From the NCBI GenBank assembly GCA_034190875.2, contig CM067343.1, positions 18,854,029 to 18,918,028 of the forward strand: 64,000 bases of DNA, in the 5' to 3' direction. Of this stretch, positions 1-64,000 are shown piece after piece. The notes below the pieces were generated by a model that did no database searches, was not told the origin of the DNA, and worked only from the letters and a program-made list of their open reading frames with translations. A program made the position numbers and the translations under genes. Source of the stretch: Urechis unicinctus. Lineage: Eukaryota > Annelida > Polychaeta > Xenopneusta > Urechidae. Position 1 is the first letter of the stretch, and every line of letters begins with the position of its first letter.

Positions 1-1035
1 GTGATTGTCTGCTGAGCCAGCAGTGATGGTCAATTGAGCATGTGTTGATTGTTTGTTGAGCCTGTGTTGATTGTTTGTTGAGCCTGTGTTGATTGTTAGT
101 GGAGCCTGTGTTGATTGAGTGTTGAACCTGCAGTGATTGTCTGTTTAGCCTGTGTTGATTGAGTGTTGAACCTGCAGTGATTGTCTGTTGAGCATGTGTT
201 GATTGTTTGTTGAGCCAGCAGTGATTGTCTGTTGAGAATGTGTTGATTGTCTGTTGAGCCTGCAGTGATTGTCTGTTGAGAATGCGTTGATTGTCTGTTG
301 AGCCTGCGGTGATTGTCTGTTGAGAATGTGTTGATTGTCTGTTGAGCCTGCAGTGATTGTCTGTTGAGAATGTGTTGATTGTCTGTTGAGCCTGCAGTGA
401 TTGTCTGTTAAGAATGTGTTGATTGTCTGTTGAGCCTGCAGTGATTGTCTGTTGAGCATGTGTTGATTGTCTGTTGAGCCTGCAGTGATTGTCTGTTGAG
501 CATGTGTTGATTGTCTGTTGAGCCTGCAGTGATTGTCTGTTGAGAATGCGTTGATTGTCTGTTGAGCCTGCGGTGATTGTCTGTTGAGAATGTGTTGATT
601 GTCTGTTGAGCCTGCAGTGATTGTCTGTTGAGAATGTGTTAATTGTCTGTTGAGCCTGCAGTGATTGTCGGTTGAGAATGTGTTGATTGTCTGTTGAGCC
701 TGCAGTGATTGTCTGTTGAGAATGTGTTGATTGTCTGTTGAACCTGCAGTGATTGTCTGTTGAGCATGTGTTGATTGTCTGTTGAGCCTGCAGTGATTGT
801 CTGTTGAGCCTGTAGTGATTGTCTGTTGAGCCTGTAGTGAATGTCTGTTGAGCATGTGTTGATTGTGTGTTGAACCTGTTCATTGTCTGGTGAGTATGTA
901 GTGATTGTCTGTTGAACCTTTAATGATTGTCTCTCAAGCCTGTTGGTTCTTGGTAGGATGTGTGTATTTTCTCTCAAGCCTGCTGAGCCTGTTGATTGTC
1001 TCTTGAGCCTGTTGATTGTCTCTTGAGCCTGTTGA
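1..1035. repeat. Minisatellite, 42-bp higher-order unit, in DRP1 intron
   Basis: Dense tandem array built from two related 21-bp halves, one containing gttgattgtctgttgagcc and the other cagtgattgtctgttgaga, alternating as a 42-bp higher-order unit. The units become irregular after about 800 and decay to short tgttgattgtctcttgagcc units just before the first visible exon. Because 42 is divisible by three, long open frames appear on the minus strand, but they only read the repeat. The array continues off the left edge and lies in the intron upstream of the exon at 1086. Confidence 0.9.
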
Positions 1036-1085
1036 TTGTCTCTTGGGCCTGTGTTTTACGTTGTCGTTGTGTGGTTTGTGTTAAG

Positions 1086-3926
1086 GTGTGGCGGAGCCAG
1101 GATGTGTTATATATTCCATGAGACATTTGGCAGTGTGTTGGAACATGTTGAGTCCCTGGGAGGATTAACACAGCTAGACATTCTCACAGCCATTAGAAAT
1201 GCTACGGTAACTCATCTTTTTTTTTTTTGGTTAACAGGGCCATGGATGCAAAATTAGCTTCTTGTCAGAAGAAAAATGACAAACCCCAGTGCTAAGGGAT
1301 ATGGGTGTTATAGGGCTTCCAGCACCAGTGTTAAGAGTCATATAGGACTCCCAGCCCTAGTGCTAAGGGTAATATACGGCTCCCAGCCCCATTGTTAGAG
1401 GTCGTGCAAGACTCCCAGCCTCCGTGCTAGGAGTGTTATAGGGTTCCCAGCCTCAGTGCTAGGGGTAATATACGGCTCCCAGCCCCGTTGTATAGGACTC
1501 CCGATCCCAGTGTTAGGGGCTGTATAGGACTCCCGATCCCAGTGTTAGGGGTTGTATAGGACTCCCGATCCCAGTGTTAGGGGTTGTATAGAACTCCCGT
1601 TCCCCATGTTAGGGGTTGTTTTGTAGTCCCAGTGTTAGGAGTTGTATATGGCTCCCAATCCTAGTGCTAGGTGTCGTACAGGTCTCCCAGCTCCAGTGTT
1701 AGGGGTAGTATAGGACTCCCAGCCTCAGTGGTTGGGGTCGTATAGGATTCCCAGCCCCAGTGTTAGGGGTCACTTAAGTCTCCCTGCTGGAACCAGAGGA
1801 CCTTGGGAGCCCTAGTAAAGAGCTAAGACTGGCTGTGGGGTAACCATTTCTGTGATTAATCTACACACCTACTTTCAGGTGGTGCTACCATAACCTCAAC
1901 AGACGACCCATGGAATTGTTGATGCAATATTCCGCTGGCTACTACTCAAACACCACAGTTTGTTGTGTATTGGTTGTAATCAGTATGTCTGATGCTGCCG
2001 TTGGTGCAGGGTCCACGACCGGCCCTGTTTGTACCGGAGGTGTCCTTTGAGCTGCTCGTCAAGCGACAGATCCGCCGTCTCGAAGAACCAAGCCTCCGTT
2101 GTGTAGAGCTAGTCCATGAGGAAATGCAGCGTATCATTCAGCATTGTGGCACACAGGCAAGTCGCAACATTACGTGCTGTCACCACTATGTTTAAGCTTC
2201 ATGCTATCATAATGTTCTGGAGCTAAGTCTGGGCTTAAATGATATTGTTTGCTGATTAATTGTTCCCATAATGCTATGAATTAAGTCACTACTTTCAACT
2301 CTTGCCTGGTGCATTTACAGCAAGAGATGTTGAGATTCCCCAAGTTACACGAGCGTATCGTAGACGTTGTCACGGCCCTCCTCAGACGTAGACTTCCCAT
2401 CACCAACCAAATGGTAAGATGCCTGCTTATCAACCAGTCTTCAGTCCATATTGACGTGGGTCAGTGAAATGAACAGCATATTTCATTTCATTGTTGTCGA
2501 TTGCAGGTGGAGAACTTGGTAGCCATTGAGCTGGCCTACATCAACACCAAGCACCCTGACTTCACCGAGGGCACCCTCATTCACCGCTCGCTCACCGAAG
2601 ACTTACAAAATGACATGAAGAAACTCGCTGTGCATAAGCACACTACCGGTGCTGAAAAGGATGCCAAACCACACAGCCATGATGCGGTAATATGACCTTC
2701 TTTAGAGCAAACTTATGTGGCTTTACCAGAGAAGCAGAGTAATAAAGACTTTTTATAACAAAGTTTTAGTAATGAAGTATTTTTGATTCAGACAAATGAA
2801 ATGGGGCAACCATTCCCCATTGGCACAATTTTACATTGGGACAGTCACTGTTTTATATTGATTGAGAGGTAACATTTGTGATCCCTCAACCCCAAGTACA
2901 GTCACCCAATCACCCAACAGGTGTCCTCTCATGACATTGTCTATGTTACAGAAGCCCTCGTCTGCCCAGGCTGATTCATGGAAGCTGACTAACTGGGTCA
3001 AGCAGGGTGGGGGGCGCGTCGATAACATGCTGATGGGCGACGGCTACTCTTCCATGAGTGGCAGCCAGGCCGGCAGTCTCCCTGGTAGCACCACACAATC
3101 TCCCCATCGTGGCATTAACCTGCTTGATGAAGTGGTATGTATCTCGTGCACTGATATCTCGGAAGAGTTGCTGCTGGTCCCTGCTTCTTGGATAACGTTG
3201 GCGTATATATTTTTTTATTTATCAGGCAGACAAGTCACTGGGAATGCTAAGTGTTTTTTTTATAGTTAGTTGTCATCCTCAACATTTATCATGACCAAGG
3301 GCTTGAGAAATAATGTGGAGTGAGTTTCCTATGTTGTTCTGTTGCCAGCCTCCTGTTCCAAGCACCAGAAAACTCTCCTCCAGGGAACAGAGGGACTGCG
3401 AGGTTATCCGTAAGTCTCACCCACTCATTATTCTGGTCCTCAAAAAACAATTTGCCGCCCCCCCCTCTTAATCTTTGATAGGTGATGGATGCAGCGTATG
3501 TGTTCTGTCTACAGAACGCCTCATCCATTCCTACTTCCTCATCGTGCGCAAGAGCATCCAGGATTCTGTGCCCAAAGCCATTATGCATTTCTTAGTAAAC
3601 TATGTCAAAGATAACCTTCAGAGTGAACTAGTAAGTCACTTGTACAAACGCGAGGAGATCGACAAACTTCTAGACGAGTCGGAACACATTGCAGCCAGAC
3701 GCAGGGAGGCTTCAGAGATGTTGAAGGTACGTATTCTGACATGTTTTATGACTGCTGCTCCTGGCTTGACTGAATCGACATTAGCGTCCGACAGAATTGA
3801 TAATTACTAGTCACAGGTTTATACATTGCCGACAATGTTAAGAACTTAATATTGTGTGTGTGTTACCAGGCACTACAGGAGGCTAGTCACATTATCAGCG
3901 AGATCAGGGAGACACACTTATGGTGA
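1086..3926 (+). CDS. DNM1L: Dynamin-related protein 1 (DRP1/DNM1L), C-terminal half, 8 exons
   Basis: Large GTPase that assembles into helices on mitochondria and peroxisomes and drives their fission. Exons: 1086-1206, 2010-2156, 2321-2413, 2507-2686, 2952-3134, 3349-3409, 3515-3726, 3870-3926 (TGA). All junctions keep frame, giving about 350 residues; the N-terminal GTPase exons lie left of the window. Visible blocks: [14 protein letters not shown], then [20 protein letters not shown] (middle domain/stalk), [16 protein letters not shown], a variable region from about 2560 to 3360, and a GTPase effector domain from about 3385 ending in EIRETHLW, matching the known DRP1 C-terminus. An S-P at 3099 (TTQSPHRG) and the serine of RKLSSREQ at 3376 match the positions of human Ser616 (CDK/ERK) and Ser637 (PKA). 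The intron after 2156 starts with GC (ACACAG|gcaagt). No frame damage is seen. Confidence 0.96.
1283..1785. repeat. Intronic minisatellite, about 32-bp unit
   Basis: Roughly fifteen imperfect copies of a unit containing cccagtgttaggggttgtat followed by aggactcc. It lies between the DRP1 exons ending at 1206 and starting at 2010. The sequence of this array is unrelated to the 42-bp array upstream. Confidence 0.88.
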
Positions 3927-5260
3927 ATCGGAGCGGGACCCAGTCACTAAAATACCACTGCATTCTGGTCTTATAACCCGAAGGATGCTTTGTTTTTTTC
4001 GAGAATCTAACACTTGTTGTTTTCTGTCATCTTGAGAAGCTGTTACAGCTGAGCTGTCCGGTGTGTGACTATATCAAATGCTCTGCCAGGGAGAGTTTTC
4101 GTGTGGTGGTGTCGGTGACTGTTGATGGTTGATCCTAAAGTAGCGCCAGGATAAACATAGGTAATTCTCTACGTTAACGCCTGTAAACAAAAAATAGTTA
4201 TTCTCGCTACAAGGGACTGAACCATTTGCAGTGAGGTTTAATATGTCTTATTCACTGTAATGTGATTTATCTTTTCATGTCATTATTAATCACAACTGTC
4301 ATATTGTGTACACTGTTGGCCTGTTGGGTTTGGATAAGATGGTGGTGGTTGAGGGCTGATGCTTGTACCAGCACAACTCCCAGCAACTTGTCCTGCCCGT
4401 CTCCTGACAATGATAATCATTGTCAGTATGAGAACTTTGGTTATCTTACCTTGTGCGCTGTTGTTCATTCAGGGGATCTGTCAGAAACTGCGTTTTCTGG
4501 CGTTGTGGATTGTGTTAGTTGTAATAGATTATACATATTCTTCAAATAGGGAAATGATTTTTTTTTATCTTTATAAAATATTGGGTTCGAGATGGACTTA
4601 TTTTCCATGAGGCTTGACATGTCTGTTATAATTATCTGAATCATTAAAACAAATCAACATGTCATCCGGGCCCTCAAGATAGAATCTTCACTGGTGTAGA
4701 AAATATCATGGAAAGACCTGAATCTTACTGATCTGGCAACAGTGATACTCTCACAATTCTCATGCACAGCTGTCTAGAAATTTGTATAACTGGAGTTCTC
4801 ATAGCTTGATGTTTTACCTCGAGGATCCGCTGATTTATTCAAGGGGAAGGCATTAGGAGCACACTAGTCACCTGTGGAAATTTACTATGCAAACCCAGCT
4901 GTTACGGTAATTCAGTCGCTGGAAACAATGCTTGCCATGACATTCCCGTATATTCCTTGATCTGTGCTTCATAATAGCCACTAAGTGTACCAAGGATGCA
5001 TCTGAGACTGTCAACCACTTGTTGCAACATATTTTGTATGTCTGGAAAAGTCACAAGCCAAGCCAGGAAATCTGCACTGAACTCTCCTATACACTGTCAG
5101 CTTGGACATATGTTATGTTTTTATACAGTGTATGTCTGAACAAATGGGTTGATACAATAATGTGACCTCTCTGTATAAGGCACTTGAGGTTTGATCGTAT
5201 GGGGACCGATGTGTTTATCATTTCTAGACGCAAAATAAAAACAATGTTTTATTTATGTGT
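3927..5260 (+). other. Probable DRP1 3' untranslated region and downstream DNA
   Basis: AT-rich sequence after the DRP1 stop codon, with no conserved reading frame. A canonical aataaa lies at 5234-5239, just before the TA microsatellite, and is the best visible polyadenylation signal, giving a 3' UTR of about 1.3 kb. Where transcription really ends is an inference. Confidence 0.4.
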
Positions 5261-5299
5261 CATTTTGGCTGTTTAAAACAAGTATTATTTGCATATCCA

Positions 5300-5314
5300 A
5301 ATATATACATATAT

Positions 5315-5385
<71 letters not shown>

Positions 5386-5409
5386 TATGTATATATATAT
5401 ATGTATATA

Positions 5410-5454
<45 letters not shown>

Positions 5455-5495
5455 AACAGATTTCAGTAATATATATAGAAATATATATTTCTATA
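5300..5495. repeat. (TA)n / (CATA)n microsatellite
   Basis: Nearly pure alternating T and A with interspersed catata and gtatata. Open frames reading Tyr-Ile repeats across it are artefacts of the dinucleotide. The end carries short palindromic atatatttctatatata. Confidence 0.95.
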
Positions 5496-5501
5496 TATAT
5501 A

Positions 5502-5769
5502 ACTGAAAGCTGATGTCAAATATTGAAGTTTGGGGTAACATCAATATCAGCCTATAACTTACCAAATGAGGTTTGATTTGGATGAGTCTTATATAGTTAT
5601 AGATCGATTCAGACAACTATCCATGGTGATGACAGTTATAGTTTCGATCAACCGTGTTATATAGATAATATTTGTCAGAACTGAAAGCTGATGTCAAATA
5701 TTGAAGTTTGGGTAACATCAAATATCAGCCTATAACTTACCAAATGAGGTTTGATTTGGATGAGTCTTG
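5502..5769. repeat. Direct repeat pair, about 88 bp, spaced 178 bp
   Basis: The block starting actgaaagctgatgtcaaat at 5502-5590 recurs at 5680-5769 with a few changes (one g lost, one a gained). The spacer holds tagatcgattcagacaacta, itself part of the dispersed repeat seen at 5905. It looks like a local tandem duplication. Confidence 0.85.
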
Positions 5770-5844
5770 GGAAGGTGGATCACAGTTTCAGAACCTATGG
5801 TCATATGATTGAGTAATGCTATCGCCACAGATAGTCCTGGTATA

Positions 5845-6640
5845 GCCCTACAAGACGTAGACGTCTTACCGTTTTTCGAAACAACGCAATGCGAATATTT
5901 TTAGATCGATTCAGACAACTACCAAGCACAAAACATACACAAGTGATGGAGTTATAGGATGCAATGATGTTTTACGGACGATTTTATCCCTTTTCGGCGG
6001 GGGATTTCATCCATGGTAATTTTTTATAGTTCGATCAATTTGGGAAGCGGTAAAAAGTCAGAAACACAGCAACAAGTTTGTTTACAGAATGACGAAGTCT
6101 AATGCTAAGCCCGGGGGGGCACTTAAGTGTAAGGATATAGTATACATGTGCCGCACGAAGGGGGTGGTTTTTTCGACATCTCGACTTTTACGACGGGTTA
6201 GATAATCGCATAATACCTTGTACGATGGAGTATACTTTTTCTCATTCTCAACGAGTTCAACGGGTACGGGATTTCGAGGTCCCGCGGCACACTCCCTATC
6301 CAAGTTAGGGTTAGTGCCCCCCACTTGGGATGCTAAGGCAATGCGGGAAATCGCGAGAATTAATAGTTTCCAAAATGGCAGACTTCGTATCGCGATATGT
6401 TCGGAAACGAACTATCGATGGCATTCATTGAAGAATAGCGTCGAGTGGTGTTAAGTTTTTTGGAGCGAAAGGTCTATTTTTTGTAAAGGCTCTTGATATA
6501 TGTTATTTTCTAGGTGCGAAATATAGCCCTTCGCGAGATATAGTCCAAACGAGATATCGCCGACTGTGTTTGACTAACTCTTCGTAACGGTATAAATTCA
6601 TGTTACCGTTACACCGGAGCTAGTCCTGGTAGTGTATTGA
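5845..6640. repeat. Dispersed repeat family, copy near DRP1 (split by a MITE)
   Basis: Recognisable by cagacaactaccaa, gatggagtt, gcaatgatgtt, tcatccatggtaatt and gcaatgcgggaaatc, ending near ttaccgttacaccggagct. The same order of blocks occurs upstream of each ABCG copy (about 17008-17695, 37465-38100, 61860-62495). This copy is interrupted by the G-run MITE at 6110-6329. No coding potential is recognised. Confidence 0.75.
6110..6329. mobile_element. MITE with G-run terminal inverted repeats, 8-bp TSD
   Basis: A 220-bp insert beginning cccgggggggcac and ending gtgccccccacttggg, flanked by the perfect 8-bp direct repeat atgctaag at 6102-6109 and 6330-6337. The inner ends also pair (tatacatgtgccgc against gcggcacactcccta). 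A second member lies at 46028-46313. It has no transposase frame, so it is non-autonomous. The 8-bp duplication is compatible with hAT- or P-type mobilisation; the parent element is not visible. Confidence 0.88.
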
Positions 6641-6839
6641 CGCTGATAGTATCGTAATTTCGATAAGTAACGGAGTATCTGACCAAGTATCAGATCGTCA
6701 ACAATCAGGAACAAAGTATCTTCCCTACTGGCCAAGATACAGATGCTAGGACGTGGGGGTGCTGAATATCGGTGGATTTAAGGGCACCTTCACTGGAAAT
6801 CTATGATAGTAGTCCTCTTTATCTAAATACATTAAATCG
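6641..6839. other. Unassigned intergenic sequence
   Basis: No reading frame, repeat family or splice-supported exon is recognised. The short phrases gtatctgaccaagtatcaga and aacaaagtatc suggest local repeats only. Confidence 0.5.
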
Positions 6840-7200
6840 GTTTATGTTGCAGCTCCGCTTCTCACATCGGGAATATCCGAAATGCCATGTCAGAACTCAT
6901 ATTGAGATCACTGGACGTGGACGAAGAGCTAGCAGCATTCACCTATAGGTCATATTTGTTATTGCAGATGAGACACAAGGAGCGTAAATTAACCCGATAA
7001 GCCATCTGAATCTGGGGGTGATAATTCATTTAAGCTGAACAATAGCTAAGTATCATGATAAAAAACATGACAAATTCGTCTGGTACAATCGGCATCGTGA
7101 CTCCAGGGCCACCCCGCCGGAAATGTGTTCCAATCAACGTGAACGAGTCAAAGACAGAGAGGGCCGGCTCAAGATGCTCGACGTCGCGATGACTAACTTG
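6840..7200 (+). pseudogene. Retroelement ORF1/gag-like fragment and adjoining repeat, 5' part
   Basis: Plus-strand counterpart of the minus-strand sequences around 28620-29260 and 53900-54540. Shared marks are catcgggaatatccgaaatg, gacgtggacgaagagctagc, acctataggtcat and the coding phrase RVKDREGRLKMLD, which corresponds to RVNDIEGRFKMLD at 28.9 kb. Only the N-terminal part is present, and stop codons break it. It sits directly upstream of a gypsy reverse-transcriptase fragment in the same orientation. Confidence 0.6.
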
Positions 7201-7319
7201 TATTTGTCAACTGTTTTACTGGAATGCGCTACATGGTTTTTGATTTATTACTGTTTTACAATTTCATCAATGTGTCACAACTTAACGTTTTATACATATA
7301 ATAGTAGACACTATAGGGA

Positions 7320-7745
7320 CGATACGATTGTGTATATTCAGAAATTAATGAACGGGATGTTCTTCCACGGGTACTGGAGCATCGTGCTCGACGACGAATC
7401 GAGCAAATACACAACGTATAACTCTCCATATGGTCGGTACGGAATCCTCGGGCTACCATTTGGAATGAAGGTCTCGCAGGATACTTTCCAAGAAGGATGG
7501 ACCAGCTCTACTACAAGAAGCAAAGCCAATAGCCTTCGCCAACAAGGCTCTTACCGACACTGAAACACGGAAGCTAGCAAAGAGAGAGAACTACTTGCAG
7601 TGTTATTTGGATGTTCAAAATTCCACACCTATTTGTATATGTAGCGTCATTCACAGTGGAGACTGGTCACACGCATACAGCATAAAAGCCTTGCCCACAC
7701 ACCACCGAGATTGCAGCGTTTGATGCTTCGGGTACAGCTGTTACA
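7320..7745 (+). pseudogene. Ty3/gypsy reverse transcriptase-RNaseH fragment
   Basis: Reads YWSIVLDDESS, then NSPYGRYGILGLPFGMKVSQ, matching the gypsy RT block around the conserved F/Y-G-R-Y and LPFG motifs. Across a frame change comes KALTDTETR and then an ELLAVLFGCSKFHTYLY-like frame, the start of the RNase H domain. The YxDD catalytic block is missing, and no LTR or integrase follows on this strand. Sister fragments on the minus strand lie at 28053-28240 and 52480-52960. Confidence 0.8.
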
Positions 7746-7775
7746 ACCCAACTTGAAATCCGGCTAATTTTAAAA

Positions 7776-8888
7776 TTGTCGTAACCCAACTTGAAATTTC
7801 AAGATGGGTTAACCCATTTTAAAATTGGACGGCGTGTTGGCAAGCACGGCAGTATGGAAAGCCGCAGAACGTTTATTACATTATTGGCTTGTTTTGCCGA
7901 AGTAAATCAAACTGCATGGTGATTCAGACAGCACTCATAGTTATACTCGTCAACCTTAATTTACCTCCGCCCAGTAGGAATATGTTTTCGTCCGATTTCG
8001 ATCTGTTTATTTGTCTATTAGCAAGATATCTCGAAAACTTAAGAATGGATTTTCATGAAACTTTCAGGGATCTATGGTCACGTACAACGGACGAATCCAA
8101 TATATTTTGGAAAAGATCTAGATGTGACCTTAAACATTATTTTAAGTAAGGGCAAGTAAATGTCTGACACAACTTAAAATATTCCATGTAAATGACAATA
8201 TACACTTGCAATAGGTATCAGAATGGGTTCCCTCCCATCCAAATGGGTCCCTCGTCTTAATTCTGTGCAATGTATCCAAATCTGTGATTTTGGTACCAGA
8301 CAAGAGTTATATGCAGGGTTCCCCCTCCCAGAAATTTTTCCTTGGGCAAATTTGTGATTTTTTACCTAAAGCAGCGATGCCGACACTCGCGCCAAATTAG
8401 AAATTACGGCTAGTTCGAAACTATTCTCGGGGATAGCTATCTCCCTGTAACGTCATAACGCTCGTCATATTGTGATTGGTAAGGATATTTTTGTTTTGCT
8501 TTTTAAGAGCTTTATTCAAGGTATCGGCCACTTATGAGATACGATTAGTATTTCAGAAGAATAATTAATTGAATTGAACGCATATACACATACAGTTCCC
8601 ACGCTAAATAAGTATTATTTTTAGGACTACCGCGGTACTCCATACACGCTTCACCTTGGGGATATCGCGACTTTCCGTGTGTTACTATAATTGAAAAGCA
8701 GGATTGTAAGAATAGACTTATAAGGTGGCAAGGAAGTGAAAATAAGTGAAATAATGGTTATAAATATCGGTCAGGGAAATTAGACTGTGTACAGTCGGGA
8801 TTTCTTCAACTGACGCATTCAAGGCATTCGGCTGTCCAATTTTAAAATGGGTCATCCCATCTTGAAATTTCAAGATAGGTCAGGACAA
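7776..8888. mobile_element. Fold-back element with 58-bp terminal inverted repeats
   Basis: 7776-7833 and 8831-8888 are inverted repeats of 58 bp with about seven mismatches. Each arm contains two further small palindromes (cttgaaatttcaag and ccattttaaaa/ttttaaaatgg). The roughly 1-kb interior shows no recognised coding region. A partial extra arm lies at 7742-7775. No convincing target duplication is visible at the ends. It separates a plus-strand gypsy RT fragment from a minus-strand gypsy integrase fragment. Confidence 0.7.
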
Positions 8889-9032
8889 TTGTATATATTG
8901 GTAGCGTAGCCTGTTATGCTCAGATGCATGCTTGCTCCCACTTAGGTGTTCACTGGGTGTTGGGATGTTTTGCCCATCATCATCACGACCCGGGTCAACT
9001 GTTGGTGTGATGTGTCTCACCCGACCGTGATT

Positions 9033-9620
9033 TCAGTTCCTCCTAAGGGTAGCTCCTTTCTCCGTCTCACAGAGGTATGATCGTGTTTCGTTGCATCTTT
9101 GCCTCACCACTCCTGGCTCTAACTGCCCTGTCTGACGGCTCCATACAGTGACGGGCTGTCCCGGACGCAGTGTGGGGAGCTCTCTGGCACTCGGATCATG
9201 ATACCTCTTCGGTGTGTGTTCGTCTTCGTTTAGCTGGCTTCTCATGTTGTCTCTGTTGTGTAGGCGGTTCCTTGTGTTAGTTGGCATATCTGTGCGTATT
9301 TACCTCTCATACAATATTTCAGGACGGCGATGTGCTGTCAATGGTCGTTGTGCGTAGACATGCGCCATATGGGGATCTGTTCTGTTCTCATATGCTTTCC
9401 TTAGGGTGATTTTGACCGTTTGTATTGTTCTCTCTGTGAAGACATTACTTCCGGCGTATCCTGGGCTTGACGTCACATGGTCGAAGCATCATTCTTTTGC
9501 AAATTTCCCAAACTCCTGGCTGTGACATTGCGGGCCGCTGTCGCTGACAACTTTGTTCGCGACTCCATGTTCGCTGAAGATTTGCTTTGTGTGTTTAATT
9601 ACAGCTGCACCAGAGCGCGT
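9033..9620 (-). pseudogene. Ty3/gypsy integrase, core end and C-terminal domain
   Basis: From high to low coordinates, the minus strand shows decayed integrase core (SEHGV-like, GPQ, GYAG, ERTIQTV phrases in changing frames between about 9600 and 9380). An open 84-codon frame at 9033-9287 follows, with KRYHDPSARELPTLRPGQPV, WSRQTGQLEPGVV and RSYLCETEKG. This is the usual gypsy integrase C-terminal tail that reads x-LPxLxPGxxVxV...RSYxVxTxxGxxLRRN. Core frames are broken. A better preserved relative of the core is at 51905-52300. Confidence 0.78.
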
Positions 9621-9625
9621 ATACA

Positions 9626-10660
9626 AATTCCAAGCAGGGACAAGTCATTAATCGTAATGTAGATATATTACAGTACAGGGCTACCTTGAAACAAATCAGC
9701 CCATTAAGTGACAATTGGCAACACCAGAAAAGGAGAATTTATCAGATGAAATTATGCAGGAGGTAGCTGCTATACCCACCCATTGAAGCATACTAAGTCT
9801 TGTAGGCACAGCATAACGGAAGGCTGGATTTTAAACTTTCCGTCATTTGAATCCCCCGAACATAATTCATCTGGCTGTTATATTTAACTTCAACAACATG
9901 ATGGACGTCACATCAGTTACAAGTGTAGATTGTAGTTTGAATGTAAATAAAATACAAATAGCTATGTACCTTGGATAAGTAGACAAAAACGGTTAGCATC
10001 CAATCAGAAAATGTAGAAAAGACACAGGTCTCGCGTAATCTAGTGATACTATGACTGGATAATTTGTCATGAGAGGCAACAAGGTCCTCGACCTTATTGC
10101 CTCTCATGGTTAGAGGACCGTATTTTACCAAACAATGCTGTAAACAAAAACAAGTATGTTGATGAGCATAAGGCCCAGCTAGACACGGCATGTGTCTCAG
10201 AGCAGGCGGTCGGTACGATACCTATTGCCATCTCTTGTGGACATCTCAATCTATCAGTTACCGCTTAGTTATAAAACATTGTATGAGAGTTCTGCTACAG
10301 AGCAAAATATATACCTTTCCCATCTCTGTGAAGTGGAGAATTAAGGCTAAATCAATAGAAACTTATAAGCTATATAAATTGATAAAACAAATTTCCTTTA
10401 TCAAGCATGGGAGATACAAGGCTCTGGAGAAGCCTAAAATTTGTTGTGCCTGATTTCTACACCTGTGAATAATGTTGATAATTGTTTACTCAGTTACTTC
10501 AAAAATGTTCTGGAGTGCTTGGGATGAGGCGGTATTTGGATGATGGTATTAAAGGTGCTTGTAGTAGGTTGTTCGAGTGGGGCTTTTTTTAAAAAAAAAT
10601 TCCTTGAACTGTCCTACACATAATTCTGTATATTTCATGACACACAGAACTATAAGGCAG
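9626..10660. other. Non-coding duplicon sequence downstream of ABCG copy 1
   Basis: Begins caaattccaagcagggacaa and aligns by eye to 30090-31150 and 55370-56440, with scattered substitutions and short indels. No exon, ORF or RNA gene is supported. It marks one side of the three-fold tandem unit. Confidence 0.7.
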
Positions 10661-11195
10661 CAGTAGACCGGAACGGGGCTATCTGACAATAGTAGACAGA
10701 AATGGGGATATCTGACAGCAGTAGGCCGAAACCGGACTATCTGACAGCAGTAGAACGAAATGGGGCTATCTGACAGCAGTAGGCCGGAACAGGACTATCT
10801 GACAATAGTAGACCGAAACGGGGATATCTGACAGCAGTAGGCCGGAACAGGACTATCTGACAATAGTAGACCGAAACGGGGCTATCTGACAGCATTAGGC
10901 CGAAACAGGGCTATCTGACATCAGTAGGTTGGAACAGAACTATCAGACACCAGTAGGTTGGAACAGAACTATCAGACACCAGTAGGTTGGAACAGAACTA
11001 TCAGACACCAGTAGGTCGGAACAAGACCCTCTGACATCAGTAGGTTGGAACAGAACTATCAGACACCAGTAGGTTGGAACAAGACCCTCTGACATCAGTA
11101 GGTTGGAACAGAACTATCAGACACCATTAGGCCGAAACAGGGCTATCTCACATCAGTAGGTCGGAACAGGACTATCTGACAGCAGTAGGTCGGCG
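10660..11195. repeat. 29-bp minisatellite at 3' end of ABCG copy 1
   Basis: About eighteen imperfect copies of a 29-bp unit with core gtcggaacaggactatctga followed by cagcagtag. Variants use gaaacggg and gttggaacagaactatcaga. The array overlaps the last codons and stop codon of the ABCG gene. The same family recurs at 31150-31620, 50357-50500 and 56430-57472. Confidence 0.92.
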
Positions 11196-14100
11196 CAGAA
11201 AGCGCAGCACTATATATGCCAGAAAGCGGAACACGACAAGGAAAGCGCACATAAGCGTGAGGTCGAACCACAATGGTTCTGTTAAGGCCGTTGTGTCGAG
11301 ATGGGCGGCGCCTGTGAACGTCGAGTTACCAGAAATACACTCCGAGAAAGCAGACTTGTTGTGGGGGGTGCATCTGAGGATCAAACGAGACATCTAATGG
11401 AAATAGACTATATAAATATTGGCTGATAGCCGAAATTCTGTCTCCGAAATTCTTTAAGCGAAGAATATTAACTGTAACTATTGAAAAAGATCGATTCAGG
11501 TCAGAACGAGTAGTAACTTACTGGAATGGTTCTCCATGTAGGAATTCAACCTTCACCAAGGCAGCAAACGAATAATAAAGAAGGGAGCAGTATTTGATCC
11601 ACTGGAAATAACTGGGCAGATTTTGGTTGTAGTAGCCCCCTGTGAATAAATAAATATTACATCGCAAATTAATTTGCATTGTAACGGTAATCATGTGGAC
11701 CGTAACGACGAATAAGAAAGCCATTAAATGATGGAGATGAAATGAAATACAAACCAGCCATGATTTTTGAAAGCATGATCACCGATGACGTCATCACAGA
11801 TGTCTTGAAGTCAGTCACAGACACGCCGATCAGCAGGCCTATACTCTGGATCAATTAACTATGTAAGTCACGATCATACGAATATCGCATTGACGAACCA
11901 CGTGCAAAATTATGCCAATTAATGGCAACCTTATTCTCAAACTGTCTTTAAAGGTGCATTTTATCAAAAATAATGAACATTTTGTTGTAAAAAAACCCAT
12001 CAATTCATCGACCGATTTCCGACTTATTTTGAAATAATATTCATGAAATCGAGCCCAGTCTGTGGTCCCCTCTATATCTGCGGACTTAATTAAGTCTGAT
12101 TATTTGGTTTCTTGACCTAGTGGATGGACTTATTCGCTTATGTTTGTAAACTAAGTCCAGTGGATGTTTTCAAAGCACCGATTTCGATGAATTATGGAAG
12201 ATTCGGTGTTGGTAGTACTAACAAAGGATTACAATCCATTCATATTAGCAACAAGACAAAAACGCGAGCAAAATAGAAATTGAACCTGGAACCGACAAAA
12301 TGCATATACATGTAATTTTTACCTGTGCTGAAAATACTGTCAAGTATAGAACGAAGAGTGTGCTGAAGAATGAGGCTGGGTCACGTGACAGGTTGGCCAT
12401 CCAGTAGACGATGATGCAGTAGATCGTTGGAAGTAAGAACATAAGGGGACTTTCTGTTGTCATCTTCGCGAAGAAATAAGCAGAGAGTCTGTAGGCGCCG
12501 GAGGAGCGCTCCTTGGACACCACACCACGCTCGTCTGGAACTGTTACAAAAACGAAGTGCTCAGCAGATTACAGGCGCAAGCTCCTATTTGTGATATGAG
12601 TTTACTGACTTATGAAAGGGAACTCACACGACGTGACGATGTCAAACACGGAGCTTATGCTGAAGTAAACGCTCATGAAATATAGCTGCAACACATGGTA
12701 TGGTACACAGGTGGTCACATGGCTAGATGTGATTAGATGGTACAAAAATGGGTACATAGCTTGATGTTTAAATTAAATAGAGGTTAATTGATGGTACAAA
12801 GGAGGTCACATAGCTTGATGTTAAAACTATATTGGTCGTAAAATATGCGATGTTGGTAACATGGTTGGGTGTAATATTGATAGGTAGTACATTGGCTTCA
12901 TGCATGAATTATGAAAACCACTTCAAATCTACCTAATATTTGTCACTACAAAACCACATGACAACTGTTACATTGATCCACAGCTCCCATCGCCTCATAA
13001 TAAACTCACCACACCCATCCTGTCATTTAGTGTTTGCTCATTTCGCGGCAGGTCGAACCAAACAACTCCAGCAGCAACTGCTAAAATAATTGTTTGGAAG
13101 AAATTCAGTTTAGATAGAATCCGCGAACGAGCTTGCAGAAAGTTCCGTTGGGTCAACGTGGAATATTGAGTCCAAAAAGAAGTCTGCCATTTGGCTCCCT
13201 CAAGGATGTACGTATCAATGTCAAGGTCGGGATCGGTTTTCCTTTGATCAAAATCGATGAAGACCTCATCAGAGTTTCGTTTGCAGTCATCACCTGTAGG
13301 TCGTACATGAAGGATGGAAATATCGTTACGACACGGATGGGACGTGGTATGCTAGTGTCAGGATAGTAGAGTGGTCGTATGAACGTGATGTGATAAGTAG
13401 AAAGAATTGGGATAGAAAGCAAAATATCGCATGCCTAAATCAGCATTTGGCCAATTATAAAGACTCCGTTATGACGTTGATTATATGGCGGTGTCTGATA
13501 TAAAAAGGTGTCCACTTAGCAACATATTTGACCGCATCGTTTTATGTAAGACAATCTATTGTTATAAACAAACAAACAAGCTATTACAATCAAAAGACAT
13601 GCCTGCCTTGACGTAGGACAAGCCGACGATGTCATTGCCAGGAAGGTTCAGATTTTCTTCCATGGCGCTCATCGGTTTGTGGTCGCGTTCCTCATCTTGT
13701 GCAGCAGTAGTAATGGCTTTAATTGCACCGTCTGCTGAACGCAACTCCGCCGGCCAACTCGGATGCTTTCTATCAAAATAGATTTGTTGATGGCTTAATA
13801 TTAACTATATCTTAAAGATTGCATCTTAATATTAAGGGCATTGAGGAATGATAATTACAATTCTAGCCCTTATGTGTCATGAGTTCAGTCACTTTGATTC
13901 TAGAGATATCATGATAGCTTACATGATCGACCGACTTATGTAGTGTTTTATTATCTGATATCTTTGACTTATCTCCCAGGAAATATAGTTATATGGCATA
14001 CAAACCTAAGCCCATATGCAGCTCCAATTATCTTCTTTTCTATCTCGGCACCTTCCTTTACTTTCTCCACTGAAGAAACAAACGCAGAAAACTGATGAAA

Positions 14101-16639
14101 AATAGGCATATTTCTAGCTTGTGTCATGTGTCACCTGTACGTTTAACAATTAACTCACAAATAAAGTCAGCCGGATTATAGTGAAGTGCGCAATGTAAGC
14201 CTATGTTGCTGAAAAAATCCATGATGTTTTCACCTCTCCCGAAATAAGCCACCTGCAAGAAAATTATGATCACAGCATCAGAGAGTATTGATACATTTTA
14301 AGTGGAAAATGAACGAGTGTCACTTGTCGTTTTGATCAGATATATAATGTAATGATACCTCGCCGTTAGCGATGAGCAGAATGTTATCAAACATGTAGAA
14401 TATTTGGCTGGACGGCTGGTGTATGGTGGTGACAACAGTCTTCCTGGAATTCTGGGTGTATTGTTTTAACGTTGACATCAAACTGAAAGCTATGGCGGAA
14501 TCCAGGCCTGACGTAGGCTCCTGTCAGTCAGACATTACGATCATATTCCAAACAAATCAAGGTTGACTGAATGGTGGGTGCAAGATCAACGGATGACTCA
14601 ATGAAATTCCGCTACCATAACGTATGATATGGCATATTTTGGATTATAAATGAGCAGAACACTTACATCTAGAAGAAGAATTTTTGGGTTTGTGAGGAGT
14701 TCACATGCAATACTGGCTCTCTTCTTTTCCCCTCCAGACAAACCTGGCACAAAGAGTCCGCCCATGGCTGCAAAAAAAGGCAAATAACATACAGTTCTAT
14801 TTCTCACAAGTTTTGCAATATAACAGTAGAACAGCTTCCTTGCAAAATAGCATGTATATCATAGTTACGTTCGCTATCACGTTTGGCCGTTTGGTGTTTT
14901 ATTTCAGTCGACATCCTTTGAAAATGTACCTGTGTTCTCGCATTTCTTGAGGTCGAGACTGGAGATGATTTCATCTACACGCTGCATCTTCAAATCCTTA
15001 GACATGGTGTCCGGCAGCCGTAAATATGCTGTGAACTGAAGGCAAAGTACAGACACACATCAACAATGATATCCAGTTTTACCAGAATTAACACAGACTC
15101 TGCAATGACATCTAGTGAATCAGATTTTCATACATTTGGTGTTCAACCAAACGACAAATACCGAATAACCAACCAAACAATTCCGGATTACTGCCCTATT
15201 AATTCCCAATAAGCACCCCAAAAAAATCAGCGAAACCATTAAATAATGCGATTTCAGCTAAACTGGTTAGCATTGTGGTTCAATATGTCAATTTGGCACA
15301 CATTTAGATTTCCCCTGAGCAAAAACTGACCTTCAGTGTTTCTCGCAAAGTGAGGAAGGGGAAAAAGATGTCAGATTGTACGACGTAACATATTTTACGG
15401 CGCATGCGCCTGGATATTGGTATTCCATTGATGGTGACCGCTCCGCTGTCGACCATTTGTCGTCCTGAAAGGCTGTTGAGTAAAGTGGATTTACCAGCCC
15501 CTATTGAATAAACAGGACAAAAAATGCACATTTGTTACATTTTATGCGCAATAAATTTAAAAGACACAACTGTTAAAAGGACAAGAATATTCATTTTCGG
15601 CGCAGTACAGCCATTCTGGAAACGATTGCACCGTCACCGTAAAGGTTGACATTGAAAGTAATCTACGGACTTCGAAATCATATGGGACAATATTGTACCT
15701 TATCCAATGAACCGCATGGGAATTTGCGTAAGAGAATATAATCCACTTTTACAATATAAATATGAATAGATAAAAATGTTGGACCCCCAGCGTTCGCTTG
15801 AAACTTTTCCACATCAGTTAAATTGAAAACCTCCACATGATCACGCAGACTGAACGTCCAGAGTGGTGGAGGCGTGGGCATAAGGGAACCTATTTCTAAT
15901 TCGGATGTGGAAGGATTCTACAAAATACTAATCCATAATTTGACGAGAATACTAGATCTACCATGGTAAATAATTATTTGGTAGAAACTCAGAATAGCCA
16001 ACAATTTAGACACAAGCGCAGACAATTAGTAGAAAACGTTCAGCAAAGATCTACGACCGCCGAAGATATATGAGATGCTATACAAAGCAAAGCTGAACCA
16101 GCAGTGTCAACAAACGCGGCCGGCTGAAATCATGTCCTACTGGTTAACCCTAAAGCGACCTTAAACTGATAGCCAACAGATCAACAGCAAGTCTTGTTGT
16201 AATGTCAGAGGGCAATTGGTGCATTTTGTCCATATATGGTTGTATTTTTGGATTGTTGACCAGAAGAATACATTGAATAGGATAGGTCCACTCCTTATTC
16301 AACAAGTGGGGTATAGTAATTTGTCTATTTATATTTCATTGGCCTACCATACCATTTCGTCTAAATATAGTTCAATGTGTAGTTCTCGCTCAGTGGAAGT
16401 CCTCCCCTTTTATTCGTAGCATAACAGTGATGATGATCGATGTGGACATGCTATATCTGTTATTGGTTTGTTTGTACCTACCACTGGGCCCCATGACGGC
16501 CAGCATCTGTCCGCCTCGAGCCAGCCCACTGACATTCTTCAGGATGCTCTTGTTGTTGATAGATACGCTGACGTCACGGAAGACGAGATCCGTGCCCACC
16601 ACATGGTTCATATCAGGTTCTCTATCATCACGGTCATGA
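11172..16639 (-). CDS. ABCG half-transporter (ABCG2-like), copy 1, 14 exons seen
   Basis: Half-size ATP-binding cassette exporter of the ABCG2 type, which works as a dimer in membranes. Exons (high to low): 16639-16482, 15500-15331, 15035-14930, 14767-14667, 14520-14359, 14252-14159, 14069-14006, 13769-13603, 13293-13010, 12685-12628, 12540-12323, 11845-11755, 11639-11522, 11373-11172. All phases agree, giving about 663 residues. Walker A GPSGAGKST is split by intron 1; then come the Q-loop region [11 protein letters not shown], signature LSGGEKKR, Walker B ILLLDEP, H-loop [19 protein letters not shown] before TM1, [16 protein letters not shown], and an extracellular loop with paired cysteines and GNST sequon. 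Intron 8 starts with GC. The first exon begins after an acceptor, so a short 5' coding exon is probably upstream; the first in-frame ATG is at 16611. The C-terminal RPTAVR and stop lie in the 29-bp minisatellite. Confidence 0.93.
12690..12860. repeat. Short tandem duplications in ABCG intron 9
   Basis: Two to three copies of a roughly 45-50-bp unit containing atggtacaaaggaggtcaca and tagcttgatgtt. Equivalent repeats are at about 33060-33240 and 57475-57640. The deletion junction of copy 3 falls inside this repeat. Confidence 0.65.
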
Positions 16640-17737
16640 CTGAAAATTAAACGGAACCAATGCATTAGTCAGATGACATTTAAGAAGATACAATCACATG
16701 CATAACCTTAGCTTTTTAAGGAAACGACAGATATAGAAATAGATTCAAGGTTCGATATTTATAACTACAGTAGATATGACACGCTTCCGCAAACCAGTAT
16801 ATATGATTAATATATATGCATTCAGTCGTGCTCGTGAGAGCATCATGATACAAGCTGTGACTTGGCGACAGATGGCGCTGCGGCTTTACTCAATCGGATC
16901 TCAACTCTCGAAAATTAATCCCTTGTCCTTGTTAGTGAATTAAACCACGAAACGAACTTCTCCTAAAATTTTGATTTTATACATGCCAGCTTGATACATG
17001 TATTAGCCCTACAAGACGTCCGAGTAGACGTCTTACTATGTTTGAATTCTAGGCAATGTTATAAAATTTGAGATCGATTCAGACAACTACCAAACACCAA
17101 ACATACCAAAGTGGTGGAGTTTTAGAATGCAATGATGTTCATAGACAATTTGATCCCTTTGTGGCGGGAGATTTCCTCCATGGTAATTAGTTAAAGTTCG
17201 ATAAATTTGGAAGCGGTAGAAAGTTTCGAAACACAGCACCATGTTTGTTTTCAAGTTCAAGACCACGTACAATGCGCATGCTCAGAATGACGTGATCCAT
17301 CGCTATTGCTTCCTGCGGCTGAATTCGATAAGATACAGCAGATTGTATTCAAAGTGCCTCAACGTGCTTCGCAAGCATAGGAGGGAGGCAATGCGGATGA
17401 GGTGGCGGGAAATCACGGGACCCAATATTTTCCAAAATGGCAGTCAACGCATCACGATTTTTCGGAAATGATATATGGATGGCATTTGTTCAAGGATCGC
17501 ATCGATAATGCGATACGATATATTTTTCACTGGCTATTGATATATGTTGTTTTCTAAATGCCAAACCCAGCGATGTAATTAAACGCATGTTTTAATGTGC
17601 GCCCAAAATATCGAAGCAGAACGGTATATATTTATATTACGGTTCGACGGGTATATATCTATATTACCGTTCGACCGGAGCTATACATATATCTGTATTA
17701 TTTGATGATCGAAAAAATAGTTGCAGGGTTGAGTGAA
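16640..17737. other. Upstream region of ABCG copy 1, including dispersed repeat
   Basis: From 16640 to about 17000 the sequence matches the flanks of copies 2 and 3. From about 17008 to 17695 it is a member of the dispersed family also seen at 5845-6640 (cagacaactaccaaacacca, tccatggtaattagtt, gcaatgcggatgaggtggcg, accgttcgaccggagct). The missing first ABCG exon and promoter may lie here, but no start exon could be supported. Confidence 0.6.
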
Positions 17738-17948
17738 CACGTTTATTGATTAGAAGAACACAGGATCAACCAGAACGAGGCCAGCTTCATGGCAAGCCGC
17801 ACGTACACAAAACCTATGGGATGCCAAGTAACACTAAAATATCCCCGCACAAGTTAGGTCATTTAAATCCAACAGAGACAGTTTGCAGTAGTATCATATT
17901 GAGTCGAGAAATAAGCTTCGGCACAGACCAATATTTACGGTCGACACA
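17738..17948. other. Segment present in unit 1 only
   Basis: About 210 bp between gagtgaaca and attcgaagcg. In units 2 and 3 these two flanks are directly joined (near 38150 and 62540). It is either an insertion in unit 1 or a deletion in the ancestor of the others. No family is recognised and no clear target duplication is present. Confidence 0.55.
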
Positions 17949-18125
17949 ATTCGAAGCGTTTGCAGGTCAACTCGACATGCCGGCATCTCATTGGACAATT
18001 ATATAGTACCTGTTACGGGATTTCTGTATAACACTACTACATTCAAACATGTAAGCAGGATCATAATGGTCTAGCCAATGCGCATGCGTTGTCTCGACGC
18101 CTCAAGCATTTTCACAGTGGCGATA

Positions 18126-20783
18126 AACTTCAATATATATTATTTATTTCATCATAAAAATATGACATACAGTCATAAAAATATGACAATATAGTAAATT
18201 CAATCAGTCATACAATACAATGTCTATACAATCATTTTACATCGTGATAGCCATAATATATAATATTAATTGATAAGAGAACATAAGATAGAATCGTGTT
18301 TTCATAATCAGGTTACTCAGTACAAAGAAGACTAATTATGTTCGCCAGATTGGAACGATCCACCCCGACCGCAACGTGATGCATTCTTACGAATTCCCGA
18401 ATGGCAGTAGCTGTGACCATGTCAATAGCATCATTCGCATCTGGAATCTTCAGGGACCCATATCCTATTGTATGGTGTGACCATGAAAAGTGGTCAGCAA
18501 TGTGACTAATCGTATTAGATACGGCTGAACCGCTGCCAGCTAGGGCTAGACAGCCACTTAATCTATATAAAACGTCTGTAGATGAGAGGGCAGCACGCAC
18601 AAAAGAAAGAGATCTTGCTAATAGCTGGGATTCAATGCCTCTGTCATCACAGATCCCGGGAAGTAAGTTGCAGTGGGTGATGTTAGGGATCCCCCAGACC
18701 AGTCGCACACACTTGCGCCAAGATGTGAAAAATTCATCAACAAAGCGACTATCAAAGTCCCAAAGTTGAGATCCATGGGCAATGACACAATGCGATTTAA
18801 AAAGTTTGTATCGAACCTCCGGAGGGCAGAAATGAAATTATGACAAAAATACATTGGTCCGACTTTGTATATCAGTGGTAGACCGATGTATTGTTGCAGA
18901 CTTAGATAAAGGGACATTGGTACCACAAAAGTCAATAGAACCCCCAGCCCGCGTCCGACCTCGAGCAGAGTACAAGAGGTACTGAGACTTAGCTTCATTG
19001 AACTTGAGACTCAGACTCACCGCGCACTCAGCTGCGAGATCCAGCATACGGAAAAGGGCAGACTTACATGGTGCCAAAAGAATTATATCATCAGCATATG
19101 ACAGTGCACCTGCAAACAAATGGCCAAAATGGCAGCCCACTCCAGAATTTTGAAGAGCGAATAGCAATTTTTCCGCGTAAATGGAAAATAGAACAGGAGA
19201 TAGAATGCCCCCCTGTCTCACACCATTACTTAAAGCAAATAGCTCAGACAAGGTGGCATTCCATCTAACATGGGCAGTCTGACAAACATGTTAATGTAAG
19301 AGTAAACGACTAACGAGTGGGCAAAGGCCCCTACTTAGCAGTTCAGAAAAAAGCGCGGTATAGCTAACACAATCAAATGCTTTGCTAGCATCTAAGAGCA
19401 TGACATGCACGTCATTGTCTGCATTTAAATAATGCTGGATGACTTCACTTGCAACAAACATGCAAGCCGAGGTCGACAGCCCTTTCTTGTACCCAAATTG
19501 CATGTCAGAGGTCGAGAGCTTATGTATTTCGAGTATAGTCAGCTCAAAGAGTTTACTAAAAGGGCTATTGAGCGCTATCCCTCGGTAGTTTGAAGAGTCA
19601 TTTAATGACTTCTTCAAATTCTTCGGGATAGGCACGATAGTAGCATTTAGCAAAGATCTATAGGCAGTGCCATGACGTAACATGGTGGAAAAAGCAAGGC
19701 AATATGAACAAAAAATTCATCACATATGTTTAGTAAGTGATCAATGGTTAGCGTTCCATCACGTTTACCAGGTTTTAGTAATTTCAGGGCTCCCCGGACG
19801 TCCGATACAGAAATAGTATGAGAACAATAGCAGTTCGAGGAACAACACTCTGTCTCAATTTTGTCACAGACCTCAGACTCAAGACGGTCCATTTAGTCCA
19901 TATCGAAGGATACACTATTATAAAGATTCTCCCATTTCCCGCCAAATGCGTCTGCTATGGGGCCGTCTCCCGTTTTACCGTCAACCGTGGAAGGGCTTGG
20001 TTTCCGTATACTATTAAGTTTCTTAGCCTCAACCCAGAAATCCCTCGAACTGTTATTGTTCAAAGAATCTGCCATTTTGACAGCGGTCAATGTGTGTCTA
20101 TCCCGTTTTACTTTTCTATGGGCGCGTTTGTACTGACCCCTGGTGTGGCGACGAATCTGGGACACCCAGCCTGTCCTTGGACGCCCACACTGGACCCAAA
20201 TTGAATGCCAAAACAAGGATGCATCACGGTACGGACGGACGTGATCGCTCCAACCTGGTATTCTAGTTCCAGCTGGCTTAGTTTTCGGTACGGAACGTAG
20301 TCCCTCATCAACTAATAATGATTCGAGCTGATTACAATAATTTCTAATGTCATCAGAATGTAATGTACAGTGACAATCTGAACAAAGAATAGCATCGATA
20401 GGGACAGTAATAGATAGTAAGCGATTTCGAATCCAACTACGATATGTATCAATAGAACTATCGGTAGCCTCCCGCCAGCACAATCGAGTGATTGGGCGTG
20501 AAGGGGCGACTAGCTGAACTTTGGAAATCGGAATCAAAAGCGAAATGAACAAAGGCTCATGGTCAGAAGTGTTGTCGCCATCATGTCGAACAAAGTAATT
20601 GGATACAGTGCCTAACAAGTTTTGACTGACGACAAAATGATCAATGATGGATCTTTCACCATTGATTTGGCTATCAAATGTGTAGTCAACATTTGAATCG
20701 GGTTCATGGAAATCATTATCATACATAAATCGCGTTAGTGATCGAGTATGAAGAGAACCTAATCAGGACAAATCAGTATTCAT
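18126..20783 (-). mobile_element. CR1/L2-group non-LTR retrotransposon, 5'-truncated
   Basis: Minus-strand LINE inserted beside ABCG unit 1. The 5' end is inside the endonuclease: SIIDHFVVS and SDHEPL near 20640-20560 are the C-terminal AP-endonuclease motifs. Reverse transcriptase follows with NYRGIAL, GYKKGLSTS, LLDASKAFDCV, NGVRQGGILSPVLF and YADDIILLAP (about 19098-19070). One in-frame stop lies near 19893, the frame changes near 19680, and a further stop precedes 19251, so it is dead. The 3' tail at 18126-18200 has repeated atatgaca and ataaaaatatgac, as in L2/CR1 tails that end in short repeats. Units 2 and 3 have the empty site (ggcgatag...atgtcataag near 38335 and 62735). Confidence 0.88.
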
Positions 20784-21904
20784 ATGTCGTAAGTAAGACG
20801 GTGATTAGCGGGTTGGGCGTTCTTAAGCGGGATGATCACACCTCGGAGCTTAAATACACATCGATGCTAGGTTACAAAACGTACAAAAGTCTATTTAACT
20901 CTAACTGTGGTGTGAACTCAAGCATCATGATTAGACCCTCAACCTGAGGAGTCAATCGTCTTGTTTCCGTCATCATACAGTATTACACAGGCTCTTGGGT
21001 TAGACCATTATGACCGAATTTTACATACAGTAATTATACAGATTACACGTCAAGTTATGACTAAAGACGTTACTTGATGGTGGTGTCCTGTTGTACCATG
21101 TGGCAATAAGGAAACCCCAAGCTGCAAGATTACTAGGACAGAATCCGCGTGTTTAGCTCTAACTAAAGTGACACGTACCTGCAGCTATTTAGAAAACCCG
21201 GGTTGTCTTCGCCAATGGAAGCTTCCTCTTGTCCACTGCAGGCAAGATGGCTGACTCCGACTGAATCGGTCATAGATGATGCTTCTCTGGGGTCCCCCAT
21301 TCTTCAATAATCAAAACATCCCACAATATGATGTCAATCAAAATAACGCTTTTTTGCCACAATACCAATATTCACACTTTGTTACACTGAGTGAAACGGC
21401 GACTAATTTCGCATCCTTAACAGTAGTCCGACTCCCAGTGGTTAAATATAGAAATATGTTGCATGTGATATTTTAAGGCAGGTTTCTGATTACTCCAGTG
21501 AGTCAGCAACAATCGTCAGGCGGTTTCGTAAGTGGCTGTGTCGTGACACGACCTTGCCCTCCAGGGGGCAAATGTTCTTTTTTGCACACTCTGCCTTTTT
21601 ATCTGCATAAGACGATTGTCCATTAAAGACCAATGAAAAGGTATTTGGTCAAGTTAAAGGCCAGGGATATAAATCAAGCACTTGGGAAGGCGTTGAGGTA
21701 GCGGTTGTTATGACGGTATTGTCAAAATTGCCATATCATGGCCTTTATTCCACACGTAAGTTATTCTGACCTTCGACACCTTTTGATCATTATAAATTCT
21801 TTACAAACTCTATACCTTTTATCTATCTGATGGTAACAACAACATTTTTAATCCTTTTGATCTAGAGCGATCCCCCACAATTAATTCGAATAGGAGCCTT
21901 CACA
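20784..21904. other. Duplicon flank upstream of ABCG copy 1
   Basis: gtaagtaagacggtgattag at 20790 resumes the alignment to 38350-38900 and 62740-63290. A stretch of about 470 bp (roughly 21349-21825) has no match in the other units. No coding exon is supported. Confidence 0.6.
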
Positions 21905-21910
21905 TAGTCG

Positions 21911-23040
21911 GGTTCCCGTCGCGGCCGCTAGGAGGGCCACCGTCGCGCACAGCGGTTTTTACCAGAATTGGGTGCATGTTTCTCTGCCTGTCAAGCTGTC
22001 AGCGCTTTGTTCGCGCATTACCAGTTGCTGTTTAAAGTTCCTGCGTTGTTGCGCGCATTCTTGTTGCGTGTTTCTATAGCTGTAAAGAACATCAAAGTTA
22101 CGCCGAAGGTGTCAAGCGTATTCTAAACTTCTCTTTAGTTCATCTGAACGCTTTCACATCGAGATGAGCACATTTGAAGCAGTTCTCAAACACAGAGATT
22201 ATCATAAAATGGTGATCCAAAATGTTGCCATCTATATCTAACTTGGAGAGTAAGCAAGAACTTCTGAATACACCGATATCATTCAAACATAGCTGCATGA
22301 TATGTATACATACCATGAATCACTGTCCCCTTCTTAGTGGAAAGTATAGCTTAACTTTGTGTTTCCTCAAATATAGGGGAATTCCTTGCTCGAGTTATAA
22401 GAAAACTGAGCTCGTAAATTAGCCATGGATGTTTGCACGGCTAATTCTTAATTTATGTCAATAGAATATATAACTTAAGAAAGTTGAATACAGCATGTCA
22501 CACATCTCATTATATGTATACATACCTATTGAAGACTTCTGGTACAATTGCACTTTGTGTGTTTTGTTTATATGGTGTTGTCGTTTCAGTAAAAAGCCAT
22601 GATGACGGAAGCGGCTGACTTCAATACCAATGCAAAGTCTAATTTACCGCCTGATGAAGTGACATGTCGCACGGCTTATCGCCTTGATTATTTTGATGTC
22701 TGGCAATTGCAATTACACAGTCTATATAGCTGTCATGTCAGTAATACAACTGACGGAAGCTTTACTGTAATCTACGGGTGTTTTATCGTTTTCTGGCGAA
22801 CATCGGCCTTGCAGTTCCAGGCGGCGCAAGTAAACCATGGTTGCGCAGTCTTTTCAGTCTATAGAACGATATTCCTAACCAATTTCTCCAAAATAACACC
22901 GGTATCAAACATAAAACGACGAGTATTCACCACAGCTTAAATCTCTACGTTCCGCGTCGTGTATCGCCTTTGTGTTTTAGAAAAGCATGCCCCAATTTCC
23001 GGTGAAAAATCAATATCGCCGCCTGGCGGCCGCGACGGGA
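21911..23040. mobile_element. Internally deleted DNA transposon with GCGGCCGC-containing TIRs
   Basis: Left end gggttcccgtcgcggccgc at 21911-21929 is matched in inverted orientation by gcggccgcgacgggaaccc near 23022-23040. Beyond this perfect 19-bp core the arms stay similar (aggagg against cctggcgg). Units 2 and 3 lack the insert; there aattcgaat joins directly to tgacactaat. Inner stretches at 22330-22400, 22440-22560 and 22610-22670 match 42830-43630, where a SWIM-domain coding exon is retained. The right end also matches 50120-50250. It is therefore a deletion derivative of a larger element. Target duplication is unclear. Confidence 0.7.
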
Positions 23041-23120
23041 ACCCTATGGACACTAATACCGAGTGTCTACTATCTAATTACAATGGGCATGGTTGGAATT
23101 GTCTCGGCATGCTAATCTCC

Positions 23121-24888
23121 TAGTCTGTGTCCCAAACTCCAGGGGTTCCGCTACGCTTCTCGCCTTAGAGTTTACGACAAGACAAGGTCTAAAACTGGTG
23201 CGTCCGAATATTCATTAGACACGTTCGTTAATCTTCGTGACCAATCAACGCAAAGGTTGTGACCCGGATTGACCTTAGTTGCGCGCGTCTGGCTCGTGAA
23301 ACTGGCTTGTGATACGCACCCTCGGTTTTATGTGACGTCATGTACATTGTTGTGGTCTGCGTCCAATGAAAACACACTGAATGTCTTCTGGAATTATGGG
23401 GCAGTCGCGCGCGCCGCCCTGGTGAGCTTAGTGAAACTAACTTCTGTTGACTTCCGGTTTGACGCGCTCGTTCTCACAACCCTGCTGTCTGCTTTCTGAA
23501 AGATCTGCTCGTTGTGTAATTCGATTAAAGATGAAAAGTTCAACGTAGAACCTGAGTAGAAATTGTGCGTTACGTCGTGTGGGCCAAGGTATAAACACTT
23601 CGTCAATATGGAAGCGAATAAAAATTCATATTTGCATGTAACGCGCAAGGCGAATAAAGTGCATAATAGAATATCATGTCTCTGGGATTCAAGTCAGCTG
23701 GTAACCACTGCTATGCAATTGGTTGCGTCCACAAGAGATCATCAGCGGATTGCAAGTTCTATTCCATTCCCAGCAACCCAAACTGGCGAAAGACTTGGAC
23801 GATAGCTGTCAACAGGCTTGCTGTTGATGAGCGTGGCAGAGAAATTTGTGGTCACCTAAAAAACATCACAGTCTGTGCTCTTGCCACTTCTCATAAGCTC
23901 CCAGCTCCAAAGGAATAGTCGGATGGAATCGTGTCAAGCCAGACTTGTTTTCCACTCGGAAACCACCTACTCAGAGAAAGACATCAAAATCCAGGAACAG
24001 GACTATCACTGTTTTGCATCACATTGGCATTGTTACAAGGATTGTTATGTAACAGTTGGTTCTGACCATGACTAAATGCAAACACTGAGGGCTGGTCGAT
24101 TGGTTTCTACATTGGACATCCTCATTGACACACACCCTAAACTTGAAGATATGATGAAAGAGTCCAGAAATGCTAAGAAAGTGGAGGAACTTCACAGGGT
24201 GATGGAAGATAAGGGCCAGATATTGAGTTTGAACCTTATCAAGGAAAACTCTTTCCATTTTCCCTATTGCACAGTATTCCATCATATGAAACCTTTAGTT
24301 TTTCACTAACTGGATGATTAGGCAGAGGACATGCAGTATGTGTCACAGACTGACAGTGGTCATCACTCATCAACATTCAAATCGAAACCTGGTTGACAAA
24401 TAACATTGACCCAATCCAAGCATTGCATCAAGAGCAGTAGCTAACAACGTATAGCAAAATATTTCCCCACCCCAGCAGGCACATTCACAAAACAGTCACG
24501 ACCCATCAAGCAGCCGAGCGAATAAGTCTTTCAATACCAGCCATGTGACTGTTGCGCGTAATCGAGGGCTTCTGGTGGAGTCATTTCATGTTAAGCAAGA
24601 GAATATACTTCAGTTCTGGAGAAAAGAGGTGTAAAACGGAGCGTACCAAAACAAATATGGCGCCGAATCTTCGGAAAATGTGACACTGACCAATGAGAGA
24701 CAATGACTCCAAAGTACCCGAGAGTGACCGAGAGACACGGCTTCTGATTGGAGCTTCCCAAATCTGGGATGCTACATCAGTTCAAGACCTCATCCTAGCC
24801 TTGACCGTTGTCGAGACTATTTAATATAATTAACATGTAAACAGGGTCCGCAGCCAAGGGGCTAATGGCTAGGGGACCTTGACTTCTA
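23121..24888. mobile_element. 1.77-kb DNA element with 8-bp TSD carrying a THAP-like frame
   Basis: Flanked by the perfect 8-bp direct repeat taatctcc at 23113-23120 and 24889-24896. Units 2 and 3 show a single ttatctcc at this point (near 38973 and 63361), so this is a filled site. The termini begin tagtctgtgtccc and end in a complement starting tagaagtcaaggtccc, giving only weak inverted similarity. It contains a THAP-like frame at 23676. THAP domain plus 8-bp duplication is the P-element combination, so a P-like origin is the best guess; hAT is an alternative. Confidence 0.72.
23676..23918 (+). pseudogene. THAP zinc-finger N-terminal fragment
   Basis: An 80-codon frame with CYAIGCVHKRSSADCKF, then FYSIPSNPNWRKTW. 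The C-x4-C pair, the F-x-x-P and the W-x-x-A-V positions agree with the start of a THAP DNA-binding domain. The later C-x2-H and the HFxxxxF block are not recognisable, so the domain is incomplete. A basic helical frame at 24076-24309 downstream (LEDMMKESRNAKKVEELHRV) may be a remnant of the same gene but is not family-assigned. Confidence 0.55.
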
Positions 24889-25063
24889 TAATCTCCGGAT
24901 GCCGCCCGTGGTCCACCTGGCGTCCCCCCGCCCCGAACCAATCACTCACCTACACTCCAACCAGGTGACCAGTCGTGACCAATGACGATAGTCCATGCGT
25001 CTGGTTGAGTGAGTTCAGGGTGAGGATAAAAGATGGGAGATTGGGGGCATGGTGGGAAGCCAG

Positions 25064-25290
25064 TCCCGTTGGCGTGGTGGTTTACCGCTTCGCCTTTCGA
25101 TCCACAGGCTGTGGGCTCGATCCTCAGGGGTGACAACATGACTGACTACTCGTGAATCGGAAGATCACGTAAGATCCTCTGAGGACCACGTGCTCCCTGT
25201 TAGTGACCAACATCAGAGTTACACTCACTTTTAGTCTTACATAGCCTAAGTTGCTAAAAACGAATATTATTCGAACAAACAAACAAACAG
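25064..25290 (+). mobile_element. tRNA-derived SINE
   Basis: The head contains a box A-like ttggcgtggtggtttaccgc (about 25069-25088) and a box B-like gtgggctcgatcctc (about 25111-25125) at tRNA-like spacing, forming an internal pol III promoter. The 3' end is a simple tail cgaacaaacaaacaaac at about 25272-25289. It begins exactly where unit 1 stops aligning to units 2 and 3. The tRNA of origin is not identified, and the acceptor stem does not fold as a functional tRNA. Confidence 0.72.
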
Positions 25291-25329
25291 CGTGGGGGGA
25301 GAAGCTTGTCAGGAGAGACGAAGGCTGCA

Positions 25330-26560
25330 CGAGAGGCAAACAACCCGCTTCTAAGAAACTACATAAAGAGATCTTGGCGAACTTTATCAGGAAGTTTTTA
25401 AAATTTCAAAATCGGTCAAAAATTGACCAAGTTACTATATATTTTTTGATAATCTAATATTTCCTTGATGACCTTCATCTTTATTTACAATCAAAGTCAA
25501 AATAAAACCTCTGGATTCTGAGCATCTTTGACATATTCAATTTTAAAAAATAATTACAAAAATATAATGAAAATTGGGTTGTGTATCGCGAGACCAAAAA
25601 TAGTTCACAAACATTGATTCAGAAGCTAACCAACGTTAAAAGAAATAGGCCTATGGGATATTGGGGAACTTGGCGAACTATATCAGAAAAATTGAAAAAT
25701 CTCTGAATCGGCCAATAATTGACCAAGTTTCTATGGATTTTAAATTTTCGGCACAATTCAACCAATTTTCATGACCATCGCATGTATACTAAAGATTTTA
25801 AAAGCAATCAAATTTATTAAAGAAATAATGCTATCCTGGGCCATGATATATTGACAATGAAACGGCTGACTCAAGGAAAAGCTTTGTGTATTAAATAGTA
25901 CCGCAGCGTACAATAATCATTATGATTGCAAAGTGATTCATGGGAAATGAAAAATCATAAGGCACAAATCATCAATAGATCATCATCAAAATATTCGTCC
26001 TTGAAAACGACGAATATTTTGATAGCGTATGTCAATTATCAAAGTTTGGTTATTGTATCAGCTTTTAGAAAATGTTATTTTTTTACAATCGAAAGATAAT
26101 TAGTGAATTAATTGTGAAATTTAAAAGTTCAGAGTTTTGGCTACCAGAATTTTTCGACCTGCGACAATTTTTTAACGATGCATTATTTACAATTGCATAT
26201 ATATAGAAAAAGTTTACAATTACATTACACTTCCAGAATATGTAAACTGTTTTAAAATGGAATTCTAAAGCATGGACGTATTGAGCATTAAACTTGTGTT
26301 ATTTTTTAAAATTTTTGATGCTTTTGTAACCGGAAGTGACGCCATCTACACCCATGATATCTTCGGATACGTCGTAATATGTCGCGGAGAACATGTGAAC
26401 TAATATTTATTACCAACGGATATGTATTTATTAGCATTTGGACCCACACCACAATTTTTCGACCTTAGGCGCTATGGGAAAACTTACGGTACACCAGCAC
26501 TAATGCGTTATATGGCGCCAAGAAAGGTAAAGAGATAAGTTTGACCTAATTAAGCAGACA
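25330..26560. repeat. Old AT-rich non-coding repeat
   Basis: Contains two related blocks (cttggcgaactttatcagga with aaattgaccaagtt at about 25375, and cttggcgaactatatcagaa with aattgaccaagtt at about 25670). Parts match 49370-49815, for example aacgacgaatattttg, atgcattattt, ttttgatgc and the phrase atttttcgaccttaggcgct against atttttggacctaaggtgct. No reading frame survives. It may be the non-coding part of a large transposon. Confidence 0.5.
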
Positions 26561-26946
26561 CCTTCAAGGATGAATGGGGAAAAAGACATGGATGACGATG
26601 AAAAAGTCGCCACCGATTGATTGTACCAGACCATATCAGCCTCTCATCTAGATGAAATCCGGGACATAGTGGTGTTTTGCAGATATGACCCCAAAGGGTT
26701 TCTGAGGAAGTTGCACGGGGTTGGCTTACAATTTTGTGGCAGATCTACCTGCCAATCCGGAAACACATGCCCCGAGTGTTGTTTGTGCAGGTAAGAAATT
26801 TCATTTTTCTAAGACTTTTGCTGCACTATATTAGTAAAATAAAAACTTCCACGATCGAACGAGTGCAAGCACGTCCAAGCAATAAACAATGAAGTTACCC
26901 ACTGAAAAAAAACCCCAAAGACGCAATAAAGGCAGCTCAACTGGGG

Positions 26947-28052
26947 TTAAGCACCCTCTCCACATGGCGCTCCTCCCCAGTGTTGTTTGTGCACCAAAGA
27001 GTCATGGCACATGTACGAAGATAACAGGACCTTACGCAAGGGGGAGCCCAAATGGATAGGGTCACTGCCTCTTTCGATCATGCACGTCCTATCCGATCCT
27101 ACAAATCGACCAAGAATTTGGCAATGCACAGGGATGTCACGGATAGGGTTCAAGCCTACCTCCCAAAAAGTTGTTTTGCCTGTTCATGGGATTATGAACT
27201 CCATACACAAAACAAGAAACCTGTTGAACGGCTAGTTTTCAAACGGACCAAGTGGACTGTTACAAACTATCTGCGTGGGTGGATGATGAACGTTCCTGTG
27301 GGTCACCCCCTCGGTAGGGACTCTGATGTTCTAAAGAGGTGTGCGTAGGCAGATGAGTGATGTTCTGACCGCTGAGCTTAAGGGGTGCTGTAAATTGGGT
27401 GCAGGTGAGGCTCATGAAGTTCACCGGCGTTGGTGACATTGAGCATGCTGAGCCTGTACTGCGTAATAAGCAGGAGGTGGTACTCTCCTCAAAAGATATT
27501 GGCAATATCCCGAACAGGAGCATCGTTGATATCCAAGAGCGGTTTGGGAAGTTGGACCAACAGAGGTTCCAGCTGGGAGTTTGAGTCAGTCGCAACTCTG
27601 TAGATTGACGTTGCCAGATACCAGCCATTCAAAGGTGGCTCCTACCTGCCACTACCAAGTGTCCTGGCAGCAAAGAAACTGATCATAAACGTGAAGAACA
27701 AGGACGACTACTGCCTTCTATGGTCTATTGAATCGGCTATGCATCCAGTCACTAAAAAAACCCAGTGGTGTACAGATGACTAAATGCTCCTATGCACATG
27801 GCGCGTGAGGACAGAAGAGTGCACAAGGCATCATCATACTGTCATATGTGCAGAAAACAACTGGGCGGCGACTCTGTCGGCAACCACTGCCATATAACAG
27901 GTAAGTACCACAACGCAGCCCATAGCCTGCAACTTGAGTCCTAAGACAATGGTCTTGTCTGTAGTCTTCCACACAAAATGTTTGTAGGCATGTGCATATT
28001 CGACCTCTCCAAGCACCTGATGTACGACTTCCTATTACAACACAATGAAGTC
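26947..28052 (+). pseudogene. Polinton/Maverick protein-primed DNA polymerase B, N-terminal remnant (copy A)
   Basis: The plus strand carries phrases of the Polinton PolB N-terminal region. An INVKNKDDYCLLWSIESAMH-type frame near 27690-27745 matches the usual (I/V)NxxNxDxxCFxW block. Near 27840-27950 comes a zinc-binding block C-x2-C...HCHITGKY. Frames change several times, and a 2-base loss near 27922 relative to copy B breaks the block just after GKY. No palm-domain catalytic motifs follow; at 28052 the sequence switches abruptly to minus-strand gypsy RT. No terminal repeats or capsid genes of a Polinton are visible. Confidence 0.75.
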
Positions 28053-28310
28053 CTGCGAGACCTTCATTCCAAACAGTAGCCCGAGGAATCCGTACAGACC
28101 ATATGGAGAGTTGAACGTTGTGTGCTTGCTCGATTCGTCGTTGAGCACGATGCTCCAGTACCCGTGGCAGAAAATCACATTCATTCCTTAATTTCTGAAT
28201 ATACACAATCGTCCCTATGGCTTCTACTGTTATATGTACAAAACGTTTAGTTGTGACACATTGATGAAATTGTAAATCAAAAACCATGTAGCGCATTCCA
28301 GTAAAACAGT
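28053..28310 (-). pseudogene. Ty3/gypsy reverse transcriptase fragment (copy A)
   Basis: The minus strand shows the same RT block as 7380-7480 (the Y-G-R-Y and LPFGM stretch), here with changed bases and joined to an SIVLDDE-like frame upstream. An overlapping long frame reads it out of phase. Compared with copy B, about 1.01 kb (51690-52700) is missing here, joining the RT directly to Polinton sequence. Confidence 0.7.
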
Positions 28311-29014
28311 TGACATAAACAAGAAAATTAATATCCTCTTGGCGATAGGATCTCCAATTATATATGCCAACCGGCCAACAAGAATCATTGAAAAGATTGT
28401 CGAGATCAGAGAGATTTATTTCCACACGGAAACTGTCAAATTTGGCGGCGTCATTTGACAGCTTCTCTACCTTTAGGCAGTCGACTCCTTTATCTTGAAT
28501 GTACCGTAATAGCTCGTCTGTAGTGGTATCCATACAGACTTTGTAGACAAACAAGTCTCTTATGGGTTTTGATGCTCCCCGCAGAGTACTGACATAGGCC
28601 CCTTGACATGGGCTTTCATCTTGACTTGTGTTCTCCTGTGTCTTCCCACATTTGTGAAGCCGTCGTTGCTCCGTCTGTAGGCGCAGTGACTTTGTTTTTA
28701 TAATCATCTTTTTCCGAGGCGACTGCTAAATTGTTGGAAGGGATTGTTGACTGCCAAGGGGTTTTGCTGTCGGCTGCGGCTATGACGACAGCGTATGACG
28801 GGCTGTTATTTAGCGTAGGAGCTGACAGTCGACTCTCTTTACGTTTGAGGCAGCTCATCGCGTTGTCGAGCATCTTGAACCGGCCCTCTATGTCGTTGAC
28901 TCGTTTACGTTTGCTAATGGAGCACGTTTCCACCAGGGTGGTCCTGGAGTCACGTTGCAAATTGTACCAGACAGATTTGTCGTGTTTTGCATCATGATAC
29001 TTCGCTATTGTCAT
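28311..29014 (-). pseudogene. Retroelement ORF1-like protein fragment (copy A)
   Basis: A frame starting at 29014 has basic KRKRVNDIEGRFKMLDNAM and a Ser/Thr-rich linker. A second frame then has RDLFVYKVCMDTTTDELLRY, KFDSFRVEINLSDLDNLF and CWPVGIYNWR. The latter order (RDxFVY...FxSFRVxI...xxWPxGxxxR) recurs in ORF1-type proteins of invertebrate retroelements. The function is probably nucleic-acid binding, inferred from that setting. The two frames are out of phase, so the gene is broken. Confidence 0.6.
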
Positions 29015-29600
29015 ATTGTATTTTAACCAATGGTCATAGCGTTACGGACGCGGCGATAGTACGTGAAATTGATCAGTTTAAATGAATTATCACCCCCAGA
29101 TTCAGATGGCTTATCGGGTTAATTTACACCCCTTATGTCTCATCTACAATAACGAATATGACCTATAGGTGAATGCTGCTAGCTCCTCGTCCACGTCCAG
29201 TGATCTCAACACGAGCTCTTACATTGCATTTCCGATTTTCTCGATGTGAGAAGAAACGAAGCCGATTCAATGTTTAGATAAATGCAAAATTTTATCCTAG
29301 GGCAAGTCACCACTAGCCGATTGACTGGTCCAGGCCATTTCAGCCCCTCGTTTCTGTGAAATCTGGGCTTAGTGGCATATTATAGATATACTCAACCATT
29401 AAGATCCCACTGCCCACCGAAACGCGTTGCAATCCACGGCCAAATGGTTACACCCTCTCACCCCCCACACCTTAGTCGCCTCTTATGACATGCAGGAGGT
29501 TACAGTAGACCTATTCTACCACCGGGCCCTCAGGGGGACCCCTTTCTGGAGATAGTATTTTCATTTAGGATTCTACGAATTATGTAGATCACATAATTAC
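29015..29600. repeat. Retroelement 5' non-coding part and SINE-like block
   Basis: 29030-29290 matches 54300-54555, and its inverse matches 6840-7060. 29330-29550 contains caccttagtcgcctcttatg and acctattctaccaccgggcc, a motif that looks like the conserved tail of a dispersed short element; a second copy is at 54600-54815. No coding region. Confidence 0.5.
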
Positions 29601-31150
29601 TAAATGAAGCATTGGTCATGGGGTCTGAGGCTTCAGGGTGGTCAACAAAAGACACACCGCAGCCTGTTGTGTCGCACCACACATGCTATTTCAATATATT
29701 TCTTAGATCTGGGCTCAAGTTGTTCGCTTTGCTGTTCTTATTCACATTCGACAACCTGTAGTTTTGAAAAAAGGTTGGAGATGTTCATGTAGCTCTAATG
29801 GACTGCGCTTGTACCTGGATGTCCAGGTTTGTTACAGGATCAGATTCTAGACGTGATGGGCTAATCCCGCCTGTACACCATCTTCCATACGTCTTGGATT
29901 GATCCCGCTTGTTTTATATGGGCTGGTTCAACCTCGAATCTAGACCTACCATCGATAGTTATGCCTGCATTAACTAACGGAGAGACATTGGTAGTTAGTA
30001 GTTAGGCCTGGTACCTGTAATATACACGACATGGTGGAAACTCACAGCATGGCAGAAACTCACAGCAACTTTAATACGCATGCGCGTTTACAAATTCCAA
30101 GCAGGGACAAGTCATTATTTGTAATGATGTAGATATATTACAGTACAGGGCTACCTTGAAACAAATCAGCCCATTAAGTGACAATTGGCAACACCAGAAA
30201 AGGAGAATTTATCAGATTAAATTATTCAGGAGGTAACTGCTATACCAGCCCATTGAAGCATACTTAGTCTTGTAGACACAGCATAACGGTAAGCCGGCTT
30301 TAAAAACTTTCCGTCATTTTAATCCCCCGAACATAATTCATCTGGCTGTTATATTTAACTTTAACAATATGATGGACGTCACACCAGTAACAAGTGTAGA
30401 TTGTAGTTTGAATGTGAATAAAATACAGTTAGCTATGTACCTTGGAAAAGTAGACAAAGACGGTTAGCATCCAATCAGACGTCTGAGAAAATGAACAAAA
30501 GACACACAGGTCTCGTGTTATCTAGTGATACTATGACTGGATAACTCGAAGACCTTGTTGCCTCTCCTGGCTAGAGGACCCTATTTCACCACACGATACT
30601 GTCAACAAATGTTGATAACCAAAAGGTCCAGCTAGACACTGTATGAGTCTCAGGGCAGGGGGTCGGTACGATACCTATTGCCATCTCTTGTGGACAACTC
30701 AATCTATCAGTTACCGCTTAGTTATAAAACATTGTATGAGAGATCTGCTACAAAGCAAAATAATTAACCATTTTCAACCCTGTGAAGTATGAAATTAAGG
30801 CTAAATCTATAGAAGCTTGTAAGCTATATTAATTGATAAAACAAATCTCCTTTATCAAGCAAGGGAGAGACGAGGCTTTGGAGGAGCCTAACATTTGTTA
30901 TGCCTGATTCTACACCTGTGACCAAAGTAAAGAGACTAATGTTGTAAATGAATGGGTAGCCTCGTTGTGACAAACCATAGTTCTACTGAAATGAATTACT
31001 TCTTTTTATTTCATGACTGGACGAAGAAGACGTTTGATACCGTCAGCTATTGCTGCTGCAAAACAGCAAAATATAGTCACTAATGATCGATTTATTTACA
31101 TATCAATAACATGCAGGATGAAGGTCGACACTAAGCTGTCTGACAACTAT
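29601..31150. other. Non-coding duplicon sequence downstream of ABCG copy 2
   Basis: Almost identical to 54870-56430 in unit 3; from 30090 on it also matches 9626-10660 in unit 1. 29601-30060 has no counterpart in unit 1. No exon or RNA gene is supported. The small open frames here are conserved only because the whole segment is duplicated. Confidence 0.65.
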
Positions 31151-31620
31151 AGTCTCACACAGAACTATAAGACAGTAGTAGACCGGAACGGGGCTATAGG
31201 ACAATAGTAGGCCGAAAGAGGACTATCTTACAGCAGTAGGCCAAAACGGGGATATCTGACAGCAGTAGACCGAACAGTAGTAGACTATCAGCAGGAGGTC
31301 GGAACAGGACTATCTGACACTATCTGACACGGGGATATCTGACACGAGTAGGTCGGAACAGGACTATCTGACAGCAGTAGGTTGGAACAGGACTATCTGA
31401 CAGCAGTAGTAGGTCGGAACAGGACTATCTGACAGCAGTAGGTCGGAACAGGACTATCTGACAGCAGTAGGTCGGAACAGGACTATCTGACAGCAGTAAG
31501 TAGGTCAGAACAGAACTATCTGACTAGTAGTTTGAACAGCAGTCGGAACGGCGCAGAAAGCAGCGCAGCACTATATATGCCAGAAAGTCGGAAGGACTAT
31601 CTGACAGGACAGCAGTAAAG
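31150..31620. repeat. 29-bp minisatellite at 3' end of ABCG copy 2
   Basis: About fourteen units of the gtcggaacaggactatctga family, with irregular spacing after 31500. Unit-derived sequence (tcggaaggactatctgacag) has entered the last exon of ABCG copy 2 at about 31588-31616. Confidence 0.9.
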
Positions 31621-34600
31621 CGCACATAAGCGTGAGGTCGAACCACAGTGGTTCTGTTAAGGCCGTTGTGTCGAGATGGGCGGCGCCTGTGAACGTCGAG
31701 TTACCAGAAGTACACTCCGAGAAAGCAGACTTGTTGGGGGGGTTGCATCTGAGGATCAAACGAGACATCCCATGGAAGGAGACTATATAAATGTTGGCTG
31801 ATAGCCGAAATTCTGTCTCCGAAATTCTTTAAGCAAATAATATTAACTGTAAGTAACGAGTAGTAACTTACTGGAATGGTTCTCCATGTAGGAATTCAAC
31901 CTTCACGAAGGCAGCAAACGAATAATACATGAAGCAGCAGTATTTGATCCACTGGAAATAACTGGGCAGATTTTGGTTGTAGTAGCCCCCTGAGAATAAA
32001 TAAATATTACATCGCAAATTAACATAATTTTCATTGTAACGGTAATCATGTGGACCGTAACGACGAATAAGAAAGCCATTAATTGATGGAGGTGAAATAA
32101 AATACAAACCAGCCATGAGGTTAAAAAGCAGGATCACCGATGACGTCATCACAGATGTCTTGAAGTCAGTCACAGACACGCCAATCAGCAGGCCTATACT
32201 CTGAATCAATTAAATATGTAAGTCACGATCATACGAATATCGCATTGAAGAACCATGCGCAAAATTTTATGCCAATTAATGGCAGCCTTATTATCAAACT
32301 GATTTTAAAGGTGCATTTCATAACAAAAATGAACATTTTGTTGTGAAAAAAAACCCATCATCGACCGATTTCCCACTTATTTTGAAATAATATCCATCAA
32401 ATCGAGCCCAGTCTGTGGTCCCCTCTATATCTGGGGACTAAATTATGTCTGATTATTTGGTTTCTTGACCTAGTGGATGGACTTATTCGCTTATGTTTGT
32501 AAACTAAGTCCAGAGGATGTTTTCAAAGCACCGATTTCGATGAATTATGGAAGATTCGGTGTTGGTAGTACTAACAAAAGATTACAATCCAGTCATATTA
32601 GCAACAAGACAAAAACGTGAACCAAATAGAAATTGAACCTTGCACCGACAAAATGCATAAACATGTAATTTTTACCTGTGCTGAAAATACTGTCAAGTAT
32701 AGAACGAAGAGTGTGCTGAAGAATGTGGCTGGGTCACGTGACAGGTTGGCCATCCAGTAGACGATGATGCAGTAGATCGTGGGAAGTAAGAACATTAGGG
32801 GACTTTCTGTTGTCATCTTCGCGAAGAAATAAGCCGAGAGCATGTAGGCGCCGGAGGAGCGCTCCTTGGACACCACGCCACGCTCGTCTGGAACTGATAC
32901 AAAAACGATGGTCTTTGAAGTGCTCAGCAGGATATAGGCGCTAGCTTCAATTTGTGATATGAGTTTACTGACTTATGAAAGGGAACTCACACGACGTGAC
33001 GATGTCAAGTACGGCGTTTATGCTGAAGTAGACGGCCGTGAAAAATAGCTGCAACACGTGGTATGGTACACAGGTGGTCACATGGCTGGATGTGATTAGA
33101 TGGTACAAAGGTGGTCATATGGCTGAATGTGAAACTGAATTGCAGGTGAATAGATGGTACAAAGGTGGTCACATAGCTAGATGTTTAAATTAAATGGAAG
33201 TTAATATATGGTACTAAGGAGGTCACATAGCTTGATGTTAAAACTCTATTGGTCGTACAATATTGCGATGTTGGTAACATGGTTGGGTGTAATATTGATA
33301 GGTAGTACATTGGCTTCATGCATGAATTATGAAAACCACTTCAAATCTACTTAATATTTGTCACTACAAAACCACATGACAACTGTTACATTGATCCACA
33401 GCTACCATCGCCTCATAATAAACTCACCACACCCATCCTGTCATTTAGTGTTTGCTCATTTCGCGGCAGGTCGAACCAAACAACTCCAGCAGCAACTGCT
33501 AAAATAATTGTTTGGAAGAAATTCAGTTTAGATAGAATCCGCGAACGAGCTTGCAGAAAGTTCCGTTGGGTCAAAGTGGAATATTGTGTCCAGAAAGAAG
33601 TCTGCCATTTGGCTCCCTCGAGGATATACGTATCAATGTCAAGGTCGGGATCTGTTTTCCTTTGCTCAAAATCGACGAAGACCTCACCAGAGTTTCGTTT
33701 GCAGTCATCCCCTGTAGGTCGTACACGAAGGGAGGAAATATCGTTATGGATGGGACGTGGTATGCTAGGGTCAGGATAGGAGAGTGTTCATACGTAGGTG
33801 ACGTGTTATATTGCGGATTGATGAGGAGAAAGAATAGTAAACAAAATGTCGCATGCCTAAATCAGCTTTTGTCCAATTATAAAGACTCGAGAGTGGCAGC
33901 CCTCGGTTATGATGTTGATTATATGACGGTATGTGATATATAAAGGTATCCACTAAGCAAAATATTTTGACCGCATCAAACATACAAATAAACTGTTACA
34001 ATCGAAACACATGCCTGCCTTGACGTAGGACAAGCCGACGATGTCATTGCCAGGAGAGTTCAGATTTTTTGCCATGGCGCTCAGCGGTTTGTGGTCGCGT
34101 TCCTCATCTTGTGCAGCAGTAGTAATGACTTTAATTGCACCGTCTGCTGCACGCAACTCCGCTGGCCAACTCCGATGCTTTCTATCATAATGGATCAGTT
34201 GATGACTAAACATTAAAGATATCTTAAACATTGCATCTTAATTTAAAGGGCATGAGAAATGATAATTACAATTCTTGCCCTTATGTGTCATGAGTTCCGT
34301 CACTTTAATTCTAGAGATATCATGATAGCTTACATGATCGACCTGTTTATGTCGTGTTATATTATCTGATATATTTGACTGATCTCCCAGGAAATATAGT
34401 TATAAGGCATACAAACCTAAGCCCATATGCAGCTCCAATTATCTTCTTTTCTATCTCGGCACCTGCCTTTACTTTCTCTACTGAAGAAACAAATGCAGAA
34501 AACTGATGAGAAATAGGGACATTTCTAGCTCGTGTCATGTGTGACTTGTACGTTCAACAATTAACTCACAAATAAAGTCAGCCGGATTATAGTGAAGTGC

Positions 34601-37075
34601 GCAATGTAAGCCTATGTTGCTGAAAAAATCCATGATGTTTTCACCTCTCCCGAAATAAGCCACCTATTATGATTATGATTACAACATGGAAGCATGGTTA
34701 TAGTTACATCATCAGAGAGTATTGATACATTTAAAGGCGAAAATCAACGAGTGTCACTTGTTGTTTTGATCAGATATATAATGCTATGATACCTCGCCGT
34801 TAGCGATGAGCAGAATGTTATCAAACATGTAGAATATTTGGCTGGACGGCTGGTGTATGGTGGTGACAACAGTCTTCCTGGAATTCTGTGTGTATTGTTT
34901 TAGCGTTGACATCAAGCTGAAAGCTATGGCGGAATCCAGGCCTGACGTAGGCTCCTGTCAGTCAGACATTACGATCATATTCCAAACAAATCAAGGTTGA
35001 CTGAATGGTGGGTGCAAGATCAACGGATGGCTCGATGAAATTCCGCTACCATAACGTATGATGTGGCGTATTTTGTATTGTAAATGAGAATGATTTAGCA
35101 GGTGTGGGATTGGAGAAATTTAGCAGAACACTTACATCTAGAAGAAGAATTTTTGGGTTTGTAAGGAGTTCACATGCAATACTAGCTCTCTTCTTCTCCC
35201 CTCCAGACAAACCTGGCACAAAGAGTCCGCCCATGGCTGCAAAAAAGGCAAATAACAGTTCTATTTCACAATAACAAGAAAAAACATAGTCACGTTTGCT
35301 AATACGTTTAGCCCTTTGTTGTTTTATTTCAGTCGACATCCTTTGAAAATGTACCTGTGTTCTCGCATTTCTTGAGGTCGAGACTGGTGATGATTTCATC
35401 CACACGCTGCATCTTCAAATCCTTAGACATGGTGTCCGGCAGCCGTAAATATGCCGTGAACTGAAGGCAAAGTACAGACACACATCAACAATGATATCCA
35501 TTTTACCAGAATTAGCACCAACTCATATATGATTACCACTAACAGAATCCGCGATGACACCTAGTGAATCAGATATACATACATTCGGTGTTTAACCAAA
35601 CGACAAGTACCGAATAACCACCCAAACTATTCAGAATAACTGCCCTAACAATTCCCACCCCAAAAATCAGCAAAACCATTAAACAATGGAATTTCAGCTA
35701 AACTGGTTAGCATTGTGGTTCATTGTGTCAAACTGGCACACATTAAGATTTTTCCTGAGAAAAACCGACCTTCATTGTTTCTCGCAAAGTGAGGAAGGGG
35801 AAAAAGATGTCAGATTGTACGACGTAACATATTTTACGGCGCATGCCCCTGGATATTGGTATTCCATTGATGGTGACCGCCCCGCTGTCGACCACTTGTC
35901 GTCCTGAAAGGCTGTTGAGTAAAGTGGATTTACCAGCCCCTATTGAATAAACAGGACAAAAATGAACATAAGTTTCATTTTTATGCGCAATAAATTTAAA
36001 GGCAGGCACAACTGTTAAAAGGGCAAGTATATTCATTTTCGGCGCTGTACAGCCATTCTGGAAACGATTGCACCTTCACTGTAAAGGTTGACATTGAACG
36101 TAATCGACGGATTTCTCAATCATATGGGGCAATATTGTATCTTATTCAATGAACCGCATTGGAGTTTGCATAAGAGAATATAATCTATTTTTTCGATATA
36201 AATATGAATAGATAAAAATGTTCGTTTAAAACTTTTCCACAACAGTTAAATTGAAAACCTCCACATGATCACGCAGACTGAACGTTGTGGTGTGGACGTG
36301 GGCATCAGGGAGCATATTTGTAATGCGGATGTGGAAGGATTCTACAAAATACTAATCCTTATTTTGGCGAGAATACTAAATCTACCATGGTAAATACTTA
36401 CTTGGTAGAAACTCAGAATGGCCAACAATTTAGACACAAGCGCAGACAATTAGTAGAAAACGTTCAGCAAAGATCTACGACCGCACAAGACGTAAGAGAA
36501 GCTCTACAAAGCAAAGTTGAACCAGTAGTGTCAACAAAAGCGGGCGACTGAAATCATGTCCTACGGATTTATCCCAAAGCAACCTTAAACTAAAAGGCAA
36601 ACACATCAACACCAAGTCTGGTTGAAATGGCAGAGACCGCTGCAAGGGCAATTGGTGCATTTTGTCCATATATGTTTTTGTTTTTGAATTGTTGACCAGA
36701 AAAATACATTGAATGGCATAGGTCCACACCTTATTCAACAAGTGGGATATAGTAATTTTTCTATTTATATTCCATTGGCCTACCATACCATTTCGTCTAA
36801 ATATAGTTCAATGTGTAGTTCTCGCTCAGTGGAAGTCATCCCCTTATATCCATAGCATAACAGTGATGATGATCGATGCGGACATGCTATATCTGTTATT
36901 GGTTTGTTGGTACCTACCACTGGGCCCCATGACGGCCAGCATCTGCCCGCCTCGAGCCAGCCCACTGACATTCTTCAGGATGCTCTTGTTGTTGATAGAT
37001 ACGCTGACGTCACGGAAGACGAGATCCGTGTCTACCACTCGCTTCATATCAGGTTCCCGATCGTCACGGTCATGA
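31571..37075 (-). CDS. ABCG half-transporter (ABCG2-like), copy 2, 14 exons seen
   Basis: Same architecture as copy 1. Exons (high to low): 37075-36918, 35939-35770, 35460-35355, 35236-35136, 34954-34793, 34663-34570, 34480-34417, 34181-34015, 33711-33428, 33048-32991, 32893-32676, 32200-32110, 31989-31872, 31748-31571. Exon lengths equal copy 1 except the last. Walker A, signature, Walker B and H-loop are intact and intron 8 again starts with GC. Exon 10 differs most ([19 protein letters not shown]). The C-terminus is changed: after WFDLTLMCA it reads [15 protein letters not shown] and stops, where copy 1 has [18 protein letters not shown]. The replaced stretch is 29-bp minisatellite sequence. 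The last membrane segment stays hydrophobic but ends about eight residues early. A short 5' exon is probably missing from this model too. Confidence 0.9.
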
Positions 37076-39100
37076 CTGAAAATCAAACGGAACAAAAGCA
37101 TGAGTCAGATGACATTTAAGAAGATACAAACACATGCATAACCTTAAGTATTTAAAATTACGTCAGAAATAGAAAATAAATTCAAGGTTCGATATTTATA
37201 ACTACAGTAGATATGACACGCTTCCGCCTGAGGCGAGGGTTATTTAAAGCAAGCCAGTATATATGATTAATATATATGTATTCAGTCGTGCTCGTGAGAG
37301 CATCATGGTTTAAGTGGCGACAGATGGCGTTTCGGCTTTACTCAATCGGATCTCAACTCTCGAAAGTAACGTCCATGCCCAAAAGACGAGACGTCTGTTA
37401 GTGAATTAAACCACGAAACGAACTTCTCCTAACATGCTGATTTCATACATGCCAGCTCTATACATGTATTAGTCCGAGTAGACGTCTTACTATGTTTGAA
37501 AACGACGCAATGTTATGAATTTTGAGATTCAGACAACTACCAAACACCAAATATACCCAAGTGATGGAGTTTTAGAATGCAATGATGTTCACGGACAATT
37601 TTATCCCTTTGTGGCGGGGGATTTCATCCATGGTAATTAGTTATAATTCGATAATTTTGGAAGCAGTAGAAAGTCCGAAACACAGCACCATGTTTGTTTT
37701 CAAGATCAAGACCACGTACATCGCGCATGCTCAGAATGACACATCTACGACTATTGCTTCCTGTGTCTGATACTGCAGATTATATTCAAAGTGCCTCAAC
37801 GTGCTTCGCAAGCTTAGCAGAGAGGCAATGCGGATGAGGCAGCGGGAAATCACGCGACGCAATATTTTCCAATATGGCGGTCATCGCATCGCGATTTTTC
37901 GGAAATGATGTATAGATGGCATTTCTTCAAGAATTGCATCGATTTGTGATAAGCTTTTGATGCGATGCGACATATTTGATATATGCTGCTTTCTAGATGA
38001 CAAACCCAGCGATGTAGTCAAACGCATGTTTTAATGTGCGCCCAAAATACTGATGCAGAACAGTATATTTATGTTACAGTTCGACCGGAGCTATACATAT
38101 ATCTGTATTATTTTATGATCGATAAAATAGTTGCAGAGTAGAGTGAACAATTCGAAGCGTTTGCAGGTCAACACGACATTCCGGAATCTCATTGGACAAT
38201 TATATAGTACCTGTTACGGGATTTCTGTGTGATACTACTACATTCGAACTTGTTAGTAGGATTATAATGTTCTAGCCCATGCGCATGCGTTGTTGTAAGT
38301 CTGGTCGCCTCAAGCATTTTCATATTGGCGATAGCCTAGAATGTCATAAGTAAGACGGTGATTAGCGGGTTGGGCGTTCTTATGCGGGATGATCAGAGCT
38401 TGGAGCTTAAATACACATCGATGCTAGGTAAAAAAACGTACAAAGTCTATTCAAATCTAGCTATGGTGCATCATACATTATTACACAGGCGCTTGGGTTT
38501 ACATACAGTAATTATATAGATTACACGTCAAGTTATAATTAAAGACGGTTATTTGATGGTGGGGTCCTCTTTATGTTGTAAATTATGGCAATAAGGAAAC
38601 CCCAAGCTGCAAAATTACTCGGACAGAATCCGCGAGTTTAGCTCTAACTAAAGTGACACGTACCTGCAGCTATTTAGAAAACCCCGGTTGTCTTCGCCAA
38701 TGGAAGCTTCCTCTTGTCTACTGCAGGCGAGATGGCTGACTCCGACAGAATCGGTCATAGATGCTGCTTCTCTGGGGTCCCTCATTCTTCACTAATCAAA
38801 GCATCCAATAATAAGATGTTAAACAAAATAACGAAATATCTATCTGATGGTAACAACAACATTTTTAATCCCTTTGATCTAGAGCAATCCCCCACAATTA
38901 ATTCGAATTGACACTAATACCGGGTGTCTACTATTTAATTACAATGGATATGGTTGGAATTGTCTCAGCTTGCTTATCTCCGGATGGGGCCCGTGTTCCA
39001 CCTGGCGTCCCCAACCCCGAACCAATCACTCACTTACACTCCAACCAGTTGACCAGTCGTGACGAATGGGGGGAATGGTTGAGTTCCAGGGTGAGGATAG
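37076..39100. other. Upstream region of ABCG copy 2, including dispersed repeat
   Basis: 37465-38100 is the dispersed family of 5845-6640. 38120-38900 aligns to 17948-18125 plus 20784-21904 and shows the empty sites for the LINE, the GCGGCCGC element and the THAP element of unit 1. The first ABCG exon may lie in here but is not identified. Confidence 0.6.
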
Positions 39101-42100
39101 AAGATGGGGCATTGGGGGTCATGGGGAGAGAGAGAGGACTTGCGATCGGTCACCGTAGTATATGGACGTGTTGTGTTTGTTTCTCCGGATCTTTGGCGCC
39201 AAAACTTGGCTTCAATTATTTATCATTCTCTTTTCAAGTTTACTACCTCAGAGGAGTTTGTTGTCCTTGACGGCACCCATTTATTTGTTTTCCGCATCAC
39301 AGTTGTAGCCTAAAAATCCTTGTTATAGGATTATCTTACTAAATTTTGGGTAGGACTTGGTCCTCCCATGGACTACACCCCCTCCCAGCTGGACATCGGA
39401 TCACTGTTGGGATTACCTACATCAATCTGTTAAGTCTTTTCTCATTTGTTCTGTTTTTTTCTGTTCAATTCATTTACTATTCAAGCACCATTTCCCGATT
39501 TTAGTTAAACGGCACCTTTTTCCATATTATCATTTTGTGTGTTCATCTCATACATCCAAATCCCCACTATCATGAACATCCCTCTATCCATCAACAACCT
39601 TGAGCCCCGCTCTGACAACACCCTCACCATAACTTCCCCTCAAAAACTCTATTCGTCTTGCTTGTCCTCGCCCAACATTTCAATGGACGAGTCCTCAAAG
39701 GAACAACAGCCCCTTTGAAGAAAACGACCCCATGCATCGTCTCCCTCACTTCCTCACAAACAACAATAAATGAACCCCCCCAAACCCTGTTAAAGTCAAT
39801 CTATTTAGCAACATACTTAGCATAGTCATATAATCCCCATCATTGTTCAAAAAGAGATCATAACAACATAATTCCAGATTTCATCACCACCGAAACAGGT
39901 TCCCCCGTTACTCTTATAGATATGAAATCACAAGCCACCCTTTTGCATAACACCCAATCTCTTGGAAAAATCTCCGTCACCACTAAAATTCGATATTCCA
40001 GATTCTGGCCTCCTTTTGGCACTCAAACCTTTTGATTTTATCAATATCCGAAGACTAGGAAACATCACCACTACAGAATCACTTGAACTAACCTACAAGA
40101 AACTTTTCTTAAATCTATTTACAACCCACAAATTCCAAATTATGATATCAATTGCAATGATAGAACTACAGCAAACCAGGGAGGAGTAGCTATTCTAATC
40201 AATCAAACATTCCATACAAAATTATTAATTTAACATATCTCAAAACATTTATGACAATCTCAACTCCCTTGACCCAGATCAATACCAGCTTTTTCTCGAT
40301 CTTCCTCAAAATATAATAGTTGGTGATTTTAATGCCCATCACCCCTTTTGGTATCACCCAATCCCAAACGGTAAAGGCAATTCCCTTTTTAAAATAATCC
40401 AAGACAACAATATTACTCTTCTCAACGTTAGTTCTCCTTCTCACTTCCATAATAACGGTTCAAATATCCTTGATTTAATACTCTTTTCTCAGGACATTTC
40501 TCATAAATTCTTCTTTAAAAACACTTACAATATAATGGGAAGTGATCACTCTATCATCTCCAATAAAAATAACCATTCAATATCATCCCCCGCCTCCTCG
40601 CCATCACCAAAATGGATTGTTAAAAAAACTAATTGCCACTTTTTCAAAAACTCTGTGTCAAAATATTACCCCTGAAAATCCGCTGAAAATGTTTACAGCA
40701 CTTTAATTTAAAAAGCTCACTTGTCCATTCCTTTCAATTCACAAAAAAAGTAAACCTCAATCCCATCCCTGGTGGAGAGATGCTTGTACTTATGCAATAA
40801 AAGAAATAAATACAGCTCGTAATAATTATTATCATAATAAAACCCTTGATAACAAAATTCAACTCAAAAAATCAATTGCTTAAGTCAAATACACTTTAAG
40901 GCATACAAAAGCTAAATACTGGCAATACAAATGTTCATCTTTAAATTCTCCTAATCTCAAGCAACTTTGGAACACAGTTAATATTTTAAAAGGCAATCAT
41001 TCCCACTCTCCAATCCCCCTTCTTCTAACAACCCATAATAATTTCTATACAAATAACAATCAACAAATCACTAATGTTCTTGCATCTCATTTCACAGAAA
41101 CTAGCTGTAATCAAAATCTACCCCCTGACTTTACTCCTGAATCCATCACCACCACTAATCAACAAAAAATCAATGACACTTCTCTTCTTAAGATATTTAT
41201 CAATGACATTCCCACCCCTAGTACTTCTTCTATTTATGCACATGACATTATCATATGGGCAACTGGTAAACTATCATCCAGACTCACCAAATCTTTACAA
41301 AACCACATCCTCAATATTCACAAGTGGGCCTCTAAATGAGGCGTCTCCTTTTTACTCCTCAAGAGACCACATTACATACACAGTCTCGAGGTGCCAAACA
41401 ATCACCAACCTTATTAGATATATTAGTGGCACTTCCTGAGGCACAAACAAATCAATATCATGCAAAATCCATTCATCACACGCATTACAATACATCATTT
41501 ATAGAGCCCCAGCCATAATCACTGCATGTAAAACAACCATCCACATATTAGACATTGCTCAATCAGCCACTCTCAGAGCCATCACAAAATCTCACCAATC
41601 TACACCTATAATTCCTCTCCAGGCTTCCACTGGCGTTCCCTCAATCCCATTACAGCTTCTAAAATCCACCCTCATATATCAAATAAGACCCAAAACCCAT
41701 AATCTTCCTACCCAACATAATTTTGAAGAATCTTGGCATAACAAAGTTAAACATAAACGTTAAATTACAAGCAACTTAACCCTCCCTTTCACATTATCTC
41801 ATCATATCACCTCTACCTGCATACCCATTTCCATCCTGGCATCTAATAAAACCCTTTATTAAACACTGAACTAACCGACAAAGTAATTAAAGGCAACCCT
41901 GCATACGATAATACTTTAGCTCTTCAGCTCATCAGTCAGCTCCCCTCAAACTCTACACATATCTACACAGATGGCTCCAAAAATAACACAAGTACCTCCT
42001 ACGCCCTAACTATGCCATCCCTAAAATATGATAAATCCGCACGTATTCATTCACTTTTTTCCATCTTTGTAGCTCAAGCTTTAGCCATCATAAATTCGCC

Positions 42101-42780
42101 TTCCAAACCCTATTATCCTCACAGACTCTCTCTCAGTTGTTATTGCACTCAGAAACAAAACCCTAAATCCCTTCATCCATGAAATCAAATACCTTTCCAC
42201 TATTCTAGCTCATCACAACTATAACACCTTAATAGCCTGCTCATCGCGGAATCCTGGGAAATGAAACTGCAGATTCAAAAGCCAAAATATCTTATTCTAA
42301 CCCCTTTACCTAACCCATACCCTTAGATCTAAACATACACTGTTCTATCATAATTAAACACTTAATACAAACCTGGCAAGAAGAGTGGAACAACTCCTCC
42401 TCAACTTTCAAATTTGTTAAATCCACAATAGACTATGAACCCCATACCCTCAGTAATAACATATTTTCCGACAAGATCTTAAGATAAATAGCATTAGATA
42501 GCCCCCCTCTACAATTCTACAAAAGCAAACACTATCGCTCCTTACATCCCAACCCTATCTGTCATTACTCTCCTTTGCCAGAAACCCCTCATCACTTCTT
42601 CTTTGAATGCCCCAATAACTTAAACCTCCGCACCCCACTCATCAACAAACTTAATTCCCTTAATTACACACTTAACATTTATAACTTGTTCCAACTTTAG
42701 GGCCAATTTTGCAAAATGTTGCCAACTACATTCATCTCCAGGCGTTTGGAGAGTAATCTTCAAGAACATCACTATTCACC
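39100..42780 (+). mobile_element. EN-RT-RNaseH non-LTR retrotransposon (I/Jockey-like), decayed
   Basis: In order: 5' region with ctcccatggactacaccccc (39363); ORF1 remnants to about 39960; endonuclease with GGVAILINQ (about 40180), GDFNAHHPFWY (about 40325) and GSDHSII (about 40540); reverse transcriptase with a large internal gap but keeping INDIPTPSTSSIYAHDIIIW (about 41200-41260), where the catalytic YADD reads YAHD; RNase H with YTDGSK (about 41965); and a C-terminal Cys-His tail with HFFFECPNN (about 42590). Many stops and frameshifts. The sense strand is unusually poor in G. The start is approximate. The same 5' part recurs at 63700 to the window end. Confidence 0.82.
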
Positions 42781-42819
42781 TGATATCTCTTTGAAGTAAG
42801 CGTGCGTGACTGTTGCTAC

Positions 42820-43640
42820 ACCATGTCATCATTGTGCCCTTCTTAGTGGAATGTACCCCAGCTGAAAACTTTCTTCAAAGATAGGGGAATCCCTTGCTCG
42901 AGTTATAAGAAAACTGAGCTCCTAGAATTAGTAAGAAATGTCTGCAGCACCGTAACTATTGTGGACTTGGTTGGGGAAGATGATGGAGAGAATATTTACA
43001 ATGAATGAAGAACTGTTGGCATAGAGGGTCAATTTCCCAGATCCCAACAAACTTTCTGCATGGCAGGACGACATCTCAAATGCACCTGAGCTTACTGAGG
43101 CTTACTTTCTTATTCATTTAATGACCAAGTACAAATGGAGTCCTAGCAGGGTAGCATCATTTGAAAGCAAAAGGGGATATCAGCTGTTCCTCAACAGACA
43201 CATACATGCAGTTGAATATAAATCCCTGAATCATTGTAGGTGTTATCTGAGTGGGAAACATGTTATGGAGCAGTCCCAGACTGAACAACCATACAATGTA
43301 TGGCTACTCCTCATTCCATCTGGTACCATAGAGTCTGCTGGATGTGAGTGCACAGGGTAATTCTTAATTTATATAATTAGAATATTTAACTTGAGAAAGT
43401 AATGTGACATATCTTATTAATATGTATAAATACCTGAAGACTTGCTCGTACAATATTGTTTTATGTGGTGTTGTGGTGAAAGATAGGTAAGAATTTTTTT
43501 ATCTATTTTCTCATCTTTCTTTGCTGAGATGATGGTGATTGCAAACATGTTGTGGCCATGACGTTTGCAGTGGCTGACTTCAATACCAATGCAAAGCCTA
43601 ATCCAGTATTACCGCCCTGAGGAAGAGACATGAACAGGGG
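42820..43640 (+). pseudogene. SWIM-type zinc-finger protein fragment (transposon-associated)
   Basis: An open frame about 43030-43360 reads LSAWQDDISNAPELTEAYFL, YKSLNHCRCYLSGKHV and WLLLIPSGTIESAGCECTG. This resembles the region before and into a SWIM finger (CxCx...CxH) as found in multicopy YqaJ-type or transposon-borne proteins of invertebrates; the closing C-x-H pair lies beyond the frame. Flanks at 42830-42930 and 43361-43630 match 22330-22670, so the exon belongs to the GCGGCCGC-ended transposon family. Upstream sequence was cut by the LINE. Confidence 0.6.
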
Positions 43641-43739
43641 ACACATTGTAAGTGACAGTAATTAACAGAGAAGGTTGTAGCCAATCGATTTCATGACTTT
43701 AAATTAGCCAATCGACTTGAAGTCAAGTATCAGTCAGCC

Positions 43740-44820
43740 TACAAACCGTCCATAGTACTGAGACTGCACTTCTACGAATAAACAATGACATTGATTGTGC
43801 TGTTGACCAGCACCATGTGCTTCTTGACCTCAGCGCAGCTTTTGATACTGTCGATCATGAAATTATGTTACGGCGACTGTCAGTCCTACCTCTCAAACCG
43901 CTTACAACGAATCCGTGTTGAACGCAGGTATTCTAAAACACACCAGCTTACATGTGGTGTACCACAAGGATCAGTCCTAGGGCAATTATTATTTACTGCC
44001 TACATATCAACACTTGGGAATCTTTTAAGTGAACAAGGTCTGCAATACCACCAATACGCTGATGACACCCAAATCTATTTTACATTTACTCCTATGCAAT
44101 AATACGCAGAAATCATGGTTGGCCACCAGTTTTCTAAAACTGATTGAGGACAAAACTGAAATTCTATTTTTTTGCATCTCGGTAAAAATGCCAGCCGTCG
44201 TTTGGCCCAGTTGATATTGGCGATATGATTGTATCTACATCAGATGCAGCCAGCAAACTCGTATTCTAATGGACACCACATGTTATGAAGTCAACTCAAT
44301 CTCTATGTCATCAGATAAGAAGATTAGGCAGCATGAGAAAGTACCTTAACCAATCCACAACCGAAATTCTTGTCCACGCATTCATATCGTCTTGGCTTGA
44401 TTAATGCAATTTGCTGGTATATGGAGCCCATTTGTACATTATCGCGAGACTGCAACACGCCCAAAATACTGCCGCCCGCCTTGTTACAAAAGGAAAGCAC
44501 GGAGATAACATTCAACACATCATGCGTACCCTTCATTGGCTTCCTGTGGAAAAACGTATTGTATACAAAATTCTTCTACTGACCTTTAAGGCTGTTATTA
44601 GAACCGCGCCAAGCTACCTGCAGGAACTTACTGTTCAAAACCAACCTGCAAGGGATCTGCGATCTATGGACAAGTATCTCCAAAAATCTCCAAATATGTC
44701 TTCATTTGGTGGCAGAGTGTTTAGTAATGACGCACCAAGTTTTGAACCAGAGATGAATGGCTAATAGTACTTCAGATTGTGGCCAGTAATTTTTACCAAT
44801 AAATAAAATGACTTAATTTA
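43740..44820 (+). mobile_element. CR1/L2-group LINE fragment, RT and 3' part
   Basis: Plus-strand frames: [16 protein letters not shown] (about 43820-43870), [45 protein letters not shown] (about 44055), then RLQHAQNTAARLV and LHWLPVEKRIVYKILLLTFK near 44445-44590. This is the usual order of CR1/L2 reverse transcriptase and C-terminal domain. Internal deletions remove parts of the palm, and stops interrupt it. It ends near accaataaataaaatgac, a polyA-like tail. Confidence 0.85.
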
Positions 44821-45978
44821 AATGGCACTTCTTTAGAAGTCAGCTACTCTTCTAACTCAATCAATGTATGCTAAAATCCACTGATAGTCTGATAAGCAGT
44901 GCGCTGAATTCATGTATACATGAAAGCGTTTGATCTCAGTGGAGATATTCAGGAATGTTTGATGTTGACAAAACTAGCACACTTGGCAAAACACGGGCTG
45001 ATGTCAAGCGTCGCCCATAAGGTAGGCTATAAAGCGGTTCAGTGCATACTGAATGCTTTTCTTTAACGATATTTGTGGTTAACGATCCTTAAATAAAGCT
45101 GATCGACCAAGAAATAAACGGAACTCTTCAATTGAGGTTGATTACTAAAGAGGACGTGACTCGAATGCACTGGAATGTGTTGCGAGGTGAGATTTTGCAA
45201 CGTGGGGTAGATATATACTATAATACATTATTCTTTAGATACAATGACGAGGAAAATATAGCATACACCTCACATTCATGTATGACAACATTAATTATGC
45301 GCACTGTTTAAGTTATCAGTCCTAGCTGGAAAATGTGCTAACATAGTAGCATTAACGATGTTATCTCATTTATTATCTCATCAGCTTTGTCGCTCTCTGG
45401 CATACTATCTGCATTGTATAATCATCAATATACATTTATTTCTTTTGGATAATATAATTGTGAGCTTACAGCGCCATTAAGTCAATGCATTCCCCGATTC
45501 ACTTGTTAGCAGAATGATCTATGGGGATACACAAATACATGTAATAATCTAAGCAACCCACTAAGCTTCTATATAGAAGTCCTATTCTGGTGCATTTGCG
45601 TTGCAAGTAAAACGATGCCCAGATGAAGCACTTGACAGCCCCTACCCCATGACATTTATATCTATACTATACAATTCTAGGATTCGATTTGCGCTGTTCT
45701 TGACAACCATTAACTGAAGTTTTATGACCATTGGATTATCATTTACGATTTTATAAGCGCTTGATAGTTTTATTTAGAAGTTGACCATTAGCGCGCTCGA
45801 CAAAAAGCTACGGCAGACATTATCTAGGTCAGACCCCGACGTGTGACGTCAGTAAAGTAAGCCCGTTCTTAGAGACGCAGGGAGTTCCCCGTTGTTTACA
45901 ATGCAATTTTTCGGAGTTGGCCTCTCGTTGTTTTGGATTTTTGATTATTTTGAGCCATCTTGTGACCGATTGAACACG
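44821..45978. other. AT-rich intergenic sequence
   Basis: No coding region, repeat family or RNA gene is recognised. 45830-45910 has a GC-richer patch with gacgtgtgacgtcagtaaag just upstream of the THAP frame and could belong to its promoter; this is inference. Confidence 0.4.
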
Positions 45979-46440
45979 ATGATTAATCGTTGTTGTGTTG
46001 GGGGTTGCTCACGTATCAGTCTTGACGCCCGGGGGGGGGGGGGGCACTTAATGGTATAGAGGTAGTACATATGTGCCGCGCGACGGGGTATGTTTTTTCG
46101 GCCTCTTGACTTGTACGACGGGTTTTTTGGCCTCATACTTGTACAACGGGGTATGTTTTTGAGCTTCAATCTGTACGAGGGGTTATACATTCGGATAATA
46201 CCTTGTACGACGGGGTATGCTTTTGGCCATTTTGACCTTGTACGACGGGTACGGGTTTTCGAGGTCCCTCGGCACACCCCTATCCAGAATAAGGCCAAGT
46301 GCCCCCCCCCGGGTCTTGACGGCATGAGCTTGTTCAAATTTCCTGGTTAGGACGATTTGTAAAAAACAATGGACAAATGCCTGGGCCCGCGCAATGTTCG
46401 CTTGTATGCTTGATTCATTTTACTGAGGAATGTTTTGAGC
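45979..46440 (+). pseudogene. THAP-domain exon disrupted by a MITE
   Basis: ATG at 45979 opens MINRCCVGGCSRISLDG, giving the C-x4-C start of a THAP domain. The frame is cut by the MITE at 46028-46313 and resumes with SLFKFP at 46325. After a frame change it reads FVKNNGQMPGPAQ and VCLIHFTEECFE (46400-46445), the conserved C-x2-H and HFT-x-E-C-F block. With the MITE removed the domain would be recognisable, but bases are missing between FP and the following W, so it is also frameshifted. It probably heads the same gene as the exons at 46686-47430. Confidence 0.75.
46028..46313. mobile_element. MITE with G-run terminal inverted repeats, second copy
   Basis: A 286-bp insert starting ccc followed by a run of 14 G, then cactt, and ending aagtgcccccccccggg. 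It is flanked by the perfect 8-bp duplication tcttgacg at 46020-46027 and 46314-46321. The inside has three to four tandem subrepeats of gtacgacggggtatgttttt type (about 30 bp). Same family as 6110-6329, with longer G/C runs and more subrepeats. Confidence 0.92.
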
Positions 46441-46685
46441 AGGCACCAAAACTTTGCGAAGAGATTTGAATGGATACCATAGTGTAAGCGGGTTTTGAAG
46501 CAAAATGCTGTGCCTAATGGTGAGGCAAGTAAACCCCTCCCATGCCGTTTTGGGGCATCATATTATATTCATTATTTAGTAAATGGCCTAGTTATATGCC
46601 TTTACAATTTTTAAAGATGCTTATGTCAAATTTTTCAACTGCAATGATACAGCTACCAAATTACATACATAACTTGGTTCTAACA

Positions 46686-47430
46686 GGCAGTCTGTAGCTG
46701 TTAAGCTAGAGAAGTTGGTCAACAACCATCTACTCTGCCAGGATGTTCGCAAACTGTCAGGCGACTTGCAAACATCATCTGTTGAAGCCTTCCATAGTTT
46801 TGTCAACCACTTCGCCCCAAAGATGCTGGTCTTGTTCTATGAGGGTATGGTTGCCAGGCAAGTACCATTCTTATGCTATAATTTGTTGCTTTTTACAGTG
46901 CTCCTTCATGGTGGTGTTTGTGAGTCATTAAATATGTTTACATGTGCTGATATGCCAAATATATGTAGGTCACGTATAATGGGCTCATTGTATCACAGAT
47001 TGAGACTGGCTGCCCTCCATTACTTTGATAATCGGGGAAGAGAACAGGCGACAACAGAAGCTGGGGATTCAGTCTCAAGCTAAGATATTCCAAGTTTCAG
47101 CAGGGGCATGTTATCGCTTAAGTAGCAACAAACGCAACATTTGGTGAATATTTTTACTGATATATAACATGTGAACAAAAAAAAATTCAATTACCATGGG
47201 GATATAAGGTTATAAGCGACAGTCAGGTGTGCAAGCTGTGACTTGATTCCTGTTATGTTTCAGAGTATGCCGAGTGCCTGATGGCTGAGTTTTTGCTGGT
47301 TTGCTATGAGACAACCCTGCCCAAGGCAGAAGCACCACCTCCAGTGTGTGCAGATGCGACAAGACCAGATTGACGACAAGCCATTGAGGCACACCAGAGT
47401 AGGTTCCGCATTTATCAAGACAAGTCCTAG
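46686..47430 (+). pseudogene. THAP-associated transposase-like gene, C-terminal exons
   Basis: After an acceptor near 46685 the frame reads KLEKLVNNHLLCQDVRKL and SGDLQTSSVEAFHSFVNHF APKM, then splices from 46858 (GTTGCCAG|gcaagt, a GC donor) to an acceptor near 47002 to give RLRLAALHYFDNRGREQATT. This block order is one I know from multicopy, THAP-linked, transposon-like proteins of aquatic invertebrates; the exact superfamily is uncertain. A frameshift after EAG and an in-frame TGA near 47370 (after ATRPD, before RQAIEAHQSRFR) show decay. A further exon begins near 47264 (EYAECLMAEFLLVCYE). Confidence 0.65.
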
Positions 47431-47766
47431 GTGAGTGGCGGATAGAGGAATCCTTGATAGGCTGGTGCTGGCAAGTTATTTCGTGTTATTGTAACATCCC
47501 AGGCTGGTAAAGGAACAGTTATATTTTGTCCCAGATGGTCCCATCACCAGCAAACAATCTGTCTGTATGCGGTATACCTGTACTGCCTGTAAAATAACCA
47601 TGCGACATTGTTGATTTATCCATGCTCAAATATTTTTTACATACTAGTTTCAATAAGTATATTGAAATTGTAAATAATGACTGCTTACCTTTGTACAGAT
47701 TTATGTGTAAATAATAGAAAAAAACCCCCGTCATCTTTGTACATGATTATCTGACATGTGACCGTG

Positions 47767-48931
47767 TTATTGTCTGTAGGAGAAATATGCCACTTGCAAG
47801 GCCCGAAGGTTTAAACAGCTTGGTCTGAAACCAGAATGCTGTGTTATGCAAGCAATGGTAATGGGGCTGCTCTCTAGAGAGGTCATGACTCGAGGAATCT
47901 CCACACAGCACACAGATTCTTCCACCTCTGTCATTGGTTGACAGTAGCCACACAAACACCTGTAAAATGATGTAGTGATGGGAATATTAATGTATGTAAT
48001 AAAGGATGACATATCGTACGACAAATATGTTTTAGCCTCGACATTCATAGTAACTCTGATGTAACACTGACCATGATGATAATATAATACCATGATCTTC
48101 ACTTCCTTACATTATACATTCATTTATGTGCTAACTGAAAATCCTATAAAAACAGCTGTCGTACTTGTTCGCCTATGTATTTTCTAGCTCAGAATCAATG
48201 TACATCAACTTTTAAAAATATTGTAATCAGCCTTTGATAAGGCTTTCTTTCTATCAAAGTGCATCTCAATTTATTAACAGCAGCTAGTCCGAAATTAGTT
48301 GAAGTTCGTTTATAATTCGTGTGTAAGAGCTTCTACACTTACAAGGTATAACTTTGTAAACATGAACCCTTGCATCCACTTGATCAGCTAAAAACTTTGT
48401 GATATCTCCTGTCTGTTGTCTGATATGGAAGAATTATTTGCTGCTAAGCTCTGTTGAATATTGTTAGGAAAAGAGGTTACATATTTTGTTGGTGAAATTT
48501 ATGGATTAACTTTGTTACATGCCAACACATATACGATGAACTGGTGCGATCAGACATAGCTTACCAAGCATTGTTCTGTAGCCGCCCTATGTCCTGGGAA
48601 GGATGACCCGCGTGAGACCCAGACGCAGCAACGACATCGCCGGTGTCTTTTTTCTCTTCATCGTAGAATCGCTCATTTCTGGTTCGAATCTGTAAGGCAA
48701 AATTTGCTCTGCCGAAGCAACGATGGTCTGCAAATGATCCGTGCCATCCCATGTCTCTTCGTTGCTCTCCTGAAGTGATGAAATAACGAAATTACCAGCA
48801 GCCTTTTTGCGCCTCGCAGCAAAAACAATCCCGGAGCTGACGTCACGCGTAGGCGATGAAATATTCATGAGTTCACGTGTCGATACGCCGGACTCATCTT
48901 TAAAGTCGAATTTTGACCCGAAAGCGCGCAC
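47767..48931 (-). pseudogene. P2X7 C-terminal-domain-like protein, two exons
   Basis: Minus strand. Exon 48931-48565 starts MRAFGSKFDF and includes ILPYRFEPE. Across a frame change it ends DIGRLQNNAW with TG|gtaagc. Exon 47959-47767 begins tttacag|G and reads CLCGYCQPMTEVEESVCC, then CITQHSGFRPSCLNLRALQ and AYFSYRQ, stop. The C-x-C-x2-C...CC...C spacing and ITxHxGFxxxCL block match the zinc-binding cytosolic tail of P2X7 receptors, which occurs in many animals as a free multicopy protein with no channel part; no P2X membrane segment is seen here. The frame mismatch inside exon 1 (about 48700) suggests a pseudogene, unless a small intron or sequence error explains it. Confidence 0.72.
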
Positions 48932-48949
48932 TTTGACGACTGCTACATT

Positions 48950-50119
48950 GATAGAATAGGTACGTCTTGGTTATATTTCCGTAATCTGGCGAAAAAAATT
49001 ACATGTTTTTTCGTGCGATAGGCACTTTAAGCCAAGAATTTTCAAATTGATGAACTTGACGAGCTAAAACCAAACTACGATACGATAATCACATTCGAAG
49101 TAAGTTTTTTAAACGCAATGATGACAAAATCGTCCATGAGAACTTGCAGAATCATAGCCCCATTCTGGGTGAATCACTAACGATTTATCACTTGCTGGAG
49201 CGTCAATGCATTCCGTAACAGAAATGACTTCATCAGCATCCATAAAATTTCACAATTCGCACTGTCTATGACAACAATTGACCCAATTTGTATAACTACT
49301 AAACTGATATTTACCATTTTATAGGCGATTGAAATATTTGCTAAAGTTGTCTATGTGAACAAATAAAATTCACCCCGACGCGCCTTAAAAACGACGAATA
49401 TTTTGGTAGAATAGTCCATTAAAAAAGTTTGTTTAAAGTTCCAGCTCTCAATTATTTTTTCAGATCGGACGATAATAGGCTTGTCAATTTCGAATTGAAA
49501 GAATTTTAATAAATTTTGTCCTGCTCGAATGAAGTAAACAATGCATTATTTGCAATTACATTTTAAAATCGAAGCGTTTAAAACTTATTTTATTATAAAT
49601 TTTGATGCAATCCGAACGGGAATTGACGTCATCAACAGCCATGAAATTTTTACGATGCAACTAACCATGTCACTGACAACCTTCGATAAATAAAGTAGTT
49701 ACATGGGACGTTCATTAATTGTTTTATAGGCAATTGAATTTCTAGGAATAATGTTCTTAAAATTTGGACTGATACCACGATTTTTGGACCTAAGGTGCTT
49801 GGAAAACTTACAAACAAGTTGGCAATGGAATTAAGCTACAAAGTTATATAAATTTTGTAAGGATCGAGTCATATTCCCCGAAGTTATCAGAGATTTAAGA
49901 TTTTCACATTTTTGATGACTTTGACCTTAGTATGAGATCAAGGTAAAAAAAAGAGAGTCTTGGTTCTTGGCAACAATGTTGCCGACCTATTGAAAAAAAC
50001 AATTATAAATTTCATAAAAAATTGCGACTGAAACCGCCTGCCGAAAAAAAGTTTACAAACACACACACATAAACCCACAAACGGGGCTAATCACGATAAC
50101 TTGACGAAAGCATTCGCCA
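48950..50119. repeat. Old AT-rich non-coding repeat, second copy
   Basis: Blocks at 49370-49815 resemble 25990-26490 (see that entry). 49820-50110 is simple AT-rich sequence ending with cacacacacataaaccca and cttgacgaaagcattcgcca. No gene. Confidence 0.45.
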
Positions 50120-50250
50120 AGTTAATAAAACACCGAATATGCACCACAGTTCAAATCTTTCCGTTCCGAGTCATGTATTGCGCTTTGGAAAAATATGCCC
50201 CTACTACCAGTTGAAAATCAGTATCGCCGCCTGGCGGCCGCGACGGAAGC
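50120..50250. mobile_element. Right terminus of the GCGGCCGC-ended DNA transposon
   Basis: Matches 22915-23040 (cagttcaaatctttccgttc, gtatcgccgcctggcggccg) and ends cgacggaagccc. No left end in matching orientation is visible between 42.8 and 50.1 kb; it would have been removed by the LINE at 39.1-42.8 kb. Confidence 0.65.
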
Positions 50251-50356
50251 CCAAGAATCTGAAGGCAGGAATTGAATTAGGCAACAAAATGATGTAAATT
50301 GTGGGAAAAATCAAGCCTTTATCCTCGGAAATATTCGGGATTCCAGATTTTCGGAA

Positions 50357-50500
50357 CAGGGCCATCTGACAACAGAAGGTCGGAACATGACTATATGACA
50401 GCAGTAGGTCGCAACAGGGTTCTGACAGCAGTAGGTCGGAATATGACTATATGATAGCTGAAGGTCGGATCAGGGCTATCTGATAGCAGTAGGTTTGGTA
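50357..50500. repeat. 29-bp minisatellite, short array
   Basis: Five diverged units (gtcggaacatgactatatga type), related to the arrays at the ABCG 3' ends. It lies at the junction between unit 2 and unit 3 of the tandem duplication. Confidence 0.8.
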
Positions 50501-50529
50501 GGGCTCAAAGAGCTTAGCCTGAGAAGCCT

Positions 50530-51689
50530 TCCACGTGGCGCTCTGTTCCCCGAGTGTTGTTTGTGCAGGCAAGAGATTTCATTTTAGAGAAGTGGCACTA
50601 TATTGATAATAGCTCACCATACGCAAGCACGCCAAACCCAAATTGATAACCTGGGGTTATCAACTGGGGTTAAGCCACCCTATCCCCACTCCTGTACGAT
50701 CCTACAGGTTCCCACCAAGAGTCTGGCACATGTACGAAGGGATGGGGGATCACGGATAGGGTCACTGCCTCTTTCGATCATGCACGTATATCCAATCAAA
50801 TCGAAGAACCAAAGGTTGTTTTGCCGGTTCTCCAGGATTATGAACTCCATACAAAAAACAAGAAGCCTGCTGAACGGCTAGTTTTCAAACGGACCAAGTG
50901 GACTGTTACAAACTATCTGCGTTGGTGGATGATGAACGTTCCTGTGGGTCACCCCCTCGGTAGGGACTCTGATGTTCTTAAGAGGTGTGCGTAGGCAGAT
51001 GAGTGATGTTCTGACCGCTGAGCTTAAGGTGCTGAACGGGTGAGGCTCATGAAGTTCACCGGCGTTGGTGACATTGAGCATGCTGAGCCTGTACTGTGTA
51101 ATAAGCAGGAGGTGGTACTCTCCTCAAAAGATATTGGCAATATCCCGAACAGGAGCATCGTTGATATCCAAGAGCGGTTTGGGAAGTTGGACCAACAGAG
51201 GTTCCAGCTGGGAGTTTGAGTCAGTCGCAACTCTGTAGATTGACGTTGCCAGATACCAGCCATTCAAAGGTGGCTCCTACCTGCCACTACCAAGTGTCCT
51301 GGTAGCAAAGAAACTGATCATAAACGTGACGAACAAGGACGACTACTGCCTTCTATGGTCTATTGAATCGGCTATGCATCCAGTCACTAAAAAACCCCAG
51401 TGGTGTACAGATGACTAAATGCTCCTATGCACATGGCGCGTGAGGACAGAAGAGTGCATAAGGCATCATCATACTGTCATATGTGCAGAAAACAACTGGG
51501 CGGCGACTCTGTCGGCAACCACTGCCATATAACAGGTAAGTACCACAACGCAGCCCATAACGCCTGCAACTTGAGTCCTAAGAAAATGGTCTTGTCTGTA
51601 GTCTTCCACGCAAGATGTTTGTATGCATGTGCATATTCGACCTCTCCAAGCACCTGATGTACGACTTCCTATTACAACACAATGAAGTC
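50530..51689 (+). pseudogene. Polinton/Maverick DNA polymerase B, N-terminal remnant (copy B)
   Basis: Paralogue of 26947-28052. The zinc-binding block is better kept: in the frame at 51427-51657, CHMCRKQLGG is followed by HCHITGKYHNAAHNACNL, matching the Polinton PolB C-x2-C / HCHxTGK(Y/F)xxAAHxxCN signature. Upstream frames (near 51290-51400) hold the INVxNKDDYC block. Several frame changes and stops; no catalytic palm motifs. Adjacent gypsy sequence follows on the opposite strand. Confidence 0.78.
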
Positions 51690-51904
51690 CAAATGATTTA
51701 CCTGAAAATTAACGGGGCCGAGTCGGCGGTTGGGTCCAACCCGCCTTTTTTACGCGACCCTCTCAAAGGAGAGCAGGGAGCCCGTAAAAAATGGTCCTGA
51801 ATAACACTTTATGAAAAATGTAGTTTCGATGAGGGGGCAGCGCCAGAACCGCCACTTTCTATACTACTGTACATCATATCACATCACCCCTTTCTTGTGA
51901 TAAG
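51690..51904. other. Short unassigned segment between Polinton and gypsy remnants
   Basis: No homology recognised; missing from unit 2. It contains gggttgggtccaacccg, a perfect small hairpin, and ends before the integrase frame. Confidence 0.4.
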
Positions 51905-52480
51905 CTAAACAGCTACTGTCATTTTAGTTATTTCCTCCTGTGACACTTTGGCCACATGGGGATCTGTTCTGGTCTGATATGCTTTCCTTAGGGTGTTTTT
52001 GACCGTTTGTATTGTTCGCTCTGTGACGCCATTTCTTCCGGCGTATCCTAGGCTTGACGTCACATGGTCGAAGCGCAATTCTTTTGAAAATTTTCCAAGC
52101 TCCTGGTTGTGAAATTGCGGGCCGTTGTTGCGGACAACTTTGTTTGCGACTCCATGTTCGCTGGTGATTTGCTTTGTGTGTTTAATAACAGCTGCACCAG
52201 TGTATTGCGTATTGATTTTTCTAATGAAAAGCTTTTTGAATAGTAATTTGCTATCATAAGGAGCTCCTATGCCGTCATATTTGAATAGGTCTGTGCCCAC
52301 TGCATATGTGCCATGTCTTTGGCGGTACCTCGTGTAGTACCAGTGGCGCTGGACCTTGACGGCGGTGTGTGGATAAGGCTTTTATGCTGTATTGTTGTGA
52401 TCAGTCTCTACCGTGAATGACGCTACATATACAATAGATGTGGAATCTTGAACATCCAAATACTACTGCAAGTAGTTCTC
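51905..52480 (-). pseudogene. Ty3/gypsy integrase core fragment (copy B)
   Basis: An open 131-codon minus-strand frame with TKQITSEHGVANKVV, NGPQFHNQELGKF, FDHVTSSLGYAGRNGVTERT and IQTVKNTLRKAY. This covers the second catalytic D (here N in RNNGPQF, where families have SDNGPQF) and the region of the catalytic E (GVTERT). The D-to-N change and the missing N-terminal zinc domain indicate an inactive copy. Sequence from 52300 to 52480 still reads gypsy-like in broken frames. Confidence 0.85.
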
Positions 52481-52960
52481 TCTCTTTGCTAGCGTACCAG
52501 TGTTTCAGCGTCGGTAAGAGCCTTGCTGGCGAAGGCTATTGGCTTTGCTTCTTGTAGTAGAGCTGCTTCCATCGCCATCAGATTTCTTAGATTTCTGTCA
52601 TGTTCCTCGTGTCGTGCCCGAACACGGGGACTTCGTCTGCGATGCCGATTATACCGGGGCACTGTTCTAGTATCTGGTCCATCCTTTATTGGAAAGTATC
52701 CTGCGAGACCTTCATTCCAAATGGTAGCTCGAGGAATCCTTACCGACCATATGGAGAGTTGAACATTGTGTTTTTGCTCGATTCGTCGTCGAGCACGATG
52801 CTCCAGTACCCGTGGCAGAACATCCCACTCATTCATTAATATCTGAATATACACAATCGTATCGTCCCTATAGCGTCTACTATTATATTCACAAAACGTT
52901 AAGTTGTGACACATTGATGAAATTGTAAAACAGTAATGAATCAAAAATCATGTAGTGTAT
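52481..52960 (-). pseudogene. Ty3/gypsy RT-RNaseH fragment (copy B)
   Basis: The minus strand carries the YGRYGFLELPFGMKVSQ-like RT block near 52700-52790, KALTDAETL (about 52495-52530) and a preceding SIVLDDESS-like stretch near 52800. A long frame on the same strand reads part of it out of phase. It lies 5' of the integrase fragment on the same strand, the normal gypsy pol order. Confidence 0.78.
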
Positions 52961-53041
52961 TCCAGTAAAACAGTTGACAAATACAAGAAAATTAATATCC
53001 TGTTGGCGATAGGATCTCCAATTATATATGCGAACCGGCCA

Positions 53042-54300
53042 TCAAGAATCATTCAAAAGATTGTCGAAATCAGAGAGATTTATTTCCACACGGAAAATGT
53101 CAAATTTGGCGGCGTCATTTGACAGCTTCTCTACCTTTCGGCAGTCGTCTCCTTTATCTTGAATGTACCGTAATAGCTCGTCTGTAGTGGTATCGATACA
53201 GACTTTGTAGACAAACAAGTCTCTGTTGGGTTTTGGTGCTCCCCGCAGATAGGCAAGGCAACTCGCCCCTGGTGTTTTGATGATCGGATGCCACCTTAGG
53301 TGCGAGGGTCCGTATGGCAGAATCTTGAGCGTTATAAGCAAATTTGCTCCTTCTCGCAATGCAGACAAGGGACAGTTTAAAAAAACATAGATTTTCATAT
53401 CCATAAATGTCTTACCATCATTCTTGCCTAGAGTCCAACAACAGTCATACTCCTTAATCAACTGAATCAACGAAATCCAACACAGTTTTAAAATTGTTGT
53501 CCAACATTGCTACCGCGCGAATCGAAATCATGAACGAGAATTAACGCAATTATGTTGCATTATGGGAGTCAGCCATGTTGAGTTTTTGAACAAAGTTTCA
53601 TGATGTGCCGTATTTTAGTGCTCAAACAGAAAAATTAGACAACTGTAGTAATAGAAATAGTCCTCGTGTCATTTTGTAATATAATCTTGCATTTTGTCAC
53701 AATTTTTTTTGCTTGGAGAGCTTCGGTAAGTTGTTAGCGAGTTCATCTGTCGTTTTGACTTCGGAAACACCGAAATATCACTGGTGGCGCTTCGCCTCTA
53801 CAGCTAGGATGTGAGAGATCGAAAGTAGTAAACAGTGCGGAGCTGTCAGAGGCGGAGTTTCTTTGCCAACCCCGCAGAGTACAGGAGGTAGCAACGCCCT
53901 TGACACAGGCTTTCATCTTGACTTGTGTTCTCCTGTGTCTTTCCAGAGTTGTGAAGCCGTCGTGCGCCGTCGGTAGGCGCAATGACTTTTTATAATCATC
54001 TTTTTTCGAGGCGACTGCTAAATTGAGGGAAGGGATTGCTAACTGCCAATGGGTTTTGCTGTCGGCTGCGGCTATGACGACAGCGTATGACGGGCTGTTA
54101 TTTAGCGTAGGAGCTGATAGTCGACTCTCTTTACGTTTGAGGCATCTTGAACCGGCCCTCTATGTCGTTGACTCGTTTACGTTTGCTAATGGAGCACGTT
54201 TCCACCAGGGTGGTCCTGGAGTCACGTTGCCAATTGTACCAGACAGATTTGTCGTGTTTTGCATCATGATACTTCGCTATTGTCATATTGTATTTTAACC
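53042..54300 (-). pseudogene. Retroelement ORF1-like protein fragment (copy B), split by insertion
   Basis: The C-terminal part at 53042-53240 keeps RDLFVYKVCIDTTTDELLRY and KFDIFRVEINLSDFDNLLND. The N-terminal part lies at 53888-54300. Between them is the 631-bp element at 53249-53879. It is otherwise the paralogue of 28311-29014. A small deletion near 54145 relative to copy A also removes residues. Confidence 0.62.
53249..53879. mobile_element. 631-bp non-autonomous DNA transposon, 8-bp TSD
   Basis: Flanked by perfect ccccgcag at 53241-53248 and 53880-53887. Unit 2 has the single empty site ccccgcag near 28579. Ends: ataggcaaggcaactcgccc, and at the other side a complement beginning ttggcaaagaaactccgcct, an imperfect inverted repeat of about 20 bp. 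No transposase frame. Insertion occurred after the unit 2/unit 3 duplication. Confidence 0.85.
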
Positions 54301-56430
54301 AATGGTCATAGCTTCACGGACGCGGTGATAGTACGTGAAATTGATCAGTTTAAATGAATTATCACCCCCTGGTTCAGGTGGCTTATCGGGTTAATTTACA
54401 ATCCTTATGTCTCATCTGCAATAACGAATATGACCTATAGGTGAATGCTGCTAGCTCCTCGTCCACGTCCAGTGATCTCAACACGAGCTCTTACATTGCA
54501 TTTCCGATTTTCTCGATGTGAGAAGAAACGAAGCCGATTTAATGTTTAGATAAATGCAAAATTTTATCCTAGGGCAAGTCACCACTAGCCGATTGACTGG
54601 TCCAGTCCATTTCAGCCCCTCGTCTAGGTGAAATCTGGGCTTAGTGGCATATTATAGATATACTCAACCATTAAGATCCCACTGCCCACCGAAACGCGTT
54701 GCAATCCACGGCCAAATGGTTGCACCCTCTCCCCCCCACACCTTAGTCGCCTCTTATGACATGCAGGAAGTTACAGTAGACCTATTCTACCACCAGGCCC
54801 TCAGGGGGACCCTTTCTGGAGATTGTATTTTCATTTAGGATTCTACGAATTGAGTAGATCACATAATTACTAAATGAAGCATTGGTCATGGGGTCTGAGG
54901 CTTCAGGGTGGTCAACAAAAGACACACCGCAGCCTGTTGTGTCGCACCACACATGCTATTTCAATATATTTCTTAGATCTGGGCTCAAGTTGTTCGCTTT
55001 GCTGTTCTTATTCACATTCGACAACCTGTAGTTTTGAAAAAAGGTTGGAGATGTTCATGTAGCTCTAATAGACTGCGCTTGTACCTGGATGTCCAGGTTT
55101 GTTACAGGATCAGATTCTAGACGTGATGGGCTAATCCCGCCTGTACACCATCTTCCATACGTCTTGGATTGATCCCGCTTGTTTTATATGGGCTGGTTCA
55201 ACCTCGAATCTAGACCTACCATCGATAGTTATGCCTGCATTAACTAACGGAGAGACATTGGAAGTTAGTAGTTAGGCCTGGTACCTGTAATATACACGAC
55301 ATGGTGGAAACTCACAGCATGGCAGAAACTCACAGCAACTTTAATACGCATGCGCGTTTACAAATTCCAAGCAGGGACAAGTCATTATTTGTAATGATGT
55401 AGATATATTACAGTACAGGGCTACCTTGAAACAAATCAGCCCATTAAGTGACAATTGGCAACACCAGAAAAGGAGAATTTATCAGATTAAATTATTCAGG
55501 AGGTAACTGCTATACCAGCCCATTGAAGCATACTTAGTCTTGTAGACACAGCATAACGGTAAGCCGGCTTTAAAACTTTCCGTCATTTTAATCCCCCGAA
55601 CATAATTCATCTGGCTGTTATATTTAACTTTAACAATATGATGGACGTCACACCAGTAACAAGTGTAGATTGTAGTTTGAATGTGAATAAAATACAGTTA
55701 GCTATGTACCTTGGAAAAGTAGACAAAGACGGTTAGCATCCAATCAGACGTCTGAGAAAATGAACAAAAGACACACAGGTCTCGTGTTATCTAGTGATAC
55801 TATGACTGGATAACTCGAAGACCTTGTTGCCTCTCCTGGCTAGAGGACCCTATTTCACCACACGATACTGTCAACAAATAAGTATGTTGATAACCAAAAG
55901 GCCCAGCTAGACACTGTATGAGTCTCAGGGCAGGGGGTCGGTACGATACCTATTGCCATCTATTGTGGACAACTCAATCTATCAGTTACCGCTTAGTTAT
56001 AAAACATTGTATGAGAGATCTGCTACAAAGCAAAATAATTAACCATTTTCAACCCTGTGAAGTATGAAATTAAGGCTAAATCTATAGAAGCTTGTAAGCT
56101 ATATTAATTGATAAAACAAATCTCCTTTATCAAGCAAGGGAGAGACGAGGCTTTGGAGGAGCCTAACATTTGTTATGCCTGATTCTACACCTGTGACCAA
56201 AGTAAAGAGACTAATGTTGTAAATGAATGGGTAGCCTCGTTGTGACAAACCATAGTTCTACTGAAATGAATTACTTCTTTTTATTTCATGACTGGACGAA
56301 GAAGACGTTTGATACCGTCAGCTATTGCTGCTGCAAAACAGCAAAATATAGTCACTAATGATCGATTTATTTACATATCAATAACATGCAGGATGAAGGT
56401 CGACACTAAGCTGTCTGACAACTATAGTCT
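54301..56430. other. Non-coding duplicon sequence downstream of ABCG copy 3
   Basis: Near-identical to 29030-31150, including the SINE-like block at 54600-54815. Small differences only (for example aagtatg inserted near 55880). No gene is supported. Confidence 0.65.
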
Positions 56431-57472
56431 CACACAGAACTATAAGACAGAAGTAGACCGGAACGGGGCTATAGGACAATAGTAGGCCGAAAGAGGACTA
56501 TCTTACAGCAGTAGGCCAAAACGGGGATATCTGACAGCAGTAGACCGAAACGGGGATATCTGACACGAGAAGGTCGGAACAGGACTATCTGACAGCAGTA
56601 GGTTGGAACAGGACTATCTGACAGCAATAGGTCGGAGCAGGACTTTCTGACAATAGTAGGTCGGAAAGGACTATCTGACAGAGTAGGTCGGACAGGACTA
56701 TCTGACAGCAGTAGGTCGGAACAGGACTATCTGACATCAGTAGGTCGGAACAGGACTATCTGTCAGCAGTAGGTCGGAACAAGACTATCTGACAGTGTAG
56801 GTCGGAACTGGACTATCTGTCAGTAGTAGGCCGGAACAGGACTATCTGACAGCAGTAGGTCGGAACAAGACTATCTGACAGTCGGAACAGGACTAGTCAG
56901 CAGTCGGAAAACAGGACTATCTGACAGCAGTAGGTCGGAACAGGACTATCTGACAGCAGTAGGCCGGAACAGGACTATCTGACAGCAGTAGGTCGGAACA
57001 GGACTATCTGACAGCAGTAGGTCGGAACAGGACTATCTGACAGCAGTAATTCGGAACAGGACTATCTGACAGCAGTAGGTCGGAACAGGACTATCTGAGT
57101 AGGCCGGAACAGGACTATCTGACAGCAGAACAGGTAGGGCCGGAACAGGACTATCTGACAGCAGTAATAGGCCGGAACAGGACTATCTGACAGCAGTAGG
57201 ACTATCTGACAGCAGTAGGTCGGAACAGGACTATCTGACAGCAGTAGGCCGGAACAGGACTATCTGACAGCAGTAGGTCGGAACAGGACTATCTGACAGC
57301 AGTAATTCAGAACAGGACTATCTGACAGCAGTAGGCCGGAACAGCACTATCTGACAGTAGTAGGCCGGAACAGGACTATCTGACAATAGTAGGTCGGAAC
57401 AGAACTATCTGACAGTAGTAGGTCGGAACAGGACTATCTATCAGCAGTAGTTCGGAACAGGATTATCTGACA
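56430..57472. repeat. Expanded 29-bp minisatellite replacing ABCG copy 3 exons
   Basis: About 35 units of the gtcggaacaggactatctga family, many identical, some truncated or fused. It is the longest and most homogeneous array of the family here. Its right edge at 57472-57475 joins catggctggatgtgattat, which lies in intron 9 of the ABCG gene (equivalent to about 33080). Confidence 0.93.
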
Positions 57473-57819
57473 GCATGGCTGGATGTGATTATATGGTACA
57501 AAGGTGGTCATATGGCTGGATGTGAAACTGAATTGCAGGTGAATAGATGGTACCAAGGTGGTCACATAGCTAGATGTTTAAATTAAATGGAAGTTAATAT
57601 ATGGTACAAAGGAGTCACATAGCTTGATGTTAAAACTCTATTGGTCGTACAATATTGCGATGTTGGTAACATGGTTGGGTGTAATATTGATAGGTAGTAC
57701 ATTGGCTTCATGCATGAATTATGAAAACCACTTCAAATCTACTTAATATTTGTCACTACAAAACCACATGACAACTGTTACATTGATCCACAGCTACCAT
57801 CGCCTCATAATAAACTCAC

Positions 57820-60800
57820 CACACCCATCCTGTCATTTAGTGTTTGCTCATTTCGCGGCAGGTCGAACCAAACAACTCCAGCAGCAACTGCTAAAATAAT
57901 TGTTTGGAAGAAATTCAGTTTAGATAGAATCCGCGAACGAGCTTGCAGAAAGTTCCGTTGGGTTAAAGTGGAATATTGTGCCCAGAAAGAAGTCTGCCAT
58001 TTGGCTCCCTCAAGGATATACGTATCAATGTCAAGGTCTGGATCTGTTTTCCTTTGCTCAAAATCGACGAAGACCTCACCAGAGTTTCGTTTGCAGTCAT
58101 CCCCTGTAGGTCGTACACGAAGGGAGGAAATATCGTTATGGATGGGACGTGGTATGCTAGGGTCAGGATAGGAGAGTGGTCATACGTAGGTGACGTGTTA
58201 TATTGCGGATTGATGAGGAGAAAGAATAGTAAACAAAATGTCGCATGCCTAAATCAGCGTTTGTCCAATTAGAAAGACTCGAGAGTGGCAGCACTCGGTT
58301 ATGATGTTGATTATATGACGGTATGTGATATATAAAGGTATCCACTAAGCAAAATATTTTGACCGCATCAAACATACAAATAAACTGTTACAATCGAAAC
58401 ACATGCCTGCCTTGACGTAGGACAAGCCGACGATGTCATTGCCAGGAGAGTTCAGATTTTTTGCCATGGCGCTCAGCGGTTTGTGGTCGCGTTCCTCATC
58501 TTGTGCAGCAGTAGTAATGACTTTAATTGCACAGTCTGCTGCACGCAACTCCGCTGGCCAACTCCGATGCTTTCTATCATAATGGATCAGTTGATGACTA
58601 AACATTAAAGATATCTTAAACATTGCATCTTAATTTAAAGGGCATGAGAAATGATAATTACAATTCTAGCCCTTATGTGTCATGAGTTCCGTCACTTTAA
58701 TTCTAGAGATATCATGATAGCTTACATGATCGACCTGTTTATGTCGTGTTATATTATCTGATATATTTGACTGATCTCCCAGGAAATATAGTTATAAGGC
58801 ATACAAACCTAAGCCCATATGCAGCTCCAATTATCTTCTTTTCTATCTCGGCACCTGCCTTTACTTTCTCTACTGAAGAAACAAATGCAGAAAACTGATG
58901 AGAAATAGGGACATTTCTAGCTCGTGTCATGTGTGACTTGTACGTTCAACAATTAACTCACAAATAAAGTCAGCCGGATTATAGTGAAGTGCGCAATGTA
59001 AGCCTATGTTGCTGAAAAAATCCATGATGTTTTCACCTCTCCCGAAATAAGCCACCTATTATGATTATGATTACAACATGGAAGCATGGTTATAGTTACA
59101 TCATCAGAGAGTATTGATACATTTAAAGGCGAAAATCAACGAGTGTCACTTGTTGTTTTGATCAGATATATAATGCTATGATACCTCGCCGTTAGCGATG
59201 AGCAGAATGTTATCAAACATGTAGAATATTTGGCTGGACGGCTGGTGTATGGTGGTGACAACAGTCTTCCTGGAATTCTGTGTGTATTGTTTTAGCGTTG
59301 ACATCAAGCTGAAAGCTATGGCGGAATCCAGGCCTGACGTAGGCTCCTGTCAGTCAGACATTACGATCATATTCCAAACAAATCAAGGTTGACTGAATGG
59401 TGGGTGCAAGATCAACGGATGGCTCGATGAAATTCCGCTACCATAACGTATGATGTGGCGTATTTTGTATTGTAAATGAGAATGATTTAGCAGGTGTGGG
59501 ATTGGAGAAATTTAGCAGAACACTTACATCTAGAAGAAGAATTTTTGGGTTTGTAAGGAGTTCACATGCAATACTAGCTCTCTTCTTCTCCCCTCCAGAC
59601 AAACCTGGCACAAAGAGTCCGCCCATGGCTGCAAAAAAGGCAAATAACAGTTCTATTTCACAATAACAAGAAAAAACATAGTCACGTTTGCTATTACGGT
59701 TAGCCCTTTGTTGTTTTATTTCAGTCGACATCCTTTGAAAATGTACCTGTGTTCTCGCATTTCTTGAGGTCGAGACTTGTGATGATTTCATCCACACGCT
59801 GCATCTTCAAATCCTTAGACATGGTGTCCGGCAGCCGTAAATATGCCGTGAACTGAAGGCAAAGTACAGACACACATCAACAATGATATCCATTTTACCA
59901 GAATTAGCACCAACTCATATATGATTACCACTAACAGAATCCGCGATGACACCTAGTGAATCGGATATACATACATTCGGTGTTTAACCAAACGACAAGT
60001 ACCGAATAACCACCCAAACTATTCAGAATAACTGCCCTAACAATTCCCACCCCAAAAATCAGCAAAACCATTAAACAATGGAATTTCAGCTAAACTGGTT
60101 AGCATTGTGGTTCATTGTGTCAAACTGGCACACATTTAGATTTGTCCTGAGAAAAACCGACCTTCATTGTTTCTCGCAAAGTGAGGAAGGGGAAAAAGAT
60201 GTCAGATTGTACGACGTAACATATTTTACGGCGCATGCCCCTGGATATTGGTATTCCATTGATGGTGACCGCCCCGCTGTCGACCACTTGTCGTCCTGAA
60301 AGGCTGTTGAGTAAAGTGGATTTACCAGCCCCTATTGAATAAACAGGAAAAAAAATGAACATAAGTTTCATTTTTATGCGCAATAAATTTAAAGGCAGGC
60401 ACAACTGTTAAAAGGGCAAGTATATTCATTTTCGGCGCTGTACAGCCATTCTGGAAACGATTGCACCTTCACTGTAAAGGTTGACATTGAACGTAATCGA
60501 CGGATTTCTCAATCATATGGGGCAATATTGTATCTTATTCAATGAACCGCATTGGAGTTTGCATAAGAGAATATAATCTATTTTTTCGATATAAATATGA
60601 ATAGATAAAAATGTTCGTTTAAAACTTTTCCACAACAGTTAAATTGAAAACCTCCACATGATCACGCAGACTGAACGTTGTGGTGTGGACGTGGGCATCA
60701 GGGAGCATATTTGTAATGCGGATGTGGAAGGATTCTACAAAATACTAATCCTTATTTTGGCGAGAATACTAAATCTACCATGGTAAATACTTACTTGGTA

Positions 60801-61468
60801 GAAACTCAGAATGGCCAACAATTTAGACACAAGCGCAGACAATTAGTAGAAAACGTTCAGCAAAGATCTACGACCGCACAAGACGTAAGAGAAGCTCTAC
60901 AAAGCAAAGTTGAACCAGTAGTGTCAACAAAAGCGGGCGACTGAAATCATGTCCTACGGATTTATCCCAAAGCAACCTTAAACTAAAAGGCAAACACATC
61001 AACACCAAGTCTGGTTGAAATGGCAGAGACCGCTGCAAGGGCAATTGGTGCATTTTGTCCATATATGTTTTTGTTTTTGAATTGTTGACCAGAAAAATAC
61101 ATTGAATGGCATAGGTCCACACCTTATTCAACAAGTGGGATATAGTAATTTTTCTATTTATATTCCATTGGCCTACCATACCATTTCGTCTAAATATAGT
61201 TCAATGTGTAGTTCTCGCTCAGTGGAAGTCATCCCCTTATATCCATAGCATAACAGTGATGATGATCGATGCGGACATGCTATATCTGTTATTGGTTTGT
61301 TGGTACCTACCACTGGGCCCCATGACGGCCAGCATCTGCCCGCCTCGAGCCAGCCCACTGACATTCTTCAGGATGCTCTTGTTGTTGATAGATACGCTGA
61401 CGTCACGGAAGACGAGATCCGTGTCTACCACTCGCTTCATATCAGGTTCCCGATCGTCACGGTCATGA
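57820..61468 (-). pseudogene. ABCG half-transporter copy 3, truncated (exons 1-9 only)
   Basis: Exons (high to low): 61468-61311, 60331-60162, 59852-59747, 59628-59528, 59346-59185, 59055-58962, 58872-58809, 58573-58407, 58103-57820, nearly identical to copy 2 with intact frame, motifs and the GC donor of intron 8. Exons 10-14, which would encode TM2 to TM6, are absent; the 29-bp minisatellite begins in intron 9. The nucleotide-binding domain, linker and TM1 remain. Changes against copy 2 include Gly to Cys in the linker (AADCAIKV) and Thr to Ala in [11 protein letters not shown]. It cannot make a complete half-transporter unless spliced to exons elsewhere; a truncated protein or transcribed pseudogene is possible. 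Confidence 0.9.
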
Positions 61469-63690
61469 CTGAAAATCAAACGGAACAAAAGCATGAGTCA
61501 GATGACATTTAAGAAGATACAAACTCATGCATAACCTTAAGTATTTAAAATTACGTCAGAAATAGAAAATAAATTCAAGGTTCGATATTTATAACTACAG
61601 TAGATATGACACGCTTCCGCCTGAGGCGAGGGTTATTTAAAGCAAGCCAGTATATATGATTAATATATATGTATTCAGTCGTGCTCGTGAGAGCATCATG
61701 GTTTAAGTGGCGACAGATGGCGTTTCGGCTTTACTCAATCGGATCTCAACTCTCGAAAGTAACGTCCATGCCCAAAAGACGAGACGTCTGTTAGTGAATT
61801 AAACCACGAAACGAACTTCTCCTAACATGCTGATTTCATACATGCGCTCTCTATACATGTATTAGTCCGAGTAGACGTCTTACTATGTTTGAAAACGACG
61901 CAATGTTATGAATTTTGAGATTCAGACAACTACCAAACACCAATATACCCAAGTGATGGAGTTTTAGAATGCAATGATGTTCACGGACAATTTTATCCCT
62001 TTGTGGCGGGGGATTTCATCCATGGTAATTAGTTATAATTCGATAATTTTGGAAGCAGTAGAAAGTCCGAAACACAGCACCATGTTTGTTTTCAAGATCA
62101 AGACCACGTACATCGCGCATGCTCAGAATGACACATCTACGACTATTGCTTCCTGTGTCTGATACTGCAGATTATATTCAAAGTGCCTCAACGTGCTTCG
62201 CAAGCTTAGCAGAGAGGCAATGCGGATGAGGCAGCGGGAAATCACGCGACGCAATATTTTCCAATATGGCGGTCATCGCATCGCGATTTTTCGGAAATGA
62301 TGTATAGATGGCATTTCTTCAAGAATTGCATCGATTTGTGATAAGCTTTTGATGCGATGCGCGACATATTTGATATATGCTGCTTTCTAGATGACAAAAA
62401 CCCAGCGATGTAGTCAAACGCATGTTTTAATGTGCGCCCAAAATACTGATGCAGAACAGTATATTTATGTTACAGTTCGACCGGAGCTATACATATATCT
62501 GTATTATTTTATGATCGATAAAATAGTTGCAGAGTAGAGTGAACAATTCGAAACGTTTGCAGGTCAACACGACATTCCGGAATCTCATTGGACAATTATA
62601 TAGTACCTGTTACGGGATTTCTGTGTGATACTACTACATTCGAACTTGTTAGTAGGATTATAATGTTCTAGCCCATGCGCATGCGTTGTTGTAAGTCTGG
62701 TCGCCTCAAGCATTTTCATATTGGCGATAGCCTAGAATGTCATAAGTAAGACGGTGATTAGCGGGTTGGGCGTTCTTATGCGGGATGATCAGAGCTTGGA
62801 GCTTAAATACACATCGATGCTAGGTTCAAAAACGTACAAAGTCTATTCAAATCTAGCTATGGTGCATCATACATTATTACACAGGCGCTTGGGTTTACAT
62901 ACAGTAATTATATAGATTACACGTCAAGTTATAATTAAAGACGGTTATTTGATGGTGGGGTCCTCTTTATGTTGTAAATTATGGCAATAAGGAAACCCCA
63001 AGCTGCAAAATTACTCGGACAGAATCCGCGAGTTTAGCTCTAACTAAAGTGACACGTACCTGCAGCTATTTAGAAAACCCTGGTTGTCTTCGCCAATGGA
63101 AGCTTCCTCTTGTCCACTGCAGGCGAGATGGCTGACTCCGACTGAATCGGTCATAGGTGCTGCTTCTCTGGGGTCCCTCATTCTTTACTAATCAAAGCAT
63201 CTAATGTCAAACAAAATAACGAAATATCTATCTGATGGTAACAACAACATTTTTAATCCCTTTGACTAGAGCAATCCCCCACAATTAATTCGAATTGACA
63301 CTTATACCGGGTGTCTACTATCTAATTACAATGGATATGGTTGGAATTGTCTCCGCTTGCTTATCTCCGGATGCGGCCCGTGTTCCACCTGGCGTCCCCA
63401 ACCCCGAACCAATCACTCACTTACACTCCAACCAGGTGACCAGTCGTGACGAATGGGGGGAATGGTTGAGTTCCACCGTGAGGATAGAAGATGGGACATT
63501 GGGGGTCATGGGGAGAGAGAGAGGACTTGCGATCGGTCACCGTAGTATATGGGCGTGTTGTGTTTGTTTCTCCGGATCTTTGGCGCCCAAATTTCGCTTC
63601 AATTATTTATCGTTCTCTTTTCAAGTTTACTACCTCAGAGGAGTTTGTTGTTCTTGACGGCAACCATTTATTTGTTTTGCGCATCACAGT
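61469..63690. other. Upstream region of ABCG copy 3, including dispersed repeat
   Basis: Aligns along its whole length to 37076-39310 with few differences, including the dispersed repeat at about 61860-62495 and empty sites for the unit 1 insertions. Open frames here are shared with unit 2 by duplication and show no protein-like conservation against unit 1. Confidence 0.65.
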
Positions 63691-63699
63691 TGTAGCATA

Positions 63700-64000
63700 A
63701 AAATCCTTATTATAGGATTAACTAAATTGTGGGTAGGACTTGGTCCTCCCATGGACTACACCCCCTCCCAGCTGGACATCGGATCACTGTTGGGATTACC
63801 TACATCAAACTGTTGTCTTTTCTCATTTGTTCTGTTTTTTTCTGTTCAATTCATTTACTATTCAAGCACCGATTTTAGTTAAATGGCACCTTTTTCCGTA
63901 TTATCATTTTGTGTGTTCATTTCATGCATCCCAATCCCCACTATCATGAACATCCCTCTATCCACCAACAACCAAGAGCCCCGCTCTGACAACCCCCTCA
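63700..64000 (+). mobile_element. Start of EN-RT-RNaseH LINE, continues beyond window
   Basis: Matches 39310-39620 (ctcccatggactacaccccc, cagctggacatcggatcact, catgaacatccctctatcca) with small indels. Its presence at the same place relative to ABCG copy 3 shows that the LINE was inside the duplicated unit. Confidence 0.75.

Follow-up and report, generated by a model that had tools for sequence, protein, structure and literature searches.

How does one member of a gene cluster come to end in a protein tail that its relatives lack, with altered bases that look like a unit of the tandem repeat lying just beyond the gene? The question is raised by an ABCG half-transporter gene of Urechis unicinctus that is present in three copies, all on the minus strand, in the 64,000-nucleotide stretch of DNA analyzed here (the window; C2:18854029-18918028 of the 1.19-Gb assembly). 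Three further ABCG copies (copies 4 to 6), two of the three inverted, lie farther along the cluster, which was read as a 264-kb string; 20,499 bases of this string are N, so that additional ABCG copies could be hidden in it.

Fourteen coding exons were modelled on copy 2 and then mapped to the other copies; the start codon in exon 1 is a guess, and an additional upstream exon may exist. In the copy 2 model (31571..37047, minus strand; exon model and Pfam), the frame is open for 646 codons plus the stop, all 14 exons are open, and the splice-site dinucleotides are present, with GC at intron 8. A first exon 8/9 junction was rejected because it left exon 9 of copies 1, 4, and 5 shifted by five bases relative to copy 2, and a GC-AG intron 8, in frame in copies 1, 2, 3, and 5, was adopted for that reason. 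Under this model, intron 8 seems to start with GC rather than GT in copies 1 to 6 (window position 34014 in copy 2), the mapping in copy 6 being rough. Exon mapping yielded an intact model of 654 amino acids for copy 1 (11172..16611, minus strand), with the ancestral-type tail LRRPTAVR before the stop, and exons 1-9 only for copy 3 (57820..61440, minus strand). Copy 5 is likewise an intact model of 654 amino acids, copy 4 carries a one-base frameshift in exon 8, and copy 6 carries several lesions; the mapped length of 178 for exon 14 of copy 6 was dismissed as an alignment artefact. At cluster positions 165313-165156 (C2 about 19019184-19019341) lies a fragment that shares 98% identity with copy 2 exon 1; no other exon mapped there, and the fragment was left out of the copy count. 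In Pfam searches, both copy 1 and copy 2 possess PF00005 (ABC_tran) at residues 24-173 and PF01061 (ABC2_membrane) at residues 373-581, that is, the domain order of an ABCG half-transporter (N-terminal ABC, then ABC-2 membrane), and the closest solved chain is ABC transporter G family member 25 (8i38).

The last exon of copy 2, with its changed C-terminus and new stop, occupies 31748-31571 on the minus strand in the exon model (acceptor cctcag; stop codon at 31573-31571), the same boundaries, to the base, as in the original prediction (31571-31748). The last exons of copies 1 and 2 had been said to agree up to ...LMC, which is nearly the case: they are mostly the same, but 4 of the 126 nucleotides differ (one synonymous and three nonsynonymous changes). 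Past MCA, copy 2 continues for 15 residues and then stops, versus 23 residues in copy 1. A whole-genome search with the last-exon peptide of copy 1 produced seven matches at E up to 1 (nine candidates scored), five in the cluster and two at 22.17 and 22.18 Mb (the outlying paralogs L001 and L004). The ancestral-type end, AYxVLRFLxRPxxxx followed by the stop, is present in six of the seven, namely, all four other cluster copies that bear exon 14 and both outlying paralogs. Its last residues are LRRPTAVR in copies 1, 4, and 5, LHRPTGVR in copy 6, LRRPGGVR in L001, and LRRPAHFN in L004, and the stop codon of all six tails falls at the same codon, four residues past RP. The C-terminus described as altered in copy 2 is indeed so: every other exon 14 copy compared keeps the ancestral-type end, and copy 2 is the sole exception.

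Comparison of copies 1, 2, 4, 5, and 6 delimits the change to a block of 29 bp in copy 2 (31588..31616, minus strand) that is flanked by GTGCGCTTT and CTTTCTGG and stands in place of 15 bp in copy 1 (11227-11241). The original prediction spoke of expansion by a 29-bp unit; the actual change is a replacement with a net gain of 14 bp, and it shifts the frame by +14. The resemblance of the changed bases to the minisatellite unit, which reads CTGTTCCGACCTACTGCTGTCAGATAGTC in the gene sense, was borne out, with a local alignment score of 19, whereas the 15 bp of copy 1 score 9. When 20,000 segments were picked at random from the cluster outside the listed arrays, a single one reached 19, and this segment (cluster 107113, score 23) is itself a piece of the 29-bp repeat. 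The patch is an imperfect copy, its alignment to the unit showing one mismatch and, at two bases each, one insertion and one deletion; alternatively, it can be read as a unit in which CTGTC is doubled and TG is missing. Elsewhere in the 264-kb string, the patch 15-mer CTGTCAGATAGTCCT is found at 29 sites, and the 25 of these 29 that were listed all lie inside the arrays of copies 1, 2, and 3. The best patch scores by array are 19 to 19.5 for copies 1 to 5, 17 for copy 6, and 15 for the orphan array described below, and given the near-equal scores across the arrays of copies 1 to 5, the donor array cannot be named. In the protein, the patch encodes the stretch of copy 2 that begins at the first new Leu and runs to Thr, and FWHI is ancestral DNA read in the shifted frame; 3' of the stop that copy 2 gained, three bases are inserted and the first unit is scrambled.

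A block of this kind could also be an assembly or consensus error next to a repeat array, and both arrays and near-identical duplicates (at an offset of about 24.4-25.3 kb) adjoin the region. Against such an error, the patch is flanked by coding stretches that match other copies, and it stands apart from the array, its start lying 35 bp away from the gene-side array edge (31553). We regard an artefact as very unlikely.

The array sequences of the cluster were read by eye. In the window, the 29-bp arrays, all on the minus strand, lie 3' of copy 2 (31159..31553), at the end of copy 1 (10644..11205), where the first unit includes the last codons and the stop, and at copy 3 (56434..57475), where the array is joined to intron 9 sequence at about 57474; a further array of this unit, at 50351..50494, is an orphan, no gene end being seen next to it. 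More orphan pieces of the repeat were observed at cluster positions 107113-107458 and 217870-217927 (C2 about 18961141-18961486 and 19071898-19071955), where near-copies of window 50351-50494 are mixed with other sequence. All five cluster copies that bear exon 14 have a gene-end array, versus neither of the two outlying paralogs, and the array was duplicated along with the gene; its length varies among the copies of the window in this one assembly. AATAAA or ATTAAA is found downstream in seven of the eight stretches examined, first at 110 to 1,105 bases past the stop or the array start, and neither motif occurs within 906 bases in copy 1; judged from these signals, the arrays may lie in 3' untranslated sequence. 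Other repeats were noted in the same window: a 44-bp tandem array of 20 copies with 92% matches at 46-932, separate from the 29-bp repeat, and a tandem repeat of 54 bp inside intron 9, both in copy 2 (33092-33243) and in copy 3 (57485-57635), where the 29-bp array adjoins it. At 26600-28100 on the plus strand, broken frames with many stops resemble a mobile element's type B DNA polymerase and endonuclease.

Where the unit came from can be addressed through the ends of the genes themselves. In copies 1, 4, and 5, the first unit consists of the eight codons of LRRPTAVR, the stop, and two bases, and is identical to the unit at 27 of 29 positions; in copy 6, it is identical at 26. The outlying paralogs help to decide which of the two came first because there is no array in the 3.2 kb examined at either. 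The single best ungapped match of the unit on both strands is the gene end in L001 (18/29 in 3,225 bases; next best 17 on the same strand and 16 on the other) and again in L004 (17/29 in 3,222 bases; next best 15 on the same strand and 16 on the other), and a one-strand scan of the two paralogs pooled (6,418 29-mers) likewise places the best unit match at the gene end. When the LRR codons are left out (20 nucleotides), the gene end of L001 scores 13/20, tied with one other of 3,205 same-strand sites, the reverse strand reaching 12, and that of L004 scores 12/20, tied with two others of 3,202 same-strand sites, a reverse-strand site scoring 13. Because L001 and L004 are related and the margins are small (one base), the gene end is favored, not proven, as the founder. 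When up to three mismatches are allowed, the 29-mer matches the genome at 47 sites, all 47 at C2:18.86-19.11 Mb (a reversed control gave 0), and the more diverged orphan array (window 50330-50500) used as a query gave 24 matches from eight candidates scored, all in the cluster; older or more diverged copies may exist outside the cluster, the orphan query having covered the best candidates only.

These likenesses bear on the opposite direction of copying, in which a foreign minisatellite settled at the gene end and overwrote the last codons, the change in copy 2 being a further creep inward. The orphan arrays without a gene end in the cluster are compatible with such an arrival, as is the fact that the last codons of the cluster copies are unit-like today; a foreign repeat would, however, have to square with a gene end that is the best match of the unit in each array-free paralog, with a stop position shared by six ancestral-type tails, four residues past RP, and with matches (at up to three mismatches, and with the orphan query) confined to the cluster. 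We consider this direction improbable and read the sequence comparisons as indicating that the 29-bp unit probably derives from the ABCG gene's own end.

A unit that includes the end of the coding sequence has consequences for the reading frame. At 29 bp, it is not a multiple of three and holds a stop codon, so it is not a unit translated in frame. The original prediction held that each expansion into the gene also changes the frame; this does not apply to the four ancestral-tail cluster copies, where the stop codon lies inside the first unit and expansion leaves the frame intact (four of the five cluster copies with exon 14), the patch of copy 2 being a single replacement off the array. Were a perfect array read through, a stop would be met once per 87 bases, 29 being 2 modulo 3. 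On the whole, the prediction was right that the tail of copy 2 was rewritten by repeat-unit sequence, with the frame changed and the new tail hydrophobic, but its general rule on frame change fails, and it overlooked the likely gene-end origin of the unit.

Copy 3 is altered in a different way. Its exons 10-14 were not found by mapping the copy 2 exon models. Copies 2 and 3 form a tandem duplication (offset 24.4 kb on the gene side, 25.3 kb on the opposite side) and are 98.1% and 98.4% identical in the nearest flanks and 94.7% identical across a further 1.2 kb. Copy 3 has no counterpart of about 31.55-33.08 kb of copy 2, and its array runs straight into intron 9 sequence. Given the patch in copy 2 and the loss in copy 3, two of the window's three copies have had the 3' end of the gene altered at, or by, the repeat.

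The history that we consider likely is that the minisatellite was born from the end of the ABCG gene, spread with its duplication, and donated the patch of copy 2, and that a deletion between the array and intron 9 shaped copy 3. The founder would have been the coding 3' end (the eight final codons and the stop, with two further bases), from which the unit would have expanded past the stop and then been carried along in gene duplication. In copy 2, the codons for the last membrane helix would have received sequence from a donor unit through a short gene conversion or template switch, with the brief shared stretch TGTTCCG as the probable guide, and the replacement of 15 bp by 29 bp would have moved the frame onto a stop met by chance. 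Exons 10-14 of copy 3 would have been lost to a deletion between its array and intron 9. A more far-reaching version, in which the gene-end minisatellite would act as a standing donor of new C-termini, recombining repeatedly with ABCG last exons, and copy 2 would be expressed with its new tail kept, appears quite unlikely on the sequence at hand.

What the patch did to the protein can be gauged from the tail itself. The statement that the new tail is hydrophobic was confirmed, the best 19-residue Kyte-Doolittle mean being 1.97, versus 2.42 in copy 1. The further suggestion that hydrophobicity lets the tail persist fares less well: the tail is still hydrophobic, but its mean is lower, it contains Gln and Pro, and the conserved Arg-rich end is lost. 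On an insertion scale, the tail of copy 2 scores 2.0 versus -1.5 for that of copy 1, and by hydropathy, it is a shorter and weaker helix than that of copy 1. Copy 1 aligns to residue 661 of the 662 of 8i38, through the last helix, whereas the alignment of copy 2 ends at query residue 607, short of this helix. The conserved C-terminal sequence is present in copies 1, 4, 5, and 6 (among these, hydropathy covered copies 1 and 5, and the solved-chain alignment covered copy 1); copy 2 lacks a complete last membrane helix with the conserved end, the second half of the helix being replaced. At most, copy 2 would be a transporter whose last helix is impaired.

Copy 2 could instead be a decaying pseudogene, its tail change a lesion without consequence, an explanation compatible with the proposed origin of the tail and, in our estimate, a serious one with somewhat less than an even chance. 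Decay would fit the damage to sister copies (the frameshift in exon 8 of copy 4, the several lesions of copy 6, and the lack of exons 10-14 in copy 3), and it would fit the excess of changes found only in copy 2 in exons 10-13, which, counted by whole codons, number 18 at 477 sites, versus 11 at 1,263 sites in exons 1-9 (p = 9e-5), or, with split codons included, 18 at 485 versus 12 at 1,278 (p = 2e-4). The lineage-only changes in exons 10-13, counted with copy 3 omitted and possibly distorted by gene conversion among the copies, are (nonsynonymous/synonymous) 12/6 in copy 2, 0/1 in copy 1, and 1/4 in copy 5 (Fisher p = 0.06 for copy 2 versus copies 1 and 5 together), and 27/12 for copies 2 and 4 together versus 1/5 for copies 1 and 5 (Fisher p = 0.02). 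Against decay, all 14 exons of copy 2 are open with splice-site dinucleotides, and exons 1-9 give a dN/dS of 0.27 versus copy 1, although much of the history behind this value may predate the patch. We lean towards relaxed constraint on copy 2, short of proof. As a separate observation, exon 10 of copy 2 (window 33048-32991) is 77-87% identical to those of copies 1, 4, 5, and 6, most other exons being 90-100% identical, and five of its six copy-2-only changes are nonsynonymous; it may be a fast-changing membrane segment.

Two known systems show that 3'-end minisatellites altering C-termini are not new. In primates, SPANX-N is a duplicated family with a 3'-end minisatellite, the array lying past the stop or encoding the C-terminus, depending on the paralog (PMC1831492), and the present case is alike in being a duplicated gene family with such a repeat. 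The SPANX-N unit, however, is 39 bp, a multiple of three (PMC1831492), whereas the ABCG unit is 29 bp, and the portion of that report available to us mentions no derivation of the unit from a gene's own stop region, the probable source of the ABCG unit. In human CEL, small lesions in a last-exon VNTR shift the frame and produce aberrant protein tails, according to the accessible part of the source (PMC8692231); a last-exon repeat, a frame shift, and an altered tail are common to both cases. The 33-bp segments of CEL encode 11 residues in frame, unlike the 29-bp ABCG unit with its stop codon, and the lesion described there is a single-base deletion inside the repeat, whereas that of copy 2 is a repeat unit in upstream codons (PMC8692231). 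What differs from both systems, then, is a stop-containing, non-triplet unit that probably comes from the gene's own end, together with a unit-like patch in a membrane helix. At listing level, a literature search returned no recognised report of a minisatellite that arose from the stop region of the gene it adjoins or of a comparable ABCG cluster.

Where neither founder nor array is coding, the birth of a minisatellite is difficult to trace. In this cluster, coding sequence with a known frame is the likely founder, and array-free paralogs are present in the same genome, so that birth, spread, and damage to the parent genes would be traceable at one locus, the damage consisting of a rewritten helix in copy 2 and five lost exons in copy 3.
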